Shown here in pieces: positions 1 through 64,000 of a stretch of DNA of 64,000 nt (position 1 is its first letter; each line of letters opens with the position of its first letter). Origin of the DNA: Motilibacter deserti (lineage in GTDB: Bacteria > Actinomycetota > Actinomycetes > Motilibacterales > Motilibacteraceae); assembly GCF_011250635.1 (NCBI RefSeq), contig NZ_JAANNP010000002.1, positions 380,478-444,477 on the forward strand. Reading direction: 5' to 3'. A program made the translations under genes and the position numbers. Below the pieces are notes generated by a model. It had not been told where the DNA came from and did not search any database. It saw nothing but the letters and a program-made list of their open reading frames with translations.

Positions 1-123
1 CGCGGCGGCAAGCACCAGGCGGCCGGCGCCCTCGTCGGCGCGGTCATGAAGGCGACGAAGGGCCAGGCCGACGCGGCCCGCGTGCGCGAGCTGCTGCTCG
101 AGCGCATCGGGGTCGACCACTAG
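1..123 (+). CDS. gatB: Aspartyl/glutamyl-tRNA amidotransferase subunit B, C-terminal end (partial)
   Basis: The window opens inside this gene and shows only its last 40 codons, ending at TAG 121-123. The visible part ([20 protein letters not shown], then [11 protein letters not shown]) matches the C-terminal YqeY-like helical tail of GatB, which helps recognise tRNA in the GatCAB amidotransferase. GatCAB converts mischarged Glu-tRNA(Gln) to Gln-tRNA(Gln). That fits a genome whose gltX and tRNA-Gln genes also lie in this window. The catalytic part is outside the window. The next gene starts 3 bp later, so the two may be co-transcribed. The identification rests on this short tail only. Confidence 0.9.
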
Positions 124-126
124 CCG

Positions 127-897
127 TTGGGGGCGGTCTCCGGGGTCGAGGCGCTCTGGCTGGCCGGCGCCGGGTTCGGCGCCGGCTTGACGGGCAGCAT
201 CGCCGGGCTCGCGTCACTGGTGTCCTACCCGGCGCTGCTGGCCGCGGGGCTGACTCCGATCGCCGCCAACGTCACCAACACCGTCGCGGTCGTCGCGACG
301 GGCGCCGGGGCGGCGGCCGGCTCACGTCCGGAGCTGCGCGGCCAGGCCGGCCGGGTGCGGCGCTACGGGGCCGTGATGGTCGTCGGCGGCGCGGGCGGCG
401 CGGCGCTCCTGATGTCGACGCCCACGGAGAGCTTCGAGTACGTCGTCCCGTTCCTCGTCGCCGCCGCGTCCGTCCTGCTGCTCGTCCAGCCCCGGCTGCA
501 GCTCGCGCTCGCGACCCGGCGCAAGGGGGAGGCCCATCCGCACGGCTGGAGTGTGCCCGCCCTCTTCGGTGTGGCGGTCTACGGCGGCTACTTCGGCGCT
601 GGCGCCGGCGTCATGACATTGGCCGTCCTGGCTGCGCTGCTGCAGGACACGCTCGTGCGGCTGAACGCCCTGCGCAACATCCTGCTCTGGATGGCGAACG
701 GGGTGGCAGCGGTCGGCTTCGCCGTCTTCGGCCCGGTGGACTGGGCGGCCGCTGCCCCGATGGCCGCCGGCCTGCTCGCCGGCGGCTGGACCGGGCCGGC
801 GATCGCGCGCCGGCTGCCCACAGGGGTGCTGCGCCTCGTCGTCGCTCTCGGCGGGCTCGTGCTCGCCGCGCGGCTCTGGATGCTCGCCGGGACCTGA
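127..897 (+). CDS. TSUP (TauE/SafE) family membrane transporter
   Basis: A 256-residue integral membrane protein with about seven to eight hydrophobic segments and two related halves. The N-terminal half has a glycine-rich segment (GFGAGLTGSIAGLASLVSYP, residues about 17-36). The second half has YGGYFGAGAGVMTLAVLAAL (about 152-171), the typical TSUP repeat signature. TSUP proteins export or import small organic or sulfur anions such as sulfite or sulfoacetate; the substrate here cannot be read from sequence. The length is normal for the family. The start is TTG at 127, 3 bp after the gatB stop; no better start is visible upstream. No sulfur genes adjoin it, so a sulfite role is not supported. 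Confidence 0.85.
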   Translation: MGAVSGVEALWLAGAGFGAGLTGSIAGLASLVSYPALLAAGLTPIAANVTNTVAVVATGAGAAAGSRPELRGQAGRVRRYGAVMVVGGAGGAALLMSTPTESFEYVVPFLVAAASVLLLVQPRLQLALATRRKGEAHPHGWSVPALFGVAVYGGYFGAGAGVMTLAVLAALLQDTLVRLNALRNILLWMANGVAAVGFAVFGPVDWAAAAPMAAGLLAGGWTGPAIARRLPTGVLRLVVALGGLVLAARLWMLAGT

Positions 898-1198
898 GCC
901 GAGCTCGCGCGTCCGCCGGTCGGCGTCCCACCCTGCGTCGTTCCCATCCGGCGCTGGACGTCGTGCCGGCGTCTGCCGCCGCTTTAGGCTCACAGAGGCA
1001 GCCCGGACGGTGGACACGGCAACGGGCGCCAGGCACGTGCTCCGGGCGGGCGCGGAGCAGGCTGTACGCCCGGGCCGCGGCAGCACGTCCCCCAGCTGGG
1101 CACGGGGGCACGTCCCCCAGGCGGCCGTCATCGGCCGGCTCCGGCGGACGCCTGTCCGCCGGCCGATTGGGTCCCTTGGCTGCGGGTACCCGGGCCGC
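898..1198. other. Gene-free stretch with a promoter-like hexamer and a short direct repeat
   Basis: No convincing gene lies here. A -10-like TAGGCT is present at 985-990. A 13-base sequence (gcacgtcccccag) occurs twice, at 1083-1095 and 1108-1120, a 25-base period, with complementary g-runs between that could fold. Possible readings in this stretch have arginine-rich, low-quality composition and were not annotated. Confidence 0.5.
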
Positions 1199-1555
1199 AT
1201 GACCGAGAACGAGGGCTCCGGCCCGCCTCCTGGAAGCGCCGGCAGCGACCGGGCCAGCGACGGGCAGCTCACCGCGTCCGCCGACCCGTCCGCGCCCGAC
1301 ATCGACGCCCAGGGCGACGACCTGGCGTCGGCGAACACCCATGGCGTGCCGCCGGGCGGCACGGAGAAGCAGGGCATGGCGCCGGGGGAGCGCCCCGGCC
1401 AGGGCGCGCCCTCGGTCGGCATCGGCGGCGCCACGTCCGGCGACCCGATCAAGCACCCGCACGACCCGGTGCTCCCGCCGACGGGCTCGGGCGCCGCGTC
1501 CGAGGCCGGCCCCGGGCGTACGGGCCGGCTCGACGAGAACGCCGTGGACAGCTAG
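1199..1555 (+). CDS. Small acidic, probably disordered protein of unknown function
   Basis: A 118-residue reading frame from ATG 1199 to TAG 1553-1555. It is rich in Gly, Pro, Ser, Asp and Glu and lacks Cys, Trp, Tyr and Phe. No signal peptide, membrane segment or known domain is visible. Motifs such as GGTEKQGMAPGERPGQG resemble short stress- or spore-associated unstructured proteins of actinobacteria, but this is only a composition match. A good ribosome-binding site is not obvious. Codon use follows the genome (GC-rich third positions), which supports real coding. A 32-base tandem repeat begins directly after its stop codon. Confidence 0.55.
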   Translation: MTENEGSGPPPGSAGSDRASDGQLTASADPSAPDIDAQGDDLASANTHGVPPGGTEKQGMAPGERPGQGAPSVGIGGATSGDPIKHPHDPVLPPTGSGAASEAGPGRTGRLDENAVDS

Positions 1556-1556
1556 C

Positions 1557-1647
1557 CGAGCCTGCACCGACCCGGCGTGGAGAGTGGACGAGCCTGCACC
1601 GACCCGGCGTGGAGAGTGGCCGAGCCTTCACCACGTCGGCGTCGACA
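1557..1647. repeat. 32-base tandem repeat directly after a stop codon
   Basis: Two copies of a 32-base unit lie at 1557-1588 and 1589-1620, differing only in the last base. A third, diverged partial copy starts at 1621. The array begins 2 bases after the TAG of the upstream small gene. Confidence 0.9.
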
Positions 1648-1695
1648 GCCACCCGCGCCGGCACGGCCTTGCGCAGAGATGGCGGCCCCAGCCGA

Positions 1696-1754
1696 GTGAT
1701 CACGGGGCTTGGCTGAGCGACACCGGAGTGTCGCGCGCCAAGTCCCGTGATCAC
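1696..1754. repeat. Long interrupted palindrome, REP-like or bidirectional terminator
   Basis: The outer arms are 1696-1712 and 1738-1754 (17 bases, 16 complementary). A second hairpin sits inside: gcgacac 1717-1723 pairs with gtgtcgc 1728-1734 around the loop cgga. No T-run follows on either side. It lies between the plus-strand small gene and the minus-strand ferritin gene, where a bidirectional terminator or repeated extragenic palindrome would be expected. Confidence 0.8.
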
Positions 1755-1871
1755 CGCCGGAGTGGCCCGTGATTAACGACGGAGCGGGGCGGGGCGGGCC
1801 CTCGGGCGGCCTTCAGTTGCGTGGAGGCGAGTGTCGGGTCGCCGCGCGGTGGCGAGCGTCGGGGCCGGGGA

Positions 1872-1958
1872 GCGACCGTCAGGCGCCGGCGGCCGCCCCC
1901 GCGACCGTCAGGCGCCGGTGGCCGCCCCTGCGACCGTCAGGCGCCGGCGGCCGCCCCC
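1872..1958. repeat. 29-base tandem repeat (three copies) spanning the ferritin stop codon
   Basis: Copies lie at 1872-1900, 1901-1929 and 1930-1958, with one or two differences. The third copy contains the last codons and stop (1937-1939, minus strand) of the ferritin gene. The array therefore looks like duplication of the 3' end of the gene. The period is not a multiple of three. Confidence 0.92.
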
Positions 1959-2500
1959 GCGACCGGCGGCGCGTCCGCGTCCACACCTCCGTCGCCCACG
2001 GCCTCGCGGGCGAGGAAGTCCTCGATCTTGAACCAGTCGTCGCCGGCCCGGTCCGCGATCGTGAGTAGCGTCGACATGGAGGCGACCTCCTCGACCTGTT
2101 CCTTGAGGAACCACTGCATGAACTGCTCGCCGATGACGTCGCCCTCGGCGCGCGCGGCCTTGAACAGCGTCTCGATCTGCCCCGTCACGGCCTTCTCCTG
2201 CTCGAGCGCGAGCGAGACGGGCTCGCGCGGCTCGGAGAACGAGTTCACGACCGGGTCGACGCCGGGGATCGCGACGGGGATGTCGCGGTCGAGCATGTAG
2301 CGGACCATCATCATCGCGTGGTTCCGCTCCTCGCCGGCCTGCCGGTAGAAGTGGGCAGCGAGCCGCGGCAGGTCGTGCGCGTCGAACCACACGGCGATCG
2401 CGACGTACTGCTGGCTGGCGGTGAACTCGTTGCGCACCTGCTCTCCGAGCAGGGCGACGAAGTGCGAGGCGGGGGCGGCGGTCTCGGTCACCCGGCCCAT
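1937..2500 (-). CDS. Ferritin (non-haem, BfrB-like)
   Basis: A 187-residue ferritin, the cytosolic cage that oxidises Fe(II) and stores it as mineral. Helix A carries the ferroxidase residues in NEFTASQQYVA (about 24-34). Helix B has EERNH (about 57-61) and helix C LEQEK (about 102-106). These match the actinobacterial BfrB type rather than haem bacterioferritin. The C-terminal tail after about residue 165 is Ala/Gly/Asp-rich and ends inside a 29-base repeat, so the tail is probably variable. ATG 2500 is chosen; GTG 2491 (VTET) is an alternative with better Shine-Dalgarno spacing. The gene starts 7 bp after the dehydrogenase at 2508-3686, so they are probably one transcript. Confidence 0.92.
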   Translation of the reverse strand: MGRVTETAAPASHFVALLGEQVRNEFTASQQYVAIAVWFDAHDLPRLAAHFYRQAGEERNHAMMMVRYMLDRDIPVAIPGVDPVVNSFSEPREPVSLALEQEKAVTGQIETLFKAARAEGDVIGEQFMQWFLKEQVEEVASMSTLLTIADRAGDDWFKIEDFLAREAVGDGGVDADAPPVAGAAAGA

Positions 2501-2507
2501 CCTGCCG

Positions 2508-3686
2508 TCAGGACAGCGTGACGCGCAGGACCCGGTCGTCGTTGCCCGCCGGGTCGCCCCGGCCGTCCTTGTTGCTCGTCGTGAGCCAGAGGCTGCCGTC
2601 GGGCGCGAGCGCGACCGTGCGCAGCCGGCCGTAGTCGCCGGTGAAGAGGGCCCTGGGCTCCCCGCCGTCCAGCGGCACCTGCCAGAGCCGCTCCCCGCGC
2701 AGAGCGGCGACGTACGCCGCCCCGCCCACGATCGCCACGCCAGCGGGGGAGGCCTCGTCGGTCGACCACTGGACGACCGGGTCGACCAGCCCGCTGCCGC
2801 CGCCCTCGCCCTCCTGCTGCGGCCAGCCGTAGTTCGCCCCCGGCTCGATCCGGTTGAGCTCGTCCCACTGCTGGTCGCCGAACTCGCTGGCCCAGAGCTG
2901 GCCGGACTCGTCCCAGGCGATGCCCTCGATGTTGCGGTGGCCGGTGCTGTAGACCGGCGATCCGCTCGTCGGGTTGTCGGGGGCCGCCTCGCCCTCCGGG
3001 GTCAGGCGCAGGATCTTGCCGTTGAGGTCGTTGTCGTCCTGGGCGCTCTCGCGGTCGGTGCCGTCGCCCGTGGCGACGTAGAGCATGCCGTCCGGGCCGA
3101 ACCCGATGCGGCCGCCGTTGTGGAAGGCCGCCGCGTCCACGTCGTCGAGCAGCACCTGCGGACGGCCGAGCGCGCCGCCGTCGTAGCGCATGCGGGCCAG
3201 CTGGTTCTCGCTGCCGGCGGTGTAGTAGGCGTAGAGCCACGGCTCGCTCGGATAGTCAGGGTGCAGGGCGATGCCGAGCAGCCCGCCCTCCTGCGTCCCC
3301 TCCGCGCTCGCGGCCGCGACCTCGCCCACCGGCTCCGCGCCCCCGCCCTCGGCCGGCACGCGCACGATGCGCCCGCTGTCGCGCAGCGATACCAGCGCCG
3401 AGCCGTCCGGGAGGAACGCGATGCCCCACGGGGTGTCCAGCCCGGTCGCCAGCGTCTCGGTTACGCGTGCCCGCGCGTCCGGCCCGACGGCCGGTGTCGT
3501 CGGCGTCGCCGGTGTGTCGGAGGGCTCGCTCTCGGCCGGCGTCGACGGGGCGACGGGGGCAGTCGACTCCGCCGGTGGCGGCGGCGCGGCCGTCTCGTCG
3601 TCGTCGGAGCCGCTGCACGCGGACAGCACGAGGGCGAGGGCGGCGAGGGCGGTCGATGCACGTACGTCGTGGCGGCGTCGGCTCAT
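2508..3686 (-). CDS. PQQ-dependent sugar dehydrogenase, lipoprotein (GSDH family)
   Basis: A 392-residue secreted lipoprotein. The signal peptide ends in a lipobox (LVLSAC, Cys about 24), followed by a Pro/Thr/Ala/Glu-rich linker to about residue 65. The rest is a six-bladed GSDH propeller, seen in GLDTPWGIAFLPDGS, the HNGGRIGFGPDGMLYVATGD block, and GHRNIEG followed by LWASEFG. Family members oxidise sugars with PQQ at the cell surface; the substrate is unknown. ATG 3686 is chosen because the Arg-rich n-region and lipobox follow at once. It is a paralogue of the gene at 3734-4816 and lies just downstream of it in the same orientation. No PQQ biosynthesis gene is visible in the window. Confidence 0.9.
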   Translation of the reverse strand: MSRRRHDVRASTALAALALVLSACSGSDDDETAAPPPPAESTAPVAPSTPAESEPSDTPATPTTPAVGPDARARVTETLATGLDTPWGIAFLPDGSALVSLRDSGRIVRVPAEGGGAEPVGEVAAASAEGTQEGGLLGIALHPDYPSEPWLYAYYTAGSENQLARMRYDGGALGRPQVLLDDVDAAAFHNGGRIGFGPDGMLYVATGDGTDRESAQDDNDLNGKILRLTPEGEAAPDNPTSGSPVYSTGHRNIEGIAWDESGQLWASEFGDQQWDELNRIEPGANYGWPQQEGEGGGSGLVDPVVQWSTDEASPAGVAIVGGAAYVAALRGERLWQVPLDGGEPRALFTGDYGRLRTVALAPDGSLWLTTSNKDGRGDPAGNDDRVLRVTLS

Positions 3687-3733
3687 GGAGCGCGCGTACC
3701 CGCCCCGCCCCGCCCCCCACACTGCGAGAAAGG

Positions 3734-4816
3734 TCACGAAACCTTCACGCGCAGCAGCCGGTCGTCCCCGGACTGGGGCTCCACGCGCCCGTCGGTGTTG
3801 TTGGTCATCAGCCACAGCCTGCCGTCGGCGGCGACCGCGACGGCGCGCAGGCGCCCGTACCGGTTCGAAAAGTAGGCCTGTGCCCTGCCGCCGCCCACGG
3901 GGACCCGCCAGAGGCGCTGGCCGCGCAACGAGGCGACCCACACCGCGCCGCCGGCCACGGCGATCCCCGAGGGCGAGGCGACGGCGGGGCTCCACTGGAC
4001 CACGGGGTCCGTGAACCCGCCGCGACCGGCCTTCCCCTCCACGGTCGGCCACCCGTAGTTGCGGCCCTTGACGATCCGATTGAGCTCGTCCCAGGTGTTC
4101 TGCCCGAACTCCGATGCCCACATCCGGCCTCCGGAGTCCCAGGCCAGGCCCTGCACGTTGCGGTGCCCGAGGCTCCAGACCAGGGAACCGCGGAAAGGGT
4201 TGCCGGCAGGCACCTTCCCCGTCGGCGTTATCCGCAGGATCTTGCCGTTCAGTGAACTGCGGTTCTGCGATCTCGACGGCACCCCTGCGTCACCGGTGCC
4301 CGCGTAGAGCATCCCGTCGGGGCCGAAGGCGATCCGTCCGCCGTTGTGGCTGCCCGCCTTGGCGATGCCTCTGAGCACCACCTGCGTGGTGCCGAGGCTG
4401 CTGCCGTCGAAGCGCATCCGCACGATGCGGTTGTCCGACGCGGTGGTCGTGTAGGCGTACAGCCAGGGCTGGGCGGGGTATCGCGGGTGCAGCGCGAGCC
4501 CGAGCAGCCCGCCCTCGCCGTCATGGACCGAGCCGGGCACCGACCCGATCCGGCGAGGCGTACCGCCGCCGCGCGGGACCCGCCAGATGGTGCCGTCGTC
4601 GCGCGAGGAGACGACGGCCGACCGGTCCGGCAGGAAGGCCAGCCCCCAGGGGCTGTCGAGCCCGGTCGCAAGGGTGCCGGTCACCGTGGCGGACGCGGCC
4701 ACCGCCGCCGGGCGCGCCGGGGACGCCGCCGCCGGACCGGCCGCGGTGAGCGGCGTGGCGAGCCCGACCGCGAGGGTCAGCGCGAGCGGCGTGCGCCCGG
4801 AGTGCGAGAAGCCCAT
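3734..4816 (-). CDS. PQQ-dependent sugar dehydrogenase, secreted (GSDH family)
   Basis: A 360-residue propeller enzyme with a cleavable Sec signal (hydrophobic core about 12-25, probable cleavage near AAAS, about 32) and no lipobox. It shows the same family blocks as its neighbour: GLDSPWGLAFLPDRS, HNGGRIAFGPDGMLYAGTGD, and GHRNVQG followed by MWASEFGQNTWDEL. It should oxidise a sugar or aldose outside the cell with PQQ and pass electrons to an unknown acceptor. The two genes are clearly duplicates: one product is released and the other is lipid-anchored. It is the first gene of the probable minus-strand unit dehydrogenase - dehydrogenase - ferritin, with a 47-bp gap to the next gene. Confidence 0.9.
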   Translation of the reverse strand: MGFSHSGRTPLALTLAVGLATPLTAAGPAAASPARPAAVAASATVTGTLATGLDSPWGLAFLPDRSAVVSSRDDGTIWRVPRGGGTPRRIGSVPGSVHDGEGGLLGLALHPRYPAQPWLYAYTTTASDNRIVRMRFDGSSLGTTQVVLRGIAKAGSHNGGRIAFGPDGMLYAGTGDAGVPSRSQNRSSLNGKILRITPTGKVPAGNPFRGSLVWSLGHRNVQGLAWDSGGRMWASEFGQNTWDELNRIVKGRNYGWPTVEGKAGRGGFTDPVVQWSPAVASPSGIAVAGGAVWVASLRGQRLWRVPVGGGRAQAYFSNRYGRLRAVAVAADGRLWLMTNNTDGRVEPQSGDDRLLRVKVS

Positions 4817-4902
4817 GCCCGAGCGTGTACCCGGCGCTTCCGGTGCCGCAACCGAGCGGCGGCGCGTACCGCCCGCACGCCCGCTGGGTAGCGTCGCCCT
4901 CC

Positions 4903-5799
4903 ATGCGCGCGCTGCTGAGCCTGGCCGGCGTGGACGTCCCCGCAGGGGTCGACGCCGCGGTGTGGGACGCCGACGGCCCGCCCCCGCCGGGCGTGGAGGA
5001 CGTCGAGTTCTACGTCCCGCCGTACGGCCGCGGCCCCGAAGGGATGTCGCTGCTGGAGCGCATGCCGCGGCTGCGCGTGCTGCAGACGCTCAGCGCCGGC
5101 GTCGAAGGCGTTCTCGGCCTGGTGCCCGACGGCGTGACCCTCTGCAACGCCAAGGGCGTCCACGACGCGTCCACGGCTGAGCTCGCGGTCGCGCTGATGC
5201 TCGCGGCGCAGCGCGACCTGCCCGCCTACGTGCAGGCCCAGCAGGCCGGGCGGTGGACGCCGACGTCGACCGTGGGCCTCGCCGACAGCACAGTCCTCAT
5301 CCTCGGGTACGGCGCGATCGGCGAGGCGGTCGAGCGCCGGCTGGCGGGGTTCGAGGTCGAGGTGCTGCGCGTCGCCCGACGGGCCCGGCCCGGCGTCGCC
5401 GCGCTGGAGCAGCTGCCGGAGCTGCTCCCGCGCGCCGACGTCGTCCTCGTGCTCGTCCCGCTCACCGCGGCCACCCGCGGGCTCGTCGACGCGCAGCTGC
5501 TCGCGCGGATGAAGGACGGCGCGCTGCTCGTGAACGTCGCTCGGGGCGCGGTCGTCGACACCGGTGCGCTGCTCAATGAGCTGGCTTCGCGCCGGCTGCG
5601 GGCGGCGCTCGACGTCACCGACCCCGAGCCGCTGCCGGAGGGGCATCCACTGTGGACGGCCCCCGGACTGCTGCTCACGCCGCACGTGGGTGGCGGGACG
5701 GCCGCGATGGGGCCGCGGGCCCGCGCGCTCGTCGCGGACCAGCTCGCGCGCTGGGCGGCCGGCGAGCCGCTGCGCAACGTGATCACCGGGGAGTACTGA
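4903..5799 (+). CDS. D-isomer-specific 2-hydroxyacid dehydrogenase (NAD-binding)
   Basis: A 298-residue cytosolic dehydrogenase. The nucleotide-binding fold has LGYGAIGEAVERRL (about 155-168). The catalytic Arg is in VNVARGAVVD (about 216-225), the Glu in DPEPLPEGHPLW and the His in TPHVGG. Substrate is not predictable; phosphoglycerate, glyoxylate or hydroxypyruvate reductase are family options. True serA is elsewhere (20937). ATG 4903 is preferred to the upstream in-frame ATG 4825 because homology begins there. A -10-like TAGCGT at 4888-4893 leaves almost no leader, suggesting leaderless expression. The next gene follows after 6 bp. Confidence 0.88.
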   Translation: MRALLSLAGVDVPAGVDAAVWDADGPPPPGVEDVEFYVPPYGRGPEGMSLLERMPRLRVLQTLSAGVEGVLGLVPDGVTLCNAKGVHDASTAELAVALMLAAQRDLPAYVQAQQAGRWTPTSTVGLADSTVLILGYGAIGEAVERRLAGFEVEVLRVARRARPGVAALEQLPELLPRADVVLVLVPLTAATRGLVDAQLLARMKDGALLVNVARGAVVDTGALLNELASRRLRAALDVTDPEPLPEGHPLWTAPGLLLTPHVGGGTAAMGPRARALVADQLARWAAGEPLRNVITGEY

Positions 5800-5805
5800 G
5801 GCCGC

Positions 5806-6537
5806 GTGGCCCGGCTTCTCGTCGACGCCCCGCTCCGGCTCTTCCTGCCCGCGCGGTCGCGGGCGGGGGCCGTGGACGTCGACGTGCACGCCGACCCCAC
5901 CGCGTCGGTCGGGCACGCGGTGCAGGCCGCGGGCGTGCCGCTGACCGAGGTGGGGGAGCTGCAGGTCGCGGGCGCGCGCGTACCGGCCGGGCGGCGGCTG
6001 GGCCCGGACGACGAGGTGGAGGTCCGCGCCCGGCCCCGGCCGCAACCGCTCGACGGCCCGCCCACGCTGCTCCTCGACGTGCACCTGGGCGCGCTGGCGC
6101 GCCGGCTCCGGCTGCTCGGGGTCGACACCGCGTACGCCAACGACGCGAGCGACCCGCAGCTGGTCGAGCGGGCGGCGGCCGAGGACCGGCTGCTGCTGAC
6201 GCAGGACCGCGGGCTGCTGCGGCGACGGGCGCTGCGGCGGGCGGCGTACGTGCGCGGTGCCCGCCCGGACGACCAGCTCGAGGACGTGCTCGACCGGTTC
6301 GAGCTGCCGGTCGCGCCCTACACCCGCTGCACCGTCTGCAACGGCCGGCTCGAGCCTGTGGCCAAGGCCGACGTGGTCGACCGCCTCGAGCCGGGAACGC
6401 AGCGGACGCAGGAAGTCTTCGTCCGGTGTGTGGAGTGCGCGCGGGTCTATTGGCACGGTGCCCACTCGGCCCGCCTCGACGAGCAGGTGCGCAGGCACGC
6501 GCGCCGTCGCGGCCCTGGCGGCGACGCCTCCGGTTGA
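5806..6537 (+). CDS. Mut7-C RNase with N-terminal ubiquitin-like domain
   Basis: A 243-residue two-domain protein. Residues about 1-82 form a ThiS/ubiquitin-like fold (Mut7-C ubiquitin family). Residues about 85-235 form a Mut7-C domain: a PIN-like nuclease core with acidic residues (LLLDVHLG, LLTQDRGLL), then a zinc ribbon with CTVCNG (about 178-183) and CVEC (about 206-209). The family is predicted to cut RNA; its target in bacteria is unknown. The start is GTG 5806, 6 bp after the dehydrogenase, so the two are probably co-transcribed. The ubiquitin-like part ends without a GG tail, so it is not expected to be conjugated. Confidence 0.85.
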   Translation: MARLLVDAPLRLFLPARSRAGAVDVDVHADPTASVGHAVQAAGVPLTEVGELQVAGARVPAGRRLGPDDEVEVRARPRPQPLDGPPTLLLDVHLGALARRLRLLGVDTAYANDASDPQLVERAAAEDRLLLTQDRGLLRRRALRRAAYVRGARPDDQLEDVLDRFELPVAPYTRCTVCNGRLEPVAKADVVDRLEPGTQRTQEVFVRCVECARVYWHGAHSARLDEQVRRHARRRGPGGDASG

Positions 6538-6722
6538 GCGACGAACGGCGGGGGTTGCGGCGTTCCCGCTTTCTGCCCGCTTTCGACGGTCGCGGCGACT
6601 GTCGAGCACCAGCCGATCGGGGAAAGGGCAGGTGTCGCTCGCGCGACGTAGCCTGGTCAGGGCCTGTGCCCGTCCGACGGCTCCCGAAGAGATCGTTCCG
6701 CGTCGACCTCGGAGGTCCCTGC

Positions 6723-7493
6723 ATGATCCTCAAGCACCGAGGCTTGCCCCTGGTGCTGCTGGCCGGGCTCGCCACCGCCGCGTGCGGGAGCTCGGACGCG
6801 GCCGACGACACGGCCGCGCCCTCTGCGCCTTCCGGGCCCACGGGGGCGTGCCCGGACACGCTGGAGCCGCTGCTCAAGACCGACGAGGCGGCGAAGGGCG
6901 AGATCACCGTCGCCATCGACCAGTCCGGGTCCTACTGGAACTCCGCGTCGGCCGAGGCGCGCATCCGCCCGCAGGTCGAGGCGGTCGTCGCCGACGCGGT
7001 CGAGCAGTCCCGCGCGCTGCGCGTCATCACCTTCACCGGCACCGCGTCCGGGGCGCAGACCGTCTTCGCCTGCGCGAACCTGCTGCCGGCGCACAACAAC
7101 GAGGCCGCGCTGGCGCAGAAGCAGCGCTACGTCACGCAGGAGGCCGCACAGCTCGTGTGGTCCCAGCTGACCGCCGCGCGCGCCCAGCCCGCGCCCTCCG
7201 CGCCCGGCACGAGCATCGTCGGCGGGTGGCTCGCCGTCGCCCAGAGCACGCCGCTGGCCCCCGAGGGGACGCCGCGCGACGTCGTCATGCTGACCGACGG
7301 CGCCGGGCTCCCGGAGCAGTCGGTCGAGGTCGACCTGTCGGCGTTCGCGACCGTGGAGATGCACGGCATCGGTGCGGTGGACGGCGCCCCGTGGACCACC
7401 GAGCGCACTGTGAAGACGATCGACCAGTGGTCGGAGTGGCTGCGCGGCTCCGGTGCCCCGGCCCCCGAGGTCTCGAGCCAGTCCTACGTCTGA
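6723..7493 (+). CDS. Lipoprotein with von Willebrand A-like (MIDAS) domain
   Basis: A 256-residue predicted lipoprotein. The signal peptide ends at TAACGS (Cys about 21); position -3 is Thr, so the lipobox is imperfect. A Ser/Ala/Pro linker follows. From about residue 58 a VWA-type fold is visible with all three metal-site elements: DQSGS (about 65-69, the DxSxS motif), Thr in PGTSIVGG (about 162), and Asp in VMLTDGAG (about 190). Such domains bind a protein partner through a divalent metal. A strong GGAGG (6711-6715) precedes ATG 6723. It is the first gene of a four-gene unit with two membrane proteins and a second VWA protein. The exact partner and function are unknown. Confidence 0.75.
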   Translation: MILKHRGLPLVLLAGLATAACGSSDAADDTAAPSAPSGPTGACPDTLEPLLKTDEAAKGEITVAIDQSGSYWNSASAEARIRPQVEAVVADAVEQSRALRVITFTGTASGAQTVFACANLLPAHNNEAALAQKQRYVTQEAAQLVWSQLTAARAQPAPSAPGTSIVGGWLAVAQSTPLAPEGTPRDVVMLTDGAGLPEQSVEVDLSAFATVEMHGIGAVDGAPWTTERTVKTIDQWSEWLRGSGAPAPEVSSQSYV

Positions 7494-7548
7494 CCCTGCA
7501 CGTCCAGCACCGCCCCTCACCCCAACTCCTACGTCGGAGGACCGCCTC

Positions 7549-8847
7549 GTGAGCGACGACGGCACGGCCCGCAGCAGGGGCGATCGCAGCACGTACGACC
7601 CGCGGGGCTTCGCGCCGCCGGACGGGCGCCCGTCCACCGGCCCGCTCGAGGGCCGGCTCCGCAAGGAGGAGCCGACAGGGCAGCCCGCCCTGACCAAGTC
7701 GGCCGCCATCCGGCTGGCCGGCGGGCTCGGGCGCAGCATCCACGGCTCGATGCTGACCAAGCCGGACATCCGTCGGCTGACCCGGGCCGCGACCGCCGCC
7801 AAGTCGGCCGCCCACACCGAGCTCGCGCTGCTGCGGGCGACGGCGGAGGCGCAGGAGCGCAGGCAGCAGCTGTTGGACACGCCGACCGCCGTCCGCCCCA
7901 TGCGGCCGGTCACGTCGCTGTTCTTCACCGCGCTGCTCATGGCCGCGAGCTACTTCACGATCAACCAGATCCTCGCGGTGGCCGACGTGCCGCCGCTGGA
8001 GTCCTACCTGCTGCCGATCGGCTTCGCGCCGGTCTTCGTCATCGGCACCAAGCTGCTGGTGTCGGGCTGGCTCTCGGCCAGTTCCGACGACGTCGAGGGG
8101 CTGGGACGGCGCAAGCGCGCGGTCTTCGCGCGGGCGGTGCTGCCGACGCTCGTCCTGGCAGCCATCGGCCTCGTCGTCGGCGTGAGCCTCAAGGGCATGG
8201 CGGTCGGCGCCTTCGAGCCGCTGTCGGACAGCACCTCGCGGCTCTCGTCCGCGCTGATGTTCGGCGGCCTCGTCCTCGCCGAGCTCGCGGGCGCGGCCGG
8301 CCTCGCGGCCTACCAGGCGACGCCGAAGGCGCAGGAGTTCGAGCGCGCCGAGCGGCGAGACCAGGCCGCGCAGCGCCGGCTGACCGGCGCGCTGCGCCGG
8401 CACGCGAAGGCCGAGCGGCTCTCGGGCAAGCGGCAGGCGCAGGTCCAGGCGCACCAGGACTGGCGGGCCGCCCGCGGCCAGCTCGGCCGGGTCAAGGGCC
8501 TGCTGGACGCCTACAAGGCCTCGCCTGACGACAGCGCTCTCTTCGACTACGCCGAGGTGCGCGCGCCGGTCTACGCCGCGCCCGTCGAGGAGCTCCTGCA
8601 GGCGCCCGAGGCTCCGATGCCGACCTCGCGCGACGAGGACAGCCCGCGCCGGGCCGCCAGCAGCACCCGGCCTTGGGAGGAGCGCCGTCCCCCCGTCGAG
8701 GACGGCCAGGTGATCGACCTGCGCACCGAGCTGCTGCGCACCGTCCGCGGCCACCTCGGCCGGCCGAAGGCCGAGCGTCCGCAGCCGAGGCCGGAGGACC
8801 GGGGCAGCGAGCGCCCGGCGGCCGGCGAGCGGGACACGGGGGCCTGA
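7549..8847 (+). CDS. Four-helix membrane protein with long cytoplasmic coiled coil, unknown function
   Basis: A 432-residue protein I do not recognise. Residues 1-115 are charged and probably cytoplasmic. Four membrane helices lie at about 121-142, 153-174, 193-214 and 233-255. They are followed by a Gln/Arg/Ala-rich coiled coil (about 258-330) and a disordered charged tail. No catalytic motif is seen. CGGAGG (7535-7540) lies 8 bases before GTG 7549, which fixes the start. Its stop overlaps the start of the next gene (ATGA), so translation is coupled to the second VWA protein. By position it could be a membrane scaffold between the extracytoplasmic VWA proteins and the cytoplasm; that is inference. 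Confidence 0.75.
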   Translation: MSDDGTARSRGDRSTYDPRGFAPPDGRPSTGPLEGRLRKEEPTGQPALTKSAAIRLAGGLGRSIHGSMLTKPDIRRLTRAATAAKSAAHTELALLRATAEAQERRQQLLDTPTAVRPMRPVTSLFFTALLMAASYFTINQILAVADVPPLESYLLPIGFAPVFVIGTKLLVSGWLSASSDDVEGLGRRKRAVFARAVLPTLVLAAIGLVVGVSLKGMAVGAFEPLSDSTSRLSSALMFGGLVLAELAGAAGLAAYQATPKAQEFERAERRDQAAQRRLTGALRRHAKAERLSGKRQAQVQAHQDWRAARGQLGRVKGLLDAYKASPDDSALFDYAEVRAPVYAAPVEELLQAPEAPMPTSRDEDSPRRAASSTRPWEERRPPVEDGQVIDLRTELLRTVRGHLGRPKAERPQPRPEDRGSERPAAGERDTGA

Positions 8848-9815
8848 TGCCGCTCTGGCGTCGGGGCATCCCGACCCGGCCGAGCTTCCCGGGCGCCCGC
8901 TACCCGGGGCTGCCCAGCGACCGCAGGGTGCCGTGGCTGCTCCTGCTCCTCCCGCTGGCCGCGCTCGCCGGCTGGGGCGTGCCGCAGCTGCTCGAGGACG
9001 ACCCGTCCCCGCAGGCCGCGGCGTCGGGCGCGATCGGCGGGACCTACCTCGAGGGGGAGCGGGCGCTCGCCGGCAAGCTCTGCATCGCGATCGCCAGCGA
9101 CACCTCCACCTCGATGGACCAGGTCGAGCCGCTGCGGCGCGAGGCGACGAACGAGCTGCTCCCGTGGCTGCGCGCGAACCTGCCCGCCGACGACGAGGTC
9201 GCGCTCGCGGTGTTCACCGACGAGGCGCTCCTGACGCTGGCGCCGACGCCGGTCGGCAGCGCGCCGGCGGCAGCCCCCGGCGAGGTCCCGGTGGGCACCG
9301 GCCAGACGGTGGCCACGACCGCGGCGGACGCCCTGGGGCAGGCGTTCGGCGGCCGCTCCTGCGCCTCGACGGCGCTGCTGGCGATCAGCGACGGGGAGTT
9401 CCAGGACGAGGCGGGGCCGCTGGCCGCCGCCCTCGACGCCGCCGGCATCACGCAGACCTGGGTGCTCAACCCCAAGGGCCCGGAGCGCTCGCCGGTGCTG
9501 CAGAGCCCCGAGCTCGCCGACGTGCACGTCACCCCGATCTCGACCTCGGACGACATCGGGCTGACCTTCGCGCGGGTTATCGCCGGGCTGACCGGCCAGC
9601 GGCTGGCCGGCGCGCCGACAGCGGCGCCTGCGCCCGCCACTCCCCAGCCGGGCGCACCGCAGCCGGGTGCCACGGTCCCTCAGCCGCCCCAGCCGACGGC
9701 GAGCGCACCCGCTCCCGGTGCGCCCGCGCCGGCCCCCACCGCACGGCCCGGCACCCCCGCACCCTCCAGCTCCGCCACCACGCCCGCGCGGCCTCCGGAC
9801 GCCGTGGACGCGTGA
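8847..9815 (+). CDS. Membrane-anchored von Willebrand A-like (MIDAS) protein
   Basis: A 322-residue protein with one N-terminal membrane helix (about 30-47) and an extracytoplasmic VWA-like domain (about 75-265). The metal-site residues are present: DTSTS (about 85-89), a Thr in GTGQTVATT (about 150-158), and Asp in LLAISDGEFQD (about 180). The C-terminal 60 residues are a Pro/Ala/Thr wall-spanning type tail. ATG 8847 overlaps the preceding TGA, and its own TGA overlaps the next GTG. It resembles the lipoprotein at 6723 only in fold. Two MIDAS proteins in one operon without a MoxR-type ATPase is unusual. Function unknown. Confidence 0.75.
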   Translation: MPLWRRGIPTRPSFPGARYPGLPSDRRVPWLLLLLPLAALAGWGVPQLLEDDPSPQAAASGAIGGTYLEGERALAGKLCIAIASDTSTSMDQVEPLRREATNELLPWLRANLPADDEVALAVFTDEALLTLAPTPVGSAPAAAPGEVPVGTGQTVATTAADALGQAFGGRSCASTALLAISDGEFQDEAGPLAAALDAAGITQTWVLNPKGPERSPVLQSPELADVHVTPISTSDDIGLTFARVIAGLTGQRLAGAPTAAPAPATPQPGAPQPGATVPQPPQPTASAPAPGAPAPAPTARPGTPAPSSSATTPARPPDAVDA

Positions 9816-10690
9816 GCCGGCGGCGGGGCCCGCTCCCGGAGGACGGGCCTCCGTCCGGCGCGATCGGCCCGGTGCGCGACGAGAGCGAGGACGGCGACCC
9901 GTGGCTGGCCGACGAGCTGGCCGCCGGGCCCGACCAGGAGCGTGAGCCCTCCCGTACTGGGCGGCTCGCCGGCCGGGCGGCCGCCGTCCTCGTTCTCGGC
10001 GTGCTCGTCGCCGCGGTGGCTGACCTGCCCGCGCAGCTTGCTGGCGACCCGCCGGTGCCGGATGCCGCGGGGCCGCGCGTGCCTGCCGTCGCCGGGTGGC
10101 CGCTGCGTGGAGACCTCGCCAGCGCCCTGCGCCGGCCGGAGTCCCCCGTCGCCCAGGCGGCCCGGAGCCTGCTGGCCGACGAGCCGGGGACGGTGCTCGT
10201 CTGGGGCGGCACGGTCGCCGGCACGAAGGCGCTGCTCGCCGTCGAGCCCGGGCCGCCCGCCGGGCGCGGCGTCGTCGCCTACCAGCCCCCGCGCGGCAAG
10301 TGGTCCCGCGTGACGGTCCGGCCCGCCCGCGGGGGAGCGGCGGGGTGGGCGGTCATCCTCCCGACGCCCGTCTTCGGCCGGGCCCTGCTCGCCGTCGGCC
10401 CGCCGGGCGTGCGGCTGCCCGAGGCCGGCCGCCGTGTCGACCCGCACCAGAACGGCGGCCGCGGGCGGTTGTCCTGGTCGTCGATGCCCGGCTGGAACGG
10501 CGCCGGGATCCTGCCGCTCGAGGGCACCTCCACCGCGTCGGTGTCCGTCCGGCTGCCGGCGGGCAGCGCGGGCCCGGCCGACGTGCCGGTGCCGGTGACG
10601 GTCGCGGTCGGCCCGCCCCGGACCGGCGCGCGCCCGACGCCTCGACCGGCGCTCTCGCCCGACCCCTCCTGGCTCGGCGGGCTGGGGTGA
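9812..10690 (+). CDS. Single-pass membrane protein of unknown function, last gene of the VWA operon
   Basis: A 292-residue protein. The N-terminal 50 residues are acidic and Gly/Pro-rich, then one membrane helix (about 54-72), then an extracytoplasmic region of about 215 residues. That region contains a Gly-rich beta-type segment with [19 protein letters not shown] (about 215-233). I recognise no family. The start is GTG 9812, overlapping the preceding stop by 4 bases, so it is translationally coupled. The C-terminal Pro/Arg-rich tail looks disordered. There is no Cys in the extracytoplasmic part. It is tied to the VWA proteins by gene overlap only. Confidence 0.7.
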
Positions 10691-10817
10691 CCCGCCGCGC
10701 CACGGCGTCCGGCCGCCCGCGTCTCACCACGCGGCTGTCCGCGCCGTCCTCCTCCGCGCGTACGTAACATCGTCCGGGTGCCGAAGCCGCCGGCACCGCG
10801 AGAGACAGGATGTTGCA

Positions 10818-12539
10818 GTGACAGCCGAGACAGACGCCGCAGCCCGCCCGCAGCCGGACCTGAAGCCGCGCAGCCGCGTAGTCACCGACGGGCTCGAGGC
10901 CACGGCGTCGCGCGGGATGCTGCGCGCCGTGGGCATGGGCGACGAGGACTTCGCCAAGCCGCAGATCGGCGTCGCCTCGTCCTGGAACGAGATCACGCCC
11001 TGCAACCTCTCCCTCGACCGGCTCGCGAAGGCCGCGAAGGACGGCGTGCACGCCGGCGGCGGGTTCCCGATGGAGTTCGGCACGATCTCCGTCTCCGACG
11101 GCATCTCGATGGGCCACGAGGGGATGCACTTCTCCCTCGTCTCGCGCGAGGTCATCGCCGACTCTGTCGAGACCGTGTTCGGCGCCGAGCGCCTGGACGG
11201 GTCCGTGCTGCTCGCCGGCTGCGACAAGTCGCTGCCCGGCATGCTCATGGGCGCGGCGCGCCTCGACCTCGCCTCGGTCTTCCTGTACGCCGGGTCGATA
11301 CTGCCGGGCCGGGCGAAGCTCTCCGACGGCTCGGACCGCGAGGTCACGATCATCGACGCGTTCGAGGCGGTCGGCGCCTGCGCTCGCGGCCTGATGTCGC
11401 GCGAGGACGTGGACGCGATCGAGCGCGCGATCTGCCCGGGCGAGGGCGCCTGCGGCGGCATGTACACCGCCAACACGATGGCCGCGGCAGCCGAGGCGCT
11501 CGGCATGTCGCTGCCCGGCTCGGCCGCGCCGCCCGCCACCGACCGGCGCCGCGACGGGTTCGCCCGCAAGTCCGGCGAGGCCGTCGTGAACCTGCTGCGC
11601 CAGGGCATCACCGCTCGCCAGATCCTCACCAAGCCCGCGTTCGAGAACGCGATCGCCGTCGTCATGGCGCTCGGCGGCTCGACCAACGCGGTGCTGCACC
11701 TGCTCGCGATCGCCAACGAGGCCGAGGTCGACCTGACCCTCGACGACTTCGCCCGCATCGGCGCGAAGGTCCCGCACCTCGGCGACCTCAAGCCCTTCGG
11801 CCGCCACGTGATGGTGGACGTCGACCGCATCGGCGGCATCCCGGTCGTGCTCAAGACGCTGCTCGACGCCGGCCTGCTTGACGGCGACACGCTGACCGTC
11901 ACCGGCAAGACGATGGCCGAGAACCTCGCCGAGCTCGACGCCCCCGGCCCCGACGGCGAGGTCATCCGCAAGATGTCCGAGCCGATCCACAAGACCGGCG
12001 GCATCACGATCCTGCGCGGCTCGCTCGCCCCGGAGGGCGCCGTGGTGAAGTCCGCAGGCTTCGACACCGCGGTGTTCGAGGGCACGGCCCGCGTCTTCGA
12101 GCGCGAGCGCGCCGCCATGGACGCCCTCGAGGACGGCACCATCCAGTCCGGTGACGTCGTCGTCATCCGCTACGAGGGCCCGAAGGGCGGCCCCGGCATG
12201 CGCGAGATGCTTGCGATCACCGGCGCCATCAAGGGCGCCGGGCTCGGCAAGGACGTCCTGCTGATGACCGACGGGCGCTTCTCCGGCGGCACGACCGGCC
12301 TCTGCGTCGGCCACATCGCACCGGAGGCGGTGGACGGCGGCCCCATCGCGTACGTCCACGACGGCGACCGGATCCGGCTCGACGTCGAGAACGCGACCCT
12401 CGACATCCTCGTCGACGAGGCCGAGCTCGAGGCCCGCACCGAGGGCTGGGAGCCGCTGCCGCCGGTCTACACGCGCGGGGTGCTCGCGAAGTACACCAAG
12501 CTCGTGAAGTCCGCCGCCCAGGGCGCCGTCTGCAACTGA
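10818..12539 (+). CDS. ilvD: Dihydroxy-acid dehydratase
   Basis: A 573-residue enzyme dehydrating 2,3-dihydroxy-isovalerate and 2,3-dihydroxy-3-methylvalerate to the 2-keto acids of valine and isoleucine synthesis. Iron-sulfur ligands are visible: Cys62 (TPCN), Cys135 (GCDKSLPGM) and Cys206/212 ([15 protein letters not shown]). The C-terminal swivel domain carries [14 protein letters not shown]. The length is normal. GTG 10818 is preceded by AGGA (10807-10810). An apparent -10 (TAACAT, 10764-10769) lies upstream, separating it from the VWA operon. It stands upstream of ilvBNC but is separated from it by an attenuator, so the two units can be controlled independently. Confidence 0.97.
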
Positions 12540-12794
12540 CGACCCCTCCCGCGCCGTGGCCGCCACCTCCGCCGTGCCCCCCTCGCCCGCCGTGCCCCCC
12601 ACCTCCGCGGTGATCATGCACATGTGGCGAGTTCTCCACAGCCCCGCCGCCGTGGAGGGCTCGCCGCCCGGGCGGGCGCGGCGGGAGGACGGGGCGGTGG
12701 CGGCGAGCCACGCCGGGGTGCCCGCTTCTCGGACGGCTGTCTCATCATCCGGACTGGGTGGACACCGTCGCCGCCCGTGGGGCACGATGCTTCT
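12540..12794. other. Gene-free upstream part of the ilvB leader region
   Basis: No gene is seen. Directly after the ilvD stop lies a degenerate tandem repeat of about 20 bases built on ccgccgtgccccc (about 12564-12610). It is followed by gtgatcatgcacatg (about 12610-12624). The promoter of the ilvB transcript should lie between here and 12795, but I cannot point to a convincing -35/-10 pair. Confidence 0.4.
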
Positions 12795-12836
12795 GTGCAG
12801 TTCTCGCTCCTCGTACTCGTGCAGCGCGCCGGCTGA
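12795..12836 (+). CDS. ilvB leader peptide (attenuation peptide)
   Basis: A 13-codon reading frame from GTG 12795 to TGA 12834-12836 encodes MQFSLLVLVQRAG. Five consecutive codons are Leu-Leu-Val-Leu-Val, the end products of the operon it precedes. It is followed at once by a hairpin (AGCGCG 12823-12828 with CGCGCT 12849-12854) and then by a terminator hairpin. This is the classical layout of ribosome-mediated attenuation, as proposed for other actinobacterial ilvB operons. Stalling at the LLVLV codons would open the first hairpin and allow read-through into ilvB. The purine-rich stretch before GTG is weak. Confidence 0.8.
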   Translation: MQFSLLVLVQRAG

Positions 12837-12854
12837 TCTCCCGCCGAGCGCGCT

Positions 12855-12892
12855 ACCCCTCGTCGCCCACCCGGGCCGGGGGGTTTTTGTTT
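12855..12892 (+). terminator. Attenuator (intrinsic terminator) of the ilvBNC leader
   Basis: The left arm acccctcg (12855-12862) pairs with cggggggt (12877-12884), including one G-U pair, around a 14-base loop. It is followed by the T-run ttttgttt (12885-12892). A competing hairpin uses the same G-run: gggccgggg (12873-12881) with ccccggccc (12894-12902). The two cannot form together, which fits a terminator/antiterminator switch read by the leader peptide. Confidence 0.8.
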
Positions 12893-12978
12893 GCCCCGGC
12901 CCGAGGTAGCTCTCGCACCGGCAGCCCGTCCGCCGTATGCCCCCAGCCCCAGCCAGACCCAGCATGGAAGGTGGAGCA

Positions 12979-16360
<3,382 letters not shown>

Positions 16361-16378
16361 CCTGCGCGAAAGACCGCG

Positions 16379-16426
16379 GAACGCGGGGGAGTACGCCCAC
16401 AAGGCGTGCTCCCCCGCGCTGCGTTC
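16379..16426 (+). terminator. Hairpin terminator after ilvC
   Basis: Arms 16383-16397 and 16403-16417 pair over 15 bases (14 matches) around the loop cacaa. An alternative outer pairing gaacgc/gcgttc (16379-16384 with 16421-16426) is possible. No strong T-run follows, as is common in actinobacteria. Confidence 0.8.
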
Positions 16427-16596
16427 GCGACCGGTCGGGCCCCGCCCTTCGCGGGCGGCGAAGTTTTTGCCACTCTCTGCTCCCGCGACATGGTCCCTTC
16501 GCTCTAGGCTGTGCGCGCTCGGTTGAGCGTCCTGGCCCCGGATGCCGCTGTCGCGGTGGGCCACATGGCACGACGGAGGGGCGGACGGTCACGGGA

Positions 16597-17622
16597 ATGG
16601 TCGCGGTGTCGGGATCGTCGACGGGGTGGAGCCGTCCTGCGCCGGCCGAGGCGCGGACGCTCGCGCAGGCTTGCCTGTTCGCCGCCCTCGTCTGCCTGGG
16701 CAACGCCGCGGCGCCGTTCAGCCCCACCGCTCCCACCGGCCTGGCCGTCACGCTCGGCAGCGTCGGGCTGGCGATCTCGGCGCTCGTGCGCTGGCGCAGC
16801 GAGCACGTCCCCACCCCCGTGCTCCACACCGTTCTCGCCCTCGTCACGGTCATGGTCAGCGTCTGCATCGCGTGCTCGACCACTCCGGCCGGGACGGTCG
16901 TGACCGCGTTCGGCTACGTCTGGATCGCCCTGTTCACCGCGTGGTTCCACTCGCGCCGGGCAACGCTCGCCCACCTGGCCGTCATGGGCGGCGGCTTCGC
17001 GGCCGGCCTCGGCGTGTGCGACGCGCCCTCGGCCCTGCAGACGTGGGGCTTCGTGGCGGTCTCCGTCGGCGGGGTGGCGCTCGTCCTGCAGTCGCTCGTG
17101 GAACGGCTGCGCCGGCAGGCCGACCGCGACCAGCTGACCGGGCTGCTCAACCGGGTCGCGTTCGCCGCGGCGGCGGAGCGGGTGATGCACACCGCGGCCC
17201 GCAACGCCGAGCCGCTCACCCTGGCCGTGCTCGACCTCGACGACTTCAAGGGCGTGAACGACCGCGACGGCCACGCCGTGGGCGACCGCGTACTCGCCGG
17301 CCTCGCGACCGCCTGGAGCGGGGCGGTCCGGCGCACCGACGTGCTGGGCCGCTACGGCGGGGACGAGTTCGTCCTGCTGATGCCCGGCATCACCGAGGAC
17401 GGCTCGGGCGAGGTCCTGCAGCGGCTGCGCGACGCGCTGCCGGACGCGCGCTGGACCGCCGGCGTCGCGCAGTGGCGGGGCGAGGACCTCTCCCGCTGGC
17501 TCGTACGCGCCGACGCCGACCTCTACGCGCACAAGCGGAGCCGGGTGCGGGACGTCCGGTCGGTCCCCGCGCCCGCGTCAGCGGACGCGGCCGGCGGGCC
17601 GGTCCTCGCCCCGCGCGGGTAG
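16597..17622 (+). CDS. Membrane-bound diguanylate cyclase (GGDEF)
   Basis: A 341-residue protein that should make cyclic di-GMP from GTP. The N-terminal half has about five membrane helices (about 20-170) forming an uncharacterised sensor. The C-terminal GGDEF domain begins at DRDQLTGLLNR. It has the intact motif GGDEF (254-258) and an RxxD inhibitory site (RRTD) five residues before it, so it is probably active and product-inhibited. Upstream, TAGGCT (16505-16510) may be a -10. There is no EAL domain in the protein or nearby. ATG 16597 is chosen for its position before the first helix; the Shine-Dalgarno is weak. Confidence 0.9.
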   Translation: MVAVSGSSTGWSRPAPAEARTLAQACLFAALVCLGNAAAPFSPTAPTGLAVTLGSVGLAISALVRWRSEHVPTPVLHTVLALVTVMVSVCIACSTTPAGTVVTAFGYVWIALFTAWFHSRRATLAHLAVMGGGFAAGLGVCDAPSALQTWGFVAVSVGGVALVLQSLVERLRRQADRDQLTGLLNRVAFAAAAERVMHTAARNAEPLTLAVLDLDDFKGVNDRDGHAVGDRVLAGLATAWSGAVRRTDVLGRYGGDEFVLLMPGITEDGSGEVLQRLRDALPDARWTAGVAQWRGEDLSRWLVRADADLYAHKRSRVRDVRSVPAPASADAAGGPVLAPRG

Positions 17623-17716
17623 TCGCGCGGCGGGCGAGGGCGCGTCCGCGTACTGCGCGGGGGGTCGCCGGGAAGCCGACGGGGCGGCGCCGCACGCGCG
17701 GGCCGGCAGGTGGGGG

Positions 17717-17722
17717 TAGCGT
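17717..17722 (+). promoter_or_regulatory. Probable -10 element of the thiamine operon
   Basis: TAGCGT (17717-17722) has the TAnnnT form and would start transcription about 6-8 bases later, shortly before the 5' helix of the TPP riboswitch at 17736. No clear -35 is seen. Confidence 0.5.
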
Positions 17723-17735
17723 GGCCGCGCAAGCA

Positions 17736-17822
17736 GTCGGCCGGGGTGCCCTTCGCGTAGCGCGGGGCTGAGAGAACACCCGCCGAACCTGATCCGGGTC
17801 ATGCCGGCGCAGGGAGCCCGAC
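17736..17822 (+). promoter_or_regulatory. TPP riboswitch (THI element)
   Basis: Conserved THI-box blocks are present in order: ggggtgcc (17743-17750), ggggctgagag (17764-17774), and gaacctgatccgggt (17785-17799) followed by atgccggcgcaggga. Helix P1 closes with gtcgg (17736-17740) and ccgac (17818-17822). The element senses thiamine pyrophosphate and lies 57 bases before thiM. It controls thiM-thiE-thiD-tenA. Confidence 0.97.
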
Positions 17823-17850
17823 GCGCGCCGCTTCCGGCACGCCCTTGGCT

Positions 17851-17867
17851 CTCCCCGCAGGCGGGAG
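17851..17867 (+). promoter_or_regulatory. Shine-Dalgarno-sequestering hairpin of the TPP riboswitch
   Basis: ctccc (17851-17855) pairs with gggag (17863-17867), the ribosome-binding site of thiM, around a 7-base loop. This would be the off state. It indicates translational control rather than termination. Confidence 0.65.
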
Positions 17868-17878
17868 GGAACTACGTC

Positions 17879-18739
17879 ATGAACGCCCAGCCCCCGACGG
17901 CACAGGCCGACGGCCTGCAGGACGTCGCGCGAGCGCTCGAGGCGGTCCGCGCGCGCGGGCCGCTCGTGCAGAGCATCACCAACTACGTCTCCATGGACAT
18001 CGCGGCGAACGCCGTGCTCGCGGTCGGCGCGTCGCCGGCGATGGTCCACGACCCCAGCGAGGCGGCGGAGTTCGCCGGGATCGCCGCGGCGCTCTCGGTC
18101 AACATCGGCACCCCGTCCCCGCGGTGGGCCGAGGGCATGGCGATGGCGGCGGACGCGGCCGTCGCCGCGGGGCGGCCCTGGGTCCTCGACCCGGTCGCGG
18201 TCGGCGCGACCGCGCTGCGCAACGAGCTCAGCGCCGACCTGCTGGCGCGCCGCCCGTCGGTGATCCGGGCCAACGCGAGCGAGGTGCTCGCGCTCGCCGC
18301 GCTCGCCGGCGCCGGCGCGCGGGGCGGGTCGGGCAAGGGCGTGGACGCCGGCGACGCGGTCGAGGACGCGGTCGAGGCCGCCCGGGCGCTCGCCGCCCAG
18401 CGCGGCTGCGTCGTCGCCTGCACCGGGAAGGTGGACGTCGTCACCGACGGCGAGCGGATGGTCCGCGTCGAGGGCGGCTCGCCGTTGCTGCCGCGGATCA
18501 CGGCGGTGGGCTGCTCGCTGACGGCGGTCACGGCCGCGTTCTGCGCGGTCGAGCCCGACCCGCTCGCGGCCGCGGTGGCCGCGTGCGCGGTCTTCGCGGC
18601 CGCGGGGACACGTGCCGGGCGCGAGGCCCGGGGGCCGGGGTCGATGCGGGTCGCCTTCCTCGACGAGCTCTCCACGCTCGACGCTGCCGGCCTGGCCGAC
18701 GGGGCGTCGGTCCACGTCCTCACGGGGGCGGCGGCGTGA
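17879..18739 (+). CDS. thiM: Hydroxyethylthiazole kinase
   Basis: A 286-residue ribokinase-fold enzyme that phosphorylates the thiazole alcohol (HET) for thiamine salvage. Typical blocks are PLVQSITNYVSMDIAANAVLA (split: substrate site about 29-49), GRPWVLDPVAVGAT (about 98-111) and the catalytic Cys/anion-hole region AVGCSLTAVTAAF (about 204-216). The length is slightly above the usual 265-275. ATG 17879 follows GGGAGGGA, which is masked by a hairpin of the TPP riboswitch. GTGA overlap couples it to thiE. Confidence 0.95.
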   Translation: MNAQPPTAQADGLQDVARALEAVRARGPLVQSITNYVSMDIAANAVLAVGASPAMVHDPSEAAEFAGIAAALSVNIGTPSPRWAEGMAMAADAAVAAGRPWVLDPVAVGATALRNELSADLLARRPSVIRANASEVLALAALAGAGARGGSGKGVDAGDAVEDAVEAARALAAQRGCVVACTGKVDVVTDGERMVRVEGGSPLLPRITAVGCSLTAVTAAFCAVEPDPLAAAVAACAVFAAAGTRAGREARGPGSMRVAFLDELSTLDAAGLADGASVHVLTGAAA

Positions 18740-19386
18740 GCGTCGACCTGCGCGTCTACCTCGTCACCGACCCCGGCCTCGGTGGCAGCCGCCCGGTCGA
18801 GCACATCGTGGCGGCGGCGGTCGAGGGCGGCGTGACGATCGTGCAGCTGCGCGACAAGGCCGCCGGGCCGGCCGCCCTCGAGGCGGTCGCGCGCCGCCTG
18901 CTGACCGTCCTCGCGGGGACCGGAGTCCCGCTCGTGATCAACGACCGCATGGACGTGGCCGCGGCCGTCGGGGCGGGGCTGCACGTGGGCCGTACGGACG
19001 TGGCGCCGGTCGACGCCCGGGCGGCGCTCGCGCCGGGCGTGCCGCTCGGAGTGAGCACGTATGCCGGGCGCGACCTCGCGCCCGGCGAGGAGGAGGCGCT
19101 CGACTACGTCGCCGTCGGACCGGTCTGGGAGACCGCGACGAAGTCCGACGCCGGGCCGGGGATCGGCCTCGACACCGTGTCACGGGCAGCCCGCAACAAC
19201 CGCCTCCCGGTGGTCGGGATCGGCGGCATCGACGCGGCGCGGGCCGGCGAGGTCGTCGCGGCCGGCGCCGCGGGCGTCGCCGTCGTGTCGGCGGTGATGG
19301 CGGCCGCCGACCCGCGCGCCGCGGCGCGAGCGATCCGCGAGTCCGTGGACGCGGCCCTGGCCGGCCGGGCCGAGGGGGAGCGGTGA
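18736..19386 (+). CDS. thiE: Thiamine-phosphate synthase
   Basis: A 216-residue TIM-barrel enzyme joining HMP-PP and thiazole phosphate to thiamine monophosphate. The pyrophosphate site is in VQLRDKAAG (about 37-45), with the adjoining metal/substrate residues in [20 protein letters not shown] (about 71-90). The end of the barrel has PVVGIGGID. The start is GTG 18736, overlapping the thiM stop. ThiM supplies the thiazole phosphate and ThiD the pyrimidine pyrophosphate, so the operon forms a full salvage and coupling route. Confidence 0.95.
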
Positions 19387-20186
19387 CCGCGGCCGTCGTC
19401 CTGTCGGTCGCGGGCTCCGACCCCTCGGGCGGGGCCGGCATCCAGGCCGACCTCAAGGCGTTCTCGGCGATGGGGGCGTACGGCGGCGCCGTGCTCACCG
19501 CGCTCACCGCGCAGAGCACCCGCGGGGTCAGCGGCGTGCTGCCGGTCCCCGCCGAGTTCGTCACGGCCCAGCTGGACGCCGTCCTGGACGACCTCGACGT
19601 CCGAGCAGTGAAGATCGGCATGCTCGGCGGCCCCGACGTCGTCGCCGCCGTGGCGGAGGCGCTCGACCGGCACGCGGTGCCGCAGGTCGTCGTGGACCCG
19701 GTGATGGTGGCGACCAGCGGCGACCGGCTCGTCGACGACGCCACGGTGGACGCCATCCGCGACCTCCTGGTGCCGCTCGCGACCGTCCTCACGCCGAACC
19801 TCCCGGAGGCGGCGACCCTGCTCCGGCTCCCCGAGGCCACGGCGGACACGATGACCGATGCGGGAATCGCACTTCGCCAGATGGGCGCTTCGGCTGTCCT
19901 GGTCAAGGGTGGGCACCTGTCCGGCCCGGAGAGCACCGACGTCCTCGTCGATCCCGAGGGTGTGCTGGCGCTGAGCGCCGCGCGCGTCGCCACCAGCAAC
20001 ACGCACGGCACCGGATGCACCCTGTCCTCCGCGATCGCCGCGTCGTTGGCGCAGGGCGTGCCGTTGCGCGCGTCGGTGCAGCGGGCGAAGGACTACCTCA
20101 CCGAGGCGTTGCAGGCCGCCGACGAGCTGCACGTCGGCACGGGCAACGGCCCCGTCCACCACTTCGTCCGGTGGTGGGCCGCATGA
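19383..20186 (+). CDS. thiD: Hydroxymethylpyrimidine/phosphomethylpyrimidine kinase
   Basis: A 267-residue ribokinase-fold kinase that makes HMP-PP in two steps. The N-terminal [20 protein letters not shown] (about 8-27) holds the pyrimidine. The middle has [14 protein letters not shown] and the C-terminal anion hole is [15 protein letters not shown] (about 208-222). The start is GTG 19383, overlapping the thiE stop by 4 bases. Its stop overlaps tenA in the same way, so four genes form one coupled message. Confidence 0.96.
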
Positions 20187-20869
20187 GCTGGTCCGCCGCG
20201 GTGCGCGCCGCCGCCCAGCCCGTCGTGGACGAGATCCTCGCGCACCCGTTCGTGCGCGGGCTCTCCGACGGGAGCCTCGACCCTGCCGTCTTCGACCGCT
20301 ACCTGCTCGACGACTCCGCCTACCTCGGGCAGTACGCCCGCGCGCTGACGAGCTGTGCGAGCCGGCTGCCCGGCGGGCCGGGCGTCACGCAGCTGGCCAC
20401 GGCTGCCGTCGGGGCGGCGGAGGCCGAGCGCGCCCTGCACGCGCAGATGCTCGGGGAGCGCGGCATCGGGCCGGCCGAGCTCGACGCCCACGTGCCTACG
20501 CCGACGTGCACCGCGTACGTCTCCTGGCTGCTCGCCGCTTCGGCCCTGGAGCCGGTCGAGGTCGGGATCGCCGCGGTCCTGCCGTGCTTCCGGGTCTACC
20601 TCGACGTCGGGCTCGCCTGCGAGCGCCTCGTCCCGGTCGACGGCCGCTACCGCACCTGGGTGGAGGCGTACGCCGCAGAGGCCTTCGCTGACGCCGTCCG
20701 GCAGGCCGAAGCACTCGCCGACCTGCTCGCCGAGTCGGCCGGGCCTGCACTGCGAGCGGCGATGGGACGGGCGTACCTGCGCAGCGCGCGCTACGAGTAC
20801 CTCTTCTGGGACGCGGCGTGGCGCGGCGACGCCTGGCCGTGCCCCGACGTCGAGCTGCCGCTCTTGTGA
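20183..20869 (+). CDS. tenA: TenA-family aminopyrimidine aminohydrolase
   Basis: A 228-residue all-helical protein that hydrolyses amino-HMP and thiamine breakdown products, so pyrimidine from degraded thiamine can be reused. The catalytic Cys is at 135 (LPCFRVY), the position known for the active TenA-C type. A Glu/Tyr pair near the end (YEYLFWDAAW) supports activity. ATG 20183 overlaps the thiD stop. No thiC or thiG is in the window; this operon is therefore the salvage part of the pathway. Confidence 0.93.
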   Translation: MSWSAAVRAAAQPVVDEILAHPFVRGLSDGSLDPAVFDRYLLDDSAYLGQYARALTSCASRLPGGPGVTQLATAAVGAAEAERALHAQMLGERGIGPAELDAHVPTPTCTAYVSWLLAASALEPVEVGIAAVLPCFRVYLDVGLACERLVPVDGRYRTWVEAYAAEAFADAVRQAEALADLLAESAGPALRAAMGRAYLRSARYEYLFWDAAWRGDAWPCPDVELPLL

Positions 20870-20936
20870 ACGCCTTCACGAGGCCATCGGTAGAGTTCGC
20901 TGCGCCGTCCCCGGTTCGAGTCGTAGGAGTCCCACG

Positions 20937-22526
20937 GTGAGCAAGCCAGTCGTCCTTCTCGCTGAAGAGCTCTCGCCCGCCACCATCGAGGCCCTCGGCC
21001 CGGACTTCGAGGTCCGCTCCTGCAACGGCGCCGACCGCGCCGAGCTGCTCGAGGCGATCGCGGACGTGGACGCGATCCTCGTCCGCAGCGCGACGAAGGT
21101 GGATGCGGAGGCCATCGCGGCCGCCAAGCAGCTCAAGGTCGTCGCCCGCGCGGGCGTCGGCCTCGACAACGTCGACGTCCCGGCCGCCACGCAGGCGGGC
21201 GTGATGGTCGTCAACGCGCCGACCTCCAACATCGTCTCGGCGGCGGAGCTGGCGATCTCGCTGCTGCTCTCGGTCGCGCGCCGCATCCCGGCCGCGCACG
21301 CCTCGCTCAAGGGCGGGGAGTGGAAGCGCAGCAAGTTCACCGGCGTCGAGCTCTTCGAGAAGACCGTCGGCATCGTCGGCCTCGGCCGCATCGGCGTCCT
21401 GGTCGCGCAGCGGCTCTCGGCGTTCGGCATGAAGGTCGTCGCCTACGACCCCTACGTCCAGGCCGGGCGGGCGGCGCAGATCGGCGCGCGGCTCGTCAGC
21501 CTGGACGAGCTGCTCGCCGAGGCGGACTTCATCACGGTCCACCTGCCCAAGACGCCGGAGACCGTCGGGCTGATCGGCGACGAGGCGCTGCGCAAGGTCA
21601 AGCCCAACGTCATCATCGTCAACGCCGCCCGCGGCGGGATCCTCGACGAGGCCGCGCTGTTCACCGCGATCCAGGAAGGCCGGGTCGCCGGCGCCGGCAT
21701 CGACGTGTGGGACAAGGAGCCGAAGACCGACTCGCCACTCATGCAGCTGGATTCGGTCGTCGGCGTCCCGCACCTCGGCGCCTCCACCGACGAGGCGCAG
21801 GAGCGGGCCGGCATCGCCGTCGCGAAGTCGGTGCGGCTCGCACTCGCGGGCGAGCTCGTCCCCGACGCCGTCAACGTGCAGGGCGGCGTCATCGCCGAGG
21901 ACGTGCGCCCCGGCATCCCGCTGACGGAGAAGCTCGGCCGCGTCTTCAGCGCGCTCGCGGGCGCCGTGCCGCAGTCGCTCGACGTCGAGGTGCGCGGCGA
22001 GATCGCCGAGCAGGACGTCCGGGTGCTCGAGCTCGCCGCCCTGCGCGGGATCTTCGGTGACGTCGTCGAGGAGCAGGTGACCTACGTCAACGCGCCGGTC
22101 CTGGCCAAGGAGCGCGGGCTCGAGACCCGGCTCGTGACGTCCACGGAGAGCCCGGACTTCCGCAACCTGGTGACGCTGCGGGGGACGCTCGCGGACGGGT
22201 CGCAGACGTCGGTGTCCGGCACGCTGACCGGGCCGCGCCAGGTGGAGAAGATCGTCGAGGTCGACGGCCTCGACGTCGAGGTCACGCTGTCCGAGCACAT
22301 GGCGTTCCTGCGCTACGAGGACCGGCCCGGCGTGGTCGGCACCATCGGCCGGGTCCTCGGCGAGGCCGGCGTCAACATCGCGGGCATGCAGGTGAGCCGG
22401 GGGAGCAAGGGCGGGGACGCGCTCGTCGCGCTCACCGTGGACTCCGCGGTCCCCACCGACACGCTCGACGCGATCGTGCAGGAGATCGGCGCGGTGTCCG
22501 GCCGGACGGTGGACCTCGAGGGCTGA
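20937..22526 (+). CDS. serA: D-3-phosphoglycerate dehydrogenase (long type)
   Basis: A 529-residue enzyme oxidising 3-phosphoglycerate, the first step of serine synthesis. The N-terminal catalytic/NAD part has [14 protein letters not shown] (about 148-161), [10 protein letters not shown] (Arg) and VPHLGAS (His). An intervening ASB domain covers about 320-450. The C-terminal ACT domain ([20 protein letters not shown]) binds serine as feedback inhibitor. The architecture is like the mycobacterial enzyme. GTG 20937 follows TAGGAG. A -10-like TAGAGT (20891-20896) suggests its own promoter. A perfect hairpin follows the stop. Confidence 0.97.
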
Positions 22527-22545
22527 CGCTCCGCACGGCGACAGG

Positions 22546-22584
22546 GCTGCGGGCCGGGACGACGACGTCGTCCCGGCCCGCAGC
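22546..22584. terminator. Perfect 18-bp hairpin between serA and a minus-strand small gene
   Basis: Arms 22546-22563 and 22567-22584 are perfectly complementary around a 3-base loop. There is no T-run. It lies between convergent genes (serA on plus, the 26-residue peptide on minus) and probably ends both. Confidence 0.85.
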
Positions 22585-22591
22585 TGTTCGG

Positions 22592-22672
22592 TCACAGAAC
22601 GCTGGTGAAGACCGCGATCGCGACGATGATGGCGATGACGAGCGCGATGATCGCGATGGTGCGGGTGTTCAT
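22592..22672 (-). CDS. 26-residue hydrophobic membrane peptide
   Basis: ATG at 22672-22670, TGA at 22594-22592. The product begins [15 protein letters not shown] and continues as one uninterrupted hydrophobic helix to FTSVL, so it is almost entirely a membrane segment with a short charged N-terminus. Two strong ribosome-binding sequences precede it (AGGAGG and GGAGGG on the minus strand within 22676-22695), which is far better than chance. It lies convergent to serA, separated by a perfect hairpin. Candidate roles for such peptides include binding a membrane enzyme or toxin-like action; nothing in the sequence decides this. It is too short for normal gene callers. Confidence 0.65.
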
Positions 22673-22785
22673 GCCCTGGCCCTCCTGTCCTCCTGGCCCG
22701 CTCGGGGCCGGGCAGGCCGGACGCCTGCGTGTCGAAGTGATCTCCAGCGCGCCGGGCGCGGAAACAACGCGGGATGCCCGCCGCC

Positions 22786-22808
22786 GCCGTCTCGGGCTTC
22801 GAGACGAG
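22786..22808. promoter_or_regulatory. Putative NdgR-type operator upstream of leuB
   Basis: GCCGTCTC (22786-22793), a 7-base spacer and GAGACGAG (22801-22808). The core GTCTC-7-GAGAY is the same as in the palindrome between ndgR and leuC (38942-38966), including the preceding GCC. It ends about 25 bases before the probable leuB -10 element, so a bound protein would overlap the -35 region. Confidence 0.55.
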
Positions 22809-22832
22809 CTGTCTCACTGCGCGGGCGCGAAC

Positions 22833-22838
22833 TAGGCT
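22833..22838 (+). promoter_or_regulatory. Probable -10 element of leuB
   Basis: TAGGCT ends 8 bases before GTG 22847. Transcription would start at or next to the start codon, so leuB is probably a leaderless message. Confidence 0.5.
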
Positions 22839-22846
22839 GCTCGCCC

Positions 22847-23911
22847 GTGAGCGACAGCACCGTGCAGCAGCCCGAGCAGACCCTGCGCCTCGCCGCGATC
22901 CCCGGCGACGGCATCGGCCCCGAGGTCGTCGCCGAGGCCCGGCGCGTCCTCGACGCCGTGCTGGCCGCCGAGGGCCGGCGCGCGGACGTCGTGGAGTACG
23001 ACCTCGGTGCCCGCCGCTGGCACGCCACCGGCGAGACGCTGCCGGACAGCGTGCTGGAGGAGCTGCGCGGGTTCGACGGCATCCTGCTCGGGGCGGTCGG
23101 CGACCCGGCCGTGCCGAGCGGCGTGCTCGAGCGCGGCCTGCTGCTCCGTCTCCGGTTCGAGCTCGACCACTACGTGAACCTGCGCCCCTCCAAGCTCTTC
23201 CGCGGGGTGGCCTCTCCGCTCGCGGGCGAGAAGGAGATCGACTTCGTCGTCGTGCGCGAGGGCACGGAGGGCCCCTACGTCGGCAACGGCGGCGCGATCC
23301 GCGTCGGCACTCCGCACGAGGTCGCCAACGAGGTCAGCGTCAACACCGCGTTCGGCGTGGAGCGCGTGGTCCGCGACGCGTTCGCGCGCGCCCAGGCCCG
23401 GCCGCGCAAGCAGCTGACGCTGGTGCACAAGAACAACGTCCTCGTGCACGCCGGCCACCTGTGGTCGAGGACCGTGAAGCGCGTGGGCGAGGAGTTCCCC
23501 GACGTCACGGTGGACTACCTGCACGTCGACGCGGCCACGATCTTCATGGTGACCAAGCCCGAGCGCTTCGACGTGATCGTCACCGACAACCTCTTCGGCG
23601 ACATCATCACCGACCTCGCGGCCGCGGTCACGGGCGGCATCGGGCTCGCCGCGAGCGGCAACGTCAACCCCGACCGCACCACGCCGAGCATGTTCGAGCC
23701 GGTCCACGGCTCGGCTCCCGACATCGCCGGGCAGGGCGTCGCCGACCCGACCGCCGCGATCCTGTCGGTCGGGCTGCTGCTCGAGCACCTCGGCCTGGGC
23801 GCTGCCGCGCGGTGCGTGGAGGCGGCGGTGGAGCAGGACCTCGCCGAGCGCGGGAGCGCGCCCCGGCGTACGTCACAAGTCGGTGATGACGTCCTCTCCC
23901 GGCTCGCCTGA
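22847..23911 (+). CDS. leuB: 3-isopropylmalate dehydrogenase
   Basis: A 354-residue NAD enzyme that oxidatively decarboxylates 3-isopropylmalate in leucine synthesis. It likely also handles 3-methylmalate in the citramalate route to isoleucine started by CimA. Visible blocks are [14 protein letters not shown] (about 18-31), LRPSKLF and the substrate Arg region, [14 protein letters not shown] (about 133-146), and the metal Asp region [16 protein letters not shown]. Near the end is [15 protein letters not shown] 22847 is chosen since TAGGCT is just upstream and homology begins at [11 protein letters not shown] likely NdgR site lies upstream. Confidence 0.96.
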
Positions 23912-23938
23912 CGGGCGGCCTGTGCCACCCTGGGGAGT

Positions 23939-24550
23939 GTGCGTCGAGCTCCCTTCCGGGACGCGCGTGGCCGGCTCGCCGAGGAGCTGGCGCGCCGGGC
24001 GGCGACGCGCCCGCAGGACCTCGACCTCCCCCCGGCGCACGGCTTCGACGCCCACCGGGCGCTGATCGCCGGCGTCGTCCCGCCGCCGCCCGAGCTCCCG
24101 CCGCAGACCCGCACGGGGCGGGCCCGGGGATGGCTGCGCGAGCGCTTCGGACGGGGGGCCGCTCCGCGTACGCCGGACCCTGACCCAGCGGTCCTGGTGG
24201 AGGCGGCGGTCCGTGCCCAGGCCCGGCTGGCCGCGGAGACCCGGCAGGAGGCCGAGGCCGCCGTGGCCTCGCTGGTCGCGCACGTCGAGAAGGCCTCCGA
24301 GCTGGCGTGGGCGGCCGACGGACGGCGGTGGGAGGCCGCGGTCGAGGAGACGCTGCGCTTCGTGGTGTTCGACTCCGACGTGCCGAGCCGGCGCGCCCAG
24401 GAGGCCTGGCGCCGGCTGTGGGGCAACCGTGCCCGCTCCGCGGACCCGCGGCTCGCGGTCCCGCTCGCGCGCGCCCTCGCGGCCGAGGAGCGCGAATGGC
24501 GCGAGGCCTGGGACTACTGGAGCGCGACCTACGAGCTGCGGACCGGCTGA
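23939..24550 (+). CDS. Conserved-looking protein of unknown function
   Basis: A 203-residue soluble protein with no recognised domain, signal peptide or membrane segment. It is Arg/Ala/Glu-rich and mostly helical. There is a Pro-rich linker at about 48-58 (PPPPELPPQ), then a helical C-terminal half with many Trp residues (WAADGRRWEAAVEETLRF, WRRLWGN, WREAWDYWSATYEL). GTG 23939 lies 27 bp after leuB, so co-transcription is likely. Genome-typical codon use and position between leuB and ilvE support a real gene. Its stop codon is part of a short tandem repeat. Function unknown. Confidence 0.65.
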   Translation: MRRAPFRDARGRLAEELARRAATRPQDLDLPPAHGFDAHRALIAGVVPPPPELPPQTRTGRARGWLRERFGRGAAPRTPDPDPAVLVEAAVRAQARLAAETRQEAEAAVASLVAHVEKASELAWAADGRRWEAAVEETLRFVVFDSDVPSRRAQEAWRRLWGNRARSADPRLAVPLARALAAEEREWREAWDYWSATYELRTG

Positions 24551-24585
24551 GAAGCGGCGGACCGGCTGACGCACGGCGGACCGGA
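24538..24585. repeat. 19-base-period tandem repeat spanning a stop codon
   Basis: gcggaccggctga occurs at 24538-24550 (containing the stop of the upstream gene) and 24557-24569. A truncated third copy (gcggaccgga) begins at 24576. The spacing is 19 bases each time. Confidence 0.8.
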
Positions 24586-24649
24586 CGAGGGGCGTCCATC
24601 TGGCGGTATCGGGTGGGCGCCCGGCGCAGGTGCTACTACCGTTTGCGCC

Positions 24650-25744
24650 ATGGCCATCGAGTTGAAGCCCACCAGCAGCCCCCTGTCCGCGACGGAGCGC
24701 CAGGCGCTCCTCGTCGACCCGGGCTTCGGCCGGGTATTCACCGACCACATGGTCACCGTCCGCTGGGTCGAGGGACGCGGCTGGCACGACGGCGAGCTGG
24801 TGCCCTACGGCCCGCTCCAGCTGGACCCCGCGACCATGGCCCTGCACTACGGCCAGGAGATCTTCGAGGGGCTCAAGGCCTACCGCCAGCCCGACAGCTC
24901 GGTCGCGCTCTTCCGCCCGGAGGAGAACGCCCGCCGCATGAACCGCTCGGCGCGCCGGCTCGCGATGCCGGAGCTGCCCGAGGAGCTGTTCCTCGAGTCG
25001 GTCGAGGCGCTGACCCGCCAGGACGTCGACTGGGTGCCGGCGGAGGCCGGCCGGGCGCTCTACCTGCGCCCGTTCATGATCGCCACCGAGGTCGGCCTCG
25101 GCGTGCGGCCCGCCGCCGCGTACCTCTACCTGCTCATCGCCTCGCCGGCCGGGGCGTACTTCCCGCGCGGGGTCAAGCCGGTCAGCGTCTGGCTCTCGAC
25201 CGAGTACACCCGGGCCGCGCCGGGCGGCACCGGCGAGGCCAAGTGCGCCGGCAACTACGCCGCCTCCCTGGTCGCGCAGCACGAGGCGGCGGCCCACGGG
25301 TGCGACCAGGTCGTCTGGCTCGACGCGGTGGAGCACCGCTGGGTCGAGGAGATGGGCGGCATGAACCTCTGCTTCGTCGTCGGCAGCGGCGACTCGGCGA
25401 AGATCGTCATGCCGTCGCTGACCGGCACGCTGCTGCCCGGCATCACCCGGGACAGCCTGATCACGCTCGCCGGCGACCTCGGCTACGAGGTGGAGGAGCG
25501 GCGCATCTCGACCGACGAGTGGCGCGAGGGCAACGCCAGCGGGGAGATCTCCGAGGTCTTCGCCTGCGGCACGGCCGCCGTCATCACCCCGGTGGGGACC
25601 GTGAAGTCGGCCGCCGGCGAGTGGACCGTCGGGGACGGCGAGCCCGGCCCGGCGACCATCCGGCTGCGCCAGGCACTGCTCGACATCCAGCACGGCGTCG
25701 CCCCCGACAAGCACGGCTGGATGCGCACGGTCGACGTGCGCTGA
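24650..25744 (+). CDS. ilvE: Branched-chain amino-acid aminotransferase
   Basis: A 364-residue fold-type IV PLP enzyme that makes Val, Leu and Ile from their keto acids with glutamate. The PLP-binding Lys is in [13 protein letters not shown] (about 198-210). Other blocks are [15 protein letters not shown] (about 65-79), [21 protein letters not shown] and [15 protein letters not shown]. The length is normal for actinobacterial IlvE. ATG 24650 is 12 bases after a -10-like TACTAC (24632-24637), so the message may be leaderless. It catalyses the last step of the pathway whose other genes surround it. Confidence 0.96.
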
Positions 25745-25795
25745 CGCCGCGCGACTCCCGTGCCGCGCGGCGCCGGGGGCCGCCCGCGGCCTTCG

Positions 25796-25875
25796 TCGTC
25801 ACGATGGCGCATCGCGACGATAGGTTCGGCGCAATGCCGCATCGTCACGCCCCGGGGCAGTGACGATGCGGCATT
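25796..25875. repeat. Two adjacent palindromes between ilvE and the cimA leader
   Basis: Hairpin 1: 25796-25806 pairs with 25810-25820 (10 of 11). Hairpin 2: 25833-25848 pairs perfectly with 25860-25875 (16 bp), with an inner gcccc/ggggc stem. Both are built on the same core gcatcg(t/c)gac. They can terminate ilvE and may be a REP-type element. Confidence 0.85.
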
Positions 25876-25913
25876 CGACCGGCCGGGGCCGGTGGGTGTG
25901 GCACGATGGCCCC

Positions 25914-25943
25914 ATGCTCCGTAGCCGCTCGATTATCGGCTAG
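25914..25943 (+). CDS. cimA leader peptide (attenuation peptide)
   Basis: A 9-codon frame from ATG 25914 to TAG 25941-25943 encodes MLRSRSIIG. It contains two adjacent Ile codons, one of them ATT, which is rare in this GC-rich genome and so a sensitive point for stalling. Isoleucine is the end product of the CimA route. It is followed by a hairpin (GCGCG 25943-25947 with CGCGC 25966-25970) and an intrinsic terminator. The layout matches the ilvB leader, including the shared segment GCCGAGCGCGC. Confidence 0.75.
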   Translation: MLRSRSIIG

Positions 25944-25970
25944 CGCGCCCGGCACCTCCGCCGAGCGCGC

Positions 25971-26005
25971 AGACCTCTCGCACCCGCGGGGGGTCTTTTC
26001 GTTTT
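25971..26005 (+). terminator. Attenuator (intrinsic terminator) of the cimA leader
   Basis: agacctctc (25971-25979) pairs with ggggggtct (25988-25996), seven standard and two G-U pairs, around an 8-base loop. It is followed by tttcgtttt (25997-26005). It lies 54 bases before cimA and after the Ile-Ile leader peptide. Confidence 0.85.
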
Positions 26006-26058
26006 CCAGCCCCTGCACAGCACGCGCAGCACCCTGTTCCGGGAAGGACCCCGATCCC

Positions 26059-27672
26059 ATGGCCCCGACGAGCGACGGCTTCCACGTCTACGACACGACC
26101 CTGCGCGACGGCGCGCAGCAGGAGGGCCTCGCCCTCACCGTGGCCGACAAGCTCGCGATCGCGCGGCACCTCGACGAGCTGGGCGTCGGCTTCATCGAGG
26201 GCGGCTGGCCGGGGGCGAGCCCGAAGGACACCGAGTTCTTCCGGCGCGCGCAGACGGAGCTGACGCTGCACAACGCCCAGCTCGCGGCGTTCGGGTCGAC
26301 CCGGCGGGCGGGCACCAAGGCCGCCGACGACCCGCTCGTGGCCGCGCTGCGGGAGGCGCGTACGCCCGTGGTGACGCTCGTGGCCAAGTCGCACGCCCTG
26401 CACGTGGAGAAGGCCCTGCGCACGACGACCGACGAGGGCCTGGCCATGCTGCGCGACACGATCGACCACCTGCGCTCGGAGGGGGCGCGGGTCTTCATCG
26501 ACGCCGAGCACTTCTTCGACGGCTACCGCTACGACCCGAAGTACGCAGTCGAGTTCGTACGTGTGGCCGCCGAGTCCGGGGCCGAGGTCATCGCGCTGTG
26601 CGACACCAACGGCGGCATGCTGCCCAACGAGGTCGCGGACGCGGTCGGCGAGGTGCTCGCGGCCAGCTCGGCGAAGCTCGGCATCCACTGCCACAACGAC
26701 GCCGGCTGCGCCGTCGCCAACACCCTTGCCGCCGTCGACGCGGGCGCGACCCACGTGCAGGGCACGCTCAACGGGTACGGCGAGCGCACCGGGAACGCCG
26801 ACCTCGTCACGATCGTCGCTAACCTCGAGCTCAAGCGTCGTATGAAGCTGCTTGCGGGTAACGGGCTGCAGGAGTCGACGCGGATCTCGCACGCCGTCAG
26901 CGAGATCACCAACGTCCCGCCGTACGCCCGCCAGCCCTACGTCGGCGCCTCGGCCTTTGCCCACAAGGCGGGCCTGCACGCGAGCGCCATCAAGGTCGAC
27001 CCCGACCTCTACCAGCACGTCGACCCCTCGCTCGTGGGCAACGACATGCGGCTGCTCGTCTCGGAGATGGCGGGCCGCGCGAGCGTCGAGCTCAAGGGCC
27101 GGGAGCTCGGCTACGACCTGTCGAGCGACCGCGAGGCGCAGACCCGGCTGACCGACCGGGTCAAGGAACTGGAGGCCCGCGGCTACACCTTCGAGGTGGC
27201 CGACGCGAGCTTCGAGCTGCTGCTGCTGGAGGTGCTCGAGGGCGCCCGCCGCCGCTGGTTCGAGGTCGAGTCGTGGCGTGCCTTGATGGACGCACGCGGC
27301 GGCGAGGTGGCGCTCGCCGAGGCCACCGTGAAGATCCACGCCGCAGGGGAGCGCCATGTCGCGACCGGCGAGGGCAACGGCCCGGTCAACGCGCTGGACG
27401 CCGCGCTGCGGCTGGCGCTCTGCGCCGCGTACCCGGTCATCGACCGGTTCTCCCTCGTCGACTACAAGGTCCGCATCGTCGACACGGGACACGGCACCGG
27501 CGCCGTCACGCGCGTCCTCATCGAGACCGGTGACGGCAGTGGCGAGACGTGGACGACCGTCGGCGTCGCGGCCAACATCATCGAGGCCTCGTGGGAGGCG
27601 CTCGTGGACGCGATGTCGTTCGGGCTGCTGCGGGCCGGCGTCGAGCCGGTGCCCGCGAAGCCGACGGAGTGA
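26059..27672 (+). CDS. cimA: Citramalate synthase
   Basis: A 537-residue enzyme condensing pyruvate and acetyl-CoA to (R)-citramalate, the threonine-independent entry to isoleucine. The N-terminal HMGL-like TIM barrel has [12 protein letters not shown] (about 13-24), [13 protein letters not shown] (about 50-62) and the metal site GIHCHNDAG (HxH). A C-terminal LeuA-type allosteric domain covers about 385-530 and is the expected isoleucine sensor. EGGWPG and [11 protein letters not shown] separate CimA from LeuA. ATG 26059 follows GGAAGGA. LeuCD and LeuB in the same window can process citramalate to 2-oxobutyrate. Confidence 0.94.
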
Positions 27673-27790
27673 GGCGCTGGGCCTGGTGACGCTCCGTCCG
27701 CGCGTGACGGGCGACCCCGGCGGCGCGACCTCGACCCGGCGGACGACGGGGCGGCGCCCCGCTCAGCGGTAGCGCGCGCCTGTCGCGTGG

Positions 27791-30001
27791 TCACCAGAGC
27801 CCGAGCTCGCGCCCGCGGGCGACGGCCTCGGCCCGGGAGCCCACCCCGAGCTTGCGGTAGAGCGCCTTCGCGTAGCCCTTGACCGTGTTGATCGACAGCC
27901 CGAGCTCGGCCGCGAGCGCGGGCTGCGCGAGGGGGCCGCGCAGAGCACGGAGAACGGACAGCTCGCGGGCGGTCAGCGGCTCGACGAGCTGCGCCGCCGT
28001 CCCGCCGGCCTGGACGCGCCCGGCCCGCTGCTCGAGCATCGTGGCCTCCTCCTCGAGGAACGGCATCGCCGGCGCCTCGTCGAGTGCCGCCCGTGCGGCG
28101 TCCAGGCGCGCGAGCGCACCGGACGGGCTGGCGCAGGCCAGCTCCTCGTGCGCGGCCGCGACGAGCACGAGCGCTGCGATGCCCGGGTGCGAGGCCGCCG
28201 TCAGCTCCGAGGCCGCCGTGCGCAGGGCGGCGAGCGCGCCGGCGGCGTCCCCGCGGTGCCGGGCGAGCAGGCCTGCGGACGCGTCGAGCAGGGCGAGGCT
28301 CGGCCCGGCGGCGGCGCCGAGCTCGTCGCGCAGCCGCCGGGCCTCGTGCGCGGTGGCCGCCACCAGCCGGGCGAGCTCGTCCCAGGCGTGCGCCCGGCAG
28401 AGGGCCCAGGCGAGCAGGCCGGCGGTCTCCGTGCGCGAGGGCGCGGGCAGCGCGGCGGTCGCAGGCGCACGCCAGGCGGCCTGCAGCGCGTCGACCGCTG
28501 CGTCCACGTGACCCGCGCAGAGCAGGGCCCCGCCGAGCGCCACGTGGGCCACGACGAATCCGGGCAGTGCCGGGTCGTCCTCCTGGGCCACCGCCTGCCG
28601 GGCGTACGCCTCGGCGACGTCGGGCAGGTCGCCCGGCCCGGCGTGCACGGAACGCAGGGCCGCGACGACCGACCGGCCGCAGCGGAAGCCGGGCAGGTCG
28701 AACGCGGCCTCGGCCGCGTCGGCGACGGCCAGGAACCGGTGTACGTCCTGGCGTCGCCCTGACTGCCCGGCCGCCCACGCGAGCAGCGTCGCGAGGGCGG
28801 GGCTCGTGCGAAGGCGAGCCTCTCCCACGGCCTCGCCGAGGGACACGAAGGACCCGAGCGCGCCGGACGCGAGGAACGTGGCGGCCTGCCCGAGCAGGAG
28901 GGCGACGGCCGCGCCGCTGTCCCCGGCGTCGAGCAGCAGACGGACGGCCGGCTCGGGCTCCCCACGCGCCGCGAGGGCGCTCGCCGCGCGCCGGGCCGCC
29001 TCCTGCCGGCCGGGGTACGCCTGGCGCAGCAGCCCGCGCCGGAAGACGGGGTGGCAGGAGTACGCCGCTCCGTCCTGGGCCACGAAGGCGCCGGCACGTT
29101 CGAGCGCCCGCAGGACGTCCGCCGATCCCTCGGCGCCGAGCGCGGCGTCGCAGAGGGCCGGCTCGAGGACGGGGAGCACGGCTGTGACGAGCAGGAAGCC
29201 CCGCTGACCCGGGGGCAGCCCCTCGAGCACCTCGGCGATCAGGTAGTCGGCCATCTGCTCGCGGCCCCTCGCCCGGGCGTGCTCGACGGGGCGCGGCGAC
29301 CCGGCCGCGAGGGCGGCGAGCACGACGCCGGCGGCCCACCCGTCGGCCTCCTCGAGCACGTCCGCCGGCACCTGCGCGGCGCCCGGCCCGAGAACGGCGT
29401 CGAGGAGCGCTCGCTGCTCCCTCGGCGTGAGCCGCAGCTCGTCCGCCGCGAGCTCGCGGAGCAGGCCGCGCGCCCGCAGCCGTGGCAGGGCCAGCGGCGG
29501 CGCGGACCGGGACACGAGCACGACGCGCAGGCCGGGCGGCAGGTAGTCGAGGAAGAGCTCGAGGCCCTCGTGGACCTCGCCGCTGGTGACCGCGTGCAGG
29601 TCGTCGAGCACGAGCACGCCGGGCCCGTCCCCGATCCCGTTGAGCAGTTGCGGGACCGCGTCCTCCAGCGGGTTGGAGCCGGCGACGGCGAGCGCGCGAT
29701 CGGCGCGGGCGGCGGCGTCGGGGGACACGGCGGACAGGCCGGCGGCGACGTACGACCAGAAGCGCCGGGGGTCGTCGTCCCCCGCATCCAGCGACACCCA
29801 CGCCACGGGCAGGCCGCAGCCCGCCGCCCAGTGCGCGACCAGCGTGGTCTTCCCGTAGCCCGCACCGGCCACGACCGTGGTGACGGGCGCGTCACCCCGG
29901 TCGAGCGCGGCGAGCAGCCGGTCCCGTGCCACGAGGGTGGACGGGGCACGGGGGAGACGGGTCTTTGCGGCGAGCAGCGTGCCGCGACCGTCGCCGCCCA
30001 T
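27791..30001 (-). CDS. Large ATP-binding LuxR-family (MalT/LAL-type) regulator
   Basis: A 736-residue transcription regulator. The Walker A motif is GAGYGKTT (about 46-53) and the Walker B-like motif is VLVLDDLH (about 128-135), forming a STAND-type ATPase. The middle (about 300-640) is helical TPR-like. The C-terminal LuxR helix-turn-helix has PLTARELSVLRALRGPLAQP and LGLSINTVKGYAKALYRKLG (about 665-725). Such proteins are switched on by a small ligand plus ATP; the ligand is unknown. The ATG at 30001 follows GGAGGGGG. It faces the hydrolase-glycosyltransferase pair across a repeat-rich 218-bp gap and probably controls them, by position. Confidence 0.9.
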   Translation of the reverse strand: MGGDGRGTLLAAKTRLPRAPSTLVARDRLLAALDRGDAPVTTVVAGAGYGKTTLVAHWAAGCGLPVAWVSLDAGDDDPRRFWSYVAAGLSAVSPDAAARADRALAVAGSNPLEDAVPQLLNGIGDGPGVLVLDDLHAVTSGEVHEGLELFLDYLPPGLRVVLVSRSAPPLALPRLRARGLLRELAADELRLTPREQRALLDAVLGPGAAQVPADVLEEADGWAAGVVLAALAAGSPRPVEHARARGREQMADYLIAEVLEGLPPGQRGFLLVTAVLPVLEPALCDAALGAEGSADVLRALERAGAFVAQDGAAYSCHPVFRRGLLRQAYPGRQEAARRAASALAARGEPEPAVRLLLDAGDSGAAVALLLGQAATFLASGALGSFVSLGEAVGEARLRTSPALATLLAWAAGQSGRRQDVHRFLAVADAAEAAFDLPGFRCGRSVVAALRSVHAGPGDLPDVAEAYARQAVAQEDDPALPGFVVAHVALGGALLCAGHVDAAVDALQAAWRAPATAALPAPSRTETAGLLAWALCRAHAWDELARLVAATAHEARRLRDELGAAAGPSLALLDASAGLLARHRGDAAGALAALRTAASELTAASHPGIAALVLVAAAHEELACASPSGALARLDAARAALDEAPAMPFLEEEATMLEQRAGRVQAGGTAAQLVEPLTARELSVLRALRGPLAQPALAAELGLSINTVKGYAKALYRKLGVGSRAEAVARGRELGLW

Positions 30002-30118
30002 CCCCCTCCGTCCCGCTCGCGCCTGCTCGTAGCTCGTTCCCAGGGTGGCCGCTGCGCGGGGCGCGCGCCACCCCGTAGAGCCGACACGGACGGGGTGCCG
30101 GCGGGGCGAGGCCGGGTG

Positions 30119-30182
30119 GTGCGGGGACAGGGGGGTGCGGGGGCAGGGGGGTGCGGGGGCAGGGTGGTGTGGGGACAGGGTG
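30119..30182. repeat. 16-base tandem repeat (four copies) in a divergent intergenic region
   Basis: Units lie at 30119-30134, 30135-30150, 30151-30166 and 30167-30182, based on gtgcgggg(a/g)caggg, with one to three differences. They are G-rich on the plus strand. They lie between the LuxR-type regulator and the hydrolase gene and could change promoter spacing if copy number varies. Confidence 0.9.
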
Positions 30183-30201
30183 GTGCGCGACCACCCTGTC
30201 C
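30173..30201. promoter_or_regulatory. 12-bp perfect inverted repeat next to the hydrolase start
   Basis: ggacagggtggt (30173-30184) is perfectly complementary to accaccctgtcc (30190-30201) around gcgcg. Its left arm is the end of the last tandem unit. It ends 18 bases before GTG 30220. It could be an operator for the facing LuxR-type regulator, or a hairpin affecting translation. Confidence 0.6.
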
Positions 30202-30219
30202 GGGCCGAGCCTCGAGGGC

Positions 30220-31206
30220 GTGCCGATCCTTCCCGACCTCCTCGTCCCCGATGTCGCTGTCCCGGCCTCGCTGCCGACGCCGTCCTGGCTGGCCGCCCGT
30301 CCTGTCGTGCTCGACGTGGGGGGGCCGGTCCGCGTCCTCGACTTCGGCGGGCCCGCCGACGCCCCGCTGCTGCTCTGCCTGCACGGCCTCGGTGGCAGCG
30401 CCCTCAACTTCGCGGTCGTCGGGCCGGCGCTGGCCTCTGCCTTCCGTGTCGTCGCGCTCGACCTGCCGGGGCACGGCGGCAGCCGGGCGACGCCACTGCC
30501 CCGGCAGGCGGGCCGCCGTGCCCCGTCCGCGCTGCTGGACTGCCTCGACGTCGTGCAGGGCCTGCTCGCCGACCAGGAGCGGTACCCGGTGCTCCTGGGC
30601 CACAGCCTGGGCGGCATCCTCGCGCTGCTGCACGCGACCCGCAGCCCTGGTCGGCTGGGCGGCCTGGTGCTCCTGGCGCCTCCGGTCGCCCGGGCCTGCG
30701 GGCGTCGCATCGACCCCCGGCTCGCGGCCAGGCACGCCCTGCTCTCGGCGCCCGGCGTCCGCCGGCTCGTCAGCGGCCGGGTCGCGTCGGCCAGCGCACA
30801 CGACCTGGTGCGTATGCAGATCGAGCAGGCCACGCCCGATCCCGGCGCAGTGCCCGCCGACGTCGTCGCGGCTGCGATCGCCGAGGAGGCCGCCCGGCCC
30901 GGGCGCGCGGAGGCGGCGCGTACGCAGTGGGACGCGATCGTGGGGGTGGTGGCACTGCTGGCCCGGCCGGCTCGGTTCCACGCCCTGCTGCGCGGGCTCG
31001 ACGTGCCCGCACTCTGGCTGCAAGGCGACGAGGACCCCCGGGCCCCGGTCGCGTCGGCGCGGGCCCTCGCACACTCGCTGCCCGCGTGGGCGTACGCGGA
31101 GCGGAACGGCGTCGGGCACCTGCCGCATCTCGAGGACCCGGCGTGGGTCGTCGACCGCATCGAGGAGTGGGCGAGGCCGGAAGGAGGGCCGACATGGCCG
31201 AGGTGA
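30220..31206 (+). CDS. Alpha/beta-hydrolase
   Basis: A 328-residue serine hydrolase. It has an oxyanion block LLLCLHGLGGSALNF (about 51-65), the nucleophile elbow LLGHSLGGILALL (Ser about 129), an acid in LQGDEDPRAPV, and the catalytic His in GVGHLPHLEDPAW near the end. The lipase/esterase/peroxidase-like fold is clear; substrate unknown. GTG 30220 is chosen; an earlier in-frame GTG at 30151 lies within the tandem repeat and is less likely. The gene overlaps the glycosyltransferase by 13 bases, so the two are translated together. Possible joint roles are modification of a lipid or secondary metabolite, by inference. Confidence 0.85.
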   Translation: MPILPDLLVPDVAVPASLPTPSWLAARPVVLDVGGPVRVLDFGGPADAPLLLCLHGLGGSALNFAVVGPALASAFRVVALDLPGHGGSRATPLPRQAGRRAPSALLDCLDVVQGLLADQERYPVLLGHSLGGILALLHATRSPGRLGGLVLLAPPVARACGRRIDPRLAARHALLSAPGVRRLVSGRVASASAHDLVRMQIEQATPDPGAVPADVVAAAIAEEAARPGRAEAARTQWDAIVGVVALLARPARFHALLRGLDVPALWLQGDEDPRAPVASARALAHSLPAWAYAERNGVGHLPHLEDPAWVVDRIEEWARPEGGPTWPR

Positions 31207-32498
31207 TGGTGACGGTCATGCCGTTCACCGGGCACGTGACCCCGGTGCTGCAGGCGGTGGAGGCGCTGCGGGGCGCCGGGCACCGCGTACGCGTCTACTG
31301 CGGGTCCCGGTTCGCGGCCCAGGCCGCGGCAACGGGCGCCACGCCCGTGGTGTGGCGGCACGCACCGGACTTCGACGAGCGTGACCTGCGGGCGACGTTC
31401 CCGCGGGCCGGGCGCCCCGGCCCGCGGGGCGCACTCGCGAACCTCGAGCACGTCTTCGTCCGCACGGCCGCGCTCCAGGCGCAGGACCTGCGCGAGGAGT
31501 GGGAGCGCCGGCCCTGGGACGTCCTGGTCGCCGACTCCTTGAGCCTCGGCGGTGCACTCGTCTCCGAACGGCTGGGGACCCCCTGGGCGACCGTGTCGGT
31601 CGTGCCGCTCGCGCTGCCCAGCCGCGACCTCCCTCCGCCCGGGCTGCCGCTGGCGCCCGGCCGGGGCCGGCTCGGCCGTGCCCGCGACGCGGCGCTGCGG
31701 GGCGCGGTCCGCGTGGCCTCCGGACGGCTGCGCCGGGCGCTGCGCCAGACGAGGGCGGCCGCCGGGCTCGACCCCGCCGCCGTGCGGCTCGACGACCAGT
31801 GGTTCTCGCCGTTCCTCGTCATGGCGCTGGGGATCCCGGGTCTCGAGCCGGAACGGACCGACCTGCCCGCGCACGTGCACTTCGTCGGGGCCTTTCCGCC
31901 CGGAGGGGACGCCGCGCTGCCGCCGGGCTGGGAGCCGGCGCTGCGTGCGCGGCGGCCGGTGGTCCACGTCACGCAGGGGACTTTCGGGACCGACCCCGAC
32001 GACCTGCTGCGGCCGGCCATCGCGGGCCTCGGCGGGCGGAGCCTCACGGTCGCGGCCACGACCGGCGTCGTGGGCCGGGATGCGTTGCCCTTCGCGGTGC
32101 CGGACGGCGTCCTCATCGCGGCCCGGGTGCCGTACGCCCGGCTGCTCCAGCTCACCGACGTGATGGTGACCAACGGCGGCTGGGGCGGCGTGCTGGCGGC
32201 GCTGCGGCACGGCATCCCGCTCGTCGTCGCCGGCCGGGACCTGGACAAGCCGGCGATCGCGGGGATGGTCGCCCGGAGCGGGGCCGGGATCGACCTGCGC
32301 ACCGGGCGCCCGTCCCCGGAGGCGGTGGCCGCCGCGGTCGACCGGGTGCTCACTGAGCCTTCCTTCGCGCAGCACGCCCGTCGCCTCGCCGACCAGTTGA
32401 ACGCGCACGACACGGCCGGCGAGGTCGTGCGGCTGGTCGGCCAGCTCGTCGCCGACGGAGCGCGGGTCGTCCGCGAGGCCAGCCCGTGGGCCGCGTGA
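31194..32498 (+). CDS. GT1-family (UGT/MGT-like) glycosyltransferase
   Basis: A 434-residue GT-B enzyme, probably transferring a sugar from a nucleotide donor to a small hydrophobic acceptor. The N-terminal domain starts VTVMPFTGHVTPVLQAVEAL with the catalytic-type His at 14. The C-terminal donor domain has TNGGWGGVLAALRHGIPLVV (about 324-343), a form of the UDP-sugar signature, followed by D(L)DK. Macrolide- and flavonoid-modifying enzymes are the nearest types. ATG 31194 follows GGAGGG. It overlaps the hydrolase. A possible target is a toxic or signalling small molecule sensed by the neighbouring LuxR regulator; this is inference. Confidence 0.85.
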   Translation: MAEVMVTVMPFTGHVTPVLQAVEALRGAGHRVRVYCGSRFAAQAAATGATPVVWRHAPDFDERDLRATFPRAGRPGPRGALANLEHVFVRTAALQAQDLREEWERRPWDVLVADSLSLGGALVSERLGTPWATVSVVPLALPSRDLPPPGLPLAPGRGRLGRARDAALRGAVRVASGRLRRALRQTRAAAGLDPAAVRLDDQWFSPFLVMALGIPGLEPERTDLPAHVHFVGAFPPGGDAALPPGWEPALRARRPVVHVTQGTFGTDPDDLLRPAIAGLGGRSLTVAATTGVVGRDALPFAVPDGVLIAARVPYARLLQLTDVMVTNGGWGGVLAALRHGIPLVVAGRDLDKPAIAGMVARSGAGIDLRTGRPSPEAVAAAVDRVLTEPSFAQHARRLADQLNAHDTAGEVVRLVGQLVADGARVVREASPWAA

Positions 32499-32556
32499 GC
32501 TCTCGCCGCCTGTCGCCGCCGTCCGGCGCCCGGCACCTGTCGACTAGCCTTCCCGG

Positions 32557-33342
32557 GTGCGCATCGCGAGGTTCTCCCGCGGCGACGCGGTGTCCTTCGG
32601 GGTGGTCAACGGGGAGGCGGCGCAGCCGGCGTCCCTGACGATCACGCCCATCGCCGGGCACCCGTTCGCCCCCTTCCAGCTGGCCGGCGAGCCGGTCCCG
32701 CTCTCGGACGTCCGCCTGCTGGCGCCCGTGCTGCCGAGCAAGGTCGTCGGTGTCGGCAAGAACTACGCCGACCACGCCCGGGAGATGGGTGGTGAGGCAC
32801 CGGCCGAGCCGCCGATCTTCCTCAAGCCCTCGACCGCGGTGGCCGGGCCGCGGGACGCGATCGTGCTGCCCCCTGGACACGGGGAGGTCCACCACGAGGC
32901 CGAGCTGGCGGTCGTCATCGGCCGGCTCTGCCGGGAGGTCCCGCGCGAGCGCGCTGCGGACGTCATCCTCGGCTACACCTGCGCCAACGACGTGACCGAC
33001 CGGGACCTGCAGAAGAAGGACGGCCAGTGGGCGCGGGCCAAGGGCTTCGACACCTTCTGCCCGCTCGGCCCCTGGATCGAGACCGACGTGGCGCCCGACG
33101 ACGACCGGGCGGTCGGCTGCACGGTCAACGGCGAGACCCGGCAGGACGGGCGTACCTCCGACCTGCTCATGGGCGTCGCGGACCTCGTCGCGCTCGTGTC
33201 GGCGGCCTTCACACTGCTGCCGGGTGACGTGATCCTCACCGGCACGCCGGCAGGCGTCGGCCCGATCGTCCCCGGCGACGACGTGGCCGTGACCATCGAA
33301 GGGGTCGGGACGCTGAGCAGCAGGGTGGTGGCGCGTGACTGA
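32557..33342 (+). CDS. Fumarylacetoacetate hydrolase family protein
   Basis: A 261-residue FAH-fold enzyme. The C-terminal domain holds the metal ligands in [11 protein letters not shown] (about 108-118) and [13 protein letters not shown] (Asp), plus [12 protein letters not shown] at the active-site edge and LTGTPAGVG near the end. The family includes acylpyruvate hydrolases, 2-hydroxyhepta-2,4-diene-1,7-dioate isomerases and oxaloacetate tautomerases. The substrate cannot be chosen here. GTG 32557 lies 6 bases after a -10-like TAGCCT (32545-32550), suggesting a leaderless message. Its last 8 bases overlap gltX, an arrangement often kept in actinobacteria, which supports house-keeping metabolite repair over catabolism. 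Confidence 0.88.
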
Positions 33343-34801
33343 CACGCCCGTGAGGGTCCGCTTCTGCCCGTCGCCGACGGGCAACCCGCACGTCGGGCTC
33401 GTCCGGACCGCGCTGTTCAACTGGGCCTACGCCCGGCACACCGGCGGCACGTTCGTCTTCCGCATCGAGGACACCGACGCCGCGCGGGACTCCGAGGAGT
33501 CCTACGAGGCGCTGCTCGAGACGCTGCGCTGGCTGGGGCTCGACTGGGACGAGGGGCCGGAGGTCGGCGGCCCGCACGCGCCCTACCGCCAGTCCCAGCG
33601 GATGGACGTCTACGCCGACGCCGCCCGCCGGCTGCTCGCGGCCGGGCTCGCCTACGAGTCCTTCTCCACCCCGCAGGAGGTCGAGGAGCGGCGCCGCGCC
33701 GCCGGGCAGGACCCGAAGCTGGGCTACGACAACGCCGACCGGGAGACGACCGCCGAGCAGCGCGCGGCGTACGTCGCCGAGGGCCGGCAGCCGGTGCTGC
33801 GGCTGCGGATGCCCGACGAGGATCTGCACTTCACCGATCTCGTACGCGGTGAAGTGCGCTTCGCTGCAGGCTCGATCCCTGATTACGTCATCGTCCGTGC
33901 CGACGGCTCGCCGCTCTACCCGCTGGTGAACCCGGTCGACGACGTGCTCATGGGCATCACCCACGTGCTGCGCGGCGAGGACCTGCTGTCGTCGACGCCG
34001 CGTCAGCTCGCGCTCTACCGCGCGCTCGGCGAGATCGGCATCGGCAGCGGCGAGCCCCCGCTCTTCGGCCACCTGCCCTACGTCATGGGGGAGGGCAACA
34101 AGAAGCTCTCCAAGCGCGACCCCGAGTCCGCCATCGGCTACTACCGCGACGAGGGGTTCATCCCCGAGGGCCTGCTGAACTACCTGGCGCTGCTCGGCTG
34201 GTCGATCGCGGAGGACCGCGACGTCTTCTCGCTGCAGGAGATGGTCGAGGCCTTCGACGTCGCGCGCGTCAACGCCAACCCCGCCCGATTCGACCTCAAG
34301 AAGTGCGAGGCCATCAACGGGCAGTGGATCCGCCGCCTGGAGCCCGCGGACTTCACCGAGCGGGCGCTGCACCAGCTCGCACTCGACGGCTTCGTCTCGG
34401 CCCCGCCCACGGACGAGCAGCGCGCGCTCATGGCCGCGGCGACGCCGCTCGTGCAGGAGCGCGTGACGCTGCTCAAGCAGGTCTCGGCGATGCTCGCCTT
34501 CCTCTTCACGGACACGGTCACGATCGCCCCGGAGGCGGCGAAGCTGCTCGACGCCGGCGTCCTGCAGGCCGCGCTCGACGCGCTCGAGCCGCTCGAGGAG
34601 TGGACGACCGCGGCCACGCAGACCGCGCTGACGGCGGCGCTCGTGGAGGGCATGGGGCTCAAGCTTGGCAAGGCGCTGGGGCCGCTGCGGTCGGCCATCA
34701 GCGGCCGCAAGGTGTCCCCGCCGCTGTTCGAGTCGCTGGAGCTGCTGGGCCGGGAGCGGTCGCTGGAGCGCATCCGCGCGGCGCTCGACTCGCTGTCGTG
34801 A
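33335..34801 (+). CDS. gltX: Glutamyl-tRNA synthetase
   Basis: A 488-residue class I synthetase. It has the HIGH-type motif PTGNPHVGL (about 12-20) and the KMSKS-type motif KLSKR (about 253-257), with the usual C-terminal helical anticodon domain. GTG 33335 overlaps the FAH gene. tRNA-Glu and tRNA-Gln genes follow about 2.5 kb downstream. With gatB also present, the enzyme is probably non-discriminating and charges both tRNAs, the Gln one being corrected by GatCAB. That is inferred from context; it was not tested on anticodon-binding residues. Confidence 0.96.
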
Positions 34802-35535
34802 CGACGGGGGCGGACGTAGCGGTCGAGGCGGTCCTCTTCGACGTCGACGACACCCTGCTCGACCACACGGGGGCGGTCGAGCGGGGGTTCCTCGCGCGGC
34901 TCGCGCAGATCGCCCCCGAGGCCGAGCAGCAGGCCGCGGTCGCCGAGTGGAAGCGGCTCGAGGACCTGCACTACCCGCGCTACCTCGCGGGGGAGCTGAC
35001 CTGGTCCGGGCAGCGCAGGGAGCGGGCGCGCGACATCCTCGCCTGGCTCGGCCTGCCCGCGCTGGCCGGCGACGACGAGCTCGACGCGTGGTTCGACGCC
35101 TACCGGGAGGCGTTCGACGCCGCCGTCGAGGTCTTCACCGACACCGTCGACGTGCTCGACGCGCTCGGCGTGCCGATGGGCGTCGTGAGCAACAACGAGA
35201 CCGCCAACCTGCTCGCCAAGCTCGAGCGCGCCGGGCTGGGCGGCCGCTTCGACGTCGTCATCTGCCCCGCCGAGGGCGGGCTGCCGGCCAAGCCCCATCC
35301 GGCGGTCTTCCACGCCGGGTGCGAGGCGCTCGGCTCGGACCCGGCCCGCACCGCGTACGTCGGGGACCGGCTGCGCACCGACGCGCTGGGCGCGCGCGAC
35401 GCCGGCCTGGTCGGGGTCTGGCTCGACCGCGCCGCCTCCGACCGCGAGGTGCCCGAGGGCGTCGTACGCATCGAGAGCCTCGCCGAGCTCCCGGCCCTGG
35501 TGGCTCGCGGCGCTCAGGACGCCGCCCGGCCGTAG
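34798..35535 (+). CDS. HAD-family hydrolase
   Basis: A 245-residue HAD phosphatase. Motif I is [13 protein letters not shown] (about 13-25, the nucleophile Asp and DxD acid). Motif II is GVVSNNE (about 130), motif III Lys is in [10 protein letters not shown], and motif [19 protein letters not shown]. The cap is helical (C1 type), as in YjjG/pyrimidine nucleotidases and phosphoglycolate-like phosphatases. The start is GTG 34798, overlapping the gltX stop by 4 bases, so it is coupled to gltX. Substrate unknown; a damaged-nucleotide or metabolite-repair role would fit the neighbourhood. A strong hairpin follows. Confidence 0.9.
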
Positions 35536-35574
35536 CCGGGACCTAGCCACCCCCTGGCCGGCTCCCGACGCACG

Positions 35575-35615
35575 AGGGCCCGCCGTACGACACCAGGTGT
35601 CGTGCGGCGGGCCCT
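35575..35615. terminator. Hairpin terminator between the HAD gene and the secreted protein gene
   Basis: Arms 35575-35594 and 35596-35615 pair over 20 bases with one G-U pair. It lies between two convergent genes and probably acts on both strands. Confidence 0.85.
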
Positions 35616-35666
35616 GTCGTCGCAGGCTGCCCTTGTCGTGGCGGCGCCCGCTTCAGCGGCCTGGCG

Positions 35667-36992
35667 TCAGGCGGCCTTGAGGTGGTTCCACTGGCCGCCG
35701 GAGCCGGCGCGGGCGATCGCGACCGGGTCGATGACGGTGCCGCCGGAGGCAGCGCCCGGGCGGGCGACGCCGCCCTGCACGACGTACGTCTGGCCGTTGG
35801 GGCCGGCGCGCAGCACGGTGCCGTCCACCGGGTGGTACGAGACGTGCGAGAGGCGGCCGGTGGCGGCGGTGTTCACGAGCGCGTAGTTGTCGACCCGGGT
35901 GTAGTCGGAGCGGTAGCCGCCGATGGCGTCCCAGCTGCTGAGGTAGATCGGCGCGCCGCCGGCGAAGACGAAGACCTCGCCGGAGGAGGACAGCACGAGA
36001 GCGCCGTCGGCGGGCCGCTTCGGCAGCGTGTCGAACTCCGCCTGGCTGACGTTGGTGTAGGACCGGAAGCCGCCGACCGCGGCGAAGTCGCTGACGTAGA
36101 GCGGCGCACCGCCCGCGATCACGTAGACCTCACCGGTGCTCGTCAGGTTGATGAGCGTGCCGTCGCTGAGCGACAGGGCCGGCGCGGTGGGGGTGGGGGT
36201 CGGCGTCGGGGTGCTCCCCGTGGCCCTGACGGTCACGCCGGCGCTCGTGGCCGCGGAGGCGTTGCCCGCGCCCGCGTACGTCCAGCGGTACTCCGTCGTG
36301 GCCGACGGCGTCACCACCGTGCTCGCCCGGCCGCCCGACGTCGTCGCGTTGCCGACGGTCGCCCAGTCGCCGCCCGTCTTCGCCTGCAGGGTCAGCGGCG
36401 AGCCGTCCGGAAGGGGAGCGCTCCCCGTGCGCAGCACCGAGCTGCCCGAGACGCTCACCGTGACTCGGGAGCCGGGCGCGACGGAGGTGGGGGTCGCGGA
36501 GGCGGCCAGTGTGGTCTGTCCCGAGATCTGGATGTTGTACGTCGGGAAGCCCTGCGCCCGGGTGCGGATCGCCCCGTTGTCATCGCGGTAGGTCACGCCG
36601 CCGGCGCCGAGGTTCCACGTCCCGACGCCGAGCCGGAAGTTCTGGGCGTCCGTCAGCGTCGCGCGCCACTCGGTGCGCTCCCCGTTCACCGGCGCGAAGA
36701 TCAGGTTCCGGAACTTCTGCTCCTCGAGGAGCAGCGTCGTGAGCCCGGTCACCCACACCTCGACCGACTCGGCCGGCGCCGTCGTCGTCAGCGCCACGTC
36801 CACGGACGGCACCTGGCCCGCCTGGACCACGGTGCTCGTCACGTTGCTGCGCAGGTTGACGATCGAGGGGATCGCGGCGGCCTGGGCCGGCGCGGCCGTG
36901 AGCACGCCCGCCGAGGCGGTCAGGACGCCGGCGGCGAGGCCGGCTGCGGTCAGGGCGGGAACACGCATGCGGGAGCGGGGGAGCAGGCGCAT
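35667..36992 (-). CDS. Secreted protein with C-terminal beta repeats
   Basis: A 441-residue exported protein. It has a Sec signal with Arg-rich start and cleavage near AQA-A (about 39), then an immunoglobulin-like beta region (about 45-265). A Pro/Thr linker (PTPTPTPT) follows. The C-terminal region (about 290-440) is made of three copies of a roughly 50-residue unit such as GEVYVIAGGAPLYVSDF and GEVFVFAGGAPIYLSSW. Similar repeats occur in secreted proteins of Nocardioides-like actinobacteria; their ligand is unknown. The ATG at 36992 follows GAAGGA; the in-frame ATG 24 bases later is an alternative. No sortase motif is present, so it is probably released or wall-associated. Confidence 0.8.
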   Translation of the reverse strand: MRLLPRSRMRVPALTAAGLAAGVLTASAGVLTAAPAQAAAIPSIVNLRSNVTSTVVQAGQVPSVDVALTTTAPAESVEVWVTGLTTLLLEEQKFRNLIFAPVNGERTEWRATLTDAQNFRLGVGTWNLGAGGVTYRDDNGAIRTRAQGFPTYNIQISGQTTLAASATPTSVAPGSRVTVSVSGSSVLRTGSAPLPDGSPLTLQAKTGGDWATVGNATTSGGRASTVVTPSATTEYRWTYAGAGNASAATSAGVTVRATGSTPTPTPTPTAPALSLSDGTLINLTSTGEVYVIAGGAPLYVSDFAAVGGFRSYTNVSQAEFDTLPKRPADGALVLSSSGEVFVFAGGAPIYLSSWDAIGGYRSDYTRVDNYALVNTAATGRLSHVSYHPVDGTVLRAGPNGQTYVVQGGVARPGAASGGTVIDPVAIARAGSGGQWNHLKAA

Positions 36993-37191
36993 AGGGGTCC
37001 TTCGACGGAGGGGAGTCGGCGAGGGGGCTTCACGGGAACTGACGTCCGTGGCAGCTCGGCGAGCGAGCCCGCCCGGCCTCGTACTCGGCATAACACCACG
37101 GATCCGGCGGCTGTTCCGGGTTTCGGCCCGGTCGGGTGGGTCACAGATCAACTCCCCGCGGGCGTGCGGGGCCCGACGGGGAGGGGTGGGG

Positions 37192-37222
37192 TTCGCATGG
37201 GGCGACCGCCGTCGGGTACAGT
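37192..37222 (+). promoter_or_regulatory. Possible promoter of the tRNA-Gln/tRNA-Glu transcript
   Basis: TTCGCA (37192-37197) and TACAGT (37217-37222) are separated by 19 bases, slightly long. They lie 37 bases before tRNA-Gln. The -10 is good and the -35 weak. Confidence 0.35.
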
Positions 37223-37258
37223 TCTTCCCGTGGTCGAGCCGGGAACGGCTCAACTCCA

Positions 37259-37330
37259 TGGGGTATGGGGTAATTGGCAGCCCGGCTGATTCTGGTTCAG
37301 CTAGTCTAGGTTCGAGTCCTGGTACCCCAG
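37259..37330 (+). tRNA. tRNA-Gln (CUG)
   Basis: A 72-base tRNA. The acceptor TGGGGTA (37259-37265) pairs with TACCCCA (37323-37329), with discriminator G 37330. The anticodon stem gctga/tcagc encloses the loop ttCTGgt, anticodon at 37292-37294, reading CAG. The T-loop is ttcgagt. CCA is not encoded. It is followed 35 bases later by tRNA-Glu. Confidence 0.97.
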
Positions 37331-37365
37331 CTCCGCTCGCGGCGCTTGCGTCGCGGGTTCTGTAT

Positions 37366-37438
37366 GGCCCCGTTGTGTAGCGGCCTAGCACGCCGCCCTC
37401 TCAAGGCGGTAGCGCGGGTTCGAATCCCGTCGGGGCTA
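37366..37438 (+). tRNA. tRNA-Glu (CUC)
   Basis: A 73-base tRNA. The acceptor GGCCCCG (37366-37372) pairs with CGGGGCT (37431-37437), the first pair being G-U, with discriminator A. The anticodon stem ccgcc/ggcgg encloses ctCTCaa, anticodon at 37400-37402, reading GAG. The T-loop is ttcgaat. CCA is not encoded. It is probably co-transcribed with tRNA-Gln. Confidence 0.97.
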
Positions 37439-37445
37439 CAGAGCC

Positions 37446-37478
37446 GAAGGCCCGCTCCTCACTGAGGAGCGGGCCTTC
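37446..37478 (+). terminator. Terminator of the tRNA pair
   Basis: gaaggcccgctcctca (37446-37461) pairs perfectly with 37463-37478, with a practical loop of 3-5 bases, 8 bases after tRNA-Glu. It is followed by gtcgtt. Confidence 0.9.
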
Positions 37479-37854
37479 GTCGTTGGTGGGCTCAGGCGCC
37501 GCTGGGGTCGGGCGCAGGCGTCCGAGGCCGCGCGCGCTGGGACGGTCCGTGAGCCGGGCCGTGGGGCGACGGCGAGGGGTGGGCTCGCGTGCCGTGCCTC
37601 GGCCGCTTGGATCTTCTGCGGTACGCCCGAGGCCGGCGGGAGCGCGTGCCGGGCCGAGCGACGCCCTGCGTGGTGGCGACGGCGGGCTGGTGGTCCCGCG
37701 CGACCTTGTGAACCGTAGAGCGGGTCCTGACCGGCCGCGTGGTGCACGAGGTGCGCCGTCGAGCGGGAGCGGGGCGTACGTCGAGTGCGCCCGGTTGGTG
37801 GGTCGTGGGCGGGGCTCCGGTTCCGGCGGTACGTGTTTACGAGGGCCCCGCGGG

Positions 37855-37898
37855 TTGTGTGCGACAGCGCACGCCATCACGTGCTGCAGCGCACACAA
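37855..37898. repeat. Palindromic repeat, copy A
   Basis: ttgtgtgc (37855-37862) and gcacacaa (37891-37898) are perfect inverted ends. The interior includes gcgcacgccatcacgtgc. Copy B at 38071-38110 has the same order of ends and core. Confidence 0.75.
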
Positions 37899-37940
37899 CA
37901 TGGCTGTGCGTACACCGCGGGGCGTGCCGGAGCAGCGCAG

Positions 37941-37969
37941 CGTGGTCGACGGTGCGCCTGTCGACCACG
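37941..37969. repeat. 10-bp palindrome
   Basis: cgtggtcgac (37941-37950) is perfectly complementary to gtcgaccacg (37960-37969) around a 9-base loop. It lies between the two copies of the other palindromic repeat. Confidence 0.75.
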
Positions 37970-38070
37970 CCGGCTCCGGTCTCGCCGGGACGCGCGGCTC
38001 CGCAGGGCCCCGGTGCCGCCAGGTCGCGTGCGGCGGGGTCCGTGTCCACCAGGGCATGTGAGGCCAGGTC

Positions 38071-38110
38071 GTGTGCGCTCACGCACGTCATCACGTGCCC
38101 CGGCGCACAC
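38071..38110. repeat. Palindromic repeat, copy B
   Basis: gtgtgcg (38071-38077) and cgcacac (38104-38110) form the inverted ends. The core cgcacgtcatcacgtgc matches copy A (37855-37898) except for one base, and both are followed by aac. Confidence 0.75.
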
Positions 38111-38220
38111 AACGCCGATCCAGCGGCCGCGAGGAGCCCGTCCACCCGGCAGCCCACGACCTCGAGGCCCGGGAAGACCGCCCGCCGCTCGTCGACCGCG
38201 CCCGCCACGCACGACGGGCG

Positions 38221-38931
38221 TCAGCGGCCGAGGGCCTCCGTCAGCCGCGCGGCTGCCGCGACGACCGCGGGGGCGTGCACGCGGCCGGGCTGGCGGGTGA
38301 GCCGCTCGATGGGGCCGGAGACGCCGACGGCCGCGACGACGCGGCCGCCGGGGCCGCGTACGGGCGCGGAGACCGACGCCACGCCGGGCTCGCGCTCCCC
38401 GACGCTCTGTGCCCAGCCCCGGCGGCGGACGGCGGCGAGGGCGGTGGCGGTGAACACGGCCTCCCGCAGCCCGTGGTGCATGCGCTCGGGCTCCTCCCAG
38501 GCGAGGAGCACCTGGGCCGCCGACCCGCCCTGCATCGAGAGGGTGGCGCCGATCGGGATGGTGTCGCGCAGGCCGTACGGGCGCTCGGCCGCAGCGACGC
38601 AGACCCGGTCCTCGCCCTGCCGGCGGTAGAGCTGCGCGCTCTCGCCGGTGGACTCCTGCAGCTGGGTCAGGACAGGCCCGGCCACGGCCACGAGGCGGTC
38701 CTCACCGGCGGCGGCGGCGAGCTCGCCCAGCCGCGGCCCCAGGACGAACCTGCCCTGCAGGTCACGCCCCACGAGCCGATGGTGCTCCAGCGCGACCGCC
38801 AGCCGGTGCGCCGTCGGGCGGGCCAGCCCGGTCGCCGTGACGAGCCCGGCGAGGGTCATCGGCCCGGCCTCGAGGGCGCCGAGGACGACAGCGGCCTTGT
38901 CAAGGACGCCGACTCCGCTACTCTTGTCCAT
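38221..38931 (-). CDS. ndgR: IclR-family regulator NdgR/LtbR
   Basis: A 236-residue regulator. The N-terminal winged helix-turn-helix runs from MDKSSGVGVLDKAAVVLGAL to LARPTAHRLAVALEHH (about 1-55). The C-terminal IclR effector domain covers about 75-235 (REPGVASVSAPVRGPGGRVV). The sequence closely resembles NdgR of Streptomyces and LtbR of Corynebacterium, which control leuCD and leuB. The start is the ATG at 38931; a longer in-frame form would run through the operator. It faces leuC with a 10-bp-arm palindrome between them, so it probably represses or activates leuC and itself. Confidence 0.93.
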   Translation of the reverse strand: MDKSSGVGVLDKAAVVLGALEAGPMTLAGLVTATGLARPTAHRLAVALEHHRLVGRDLQGRFVLGPRLGELAAAAGEDRLVAVAGPVLTQLQESTGESAQLYRRQGEDRVCVAAAERPYGLRDTIPIGATLSMQGGSAAQVLLAWEEPERMHHGLREAVFTATALAAVRRRGWAQSVGEREPGVASVSAPVRGPGGRVVAAVGVSGPIERLTRQPGRVHAPAVVAAAARLTEALGR

Positions 38932-38941
38932 GTACCAAGAC

Positions 38942-38966
38942 TGCCGTCTCAAGTCCTGAGATGGCA
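38942..38966. promoter_or_regulatory. Putative NdgR operator between ndgR and leuC
   Basis: TGCCGTCTCA (38942-38951), the spacer agtcc, and TGAGATGGCA (38957-38966): inverted repeat with 9 of 10 positions matching. It lies 11 bases upstream of the ndgR start codon and 45 bases upstream of leuC. A related palindrome with the same core and spacing precedes leuB (22786-22808). Confidence 0.7.
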
Positions 38967-39011
38967 AGCCGTTGAAGAAGGAAAGCCGCAGCGAGTCGGA
39001 AGGGGCTGGCG

Positions 39012-40436
39012 ATGGGGACGACCCTCGCGGAGAAGGTCTGGGAGTCGCACGTCGTGCGGCGTGCCGAAGGTGAGCCCGACCTGCTCTACATCGACCTGCA
39101 CCTCGTGCACGAGGTGACGAGCCCGCAGGCGTTCGACGGGCTCCGGCTCGCCGGGCGCCCGGTCCGTCGGCCCGACCTCACGATCGCGACCGAGGACCAC
39201 AACGTCCCCACGACCGGGCTCGGGCAGCCGATCGCGGACCCGGTGTCGCGCACGCAGGTCGAGACGCTGCGCCGCAACTGCGAGGAGTTCGGCGTCCGGC
39301 TGCACCCCATGGGTGACGCGAGCCAGGGCATCGTGCACGTCATCGGCCCGCAGCTGGGGCTGACCCAGCCCGGCATGACGGTCGTCTGCGGCGACTCCCA
39401 CACGAGCACGCACGGCGCGTTCGGCGCGCTCGCGTTCGGCATCGGCACCAGCGAGGTCGAGCACGTCCTGGCGACCCAGACCCTGCCGCTCAAGCCGTTC
39501 AAGACCATGGCCATCACGGTCAAGGGCCAGCTCGCCCCCGGCGTCACGGCGAAGGACATCATCCTCGCGGTCATCGCGAAGATCGGCACCGGCGGCGGGC
39601 AGGGCCACGTGCTCGAGTACCGCGGCGAGGCCATCCGTGCGCTCTCCATGGAGGGCCGCATGACGATCTGCAACATGTCGATCGAGGCCGGCGCCCGCGC
39701 CGGGATGATCGCGCCGGACGAGACGACCTTCGCTTATCTGAAGGGCCGTCCGCACGCGCCGCAGGGCGCCGACTGGGACGCGGCGGTGGAGAACTGGAAG
39801 TCGCTCGTCACCGACGAGGACGCCGTCTTCGACCGCGAGGTGGTCATCGACGCCAGCGAGCTCTCGCCCTTCGTCACCTGGGGGACCAACCCCGGTCAGG
39901 GCCTGCCGCTCTCGGCGAACGTCCCGGACCCGAAGGACTTCGAGAACGAGCAGGACCGCGTCGCCGCCGAGCGCGCGCTGGAATACATGGGCCTGACCGC
40001 CGGCACGCCGCTGCGCGACATCCGCGTGGACACGGTCTTCCTCGGCTCGTGCACCAACGGCCGCATCGAGGACCTGCGCGCCGCGGCCGACGTCCTCAAG
40101 GGCCGCCGCGTCGCCGACAGCGTGCGGATGCTCGTCGTTCCGGGCTCCGTGCAGGTGCGGCTGCAGGCCGAGGCCGAGGGGCTCAACGAGGTCTTCACCG
40201 CCGCGGGAGCCGAGTGGCGCGGCGCGGGCTGCTCGATGTGCCTGGCGATGAACCCCGACAAGCTCGCTCCCGGAGAGCGCAGCGCGTCGACGAGCAACCG
40301 CAACTTCGAAGGGCGGCAGGGCGCAGGCGGGCGTACGCACCTGGTCTCGCCTCAGGTCGCCGCGGCCACGGCCGTCACCGGGCACCTCGCGGCGCCCACC
40401 GACCTGGCCGGCGAGCCGGCCCTCGTCAACGCCTGA
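39012..40436 (+). CDS. leuC: 3-isopropylmalate dehydratase large subunit
   Basis: A 474-residue aconitase-family subunit that, with LeuD, isomerises 2-isopropylmalate to 3-isopropylmalate. It is also expected to convert citramalate to 3-methylmalate in the CimA route. The 4Fe-4S ligands are Cys347 (GSCTNG) and Cys407/Cys410 (CSMC). Other blocks are [19 protein letters not shown] and [11 protein letters not shown] 39012 follows GGAAGGGG. It is divergent from ndgR with an operator-like palindrome between. leuD follows after 43 bp. Confidence 0.97.
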
Positions 40437-40479
40437 TCTTCAAAGCCTGAGCTTCGATTCCACCCTGGGAGTACGCACG

Positions 40480-41079
40480 ATGCGCGCGTTCACGACCCAC
40501 ACCGGCACCGCGGTCCCGCTGCGCCGGAGCAACGTCGACACCGACCAGATCATCCCGGCCGTCTACCTCAAGCGGGTCACCCGCACCGGCTTCGAGGACG
40601 CCCTGTTCGCCGCGTGGCGGCAGGACCCGGGCTTCGTCCTCAACCAGCCCGAGCGGGCGGGCGCGACCATCCTGGTGGCCGGCCCCGACTTCGGAACCGG
40701 TAGCTCGCGCGAGCACGCCGTCTGGGCGCTCAACGACTACGGCTTCCGCGTCGTCATCTCCTCGCGGTTCGCCGACATCTTCCGCGGCAACTCTCTGAAG
40801 GCCGGGCTCCTGACGGCGCAGGTGGACCAGGACGTCGTCGAGCGGCTGTGGGAGATCGTCGAGGCCGACCCCGCGACCCCCGTCACGGTCGACCTCGTCG
40901 AGCGCACGGTCTCCGCGGGCGACCTCGTCGCGCCCTTCGACGTCGACGACTACGGCCGTTGGCGCCTGCTCGAAGGCCTCGACGACATCGACCTCACGCT
41001 GCGCCAGGCCGACGCCATCGACTCCTTCGAGTCGACTCGCCCGTCCTGGAAGCCGCGCACCCTGCCCGTGCTGTCCTGA
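40480..41079 (+). CDS. leuD: 3-isopropylmalate dehydratase small subunit
   Basis: A 199-residue swivel domain partner of LeuC. It begins [20 protein letters not shown] (about 4-23) and has the substrate-binding block [17 protein letters not shown] (about 68-84) and [11 protein letters not shown] 40480 follows GGGAG. The last leuD codon lies 13 bp before the methyltransferase gene, so the operon is probably leuC-leuD-methyltransferase. Confidence 0.97.
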
Positions 41080-41092
41080 GCGGGGCGCTGCC

Positions 41093-41926
41093 GTGAGCAC
41101 CGAGGCGGCCGTCCGCTGGGACGGGGCGGCGTACTCCCTCGCGAACGCGCACCATCGCGCGTTCGACGAGGAGTTCCTGGCACCGCTGGGATTGCGGGCC
41201 GGCCTGCGTGTCCTCGACGTGGGGTGCGGGACCGGTGAGCTGCCCGAGCGCATCGCCGGGATCGTCGCGTCCGGCACGACCGGTACGCCCGTCACCGCGG
41301 TGCCCGCCGGCGAGGTCGTCGGCGTCGAGCCGGACCCGTCGAACTTCGCGGTGGCCGACCGTCGTGCACGTCCGGGCCTGCGCTTCGTGCAGGCCCGGGC
41401 GCAGGACCTCGCCGCGGCGGTGGGAGGTGGGCCGTCCTTCGACGTGGTCCTCAGCGTTGCGGCGCTGCACTGGATCCCGGGAGCGGACCACCCCCGCGTC
41501 CTCGCGCAGATGGCCTCGGTGCTGCGCCCGGACGGCCTGCTGCGACTGGACCTCGGTGGCTCGGGCCAGATCGAACGGCCCCGCGAGGTGCTCGACGCGC
41601 TCGCCCGTCGGCACGGCCTGCCGGAGGCCCCGTGGCACTTCCCGACGGCGGCGGATCATGCCGAACTGCTTGCGGGCGCGGGTTTTTCGCTCGACGGCGG
41701 ATGGGCCCGGCTGCTGCGTCAGCGGAGGGCTTTCCCCGGAGCCGCCGACCTGCGGCTGTGGCTGCGCAGCCAGGTCCTGCCGGCCTATCTGCGCGGCGTC
41801 GACGATGCGGCAGCCGCGCAGTTCACGGCAGAAGCCGAGGCCCGGTGCCTGCAGGAGCTGCGCCGTGACGACGGCTCCTACGACCAGGACTACGTCCGTC
41901 TGGACGTGCTCGCCCGGCGCCACTAG
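41093..41926 (+). CDS. SAM-dependent methyltransferase (class I)
   Basis: A 277-residue Rossmann methyltransferase. Motif I is VLDVGCGTGELPERI (about 41-55), the acidic SAM contact is in VVGVEPDPSNF (about 79-89), and motif IV is VVLSVAALHWIPG (about 118-130). The AALHW segment resembles trans-aconitate and related carboxyl methyltransferases, whose family members can methylate trans-aconitate or 3-isopropylmalate. Being 13 bp after leuD, a role in dealing with dead-end tricarboxylate or isopropylmalate species is possible, but the acceptor is unproven. GTG 41093 is the start; the ribosome-binding site is weak, so translation may depend on leuD. Confidence 0.8.
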   Translation: MSTEAAVRWDGAAYSLANAHHRAFDEEFLAPLGLRAGLRVLDVGCGTGELPERIAGIVASGTTGTPVTAVPAGEVVGVEPDPSNFAVADRRARPGLRFVQARAQDLAAAVGGGPSFDVVLSVAALHWIPGADHPRVLAQMASVLRPDGLLRLDLGGSGQIERPREVLDALARRHGLPEAPWHFPTAADHAELLAGAGFSLDGGWARLLRQRRAFPGAADLRLWLRSQVLPAYLRGVDDAAAAQFTAEAEARCLQELRRDDGSYDQDYVRLDVLARRH

Positions 41927-42001
41927 CCCGTTTTGGTGCCTCTCGGGTGCTCCTCCGGGACGAAAAACCCGACGACACAAGGGGAAACGCCGTCACGGTC
42001 G

Positions 42002-42030
42002 TTGTGCACAGCGGTTTGGACCCCTACCGT
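42002..42030 (+). promoter_or_regulatory. Promoter of the HU gene
   Basis: TTGTGC (42002-42007) and TACCGT (42025-42030) are separated by 17 bases, a good sigma-70-type pair. The start would be near 42037, giving a leader of about 45 bases ending in GGAGGGGAG. Confidence 0.65.
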
Positions 42031-42081
42031 CAGCGGGAAATCGGGCACGAAGCCTGATGTCGTCACCCCCGGAGGGGAGCT

Positions 42082-42822
42082 GTGAACAGAGCTCAGCTGA
42101 TCGAAGAGCTGGCCGGCCGGTACGACGGCAACAAGCGCCAGGCTCAGCACGCGCTGGAGTCGGTACTTGACGTCATCCAGCGCCAGCTCGTCAAGGGCGA
42201 GAAGGTCGGCATCACCGGCTTCGGTGTCTTCGAGCGCGTCGAGCGCGCGGCGCGCACGGCTCGCAACCCCGCAACCGGTGCGAGCGTCAAGGTCAAGAAG
42301 ACGACCGTTCCGAAGTTTCGTCCCGGCACCGAGCTGAAGGCCGTCGTCAGCGGGGCCAAGAAGCTGCCGAAGACGCCGGTCGCGACCTCGCCCCCGGCCG
42401 CCACCGGCCGTGGGCGGGCCGCCGCCACCGAGGCGGCCCCGGCCGCGCGCGGTGCCGCCAAGGCGACGGCGTCGCGGACGGCCACCGCCACAAAGGCGCC
42501 GGCCGCGAAGACGGCCAAGGCTGCGGCGACCAAGGCTCCGGCGCGGACCGCGGCGAAGTCGACGGCCACCAAGGCGACGGCGACGAAGGCGACGGCCACC
42601 AAGACCGCCGCTCGCGCGACGAAGTCGACGGCGACCAAGGCCTCCGCGGCCAAGGCGACGACGACGCGGGCCACCGCGACGAAGGCCACGGCCACCAAGG
42701 CAGTGGGCCGCAAGGCCGCCGCCGCCCCGGCCAAGAAGGCGCCGGCGCGCACGGCTACGAAGGCCGCAGCCGCCACGCCGGCCAAGAAGGCGCCAGCGAA
42801 GCGCACGGCCAAGAAGGCCTGA
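42082..42822 (+). CDS. hupB: HU-family DNA-binding protein with H1-like Lys/Ala tail
   Basis: A 246-residue nucleoid protein. Residues about 1-92 are a normal HU domain (MNRAQLIEELAGRYDGNKRQ, GFGVFERVERAARTARNP). The rest is a Lys/Ala/Thr tail with many AAK/ATK/TKA units (KATATKATATK, PAKKAPA), like the histone-H1-type tails of mycobacterial HupB and Streptomyces HupS. The tail is longer than the usual 110-120 residues. It compacts DNA; tail length can change by DNA slippage because the coding repeats are near-identical. GTG 42082 follows GGAGGGGAG with an evident promoter. Lysines of the tail are probable acetylation sites. Confidence 0.95.
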   Translation: MNRAQLIEELAGRYDGNKRQAQHALESVLDVIQRQLVKGEKVGITGFGVFERVERAARTARNPATGASVKVKKTTVPKFRPGTELKAVVSGAKKLPKTPVATSPPAATGRGRAAATEAAPAARGAAKATASRTATATKAPAAKTAKAAATKAPARTAAKSTATKATATKATATKTAARATKSTATKASAAKATTTRATATKATATKAVGRKAAAAPAKKAPARTATKAAAATPAKKAPAKRTAKKA

Positions 42823-42827
42823 GCAGA

Positions 42828-42862
42828 CGGGCCGGGCTCCCCGCGGGGGGGAGCCGGGCCGT
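42828..42862 (+). terminator. Hairpin terminator after the HU gene
   Basis: cgggccgggctcccc (42828-42842) pairs with the segment 42848-42861 around a short G-rich loop. It lies between the HU gene and the convergent cold-shock-like gene. Confidence 0.8.
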
Positions 42863-42883
42863 TCTGCGTCAGCCCGGCCGAGC

Positions 42884-43108
42884 TCAGCCCTCGGGCGGCA
42901 GCGGAAGCGTGATCGCGGTCAGCACGAGAGCTCGTCGCCCCGACGCGTCGAGGCGCATCCGCACGCGCTGGCCCTCGCGGAGCAGGCGGAGGCCGGCGCG
43001 TTCGAGCGCGGACCGGTCGAACTGCACCCGGGCGCCGTCGTCGCGCAGCACTGCGCCGTCCCCGGTCTCGCGGTCGTAGGCCGCGACCGTCCCCTGCGCC
43101 TCGGTCAC
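42884..43108 (-). CDS. Cold-shock-like (CSD) small protein
   Basis: A 74-residue protein with an OB-fold of the cold-shock type: GTVAAYDRETGDGAVLRDDG (about 6-25), VQFDRSAL, and GQRVRMRL (about 46-53). The usual RNP aromatic residues are partly replaced (AAYD rather than KWFN; VQFD rather than VFVH), so it is a divergent member and its nucleic-acid affinity is uncertain. The start is the GTG at 43108, directly after the fbiD stop, so it is co-transcribed with fbiD. Confidence 0.75.
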   Translation of the reverse strand: MTEAQGTVAAYDRETGDGAVLRDDGARVQFDRSALERAGLRLLREGQRVRMRLDASGRRALVLTAITLPLPPEG

Positions 43109-43109
43109 G

Positions 43110-43733
43110 TCACGCCGCCCGCGTCAGCAGCGCGCTCGTGCAGGGCCCCAGGCCGAGAGCCCGTGCCGAGGCCAGGTCGGCGACGGTGTCGACGTCCCGC
43201 CGCACGCTCGCCACATCGGCCAGCCCGAGCTCGACCGCGCCCGCGTGCAGGTGCCGCGCCCTCGAGCCCGGGCCGTACGCCGGGGCGAAGCGCTGCCGGT
43301 CGCGCGCGCAGTAGACCGTCGTGCCGATGCCGTCCGCGTCGGCCAGGAACGACAGGGGCACGCGCGAAGCGGCCTGCAGGACACGGTCGAGCTGGTCGGG
43401 CACGAGGGCGGGCAGGTCGGCGGTCACGGCCGCCAGCGGGCCGCCGGCGCCGTCGCCGCGCAGCCCGTCGGCGGCGGCGCGCAGCGCCGGGTTGAGCCCC
43501 TCGGGAGCCGACGCCGCGACGGACACGTCGAGGCCGGCGAGCGCGGCGCGTACCCGCTCGTCCGGGGTCACGACGACGACCCGGGCCACGGCCGGGCAGC
43601 TGCGGGCGGCCTCCACGGTGTCGAGCGCGAAGGCGAGCGCGAGCTCGGACCGGTCGGCGCCCGCGGGCGGCTCGAGCCTGGTCTTCGCCCGGTCCAGCGG
43701 CTTCACCGGGACGAGAAGGGTCCAGCGCTGCAC
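43110..43733 (-). CDS. fbiD: Phosphoenolpyruvate guanylyltransferase (F420 synthesis)
   Basis: A 207-residue CofC/FbiD nucleotidyltransferase joining PEP and GTP for the side chain of coenzyme F420. The N-terminus TLLVPVKPLDRAKTRL (about 5-20) is the nucleotide loop. The middle has PEGLNPALRAAADGL (about 79-93) and the acidic site AVTADLPAL (about 105-113). C-terminally, FLADADGIGTTVY and PAYGPGSRARH are typical. The start GTG at 43733 follows GGAAGGA. It indicates an F420-using actinobacterium; fbiA/B/C are not in the window. Confidence 0.92.
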   Translation of the reverse strand: MQRWTLLVPVKPLDRAKTRLEPPAGADRSELALAFALDTVEAARSCPAVARVVVVTPDERVRAALAGLDVSVAASAPEGLNPALRAAADGLRGDGAGGPLAAVTADLPALVPDQLDRVLQAASRVPLSFLADADGIGTTVYCARDRQRFAPAYGPGSRARHLHAGAVELGLADVASVRRDVDTVADLASARALGLGPCTSALLTRAA

Positions 43734-43914
43734 GGGACGATCCTTCCATGAGGACGGGCCGGCGCCGTCCCCGCGCCGAGCCGGGCGGCGGGCCCGCGTG
43801 GACATCGCGCAGGATGGACGCGACACTTGTGCGCCGCCGAGGCGGCACCCATCGACGGCTGCATGACGGCAGTGGAACGACAACGCGGGACGACGGGCTC
43901 GTGGAGGAGGCGGA

Positions 43915-44649
43915 GTGGCGCGCGGCGGACCGGACTGGCAGGGCCCTGGCTACCGGGTGGCAGTCGTGACCCTGGTGCCCCTGCTGCGGGCGTTCACGCG
44001 TCGGGTGTGGCGCGGGCAGGAGAACCTCCCGCCGACCGGGGGAGTCCTGGTCGTCGCCAACCACGTCTCGGTGGCCGACCCGACGGCGGTCGCGTACTTC
44101 GTGCATGCCTCCGGGCGCCGGCCGCGCTTCCTCGCCAAGTCGACGCTGTTCACCACCCCGGTCGTCGGGTGGGTGCTCTCCACCGCCGCCCAGATCCCCG
44201 TGCAGCGCGACTCCCGCCACGCGGGCAAGGCCTTCGACGCCGCGCTCGAGGCCGTGGGCGCCGGTGAGTGCGTGATCATCTATCCCGAGGGCACCGTCAC
44301 CAAGGACCCCGCCATGTGGCCGATGGCGTCGAAGACCGGCGCCGCGCGGCTCGCGCTGCAGACGAGCGTCCCGGTGCTGCCGCTCGCCCAGTGGGGCGCG
44401 CAGGACCTGCTGCCCCGCAACAGCAAACGCCCTCGGCTGTGGCCGCGCCCGACGCTGCAGATGGAGCTGGGGCCGCCGGTGCCGCTCGACGACCTGCGCG
44501 CCCTGCCGATGACGGCCGACGTGCTGCGCCAGGCGACCGACCGCATCCTCGACGCCCTCACCGAGCGGGTGGCCGCAATGCGCGGTGAGCCCGTGCCCGC
44601 CGAGCGTTTCGACCCGCGCAAGGCCGCCGCCGACGGGGCGGCCGGGTGA
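43915..44649 (+). CDS. plsC: 1-acyl-sn-glycerol-3-phosphate acyltransferase
   Basis: A 244-residue membrane-associated acyltransferase making phosphatidic acid. The catalytic HX4D motif is NHVSVADP (about 49-56) and the glycerol-phosphate motif is YPEGTVTK (about 122-129), with the [12 protein letters not shown] block between. GTG 43915 follows GGAGGAGG (43903-43910) at 4 bases. Its stop overlaps gpsA (GTGA), joining two successive steps of glycerolipid synthesis in one unit. Confidence 0.92.
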
Positions 44650-45644
44650 GCCACGTCGCGGTTCTCGGCAGCGGCTCCTGGGGCACCGCCTTCTCCCAGG
44701 TCCTGGCCGACGCCGGCACCGACGTCGTCCTGTGGGGCCGCCGGGCCGCGCTGTGCGAGGCGATCGACCGCACGCACGAGAACCCGGACTACCTGCCGGG
44801 AGTGCGCCTCCCAGAGCAGGTCCGCGCGACCTCGGACCCGCGTCGCGCCTTGGCCGGCGCGCAGGTCGTCGTGCTGGCGCTGCCCGCGCAGACGCTGGGC
44901 ACGTCGCTCGGCCAGCTGCGCGAGCACCTGCCGGCATCGGCGGTCCTGCTCAGCCTCGCCAAGGGGGTCGAGCTCGGGACCTGCCGACGCATGAGCGAGG
45001 TCGTGCAGGACGTCACCGGCGCGGCGGCCGAGCAGGTCGCCGTGCTCACCGGGCCCAACCTCGCGGGCGAGATCGCGGCCCGGCAGCCGTCCGCCTCGGT
45101 CGTCGCCTGTGCCGACGAGCAGGTCGCGGCACGGTTGCAGGAAGCGTGCTTCACGCCTTACTTCCGCCCCTACACGAACACCGACGTCGTCGGCTGCGAG
45201 CTCGCCGGCGCGGTCAAGAACGTCATCGCGCTGGCGGTCGGGATGACCGCGGGCATGGGGCTCGGGGACAACGCGAAGGCGAGCCTTATCACCCGGGGCC
45301 TCGCCGAGACCAGCCGGCTCGGCCTCGAGCTGGGGGCCGACCCGATGACGTTCGCCGGCCTCGCCGGGCTCGGCGACCTCGTCGCGACGTGCTACTCGCC
45401 GCTCTCGCGCAACCGCGGGCTCGGCGAGCGCCTCGGCCGCGGGATGAGCGTGGACGAGGCCTCCGCGGCCACGGGCCAGACCGCCGAAGGGGTCAAGACC
45501 GCGGAGTCCGTCCTCGAGCTCGCCCGCCGGCACGGCGTCGAGATGCCGATCACCGAGCAGGTGGTCCGTGTCGTACGCGAGGGTGCCGCGCCGCGCGAGG
45601 CCGTCGGCGCGCTCATGCTGCGAAGCACGAAGGCCGAGCGGTGA
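44646..45644 (+). CDS. gpsA: Glycerol-3-phosphate dehydrogenase [NAD(P)+]
   Basis: A 332-residue enzyme reducing dihydroxyacetone phosphate to sn-glycerol 3-phosphate for phospholipids. The N-terminal dinucleotide site is [20 protein letters not shown] (about 4-23). The catalytic Lys is in [15 protein letters not shown] (about 184-198), and [15 protein letters not shown] plus [12 protein letters not shown] follow. The length is normal. GTG 44646 overlaps the plsC stop by 4 bases. Confidence 0.97.
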
Positions 45645-45673
45645 ATCGCGCTTTGCACATCAGCTTTCGCTGA

Positions 45674-46783
45674 TCAGGCCTCCAGCGCCGCCGAGAGGTC
45701 GGCCCAGAGGTCCTCGACGTCCTCGACCCCGACCGACAGCCGCACGAGCCCCTCGGGGACGTCGAGCGACTCCCCGGAGTGGCGCCGCCTGCGCTCCAGC
45801 GTCGACTCGACGCCGCCGAGGCTCGTCGCCGGCGTCCACAGCTCGCACGCCGCGACCAGCCGCTCCGCGGCTGCGGCGCCGCCGCGCACGTCGATGCAGA
45901 CGATCGAGCCGAAGCCCTGCATCTGCTCCGCCGCCCGCTTGTGGCCCGGGTCGCTCGCCAGCCCGGGATAGCGCACCCGGTCCAGTGCCGGGTGGCCCTC
46001 GAGCCGGACCGCCAGCTCGGCGGCGTTGGCCTGCCCGCGCTCGACGCGCAGGTGCAGCGTGCGCAGCCCGCGCAGCACGAGCCACGCCTCGGCCGTGCCG
46101 GGCACCGCGCCGTACGTCGTGCGCACCGCGCGGGCCGCGTCGACCCGGGCCTCGTCCCGGCTCACCAGCACGCCGAGCAGCGCGTCGCTGTGGCCGGAGA
46201 AGTACTTCGTGCCCGAGTGGACGACGACGTCGAAGCCGATGTCGAGCGGGCGCAGCACCAGCGGCGTCGTGAAGGTCGCGTCGGCGACCGTCGTCACGCC
46301 CGCGGCCCGCGCGGCGGCGACGACCGCGGGCAGGTCGGCCACGGCGAGCAGCGGGTTGGTCGGCGACTCGATCCAGAGCAGGTCGGCGCCGGGCAGCGCG
46401 GCGGTGACGGCGGCGGTGTCGGCCGGGTCGACGAGGCGGACCTCGCCGACGCGCCCGCGCGCCTGCATCGTGCGCAGCATGGCCAGCGTGCCGGAGTAGG
46501 AGCCGAGCGGGGCCACGACGGTGCCGCCGACGGGGACCGGGTCCAGCGCGGCCGACACCGCGGCCAGGCCCGAGCCGTACGCGACGGCGATGCCGCCCTC
46601 GAGCTGGCCGACCGCGTCCTCGAGCGCCTCCCAGGTGGGGTTGGTGAACCGGCCGTAGACCGCGCCGCCGCCCTGGACGTAGGTCGAGGCGAAGGACATG
46701 GGGACGTTCAACGGCTCGTCCGGCTCGTGCGGGGGACGGCCGGCCGAGACCGCGATGGTGGCGGGGGAAGGGATGCGCTTCAC
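45674..46783 (-). CDS. Transsulfuration-type PLP enzyme (cystathionine gamma-synthase/lyase family)
   Basis: A 369-residue Cys/Met-metabolism PLP enzyme. It has VYGRFTNPTWEALEDAV (about 45-61), the PLP phosphate loop YGSGLAAVSAAL, the Asp in TTVADATFTTP, and the Schiff-base Lys in VHSGTKYFSGHSDALLG (about 191-207). Cystathionine synthase, lyase or methionine gamma-lyase cannot be separated with certainty. GTG 46783 is preferred over ATG 46807 because GGGAGG lies 8 bases before it. It faces ddl across 50 bp; no other sulfur genes are adjacent. Confidence 0.88.
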   Translation of the reverse strand: MKRIPSPATIAVSAGRPPHEPDEPLNVPMSFASTYVQGGGAVYGRFTNPTWEALEDAVGQLEGGIAVAYGSGLAAVSAALDPVPVGGTVVAPLGSYSGTLAMLRTMQARGRVGEVRLVDPADTAAVTAALPGADLLWIESPTNPLLAVADLPAVVAAARAAGVTTVADATFTTPLVLRPLDIGFDVVVHSGTKYFSGHSDALLGVLVSRDEARVDAARAVRTTYGAVPGTAEAWLVLRGLRTLHLRVERGQANAAELAVRLEGHPALDRVRYPGLASDPGHKRAAEQMQGFGSIVCIDVRGGAAAAERLVAACELWTPATSLGGVESTLERRRRHSGESLDVPEGLVRLSVGVEDVEDLWADLSAALEA

Positions 46784-46833
46784 ACCGCCAGCCTCCCAGA
46801 GCCGCACAGAGCCTGCCGGTAGGGTCGCCGCCC

Positions 46834-47994
46834 ATGAGCAAGCTCCCGGTGCCCGCCGCCGGCCCGGGCCAGCAGCCGTCCGCGGACGGGCAGGGGCGCC
46901 CCCGGGTCGCCGTCGTCTTCGGCGGGCGCAGCTCCGAGCACGCGGTGTCCTGCGTCTCGGCCGGTTGCGTCCTGCGCGCGATCGACCGCCACGCCTGGGA
47001 CGTCGTCCCCGTCGGCATCACCCGCGAAGGGCGCTGGGCGCTCGCGGCGGACGACCCCGAGCGGCTGCAGATCAGCGGCGGGCAGCTGCCCGAGGTGCCC
47101 GACACCGGAGCCGCCGTGGTCCTCGCGCCCGACCCGACGTCCGGCGGCCTCGTGGTGCAGGAGCAGGGCGACGTACCGGCCGTGCTGCGCTCGGTCGACG
47201 TCGTCCTGCCGCTCCTGCACGGGCCGTTCGGCGAGGACGGCACGCTGCAGGGCCTGCTCGAGCTGGCCGACGTGCGCTACGTCGGAAGCGGCGTCTTCGC
47301 GTCCGCCGCTGCCATGGACAAGGGCCACATGAAGGCGCTGCTCGCGGCCGCCGGGCTGGCGACGGGGGCGTACGTCGTCATCTCCCCGCGGGCCTGGGAG
47401 CACGACCCGGCCGCCGAGCGGGCGAAGGTGCGGGCGCTGGGGCTGCCCGTCTTCGTCAAGCCGTGCCGGGCCGGGTCGAGCGTCGGCATCACCAAGGTCA
47501 CGTCGTGGGACGCGCTGGACGCGGCGGTCGAGGAGGCGCGGCGGCACGACCCGCGGGTCATCGTCGAGGCCGGCATCGTCGGCCGCGAGCTCGAGTGCGG
47601 GGTCCTGGAGGGCGAGGACGGCGGCCCGGCCGAGGCCAGCGTCGTCGCCGAGGTGCGGGTCGATTCCGAGCACGACTTCTACGACTTCGTCGCGAAGTAC
47701 GTCGACGGCGGGGCGACGCTGGACGTGCCCGCCGACCTGCCCGCGGACGTCTCGGACGAGGTGCGCCGGCTGGCGGTGCAGGCCTTCGAGGCGCTGGGCT
47801 GCGAGGGGCTGGCCCGGGTGGACTTCTTCCTCGCCGACGACGGGCGCGTGCTCGTCAACGAGGTCAACACGATGCCCGGCTTCACCCCGGCCTCGGCGTT
47901 CCCGCAGGTCTGGGCGGCCACCGGGCTGGACTACCCGGCGCTGGTCGCGCGGCTGCTGCGGACCGCCGCCGCCCGGCCGGTGGGGCTGCGCTAG
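46834..47994 (+). CDS. ddl: D-alanine--D-alanine ligase
   Basis: A 386-residue ATP-grasp enzyme making the D-Ala-D-Ala dipeptide of peptidoglycan. Blocks are VAVVFGGRSSEHAVSCVSA (about 25-43), HGPFGEDGTLQGLLEL (about 129-144), PVFVKPCRAGSSVGI (about 206-220), the omega loop FYDFVAKYVDGG, and the metal site VNEVNTMPGFTP. The KY of the omega loop is kept, as in true D-Ala-D-Ala ligases, so vancomycin-type depsipeptide activity is not indicated. TAGGGT (46820-46825) is 8 bases before ATG 46834, suggesting a leaderless message. Its stop overlaps the convergent DUF3515 stop (CTAG). Confidence 0.96.
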   Translation: MSKLPVPAAGPGQQPSADGQGRPRVAVVFGGRSSEHAVSCVSAGCVLRAIDRHAWDVVPVGITREGRWALAADDPERLQISGGQLPEVPDTGAAVVLAPDPTSGGLVVQEQGDVPAVLRSVDVVLPLLHGPFGEDGTLQGLLELADVRYVGSGVFASAAAMDKGHMKALLAAAGLATGAYVVISPRAWEHDPAAERAKVRALGLPVFVKPCRAGSSVGITKVTSWDALDAAVEEARRHDPRVIVEAGIVGRELECGVLEGEDGGPAEASVVAEVRVDSEHDFYDFVAKYVDGGATLDVPADLPADVSDEVRRLAVQAFEALGCEGLARVDFFLADDGRVLVNEVNTMPGFTPASAFPQVWAATGLDYPALVARLLRTAAARPVGLR

Positions 47995-48548
47995 CCGCCG
48001 CGGATGATGCACTCGGCGCCGGTGCGCCCCAGGTGGCCGAGCGCGTCGCCGAGGTCGGCCAGCAGCTGGGCGTCGTAGTCGCCCGGGACCTTCACCTCGA
48101 CAGCGGGGCGGCGCCCGTAGGTCACGAACAGCGTGGACGTGTCCCCGGGCACGCTGACCCAGTCGATCCCGTCGATGCCGTAGCAGTCCGCCTCGGTCGG
48201 CCCCGGCTCGCGCACCCCGCAGCGCAGGGTCACGGCGGGGTCGCCCCAGGCCGCGGTGAGCGTGCTCTGCGGCCGCGTCGTGCGCCGGTCGAGGCCGCCG
48301 ACCTGGTCGGGGAGCAGGCGGGTGACGACCTCGCAGTCCGTGCGCTCCTGCGCCGTCACCGGGGGCGGCGTCAGCCCGGGGCCGAGGTGCGAGCGCACCA
48401 CGGCGGTGACGCCCGTCGCGGCGAGCGCGAGGGCGGCGAGCCCCGCGGCCAGCGCCCCGGCCCGGAGCACGGCGGGGTGGCGCACGTCGCGGCCGGCCGG
48501 CGGGCCCTCCGGCTGCGCCGCTGGGTCGGCGGAAGGCTGCGCGGTCAG
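47991..48548 (-). CDS. DUF3515 family membrane-anchored protein
   Basis: A 185-residue protein with an N-terminal membrane helix (about 30-50) and an extracytoplasmic domain. That domain has Cys residues in RTDCEVVTRLLPDQVGGL, LRCGVREPGP and DCYGIDGIDW, and a terminal ECIIRGG; the even Cys set may form disulfides. It is found in this place in many actinobacteria; function unknown. The best-fitting start is CTG at 48548, overlapping the Lrp stop (CTGA), because no ATG/GTG/TTG lies nearby upstream. GTG 48485 is the alternative. It is translated with, and after, the Lrp-type gene. Confidence 0.8.
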   Translation of the reverse strand: MTAQPSADPAAQPEGPPAGRDVRHPAVLRAGALAAGLAALALAATGVTAVVRSHLGPGLTPPPVTAQERTDCEVVTRLLPDQVGGLDRRTTRPQSTLTAAWGDPAVTLRCGVREPGPTEADCYGIDGIDWVSVPGDTSTLFVTYGRRPAVEVKVPGDYDAQLLADLGDALGHLGRTGAECIIRGG

Positions 48549-48778
48549 AGGTTGACCACCGAGCAGGTGAGCGTCCGGGTGATGCCCTCGACGCCCTGCA
48601 CGCGGGCCACGACGAGCTTGCCCAGCTCGTCCACGTCGGCCGCCTGGGCCCGGACGATGACGTCGTAGGGGCCGATCACGTCCTCGGCGCTGACGACGCC
48701 GGCGATGTCGGCGATCTCCTTGGCCACGGCGGCCGAACGGCCGACCTCGGTCTGCACGAGGATGTAGGCGTGGACCAC
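48545..48778 (-). CDS. Lrp/AsnC ligand-binding domain protein (RAM domain only)
   Basis: A 77-residue protein consisting only of the RAM/AsnC effector fold: HAYILVQTEVGRSAAVAKEI (about 3-22) and VVARVQGVEGITRTLTCSVV at the end. It has no DNA-binding domain, so it is a stand-alone amino-acid sensor or a partner of a full Lrp protein. The start is the GTG at 48778 after GGGAGG. It is encoded divergently from thiL with only 26 bp between start codons. Confidence 0.92.
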   Translation of the reverse strand: MVHAYILVQTEVGRSAAVAKEIADIAGVVSAEDVIGPYDVIVRAQAADVDELGKLVVARVQGVEGITRTLTCSVVNL

Positions 48779-48804
48779 GGAGGCCTCCCGAGGAACGGAG
48801 CGGA

Positions 48805-49833
48805 GTGACCGAGCACGGAGATGACGGCGAGAGTACCGGTGGCCGGGTGGCGCCCCAACCGGACACGACGGTCGGCGGGCTGGGGGAGTTCGGGCTGATC
48901 CGGCAGATCACCGGTCGCTTCGCCGCCGGGCCCGGGGTGCTGGTCGGCCCGGGCGACGACTGCGCGGTCGTCGCCGCCCCCGACGGCCGGGTGGCCGTGA
49001 CGACCGACGTCCTCGTGGAGGGCGTGCACTTCCGGCTCGACTGGTCCTCCGCCGTCGAGGTGGGGCGCAAGGCGGCGGCGCAGAGCCTCGCCGACGTCGC
49101 CGCCATGGGGGCCCGGCCGACCGCGATCGTGGTCGGGCTCGCGGCCCCGGCCACGCTGCCCGCGGACTGGGCGCTGGGCCTGTCGGACGGGCTCGCGGCC
49201 GAGTGCGCGGTCGCGGGGGCGTACGTCGTCGGCGGGGACGTCGTGCGCTCCGACCGGGTCGTCGTCAGCGTCACGGCCCTCGGCGACCTCGCCGGCCGCC
49301 GGCCCGTGCTGCGCTCCGGTGCCGTGCCCGGGGACTCGGTCGTGGTGAACGGGCCGCTGGGCCGGTCGGCCGCCGGGCTGGCCCTGCACCTCGCCGGGGA
49401 CGCCGCGCTGCTCGAGCGCTTCGCGCCGCTCGCGGCCGCCCACCGCGTGCCCGCTCCGCCGTACGCCGCCGGCCCCGCGCTCGCCGACGCTGGGGGCACC
49501 TCCCTGGTCGACGTGAGCGATGGGCTGCTCCAGGACCTCGGGCACGTCGCGGAGGCGAGCGGCGCGGTGCTCGAGGTCGACGCGGGCGCGCTGGAGGCGT
49601 ACGTGACTGAGCTGGCCGGCTGCGCGGACGCGCTGGGGGCGGACCCCTGGGAGTGGGTGCTGGGCGGCGGTGAGGAGCACTCGCTGGCCGGGACGGCGCC
49701 GGCCGGGGCGGGCCTCCCGCCCGGGACACGGGTCGTCGGACGCGTGGTCGCCGCCGACGGGCGCGCGCCGGGCGTCGTGCTGCGCGGGCGGGCGCTGCCC
49801 GCGCGCCTCGGCTGGGACCACTACGCCGGCTGA
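48805..49833 (+). CDS. thiL: Thiamine-monophosphate kinase
   Basis: A 342-residue kinase making TPP from thiamine monophosphate, the last step of the pathway fed by the thiMED-tenA operon. Typical blocks are LVGPGDDCAVV (about 46-56), VTTDVLVEGVHFRLDW (about 65-80), AAQSLADVAAMGARP, GGDVVRSDRV and LVDVSDGLLQDLGHV. The C-terminal GGGEEH is a variant of GGEDYEL. GTG 48805 is used; GGAG lies just upstream. It has no THI box of its own, so unlike the salvage operon it is probably constitutive. Confidence 0.95.
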   Translation: MTEHGDDGESTGGRVAPQPDTTVGGLGEFGLIRQITGRFAAGPGVLVGPGDDCAVVAAPDGRVAVTTDVLVEGVHFRLDWSSAVEVGRKAAAQSLADVAAMGARPTAIVVGLAAPATLPADWALGLSDGLAAECAVAGAYVVGGDVVRSDRVVVSVTALGDLAGRRPVLRSGAVPGDSVVVNGPLGRSAAGLALHLAGDAALLERFAPLAAAHRVPAPPYAAGPALADAGGTSLVDVSDGLLQDLGHVAEASGAVLEVDAGALEAYVTELAGCADALGADPWEWVLGGGEEHSLAGTAPAGAGLPPGTRVVGRVVAADGRAPGVVLRGRALPARLGWDHYAG

Positions 49834-49876
49834 CCGCGGCTGCCCCGGACTGGCGCTCGCGGCGCCCGGCATGCAG

Positions 49877-49910
49877 AAGGGCCGGCCTCCCCGAGGGGAG
49901 TCCGGCCCTT
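49877..49910. terminator. Bidirectional terminator between thiL and rpmB
   Basis: aagggccggcctcccc and ggggagtccggccctt (49877-49910) pair with one bulge. A-runs and T-runs at the two ends suit both directions between the convergent genes. Confidence 0.85.
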
Positions 49911-49928
49911 GCGGCTGTGGCGAAGCGC

Positions 49929-50114
49929 CTAGCGGACGACCTTGCCCGCCTTGATGCACGAGGTGCACACGTTCAGCTTCTTCGGGGTCTTGCCCACCAG
50001 CGCGCGCACCGTCTGGATGTTCGGGTTCCAGCGGCGGCGCGTCCGCCGGTGCGAGTGCGAGATGTTGTTGCCGAAGCCCGGGCCCTTGCCGCAGACGTCG
50101 CAGTTCGCTGCCAC
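49929..50114 (-). CDS. rpmB: 50S ribosomal protein L28
   Basis: A 61-residue ribosomal protein. [11 protein letters not shown] (about 5-15) and [10 protein letters not shown] (about 50-59) give two CxxC pairs, so it is the zinc-binding (C+) form. [20 protein letters not shown] is the conserved core. The start is GTG at 50114, with GGAG 8 bases upstream; the GTG at 50123 would add three residues not usual for the family. A zinc-free paralogue under Zur control exists in many actinobacteria, but not in this window. Confidence 0.96.
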
Positions 50115-50301
50115 GGGAAACACTCCGTCAGGTCGCTCAGTGGGTCAGTGGTGTCGCCGGACGGGTCCGGGCAACCTGCACAGAGTAGCGGACGCGCCAG
50201 CAGGACGGAAAACCGTCGAGCGGGCGGGCGGCAGCTACCCTGCGGGCGGCAGGGGCCGGCATCCGGAGCCGTCCGGCCCGCCGGGTCGGGGAGGAGGTCG
50301 C

Positions 50302-51990
50302 ATGGCCGAGGCAGATGCTCCGCAGGCCCTGCAGCTCGCGCCCCGGGGTGCGGGGGCTGCCCTCGCCGGCTTCGACGCCTCCGCCCTTCGCCGCTGGTGC
50401 CGCACCAGCCTCGACGCGCTGGGAGCAGCCCGCGAGGAGATCGACGCGCTGAACGTCTACCCGGTTCCCGACGGGGACACCGGGACGAACCTCTACCTGA
50501 CGATGGAGGCGGCGCACGACGCGGTCGCGGCGCTGCCGGCCGACGCCCCGCTCGCCCAGACCGTGCGGGCGCTCGCCCGCGGCGCGCTCGTCGGTGCCCG
50601 CGGCAACTCCGGGATCATCCTCAGCCAGCTGCTGCGCGGCGTCGCCGGCACGCTCGCCGTCGAGGCCGCGCTCGAGACCCGCGCCGCCGACGCCGACCTG
50701 CTCACCGAGGCGCTCTGCAAGGCCACGGACCTGTCGTACGCGGCGGTCGCCCACCCGGTCGAGGGGACGATGCTCACGGTCGCGCGGGCCGCCGCCGACG
50801 CGGCGCGCGCGGTGAGCGAGCGCGACCTCGGCGTGGTCGCCCGGGCCGCCGCCACGGCGGCCCGTGACGCGCTCGCCCGCACCCGGGACCAGCTCGAGGC
50901 GCTGCGCCGGGCCGGGGTCGTCGACGCGGGGGGCGCAGGCGTCTGCCTGCTGCTCGACGCCCTCGCCGCGACGGTCACCGGCGAGCCGCTGCAGCCCGCC
51001 CCGCTGCGCAGGGCCGGACGGCCCGGGCCCGCGCTGCCGGCCGCGACCGGCGCCCACGGCGGCGCGCGCGGGGCCTCCCCGGCGTATGAGGTCATGTACC
51101 TGCTCGACGCCGACGACGCCGCGGTGCCCGCGCTGCGCGAGCGGCTCGACGGGGTCGGGGAGTCCCTCGTCGTCGTCGGCGGCGAAGGGCTGTGGAGCGT
51201 GCACGTGCATACGGACGACGCCGGCGCCGCCGTGGAGGCCGGCATCCGGGCCGGGCGCCCGCACCAGATCCGGGTCACCGCGTTCGCCGCGTCGGAGTCG
51301 TTCGACGGCGAGGGTGCCGAGCACCTGCGCGTGCGGGCGGTCGTCGCGGTCGTCGAGGGCGACGCGCTCGCGGCGCTGCTGGCCGGTGAGGGCGCCACCG
51401 TCGTGCGCGTCGCGCCGGGCGCCCGGCCGGCCACCGAGCGGCTGCTCGACGCCGTGCGCGGCACGGGCTGCCGGGAGGCCGTGCTGCTGCCCGGCGGCGT
51501 CGAGGGGTTGGCGGTCGCCGAGGCCGCGGCCCGGCAGGCGCGCAAGGCGGGCCTGCGCGTCGCGGTCGTCCCCGTGCGCTCGCCGGTCCAGGCCGTCGCC
51601 GCGGTCGCCGTGCACGACGCGGGGCGCCGCTTCGAGGACGACGTCGTGTCGATGACGACCGCTGCCGGGCACATGCGCCACGGCGCGGTGACGGTCGCGA
51701 CCGCCGAGGGGCTGACGAGCGCAGGCCCGTGCCGGCCCGGCGACGTGCTCGGGATCGTGGAGTCGGACTTCGCGGTGGTGGGGGCCGACCTGGGCGCCGT
51801 CGCGTGCGAGGTGGTCGACCGGCTGCTCGCCGGCGGCGGGGAGGCGGTCACGCTGCTGCTCGGCGAGGGTGGGGACGCCGCGCTCGCCGGCCGCGTGGAG
51901 GACCACCTGGCCGCGGCCCGTCCGGACGTCGACGTCGCCGTGCTGACCGGGGGCCTGCCGGGCGCGCCGCTGCTGGTCGGGGTGGAGTGA
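50302..51990 (+). CDS. DAK2/DegV-like domain protein (FakA/YloV type)
   Basis: A 562-residue cytosolic protein. The N-terminal DhaL-type kinase domain (about 25-220) has the metal-ATP motif NVYPVPDGDTGTNLYLTME (about 51-69) and GARGNSGIILSQLL (about 98-111). The C-terminal half is DegV/FakA-like (EVMYLLDAD, VVVGGEGLWSVHVHTDD). Homologues phosphorylate fatty acids with a FakB partner in Firmicutes; in actinobacteria the role is not settled. ATG 50302 follows GGAGGAGG. recG follows 15 bp later, the usual order. No FakB/DegV partner is in the window. Confidence 0.88.
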   Translation: MAEADAPQALQLAPRGAGAALAGFDASALRRWCRTSLDALGAAREEIDALNVYPVPDGDTGTNLYLTMEAAHDAVAALPADAPLAQTVRALARGALVGARGNSGIILSQLLRGVAGTLAVEAALETRAADADLLTEALCKATDLSYAAVAHPVEGTMLTVARAAADAARAVSERDLGVVARAAATAARDALARTRDQLEALRRAGVVDAGGAGVCLLLDALAATVTGEPLQPAPLRRAGRPGPALPAATGAHGGARGASPAYEVMYLLDADDAAVPALRERLDGVGESLVVVGGEGLWSVHVHTDDAGAAVEAGIRAGRPHQIRVTAFAASESFDGEGAEHLRVRAVVAVVEGDALAALLAGEGATVVRVAPGARPATERLLDAVRGTGCREAVLLPGGVEGLAVAEAAARQARKAGLRVAVVPVRSPVQAVAAVAVHDAGRRFEDDVVSMTTAAGHMRHGAVTVATAEGLTSAGPCRPGDVLGIVESDFAVVGADLGAVACEVVDRLLAGGGEAVTLLLGEGGDAALAGRVEDHLAAARPDVDVAVLTGGLPGAPLLVGVE

Positions 51991-52005
51991 GGCTGGGGTG
52001 ACCGC

Positions 52006-54189
52006 GTGCTCGACGACCCGCTGAAGTCCCTCGTCGGGGACCGCACCGCGGCCGTCCTGGAGAAGGGGCTCGGGCTGCACACGGTCGGGGAGCTGCTGCG
52101 GCACTACCCGCGGCGCTACGCCGAGCGCGGCCAGCTGACCGACCTCGCATCGCTCGAGATCGACGAGCACGCCACCGTGATGGCCCGCGTCGAGCGCGTC
52201 TCCTCCCGCCAGTTCTCCCGCGGCGGCCGGCGCGGCTCGCTGCTCGAGGTCGTGGTGACCGACGGCCGCGGCCGGCTCAAGCTGACCTTCTTCAACCAGC
52301 ACTGGCGGGAGAAGGAGCTGCACGCGGGCCGCGTCGGGCTCTTCTCCGGCAAGGTCGGTGACTTCCGCGGCCAGCGCCAGCTCGCCCACCCCGACTACGT
52401 CCTCTTCGACGAGGAGGCGGGCGCCGACGACGTGGCCGCCTTCACCGATCAGCTGATCCCCGTCTACCCCGCCACCGCGCAGCTTCCCTCCTGGAAGATC
52501 GCGCAGTGCGTCCGCGTGGCGCTGGACTCGTTGCGTGACCCGGCCGACCCGCTGCCCGAGCACGTCCTCGCCGCGCAGGGGCTGCTCCCGCTCGGCGAGG
52601 CGCTCCGGCTGGTGCACCGCCCGCAGACCCGCGGCGACGTCACCCGCGCGCTGCAGCGGCTGCGCTGGGACGAGGCGTTCGTGCTGCAGGTGGCGCTCGC
52701 GCAGCGCCGGGCCGCCACCCGCGCGCTGCCCGCCGTGGCCCGCGTCGCGGCCCCCGACGGCGTGCTCGCCGCCTTCGACGCGCAGCTGCCGTTCGCGCTC
52801 ACGGTGGGCCAGCAGGAGATCGGCGAGGAGATCCGCGCCGACCTCGCCCGGGCGTACCCGATGAACCGGCTGCTGCAGGGCGAGGTCGGCTCCGGCAAGA
52901 CCATCGTCGCGCTGCGCGCCATGCTGGCCGTCGTCGACTCCGGCGGGCAGGCGGCGCTCCTCGCGCCCACGGAGGTGCTCGCCCAGCAGCACGCGCGCTC
53001 GATCCGGGCGATGCTCGGCCCGCTCGCGGAGGGCGGTCTGCTCGGCGGGGCCGAGCGCGGCACCCGGGTCGCGCTGCTCACCGGCTCCCAGCCGACGGCC
53101 GCCCGGCGCCAGGCGCTGCTCGAGGTTGCCAGCGGCGACGCCGGCATCGTCGTCGGGACCCACGCCCTGCTGCAGGAGCACGTGTCCTTCTTCGACCTCG
53201 GGCTCGTGGTGGTCGACGAGCAGCACCGGTTCGGCGTGGAGCAGCGCGACGCCCTGCGCGGCAAGGCCGACGCCCCGCCGCACGTCCTCGTCATGACCGC
53301 GACGCCGATCCCGCGCACGGTCGCGATGACCGTCTTCGGCGACCTGGAGGTGTCGACCCTGCGCGAGCTGCCGCGCGGCCGGTCCCCCATCTCCAGCCAC
53401 GTCGTGCCGGTGGGGGAGAAGCCGCACTTCCTCGAGCGCGCCTGGTCCCGGCTGCGCGAGGAGGTCGCGGCCGGGCACCAGGCCTACGTCGTCTGCCCCC
53501 GCATCGGCGAAGGCCCCGCCGGCGAGAGCGAGGAGGAGCAGCCGACCGGCGACGAGCCCGACGACACCGGCCGCCGGCCCCCGCTCGCGGTGCTCGACGT
53601 GGCGCCGATGCTCGCCGACGGGCCGCTCGCGGGGCTGCGGATCGACGTCCTGCACGGGAAGCTCCCGCCCGAGGAGAAGGACGACGTGATGCGCCGCTTC
53701 GCCGCCGGCGAGGTCGACGTGCTCGTCGCGACGACCGTCGTCGAGGTCGGCGTCGACGTCCCGAACTCCACCGCGATGGTCGTCATGGACGCCGACCGCT
53801 TCGGCGTCTCGCAGCTGCACCAGCTGCGCGGCCGCGTCGGGCGAGGGGCGGCCGCCGGCATCTGCCTGCTGGTCACCGACGCCGAGGCCGGCACGCCCGC
53901 CCGGGAGCGGCTCGACGCCGTGGCGTCGACGCTGGACGGTTTCGAGCTCAGCCGGCTCGATTTGGAGCAGCGCCGCGAGGGCGACGTCCTCGGCACCTCG
54001 CAGTCGGGCAAGCGCTCGAGTCTGCGGGCGCTCGCCGTCGTCCGGGACGAGGACGTCATCCGCGCCGCCCGCGAGGAGGCGACCGCGGTCGTCGAGGCCG
54101 ACCCCGACCTCGCCGCCCATCCCGCGCTGCGCTCGGCCGTCCGTGAGCTCGTCGACGCCGAGCGTGCGGACTACCTGGAGAAGGCGTGA
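52006..54189 (+). CDS. recG: ATP-dependent DNA helicase RecG
   Basis: A 727-residue helicase that remodels stalled forks and branched DNA. The N-terminal OB 'wedge' domain (about 50-150) is followed by helicase motifs: I GEVGSGKT (about 292-299), Ia LAPTEVLAQQH, II VVDEQHRFGVEQR (DEQH box, about 404-416), III MTATPIPRT, V ATTVVEVGVDVPN, VI HQLRGRVGRG. The spacer at about 506-525 is rich in acidic and Gly residues. GTG 52006 starts just after a short gap from the DAK gene; its stop overlaps rsmD (GTGA). Confidence 0.96.
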   Translation: MLDDPLKSLVGDRTAAVLEKGLGLHTVGELLRHYPRRYAERGQLTDLASLEIDEHATVMARVERVSSRQFSRGGRRGSLLEVVVTDGRGRLKLTFFNQHWREKELHAGRVGLFSGKVGDFRGQRQLAHPDYVLFDEEAGADDVAAFTDQLIPVYPATAQLPSWKIAQCVRVALDSLRDPADPLPEHVLAAQGLLPLGEALRLVHRPQTRGDVTRALQRLRWDEAFVLQVALAQRRAATRALPAVARVAAPDGVLAAFDAQLPFALTVGQQEIGEEIRADLARAYPMNRLLQGEVGSGKTIVALRAMLAVVDSGGQAALLAPTEVLAQQHARSIRAMLGPLAEGGLLGGAERGTRVALLTGSQPTAARRQALLEVASGDAGIVVGTHALLQEHVSFFDLGLVVVDEQHRFGVEQRDALRGKADAPPHVLVMTATPIPRTVAMTVFGDLEVSTLRELPRGRSPISSHVVPVGEKPHFLERAWSRLREEVAAGHQAYVVCPRIGEGPAGESEEEQPTGDEPDDTGRRPPLAVLDVAPMLADGPLAGLRIDVLHGKLPPEEKDDVMRRFAAGEVDVLVATTVVEVGVDVPNSTAMVVMDADRFGVSQLHQLRGRVGRGAAAGICLLVTDAEAGTPARERLDAVASTLDGFELSRLDLEQRREGDVLGTSQSGKRSSLRALAVVRDEDVIRAAREEATAVVEADPDLAAHPALRSAVRELVDAERADYLEKA

Positions 54190-54758
54190 CCCGCGTCGTG
54201 GGCGGCGCCGCCGGAGGGCGCCGGCTCGCCGTGCCTCCCGCCGGGACCCGTCCGACCTCGGACCGCGCTCGCGAAGGGCTCTTCTCCACGTTGACCGCGC
54301 TGACCGGCGGCCTCGACGGCCTGCGCTTCGTCGACCTGTACGCCGGGTCCGGCGCCGTCGGCCTGGAGGCGCTGAGCCGGGGCGCCGCCCACGTGCTGCT
54401 CGTGGAGAAGGCAGAGCGCGCGCAGCGCGTGGTGCGCGCCAACGTCGCCACCCTCGGCCTGCCGGGCGCCGAGGTCGTGGGCGCCCCCGTCGAGCGGCTC
54501 GTGGACGCGCCTCCTGCGCCTCCGGCGGCGGCGCCCTACGACGTCGCCTTCCTCGACCCGCCCTACGCCGTCACCGACGTCGCGCTCGCCGGCGTGCTCG
54601 GCCGGATGGCCGACAACGGCTGGCTGGCACCGAGCGCCGTGGTGGCCGTCGAACGGGAGACCCGCGGCGGCCCCTTCGCCTGGCCCGGGCGGTTCACCGC
54701 CCGACGCGAACGCCGCTACGGCGAAGGCACGATCTGGTACGCGGAGTTCAGCGAATGA
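54186..54758 (+). CDS. rsmD: 16S rRNA (guanine-966-N2)-methyltransferase
   Basis: A 190-residue methyltransferase. It starts with the RNA-binding VVGGAAGGRRLAVP (about 4-17) and PTSDRAREGLFSTL (about 23-36). It has SAM motif I FVDLYAGSGAVGLEALSRGA (about 48-67) and the catalytic motif FLDPPYA (about 121-127). The length is normal. GTG 54186 overlaps the recG stop. Its own TGA overlaps the ATG of the interrupted acetyltransferase gene (ATGA), so the rsmD-acetyltransferase-coaD series was a tightly coupled operon. Confidence 0.95.
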   Translation: MTRVVGGAAGGRRLAVPPAGTRPTSDRAREGLFSTLTALTGGLDGLRFVDLYAGSGAVGLEALSRGAAHVLLVEKAERAQRVVRANVATLGLPGAEVVGAPVERLVDAPPAPPAAAPYDVAFLDPPYAVTDVALAGVLGRMADNGWLAPSAVVAVERETRGGPFAWPGRFTARRERRYGEGTIWYAEFSE

Positions 54759-55345
54759 GCGTTCCCAGAACCGCCGTTCTCGTCCTGCTTGGAGCCGAGG
54801 ACGCCGGGGAGCTGCTCACCCTGCAGCGGGCCGCGTTCGTCACCGAGGCGCAGGCGTAATCCAACCCCCACATCAACCCGTTGACCGAGCCGCTCGCGGC
54901 CGTGACCGCCGCGGTCGAGGACCCGGCCGTGGTCGTGTTCGGGCTGCGCGGGCCCGGCGGCCGGCTGCTCGCGGCCGCGCGGCTGCGGCTCGACGGTGCC
55001 GTCGCGCACCTCGGCCGGCTCGTCGTCGCGCCCGACCTGCAGGGGCAGGGGCTGGGCGGGGCGCTCCTCGCCGCGGCCGAGGACGTCGCGCCGCCCGCCG
55101 TCCGCGAGGTCCGGCTCTTCACCGGCGCGCGGAGCGAGGCGAACCTCCGGCTCTACCGGCGCCACGGCTACGTCGACGCGCCCGCCGGCACCGAGCCCGT
55201 CGCCCTGGACGGTGTCGTGTTCACGCACCTCGTGAAGGCGATCGGCCCTCGGCTGTGCGACGATTCCGCCGCCGGGGGCAGCGCCGGTCCGCCCGCGCCA
55301 CGCGCGTCCGGAGCTGACCCGACGAGAGGCTGGAAGGAGCCGTGA
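54755..55345 (+). pseudogene. GNAT-family acetyltransferase interrupted by one in-frame TAA
   Basis: The frame from ATG 54755 encodes an N-terminal GNAT segment (AEDAGELLTLQRAAFVTEAQA) and then stops at TAA 54857-54859, codon 35. Directly after it the same frame continues as a full GNAT domain: SNPHINPLTEPLAA, then LGRLVVAPDLQGQGLGGALL with the acetyl-CoA loop, and LYRRHGYVDAP, ending at TGA 55343-55345. Homologues usually have Tyr at this place (EAQxYGDP), so TAC to TAA is the simplest change. TTG 54881 could start a shortened protein lacking the first beta strand. A sequencing error cannot be excluded. GTGA overlap with coaD is kept, so the lesion looks recent. Confidence 0.8.
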
Positions 55346-55845
55346 GCCGGTCCGTGCGCCGATGCGTGTGCCCGGGGTCCTTCGACCCCGTGACCAACGG
55401 GCACCTCGACGTCATCGAACGGGCTTCGCGGCTCTACGACGAGGTCACCGTCGGGGTCCTCGTCAACGCGAGCAAGAAGGGGCTGTTCGAGCTCGACGAG
55501 CGGATCGAGATGCTCCGCGAGGTCGTCGCCCGCCTCGGCAACGTCCAGGTGACCTCCTTCCACGGCCTGCTCGTCGACTTCTGCCGCGAGCGTGACATCC
55601 CCGTCGTCGTGAAGGGCCTGCGCGCGGTGAGCGACTTCGACTACGAGCTGCAGATGGCCCAGATGAACCACCGCCTGTCCGGGCTCGAGACGGTCTTCGT
55701 CGCCACCAACCCCGAGTACTCCTACCTCTCCTCCAGCCTGGTCAAGGAGGTCGCCACCTACGGTGGTGACGTGTCCGGGCTCGTGCCCGACCTGGTCCTG
55801 CAGCGGCTCGGGGGACGGCTGCAGGCCGGCGGACGGCGGCCCTGA
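55342..55845 (+). CDS. coaD: Phosphopantetheine adenylyltransferase
   Basis: A 167-residue enzyme for the fourth step of CoA synthesis. The nucleotidyltransferase motif is CPGSFDPVTNGHLDVI (about 9-24, TxGH type), followed by NASKKGLF, VKGLRAVSDFDYELQMAQMN (about 89-108) and the ISSS-type loop YSYLSSSLVKEVA (about 127-139). GTG 55342 follows GGAAGGAG and overlaps the end of the interrupted acetyltransferase. Translation may have been coupled to that gene; the strong ribosome-binding site should keep coaD active despite the stop. Confidence 0.96.
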   Translation: MSRSVRRCVCPGSFDPVTNGHLDVIERASRLYDEVTVGVLVNASKKGLFELDERIEMLREVVARLGNVQVTSFHGLLVDFCRERDIPVVVKGLRAVSDFDYELQMAQMNHRLSGLETVFVATNPEYSYLSSSLVKEVATYGGDVSGLVPDLVLQRLGGRLQAGGRRP

Positions 55846-55918
55846 CCCGCCTGCGCCGCCCAGGCCCTCGCGGGCCGCAACAGTGCCGACCGTCGGCGCG
55901 CCGACGAAAGGAGAGCCC

Positions 55919-56683
55919 GTGGACGTGACGAGCAAGCTCGACGAGCTCACCGGCCTGGTGTCCGAGGCGCGCTCGATGCCGATGTCCGCGTCCTGCATCG
56001 TCAACCGCGGCGAGGTCCTGGCGCTGCTCGACGAGATGCGCGAGCTGCTGCCGGAGGAGCTGCACCACGCCGAGGCCGTCCTCGAGGACCGCGACGCGGT
56101 CGTCGACGACGGCCGGCGCCAGGCCGCCCAGGTGCTCGAGGAGGCGTACGCCGAGCGCGAGCGGCTGGTGGGCCAGGAGGAGGTCGTCGCCGAGGCGCAC
56201 CGGCAGGCCCGCGCGATCGTCGCCGAGGCCGAGGAGCTGGCCGCGCGGATGCGCCGCGAGACCGACGACTACGTCGATGCCAAGCTGGCCAACTTCGAGG
56301 TCGTGCTCACGAAGACGCTCGCGGCCGTGAGCCGGGGGCGCGACAAGCTGCGCGGGCGCTCGGACCTCGCCGACATCGCCGAGCGCGGCCGCGACGCGGC
56401 GCGCCCGGGGGAGGCGGGCGAGGCGTACGACGAGCGGCGCCCGGGGGAGCGGCCGTACGCGGAGGAGCCGTACGCCGAGCAGCCCTACCCCGAGCAGCCG
56501 TACGACGAGCAGCCGTACGACGAGCAGGGCGGCGCGGCCCGCACGGACGTCCCCGAGGGGCCGTACGCCGAGCAGCCCTACGACGAGCAGCCCTACGACG
56601 AGAGCGCGGGCGACGAGCAGCCGCGGCCGGGCGACGACGAGGGCGGCCAGCGGCGGCTCGGGTACGGGCCGCCGCGCTGGTAG
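55919..56683 (+). CDS. DivIVA-like coiled-coil protein with PYxEQ repeat tail
   Basis: A 254-residue cytosolic protein. Residues about 1-160 are mostly a charged coiled coil (HHAEAVLEDRDAVVDDGRRQ, AHRQARAIVAEAEELAARMR), like the DivIVA/AtpF-like proteins encoded between coaD and yceD in actinobacteria. From about 168 a low-complexity tail has repeated PY(A/D/P)EQ units in two blocks (PYAEEPYAEQPYPEQPYDEQ and a later PYAEQPYDEQPYDE). GTG 55919 follows AAAGGAGAG. The family may act in cell-envelope growth, but no function is proven. The tail may scaffold SH3-like or tyrosine-binding partners, as inference. Confidence 0.75.
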   Translation: MDVTSKLDELTGLVSEARSMPMSASCIVNRGEVLALLDEMRELLPEELHHAEAVLEDRDAVVDDGRRQAAQVLEEAYAERERLVGQEEVVAEAHRQARAIVAEAEELAARMRRETDDYVDAKLANFEVVLTKTLAAVSRGRDKLRGRSDLADIAERGRDAARPGEAGEAYDERRPGERPYAEEPYAEQPYPEQPYDEQPYDEQGGAARTDVPEGPYAEQPYDEQPYDESAGDEQPRPGDDEGGQRRLGYGPPRW

Positions 56684-56943
56684 CCGGGCGCCGGCGGGTC
56701 GGCACGGGACAGCGGGTCGTTCGGGGCCGCCGGGTCGCAGCGCGCTGAGCGGCCGGCAGGGGTCGGGCATGTCGGCGGCCTGCCGGCCGAGTCCGCGCAG
56801 GCCCGGCCGTCCCGTCCCGGTCCGGTAGGCTTGTCCATCGGCCTGCCGCACTGCCCTGCCGTGCGGCGCGCCGCTGCGACACCGGGCTGGGGCGCACCCC
56901 CAGCCGCAAAACCGAGACATCCGCTCACTCCGCCGGAAGAGAC

Positions 56944-57624
56944 GTGACCCGCTCCCAGCCCACCGCGCCCCGCCTCGACGCGCGCGGCCCGTTCGTGCTC
57001 GACACGCGCGAGCTCGGCCGCCGTCCCGGGTCGATGCGCCGTGTCACGCGCACCGTCGCCGCGCCGGAGGGGCTCGGCATCGACGTGCTGAGCGTGCCCG
57101 TCGGGTCCGAGCTCGAGCTCGACCTCCGGCTCGAGGCGGTCATGGAGGGCGTCCTCGTCTCCGGGTCCGCGCACGCCGCCCTCGCCGGCGAGTGCGTGCG
57201 CTGCCTCGAGCCGCTCGAGCAGGACATCGAGGTGGACGTCCAGGAGCTGTTCGCCTACCCCGAGTCCTCCTCCGCCGAGGCCGACGAGGACGAAGTGCGG
57301 CTGCTCGAGGGCGACCTGCTCGACGTCGAGCCGGTCGTGCGCGACGCGATCGTGCTCGCCCTGCCGCTGCAGCCGGTGTGCTCGGAGGACTGCCCTGGGC
57401 TGTGCTCGGAGTGCGGGGCCCGCCTCGCCGACGAGCCGGGCCACGGCCACGACGTCGTCGACGCGCGCTGGGCCGCGCTCGGCGGGCTGCTCGACGCCGA
57501 CGGCTCGGAGCAGGACGGCCCGGAGCAGGACGTCCCGAGCGGCCCGAGCGGCAGGGACGTCCCGGCCGGCTCCGGCACCCCAGACCAGGACGGCTCGCAC
57601 GGCGGGCCGGCCGAACGGCGCTAG
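56944..57624 (+). CDS. YceD family (DUF177) protein
   Basis: A 226-residue YceD protein, normally found just before rpmF and thought to assist large-subunit rRNA metabolism. The core has VLDTRELGRRPGSM, GECVRCLEPLEQDIEVDVQE (CxxC) and the conserved block VCSEDCPGLCSECG (four Cys, possible metal site). The last 60 residues are a Gly/Asp/Ser-rich tail with repeated EQD units. GTG 56944 is chosen, where homology starts. A -10-like TAGGCT (56826-56831) lies about 110 bases upstream. rpmF follows after 92 bp. Confidence 0.9.
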   Translation: MTRSQPTAPRLDARGPFVLDTRELGRRPGSMRRVTRTVAAPEGLGIDVLSVPVGSELELDLRLEAVMEGVLVSGSAHAALAGECVRCLEPLEQDIEVDVQELFAYPESSSAEADEDEVRLLEGDLLDVEPVVRDAIVLALPLQPVCSEDCPGLCSECGARLADEPGHGHDVVDARWAALGGLLDADGSEQDGPEQDVPSGPSGRDVPAGSGTPDQDGSHGGPAERR

Positions 57625-57716
57625 CGCCGACCGCACCACCTCCACCGATCGGCAATAATGCTGGTCGGCGACCACGCAAGTGGCAAGCCCCGTACCGCAG
57701 GACCGAGGAGTAGATC

Positions 57717-57890
57717 GTGGCCGTCCCGAAGCGCCGGATGTCGCGCAGCAACACCCGTTCCCGGCGCGCGCAGTGGAAGGCGGCGCCGATCACGCTCGCC
57801 ACGTGCGACCGCTGCCGCTCGCCGCACCTGCCGCACACGGCGTGCCCGACCTGCGGCACGTACGCCCGTCGGCCCGTCCTCGACGTCTGA
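57717..57890 (+). CDS. rpmF: 50S ribosomal protein L32
   Basis: A 57-residue ribosomal protein starting [20 protein letters not shown]. It has CDRC (about 31-34) and CPTC (about 44-47), i.e. the zinc-binding form. It lies between yceD and rnc as in most bacteria. The start is GTG 57717, with GAGGAG (57705-57710) upstream. The gene is too short for a 60-residue cut-off and is easily missed. Confidence 0.97.
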
Positions 57891-57901
57891 GCCGCTCTCC
57901 C

Positions 57902-58693
57902 GTGTCGGCACCGAGGCCGGTGCCGGACCCCTCGGCGCTCGCCCAGCGCCTCGGTGTCGCCTACGACCCCGAGGTGCTGGAGCGGGCGCTGACGCACCGG
58001 TCCTACGCCTACGAGAACGGCGGGCTGCCGACCAACGAGCGGCTCGAGTTCCTCGGCGACGCGGTGCTGGGGCTCGTCGTCACCGACACGCTCTACCGCG
58101 CGCACCCCGACCTGCCTGAGGGGCAGCTGGCCAAGCTGCGCGCCGCGGTCGTCAACATGCGCGCGCTCGCCGACGTCGGCCGCCGGCTGGACGTCGGCCC
58201 GCACCTGCGCCTCGGCCGCGGTGAGGAGGCCACCGGCGGGCGCGACAAGTCCTCGATCCTGGCCGACACCGTCGAGGCGCTCATCGGCGCGGCCTACATC
58301 TGCTGCGGGCTGGACGAGGCGACCGCCCTCGTGCACCGCCTCGTGGACCCGCTCATCGAGCAGGCCGCCGTGCTCGGCGCGGGCCTGGACTGGAAGACCT
58401 CCCTGCAGGAGCTGTCCGCCAGCCAGGGGCTGGGGGCGCCGGAGTACGTCATCACCGACACCGGGCCCGACCACTCCAAGACCTTCCGCGCCGTCGTCCG
58501 GCTCGCGGGGCAGGAGCGCGGCGAGGGGATCGGCCGCAGCAAGAAGGAGGCCGAGCAGGAGGCCGCCGCGGCCGCCTGGGCCGCGCTGCGTACGCCGTCC
58601 GCGCCCCACGGCTCGAACGGCGGCCCAGTCGGCGGCCCCGTCGGCGGCTCCCTCGGGACGGCCTCCGACGCCCCGGCTGCGCCCGCGTCCTGA
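57902..58693 (+). CDS. rnc: Ribonuclease III
   Basis: A 263-residue double-strand-specific RNase. The signature is [18 protein letters not shown] (about 46-63, catalytic Glu/Asp). The second acidic site is in [15 protein letters not shown] (about 119-133). The C-terminal dsRNA-binding domain covers about 164-230 ([18 protein letters not shown]). A Gly-rich tail ([10 protein letters not shown]) extends it beyond the usual length. The first GTG (57902) is given; GTG 57920, seven codons in, is equally possible since no clear ribosome-binding site separates them. Confidence 0.95.
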
Positions 58694-58709
58694 CGCCGCT
58701 CCCGCCCGC

Positions 58710-59588
58710 ATGCCCGAGCTGCCCGAGGTCGAGGTCGTACGCCGCGGCCTTGCCGCCCACGTCGCCGGCCGGACCGTGCGCGAGGCCGCGGTGCTGCACC
58801 CGCGGGCCGTGCGCCGGCACGCGGCCGGGCCGCAGGACTTCGCCGACCGCCTCGTCGGGGCGCGGCTCGCCGAGCCGCAGCGGCGCGGGAAGTTCCTCTG
58901 GGTGCCGCTCGAGCGCCCCGACGACGGGCCGCCGGCCGACGAGGCCCTGGTCGCCCACCTCGGGATGAGCGGGCAGCTGCTCGTCCAGCCCGAGGACGCT
59001 CCCGCCGAGACCCACCTGCGGGCGCGCGTGCGGTTCGCCGACGGCGGCCCCGAGCTGCGCTTCGTCGACCAACGGACTTTCGGCGGGCTCGCCGTCGACC
59101 CGCTCACCGCCGACGCCGTGCCCGCCCCGGTCGCCCACATCGCCCGCGACCCGCTGGACCCCGCCTTCGACGACGCCGCGTTCGTCGCGGGGCTGCGCCG
59201 CCGGCGTACGGGCCTCAAGCGGGCCCTGCTGGACCAGACGCTGGTCTCCGGCATCGGCAACATCTACGCCGACGAGGCGCTCTGGGCCGCCCGCCTGCAC
59301 TACGCCCGTCCGACCGAGACGACCACGCGCCGAGAGGCCGCCACCCTGCTGGCCGCCGTCCGGGACGTCATGGCCGCCGCGCTCGAGCAGGGCGGGACGT
59401 CGTTCGACGCGCTCTACGTCAACGTCAACGGCGAGAGCGGCTACTTCGACCGCTCGCTGCACGCCTACGGCCAGGCCGGCCGCGCCTGCGCCCGGTGCGG
59501 GACGTTGATCCGGCGCGACGCCTTCATGGGCCGGTCGTCCTTCAGCTGCCCCGCGTGCCAGCGCGTCCCGCGCCGGCCGCACTGGTGA
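58710..59588 (+). CDS. mutM: Formamidopyrimidine-DNA glycosylase (Fpg/MutM)
   Basis: A 292-residue DNA repair enzyme removing 8-oxoguanine. The N-terminal [13 protein letters not shown] gives catalytic Pro2 and Glu3. HLGMSGQLL is conserved, and the helix-two-turn-helix has [20 protein letters not shown]. The C-terminal zinc finger is [19 protein letters not shown] with CPAC, closing the protein. ATG 58710 is fixed by the need for Pro at position 2. It follows rnc by 16 bp, the usual order before smc. Confidence 0.96.
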
Positions 59589-59706
59589 CGCCGGGCGGCA
59601 CGCCGCGACGCGGCCCCGGCATGCCCCGTCCCCGCGCGTCGCGGCTCCGTCGCGTGGGCCGGGCCGGCGGGCGGGGCTTGCTTCCTCGACCCCGTGAGTG
59701 AAAATC

Positions 59707-59722
59707 GTCACGCAAGCGTGAC
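59707..59722. promoter_or_regulatory. 7-bp-arm palindrome upstream of the small coiled-coil gene
   Basis: gtcacgc (59707-59713) and gcgtgac (59716-59722) are perfectly complementary around aa. TTGACT follows at 59730-59735. The position suits an operator or the -35 area of the transcript for the small gene at 59864. No regulator can be named. Confidence 0.45.
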
Positions 59723-59863
59723 CTCCCGTTGACTGGGGTAGGAGGCGGTGAGACGCTTGAAGCCCGCCCAGAAGCGCGCGAGCTCGTTCGCGCGCCTGGA
59801 GCCGGACGCGAGGATCTGTCGAAGATTCGTGCGGACCATCTGTGCGAAGCGTGGAGGACCGGT

Positions 59864-60085
59864 ATGGCGAAGGCGCTCTTCGGGCACGTGGGCGGCCCCG
59901 ACGCCCGCATCCTCGGCGAGGTGCGCCAGCTGCGCGAGCGCGTACGCGACCTCGAGTCGCAGGTGCTCCGGCTGCAGAACGAGAAGGACGCCCTGGCCGA
60001 GATGATCGAGCAGGGTGCACTGCTGGCACCCTCGACGGGGCTCGAGTCCCTCGAGTCGGCGGAGAAGGAGCCGGCACTGGCCTAG
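59864..60085 (+). CDS. Small coiled-coil protein, unknown function
   Basis: A 73-residue protein starting MAKALFGHVGGPDARILGEV, followed by a heptad-rich coiled coil (VRQLRERVRDLESQVLRL, about 20-50) and an acidic tail. Related small proteins with the same start sit near smc/mutM in other actinobacteria; function unknown. ATG 59864 follows GGAGG (6 bases). An upstream in-frame start at 59729 has no ribosome-binding site. The homology-like segment begins at MAKAL, which fixes the start. Confidence 0.8.
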   Translation: MAKALFGHVGGPDARILGEVRQLRERVRDLESQVLRLQNEKDALAEMIEQGALLAPSTGLESLESAEKEPALA

Positions 60086-60278
60086 CGCCTGTCGTACGCC
60101 CCGAGCCGGTCGCGCGTCGCGCGGCTGGCTCGTTGCGTTTCCCGGGCTGTTCGTTCTGCCGGACCGTTCGGTCTGGTCGAGAGCCCGTCCACAGCCGGGG
60201 CGCGCTGCGCGCTCCCGGGCGCCTGCGTCGGCTAGCGTCGTTGCCGCTCGACCACGGCTCTGCGAGGAGGCTCGCCCG

Positions 60279-63200
60279 GTGCATCTCAAGAGCCTGACGC
60301 TGAAGGGCTTCAAGTCCTTCGCGTCGGCCACCACCCTGCGCTTCGAGCCGGGCATCACCGCGGTCGTCGGGCCGAACGGGTCCGGCAAGTCCAACGTGGT
60401 GGACGCGCTCGCGTGGGTGATGGGGGAGCAGGGGGCCAAGAGCCTGCGCGGCGGGAAGATGGAGGACGTCATCTTCGCCGGCACCTCCGGCCGCGCCCCG
60501 CTCGGCCGCGCCGAGGTCAGCCTGACGATCGACAACACCGACGGCGCGCTGCCGATCGACTACACCGAGGTCACCATCACGCGGACCCTGTTCCGCAACG
60601 GCGGGTCCGAGTACGCGATCAACGGCTCCGGCTGCCGCCTGCTGGACGTGCAGGAGCTGCTCTCGGACTCCGGGATCGGCCGCGAGATGCACGTCATCGT
60701 CGGGCAGGGGCAGCTGGACGCGGTCCTGTCCGCCACGCCCGAGGACCGCCGGGGGTTCATCGAGGAGGCCGCAGGCGTCCTCAAGCACCGCAAGCGCAAG
60801 GAGAAGGCCCTCCGCAAGCTCGACGCGATGCAGGCCAATCTGGCGCGTGTGCAGGACCTCACGGCCGAGCTGCGCCGGCAGCTCAAGCCGCTGGGCCGGC
60901 AGGCGGAGGCGGCGCGCCGGGCCCAGGTCGTGCAGGCCGACGCCCGGGACGCCCGGCTCCGGCTGCTCGCCGACGACCTCGTGCAGGCGACGGCCCGGCT
61001 CGAGGCGGACGTCGCCGACGAGGAGGCGCTGGCCGAGCGGCGGGCGCAGGCCGAGCTCGCCCTGCAGCAGGCCCGGAGCCAGGAGGCCGAGCTCGAGGCT
61101 GCCATCGAGGCCGAGGCGCCGCAGCTCGCGCGGGTGCAGGAGGCGTGGTACGCGCTGTCCGCCGTCCGCGAGCGGCTGCGCGGCACCGCCGGGCTGGCCG
61201 CCGAGCGGCTGCGTCACCTCGCCGCCGAGCAGGACGAGCGCCCGGGGGAGGGCCGGGACCCCGATGAGATGGAGCGTCAGGCCGCCAGGGTGCGGGCCGA
61301 CGAGAGCGAGCTGGCGGCCCGCGCTCAGCAGGAGGCCCAGCGGCTGGCCGAGGTCGTGAGCGGGCTGCGCGCGGCCGAGCAGGCGCTCGCCGCCGAGGAG
61401 AAGGCGCTGGCGGCGGCCGTCCGTGCCCGGGCCGACCGCCGCGAGGGGCTCGCCCGGCTCGCCGGCCAGCTCGCCGCGGCCCGGAGCAAGCTCGAGGCGG
61501 CCGAGGCGGAGACGGGGCGGCTGACAGCGGCGCGTGACGAGGCCGGCGCGCGCGCCGAGCAGGCGCGGGCGAGGTTCGCCGAGGTCGAGACCCAGGTCGC
61601 GGGGCTCGACGAGGGCGAGGAGGGGCTCGACGCCGCGCACGAGGAAGCCGAGGCGGTGCTCGTGGCGGCCGCCGAGCGGGTCGAGGCCCTGGTCGCCCAG
61701 GAGCGCGAGGCCGAGCGGGAGCGGTCGGCGCTCGCGGCCCGGCTGGAGGCGCTCTCGCTGAGCCTGGCCGCCAAGGACGGGGCCGTCGCGCTGCTCGGCG
61801 CGGACGGGGCGGCGCCGGCGGAGGGAGTGCTCGGGACCGCTGCCGCGATGATCGAGGTACGCCCCGGCTACGAGGCGGCGATCGCCGCCGCGCTCGGGGC
61901 GGCCGCCGAGGCCGTCGTCGTCGAGGGGCTCGCCGGGGCCATCGGGGCGGTCGAGCGGCTGCGCGCCGACGACAGCGGCCGGGCAGGCCTGCTGGTGGCG
62001 GACACCGCGCCCGCCGACGGGACGGGCGGGCCGGCCCCGGTCGCAGCGGTGGACGCGGCAAGGCCCCTGGGCTCAGCGCCGGTGGGCGCGGCAGCGCTCG
62101 TGGACGTGCCGGAGCGGTTGCGCGGTGCTGTCGGCGCGCTCCTCGCCGACGTCGTGGTGGTCGACTCGCCGGCCGCCGCGGCCGCCGTCGTCGCCGAGCA
62201 TCCGAGGGCCACCGCCGTGACGCGAGACGGCGACGTCTTCCGCGTCGGGCTGGTCACCGGCGGCTCGGCTGGTGCGCCGAGCCAGCTCGAGGTGCAGGCG
62301 GCGGTCGACGAGGCGGCCCGGCGGCTCGCCGAGGTGACGCACGACGGGGAGCGCCTGCGGTTCGCGTTGAGCGCGGCCCGCCAGGAGCGCTCCGCCGCCC
62401 AGGAGCAGGTCGACGCCGCCCTCGCTCGCCTGCACGAGTCCGACGCCCGGATGGCGGCCGTCGCCGAGGAGCTCGGCCAGCTCGGGAGCGCGGCCCGCGC
62501 CGCGGCGGCGGAGGCCGAGCGCCTCGGGCGCCAGCTGCAGGCGGCGCAGGAGCGGCTCGGCCCGGCCCGCGAGACCGTCGACCAGCTCGCCGAGCGCCTC
62601 GCCGCGGCCGAGTCCGCGCCCGACGAGGGCGAGCCGAGCCCGGAGGAGCGCGACCGCCTCCGTGAGCAGTGCGCGCTCGCGCGCCGCTCGGAGATGGAGG
62701 CCCGGCTCGCGGTGCGTACCGCCGAGGAGCGGGTCAAGGCGCTGTCCGGCCGGGCCGACGCGCTGGAGCGGGGCGCGCGCCAGGAGCGGCAGGCCCGCGC
62801 CCGTGCGGCCGCGCGCCGCGAGCAGCGCGAGCGCGAGGCGGTCGTCGCGACGGCCGTCCTCACCGGGGCCGAGACCGTCCTGGCGCACGTGGACGCCTCG
62901 ATCGAGCAGGTGTCGTCCGAGCGGAACGCCGCTGAGCGGGCCCGCGCCGCGCGGGCGGAGGAGCTGAGCCGCGCCCGCGCCGCCGCCCGCGCCCTCGCGA
63001 AGGAGTTCGAGGACCTGGTCGACACGGCGCACCGCGACGAGGTGGCCCGGGCCGAGCAGCGGCTACGGGTCGAGCAGATGCGCCAGCGGGCGGTCGACGA
63101 GCTCGGGGTCGAGCCTGACGTGCTCGTCGAGGAGTTCGGCCCGCACAACCCCGTCCCGCCGTCGCCGCCGGCTCCGGACGACCCGGAGCCCGAGGAGGAG

Positions 63201-64000
63201 CCGCAGCCCCGGGCGTACGTCCGGGCCGAGCAGGAGAAGCGCCTGCGCGCGGCCGAGCGCGGGCTGGCCCAGCTCGGCAAGGTCAACCCCCTGGCCCTGG
63301 AGGAGTTCGCCGCGCTCGAGGAGCGGCACCGCTTCCTCGTGACGCAGCTGGAGGACCTCAAGGCGACGCGGCGCGACCTGCTCGAGATCGTCCGCGAGGT
63401 CGACGACCGCGTGCAGGCGGTGTTCGCCGAGGCCTACGCCGACACCGCGCGCGAGTTCGAGGGTGTGTTCTCCCGGCTCTTCCCCGGCGGCGAGGGCCGG
63501 CTCGTGCTGACGGACCCCGACGACATGCTGACGACCGGGATCGAGGTCGAGGCACGGCCTCCCGGGAAGAAGGTCAAGCGGCTCTCGCTGCTGTCCGGCG
63601 GGGAGCGCTCGTTGACCGCCGTCGCGCTGCTCGTGGCCATCTTCAAGGCCCGCCCGAGCCCGTTCTACGTGATGGACGAGGTCGAGGCCGCGCTCGACGA
63701 CACCAACCTCGGCCGGCTGCTCGTCATCCTCGAGGAGCTGCGGGCGGCGAGCCAGCTGATCATCATCACGCACCAGAAGCGGACGATGGAGATCGCCGAC
63801 GCGCTGTACGGCGTCACGATGCGGGGTGACGGCGTGACCACGGTCATCAGCCAGCGGCTGCGCGACGAGCCGGTGCGCCGAGGCGGCAGCGGCGGCAGCG
63901 GCGGGAGCGGCTCCAGGGGCGGCAGCGGGAGCGGCGGGAGCGCCGAGCAGGGGCGCGCAGAGGAGGGCCGCAGCGGGGACGAGGCTGTCGAGACCGTGCC
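60279..64000 (+). CDS. smc: Chromosome segregation protein SMC (partial, runs off the window)
   Basis: 1240 codons are visible. The head has Walker A GPNGSGKSN (about 31-39) and the Q-loop region MGEQGAKSLRGG. Coiled coil runs to about 510. The hinge is about 510-670 (GYEAAIAAALGAAAEAVVV). The returning coil leads to the C-terminal head with LSGGE (1105-1109) and the Walker B-type MDEVEAALDD (Asp1133). After the head, a Gly/Ser/Arg-rich low-complexity tail starts at about 1202 and the gene is open at the window end. GTG 60279 follows GAGGAGG. ScpA/ScpB partners are not in the window. Confidence 0.97.
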   Translation, partial: MHLKSLTLKGFKSFASATTLRFEPGITAVVGPNGSGKSNVVDALAWVMGEQGAKSLRGGKMEDVIFAGTSGRAPLGRAEVSLTIDNTDGALPIDYTEVTITRTLFRNGGSEYAINGSGCRLLDVQELLSDSGIGREMHVIVGQGQLDAVLSATPEDRRGFIEEAAGVLKHRKRKEKALRKLDAMQANLARVQDLTAELRRQLKPLGRQAEAARRAQVVQADARDARLRLLADDLVQATARLEADVADEEALAERRAQAELALQQARSQEAELEAAIEAEAPQLARVQEAWYALSAVRERLRGTAGLAAERLRHLAAEQDERPGEGRDPDEMERQAARVRADESELAARAQQEAQRLAEVVSGLRAAEQALAAEEKALAAAVRARADRREGLARLAGQLAAARSKLEAAEAETGRLTAARDEAGARAEQARARFAEVETQVAGLDEGEEGLDAAHEEAEAVLVAAAERVEALVAQEREAERERSALAARLEALSLSLAAKDGAVALLGADGAAPAEGVLGTAAAMIEVRPGYEAAIAAALGAAAEAVVVEGLAGAIGAVERLRADDSGRAGLLVADTAPADGTGGPAPVAAVDAARPLGSAPVGAAALVDVPERLRGAVGALLADVVVVDSPAAAAAVVAEHPRATAVTRDGDVFRVGLVTGGSAGAPSQLEVQAAVDEAARRLAEVTHDGERLRFALSAARQERSAAQEQVDAALARLHESDARMAAVAEELGQLGSAARAAAAEAERLGRQLQAAQERLGPARETVDQLAERLAAAESAPDEGEPSPEERDRLREQCALARRSEMEARLAVRTAEERVKALSGRADALERGARQERQARARAAARREQREREAVVATAVLTGAETVLAHVDASIEQVSSERNAAERARAARAEELSRARAAARALAKEFEDLVDTAHRDEVARAEQRLRVEQMRQRAVDELGVEPDVLVEEFGPHNPVPPSPPAPDDPEPEEEPQPRAYVRAEQEKRLRAAERGLAQLGKVNPLALEEFAALEERHRFLVTQLEDLKATRRDLLEIVREVDDRVQAVFAEAYADTAREFEGVFSRLFPGGEGRLVLTDPDDMLTTGIEVEARPPGKKVKRLSLLSGGERSLTAVALLVAIFKARPSPFYVMDEVEAALDDTNLGRLLVILEELRAASQLIIITHQKRTMEIADALYGVTMRGDGVTTVISQRLRDEPVRRGGSGGSGGSGSRGGSGSGGSAEQGRAEEGRSGDEAVETV

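Follow-up and report, generated by a model that had tools for sequence, protein, structure and literature searches.

A rare gene set with two VWA-type proteins, a four-helix membrane protein and no neighbouring ATPase in Motilibacter deserti

Introduction

Bacterial VWA cassettes are commonly taken as partners of MoxR ATPases. Can two VWA proteins serve a membrane system in which such an ATPase is missing? The question is raised by a locus in the 5.0-Mb genome of Motilibacter deserti, for which an earlier note had proposed an undescribed envelope system of four genes, encoding two VWA proteins with complete metal sites (MIDAS), a four-helix membrane protein and a one-helix protein. The genes, here g1 to g4, lie on the plus strand at 6723-10690 of the window, the whole stretch of 64,000 nucleotides that was analysed, between a Mut7-C RNase gene (5806-6537) and ilvD (10818-12539). 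All feature coordinates below refer to the plus strand of the window.

Results

All four genes were present over this span in the order first described. The first, g1 (6723..7493, 256 amino acids), codes for a secreted lipoprotein with a predicted VWA fold, g2 (7549..8847, 432 amino acids) for the four-helix membrane protein, g3 (8847..9815, 322 amino acids) for a membrane-anchored VWA protein and g4 (9812..10690, 292 amino acids) for a one-helix protein with an extracytoplasmic domain. The start codon of g2 is a GTG at 7549 with a GGAGG ahead. Overlaps of the ATGA and GTGA type had been described for the joints between the last three genes; the GTGA overlap of g3 and g4 was confirmed, while the g2/g3 junction proved to be a TGATG at 8845-8849, a one-base overlap, and not an ATGA. 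A search for a sigma-70-type promoter gave no match, a result that is weakly informative in a GC-rich actinobacterium. All four genes recur, equally ordered and next to ilvD, in the second genome of the genus (G001), with amino-acid identities of 64-92 %. Within the genus, dN/dS amounted to 0.19 for g1, 0.13 for g2, 0.26 for g3 and 0.39 for g4, with 0.09 for ilvD, and purifying selection acts on all four genes. GC3 values of 0.94-0.97 were similar to that of ilvD. Conserved order and ilvD adjacency, low dN/dS and GC3 identify g1 to g4 as real coding genes. In the sister species (L010 8543-9988, minus strand) the N-terminus of g2 is about 50 residues longer, of low complexity and with a GTAP repeat.

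The gene set is known from two independent lineages only. Frankia sp. AgKG'84/4 carries g1, g2 and g3 at 6-767, 764-2197 and 2194-2991 of a 7.8-kb contig, in the same order, with ATGA and GTGA overlaps and about 30 % identity. The contig has no ilvD, hence these three genes stay together apart from ilvD, as a survey of the neighbourhood had been expected to reveal for a single system. The fourth gene did not follow: g4 is absent beside the Frankia genes and is the fastest-evolving of the four, with 64 % identity within the genus. By sequence comparison g4 is therefore an accessory gene, found only in the genus. As the Frankia set is without g4, the conserved core consists of three genes, g1-g2-g3, with g4 optional, and the initial view of a four-gene system had to be given up.

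In searches of 394 genomes of the class with g2 as single sequence and as profile, full matches were obtained in three only, the two of the genus and G224, taken to be the Frankia genome; the g3 profile had full-length matches in the same three among 375 class genomes. Across 84,980 species genomes, the alignment pattern of g1 was found in Frankia sp. AgKG'84/4 alone, by a scan that requires short conserved peptides, may omit the window's own and near genomes, and may let distant members escape. Neither a further g2 among 35 genomes of the family of Frankia nor an orphan copy of g1, g2 or g3 in the genomes searched was found; the largest searches scored about 4-6 candidates per genome, and diverged copies may be missed. 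Other matches of the g3 profile (G067, G172, G216, G259, G368) covered the VWA core only. Weak whole-genome matches (G071, G387, G732, G073, G108/G050/G106) were discarded, being short, low-scoring or partial in query cover. The set is rare and patchy across the genomes searched.

None of the four window products gave a significant match in Pfam, NCBIfam, PADLOC or PHROGs, and in PADLOC they remained without a family match even at E <= 1. A PADLOC match to Frankia g2 (0.024) was taken as chance level. These libraries, together with a limited literature search in which no description was found, agree with the earlier suggestion of novelty: the gene set appears undescribed, yet built from a known fold.

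That fold is most easily recognised in g3. The protein has a single N-terminal membrane helix at about residues 28-49, followed by an extracytoplasmic VWA domain, which is placed outside because positive charge precedes the helix. A three-sequence profile matched BatB (PDB 3ibs, E 1.3e-7) and an aerotolerance-related membrane protein (4jdu, E 3.8e-6); Frankia g3 matched Pfam VWA_2 with an E of 2.3e-4, slightly short of the Pfam cut-off. A Pro/Ala-rich C-terminal tail is present in the window and missing in Frankia. Helix, profile match and tail bear out the description of g3 as a membrane-anchored VWA protein with a Pro-rich tail.

For g1 the same holds in part. The lipoprotein assignment is supported by the lipobox, which reads LATAAC|GSS (TAAC) in the window species; the sister species has VAGC at this place, and Frankia LAGC. 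A VWA domain could not be recognised by sequence profile, and hhalign detected no relation between g1 and g3 with three-row profiles. The domain emerged in the AlphaFold2 (AF2) model, at about residues 56-256. Although of low confidence (pLDDT 54, pTM 0.58), the model is consistent with this assignment: in a fold search with VIA the 50 best matches were all VWA-type domains with Z of about 10-12, among them integrin I domains, VWF A1 and the VWA domain of Rpn10, which reached Z 12.4 across 165 residues. A VWA fold is thus predicted for g1, and the low pLDDT restricts the detail more than the fold assignment. According to the positive-inside charge pattern, the VWA domains of g3 and g1 are both predicted to face outside.

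Both proteins had been reported to keep all three MIDAS elements, and the three-sequence alignment corroborates this, with elements invariant or conservatively changed in Frankia. In g1 these are D66-Q-S-G-S70 (6918..6932; DFTGS in Frankia), T163 in PGTSI or PGTDI (7209..7211) and D192 in MLTDG (7296..7298), in g3 D85-T-S-T-S89 (9099..9113; DVSSS in Frankia), T151 (9297..9299) and D182 in SDGE (9390..9392).

Between the two VWA genes lies g2, conserved in Frankia with 29 % identity. Four hydrophobic segments, at about residues 120-144, 154-176, 194-217 and 232-257, agree with the four helices assigned before; from the charge pattern, N- and C-terminus are predicted inside and short acidic loops outside. 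The long cytoplasmic coiled coil of the earlier description is less certain. In the AF2 model, poor as a whole (pLDDT 50, pTM 0.28), the last membrane helix is predicted to continue into a long cytoplasmic helix (residues 227-324, 8227..8520; pLDDT about 70-76 over 271-320), which may form a coiled coil. The g2 tail contains a short conserved helix (residues 388-406, 8710..8766) with the alignment pattern V...R.EL.R....H...P, modelled as helix over 391-402 and kept in Frankia. The tail is otherwise disordered, and from the three-sequence alignment the helix is a possible docking motif.

The absence of an ATPase from the VWA genes was confirmed. No P-loop motif occurs on open reading frames of at least 150 amino acids within 17 kb of the operon, and the nearest one on such a frame in the window starts at 27794; the Frankia locus (L016) has none either. 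A different contig of the same genome carries a MoxR-type P-loop frame (GVPGVAKT) among VWA genes (L052, G000:C256:114000-127000). This cluster is probably the canonical MoxR-VWA system of the organism, and therefore the cassette is not. No MoxR AAA+ ATPase adjoins the cassette, as it would in a MoxR-vWA system, and in place of the MoxR, DUF58 and BatA-E genes of a Bat operon the neighbours are genes for a 2-hydroxyacid dehydrogenase, Mut7-C and ilv functions.

Discussion

What could such a set do? We tentatively propose, at somewhat less than even confidence, that the g1, g2 and g3 proteins are subunits of one complex in the cytoplasmic membrane, which would act in adhesion or in sensing at the envelope and signal inward. 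The proposal builds on the shared order, overlaps and co-occurrence of the three genes, the conserved MIDAS elements, the VWA folds, the membrane topology, the purifying selection and the separate MoxR-VWA cluster. Outside, the lipid-anchored VWA domain of g1 and the membrane-anchored one of g3 would bind an acidic ligand through a divalent metal. This could be a protein, a polymer of the wall or surface, or g2 with its own acidic outer loops, the first of which carries a conserved Asp (D146) as a possible internal MIDAS ligand. The g2 protein would couple the ligand state of the VWA domains to its cytoplasmic helices and tail, and these may dock a partner encoded elsewhere. With no ATPase present, the binding of ligand and metal, and not ATP, would drive the switching. 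To this complex g4 would add a lineage-specific extra outer domain.

By analogy, g2 might instead be a small channel or transporter with the two VWA proteins as outer regulatory subunits, as alpha2delta is for Cav channels. In favour of this unlikely alternative, a lipid-anchored VWA protein adjoins a multi-pass protein, and g2 has in its short first outer loop an Asp, D146, conserved in the three-sequence alignment, which a MIDAS could bind in the manner of alpha2delta-Cav pairs. A precedent is alpha2delta-1, whose VWA domain touches a Cav1.1 domain at its first loop (PMC6231325). However, g2 was above the cut-off for no channel or transporter family, a pore or filter motif was not recognisable in it, and its model is too poor for judging this role.

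A scaffold for envelope assembly or stress protection, similar to BatA/BatB and operating without a dedicated ATPase, would suit the finding that BatB-type VWA domains are the nearest solved relatives of g3. We consider it rather improbable, since neither MoxR nor a further Bat-type gene was found at the window, G001 or Frankia loci, and the predicted outward orientation of both VWA domains would put them out of reach of a cytosolic MoxR from elsewhere. Doubtful, too, is a bacterial integrin-like receptor, in which two outer MIDAS heads, held by a lipid tether and by a membrane helix, respectively, would be coupled free of ATP via g2 to a cytoplasmic coiled coil.

The genomic site bears on the idea of a horizontally spread cassette for defence or interbacterial conflict. 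In the genus the interval from the 2-hydroxyacid dehydrogenase gene to ilvD (window 5799-10818) holds Mut7-C and the cassette. In three relatives of the family from two other genera it is empty or differently filled: 78 bases in G002, an oppositely oriented frame for a secreted-looking protein in G003, and in G004 a gene that we take to encode a methylenetetrahydrofolate reductase (MTHFR-like). The interval is thus a candidate variable site, and the cassette may have been gained in the genus or lost by the relatives. Such variation and the very patchy distribution would fit a defence role, as would a WD40 protein near the Frankia set whose N-terminus matches TIR weakly; we nevertheless regard this role as very unlikely, as no PADLOC family rose above chance, an effector-like enzyme is missing, tblastn against plasmids and phages and scans of viral contigs gave no match, and the composition is normal, with no mark of recent arrival. 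The Mut7-C RNase has an N-terminal ubiquitin-like domain; the corresponding intervals of the three relatives contain nothing that matches this RNase. The stretch beside the Frankia set that codes for the WD40 protein (L016 3105-6521, minus strand) also encodes a possible lipoprotein without a Pfam family.

That the genes are mere neighbours, each acting alone, would agree with the lack of conservation of g4 alongside g1-g3 and is hardly credible, since g1-g2-g3 occur together in two distant families with their order and overlaps kept.

The proposed three-subunit complex can be set beside several known systems. CglB is a part of the myxobacterial gliding machinery; as generally described, VWA lipoproteins of this type share with g1 a lipid-anchored VWA domain, but among the genes around the cassette none for gliding was noted. 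The alpha2delta subunits of Cav channels and the integrin I domains resemble the proposed complex, by analogy only, in that a VWA domain with a MIDAS lies at the outer surface and is linked to a transmembrane protein, whereas a sequence relation to channel or integrin chains does not exist and g2 is unrelated. The MoxR-vWA ternary systems (VMAP, iSTAND, FtsH; PMC7159879) likewise occur in actinobacteria as multi-gene cassettes with a VWA component; they rest on an AAA+ MoxR ATPase, which the cassette does not have. If the proposal is true, the VWA fold is put to a different use here, metal-dependent binding outside and passive coupling to the inside with no ATPase. The rarity of the set limits its general importance, and the set is small and directly testable. 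The resemblance to the Bat proteins (BatA/BatB) lies in g3, a membrane-anchored VWA protein with profile matches to 3ibs and 4jdu; instead of a MoxR partner, the cassette gives it the lipid-anchored VWA protein g1 and the four-helix protein g2, for which a long cytoplasmic helix is predicted.
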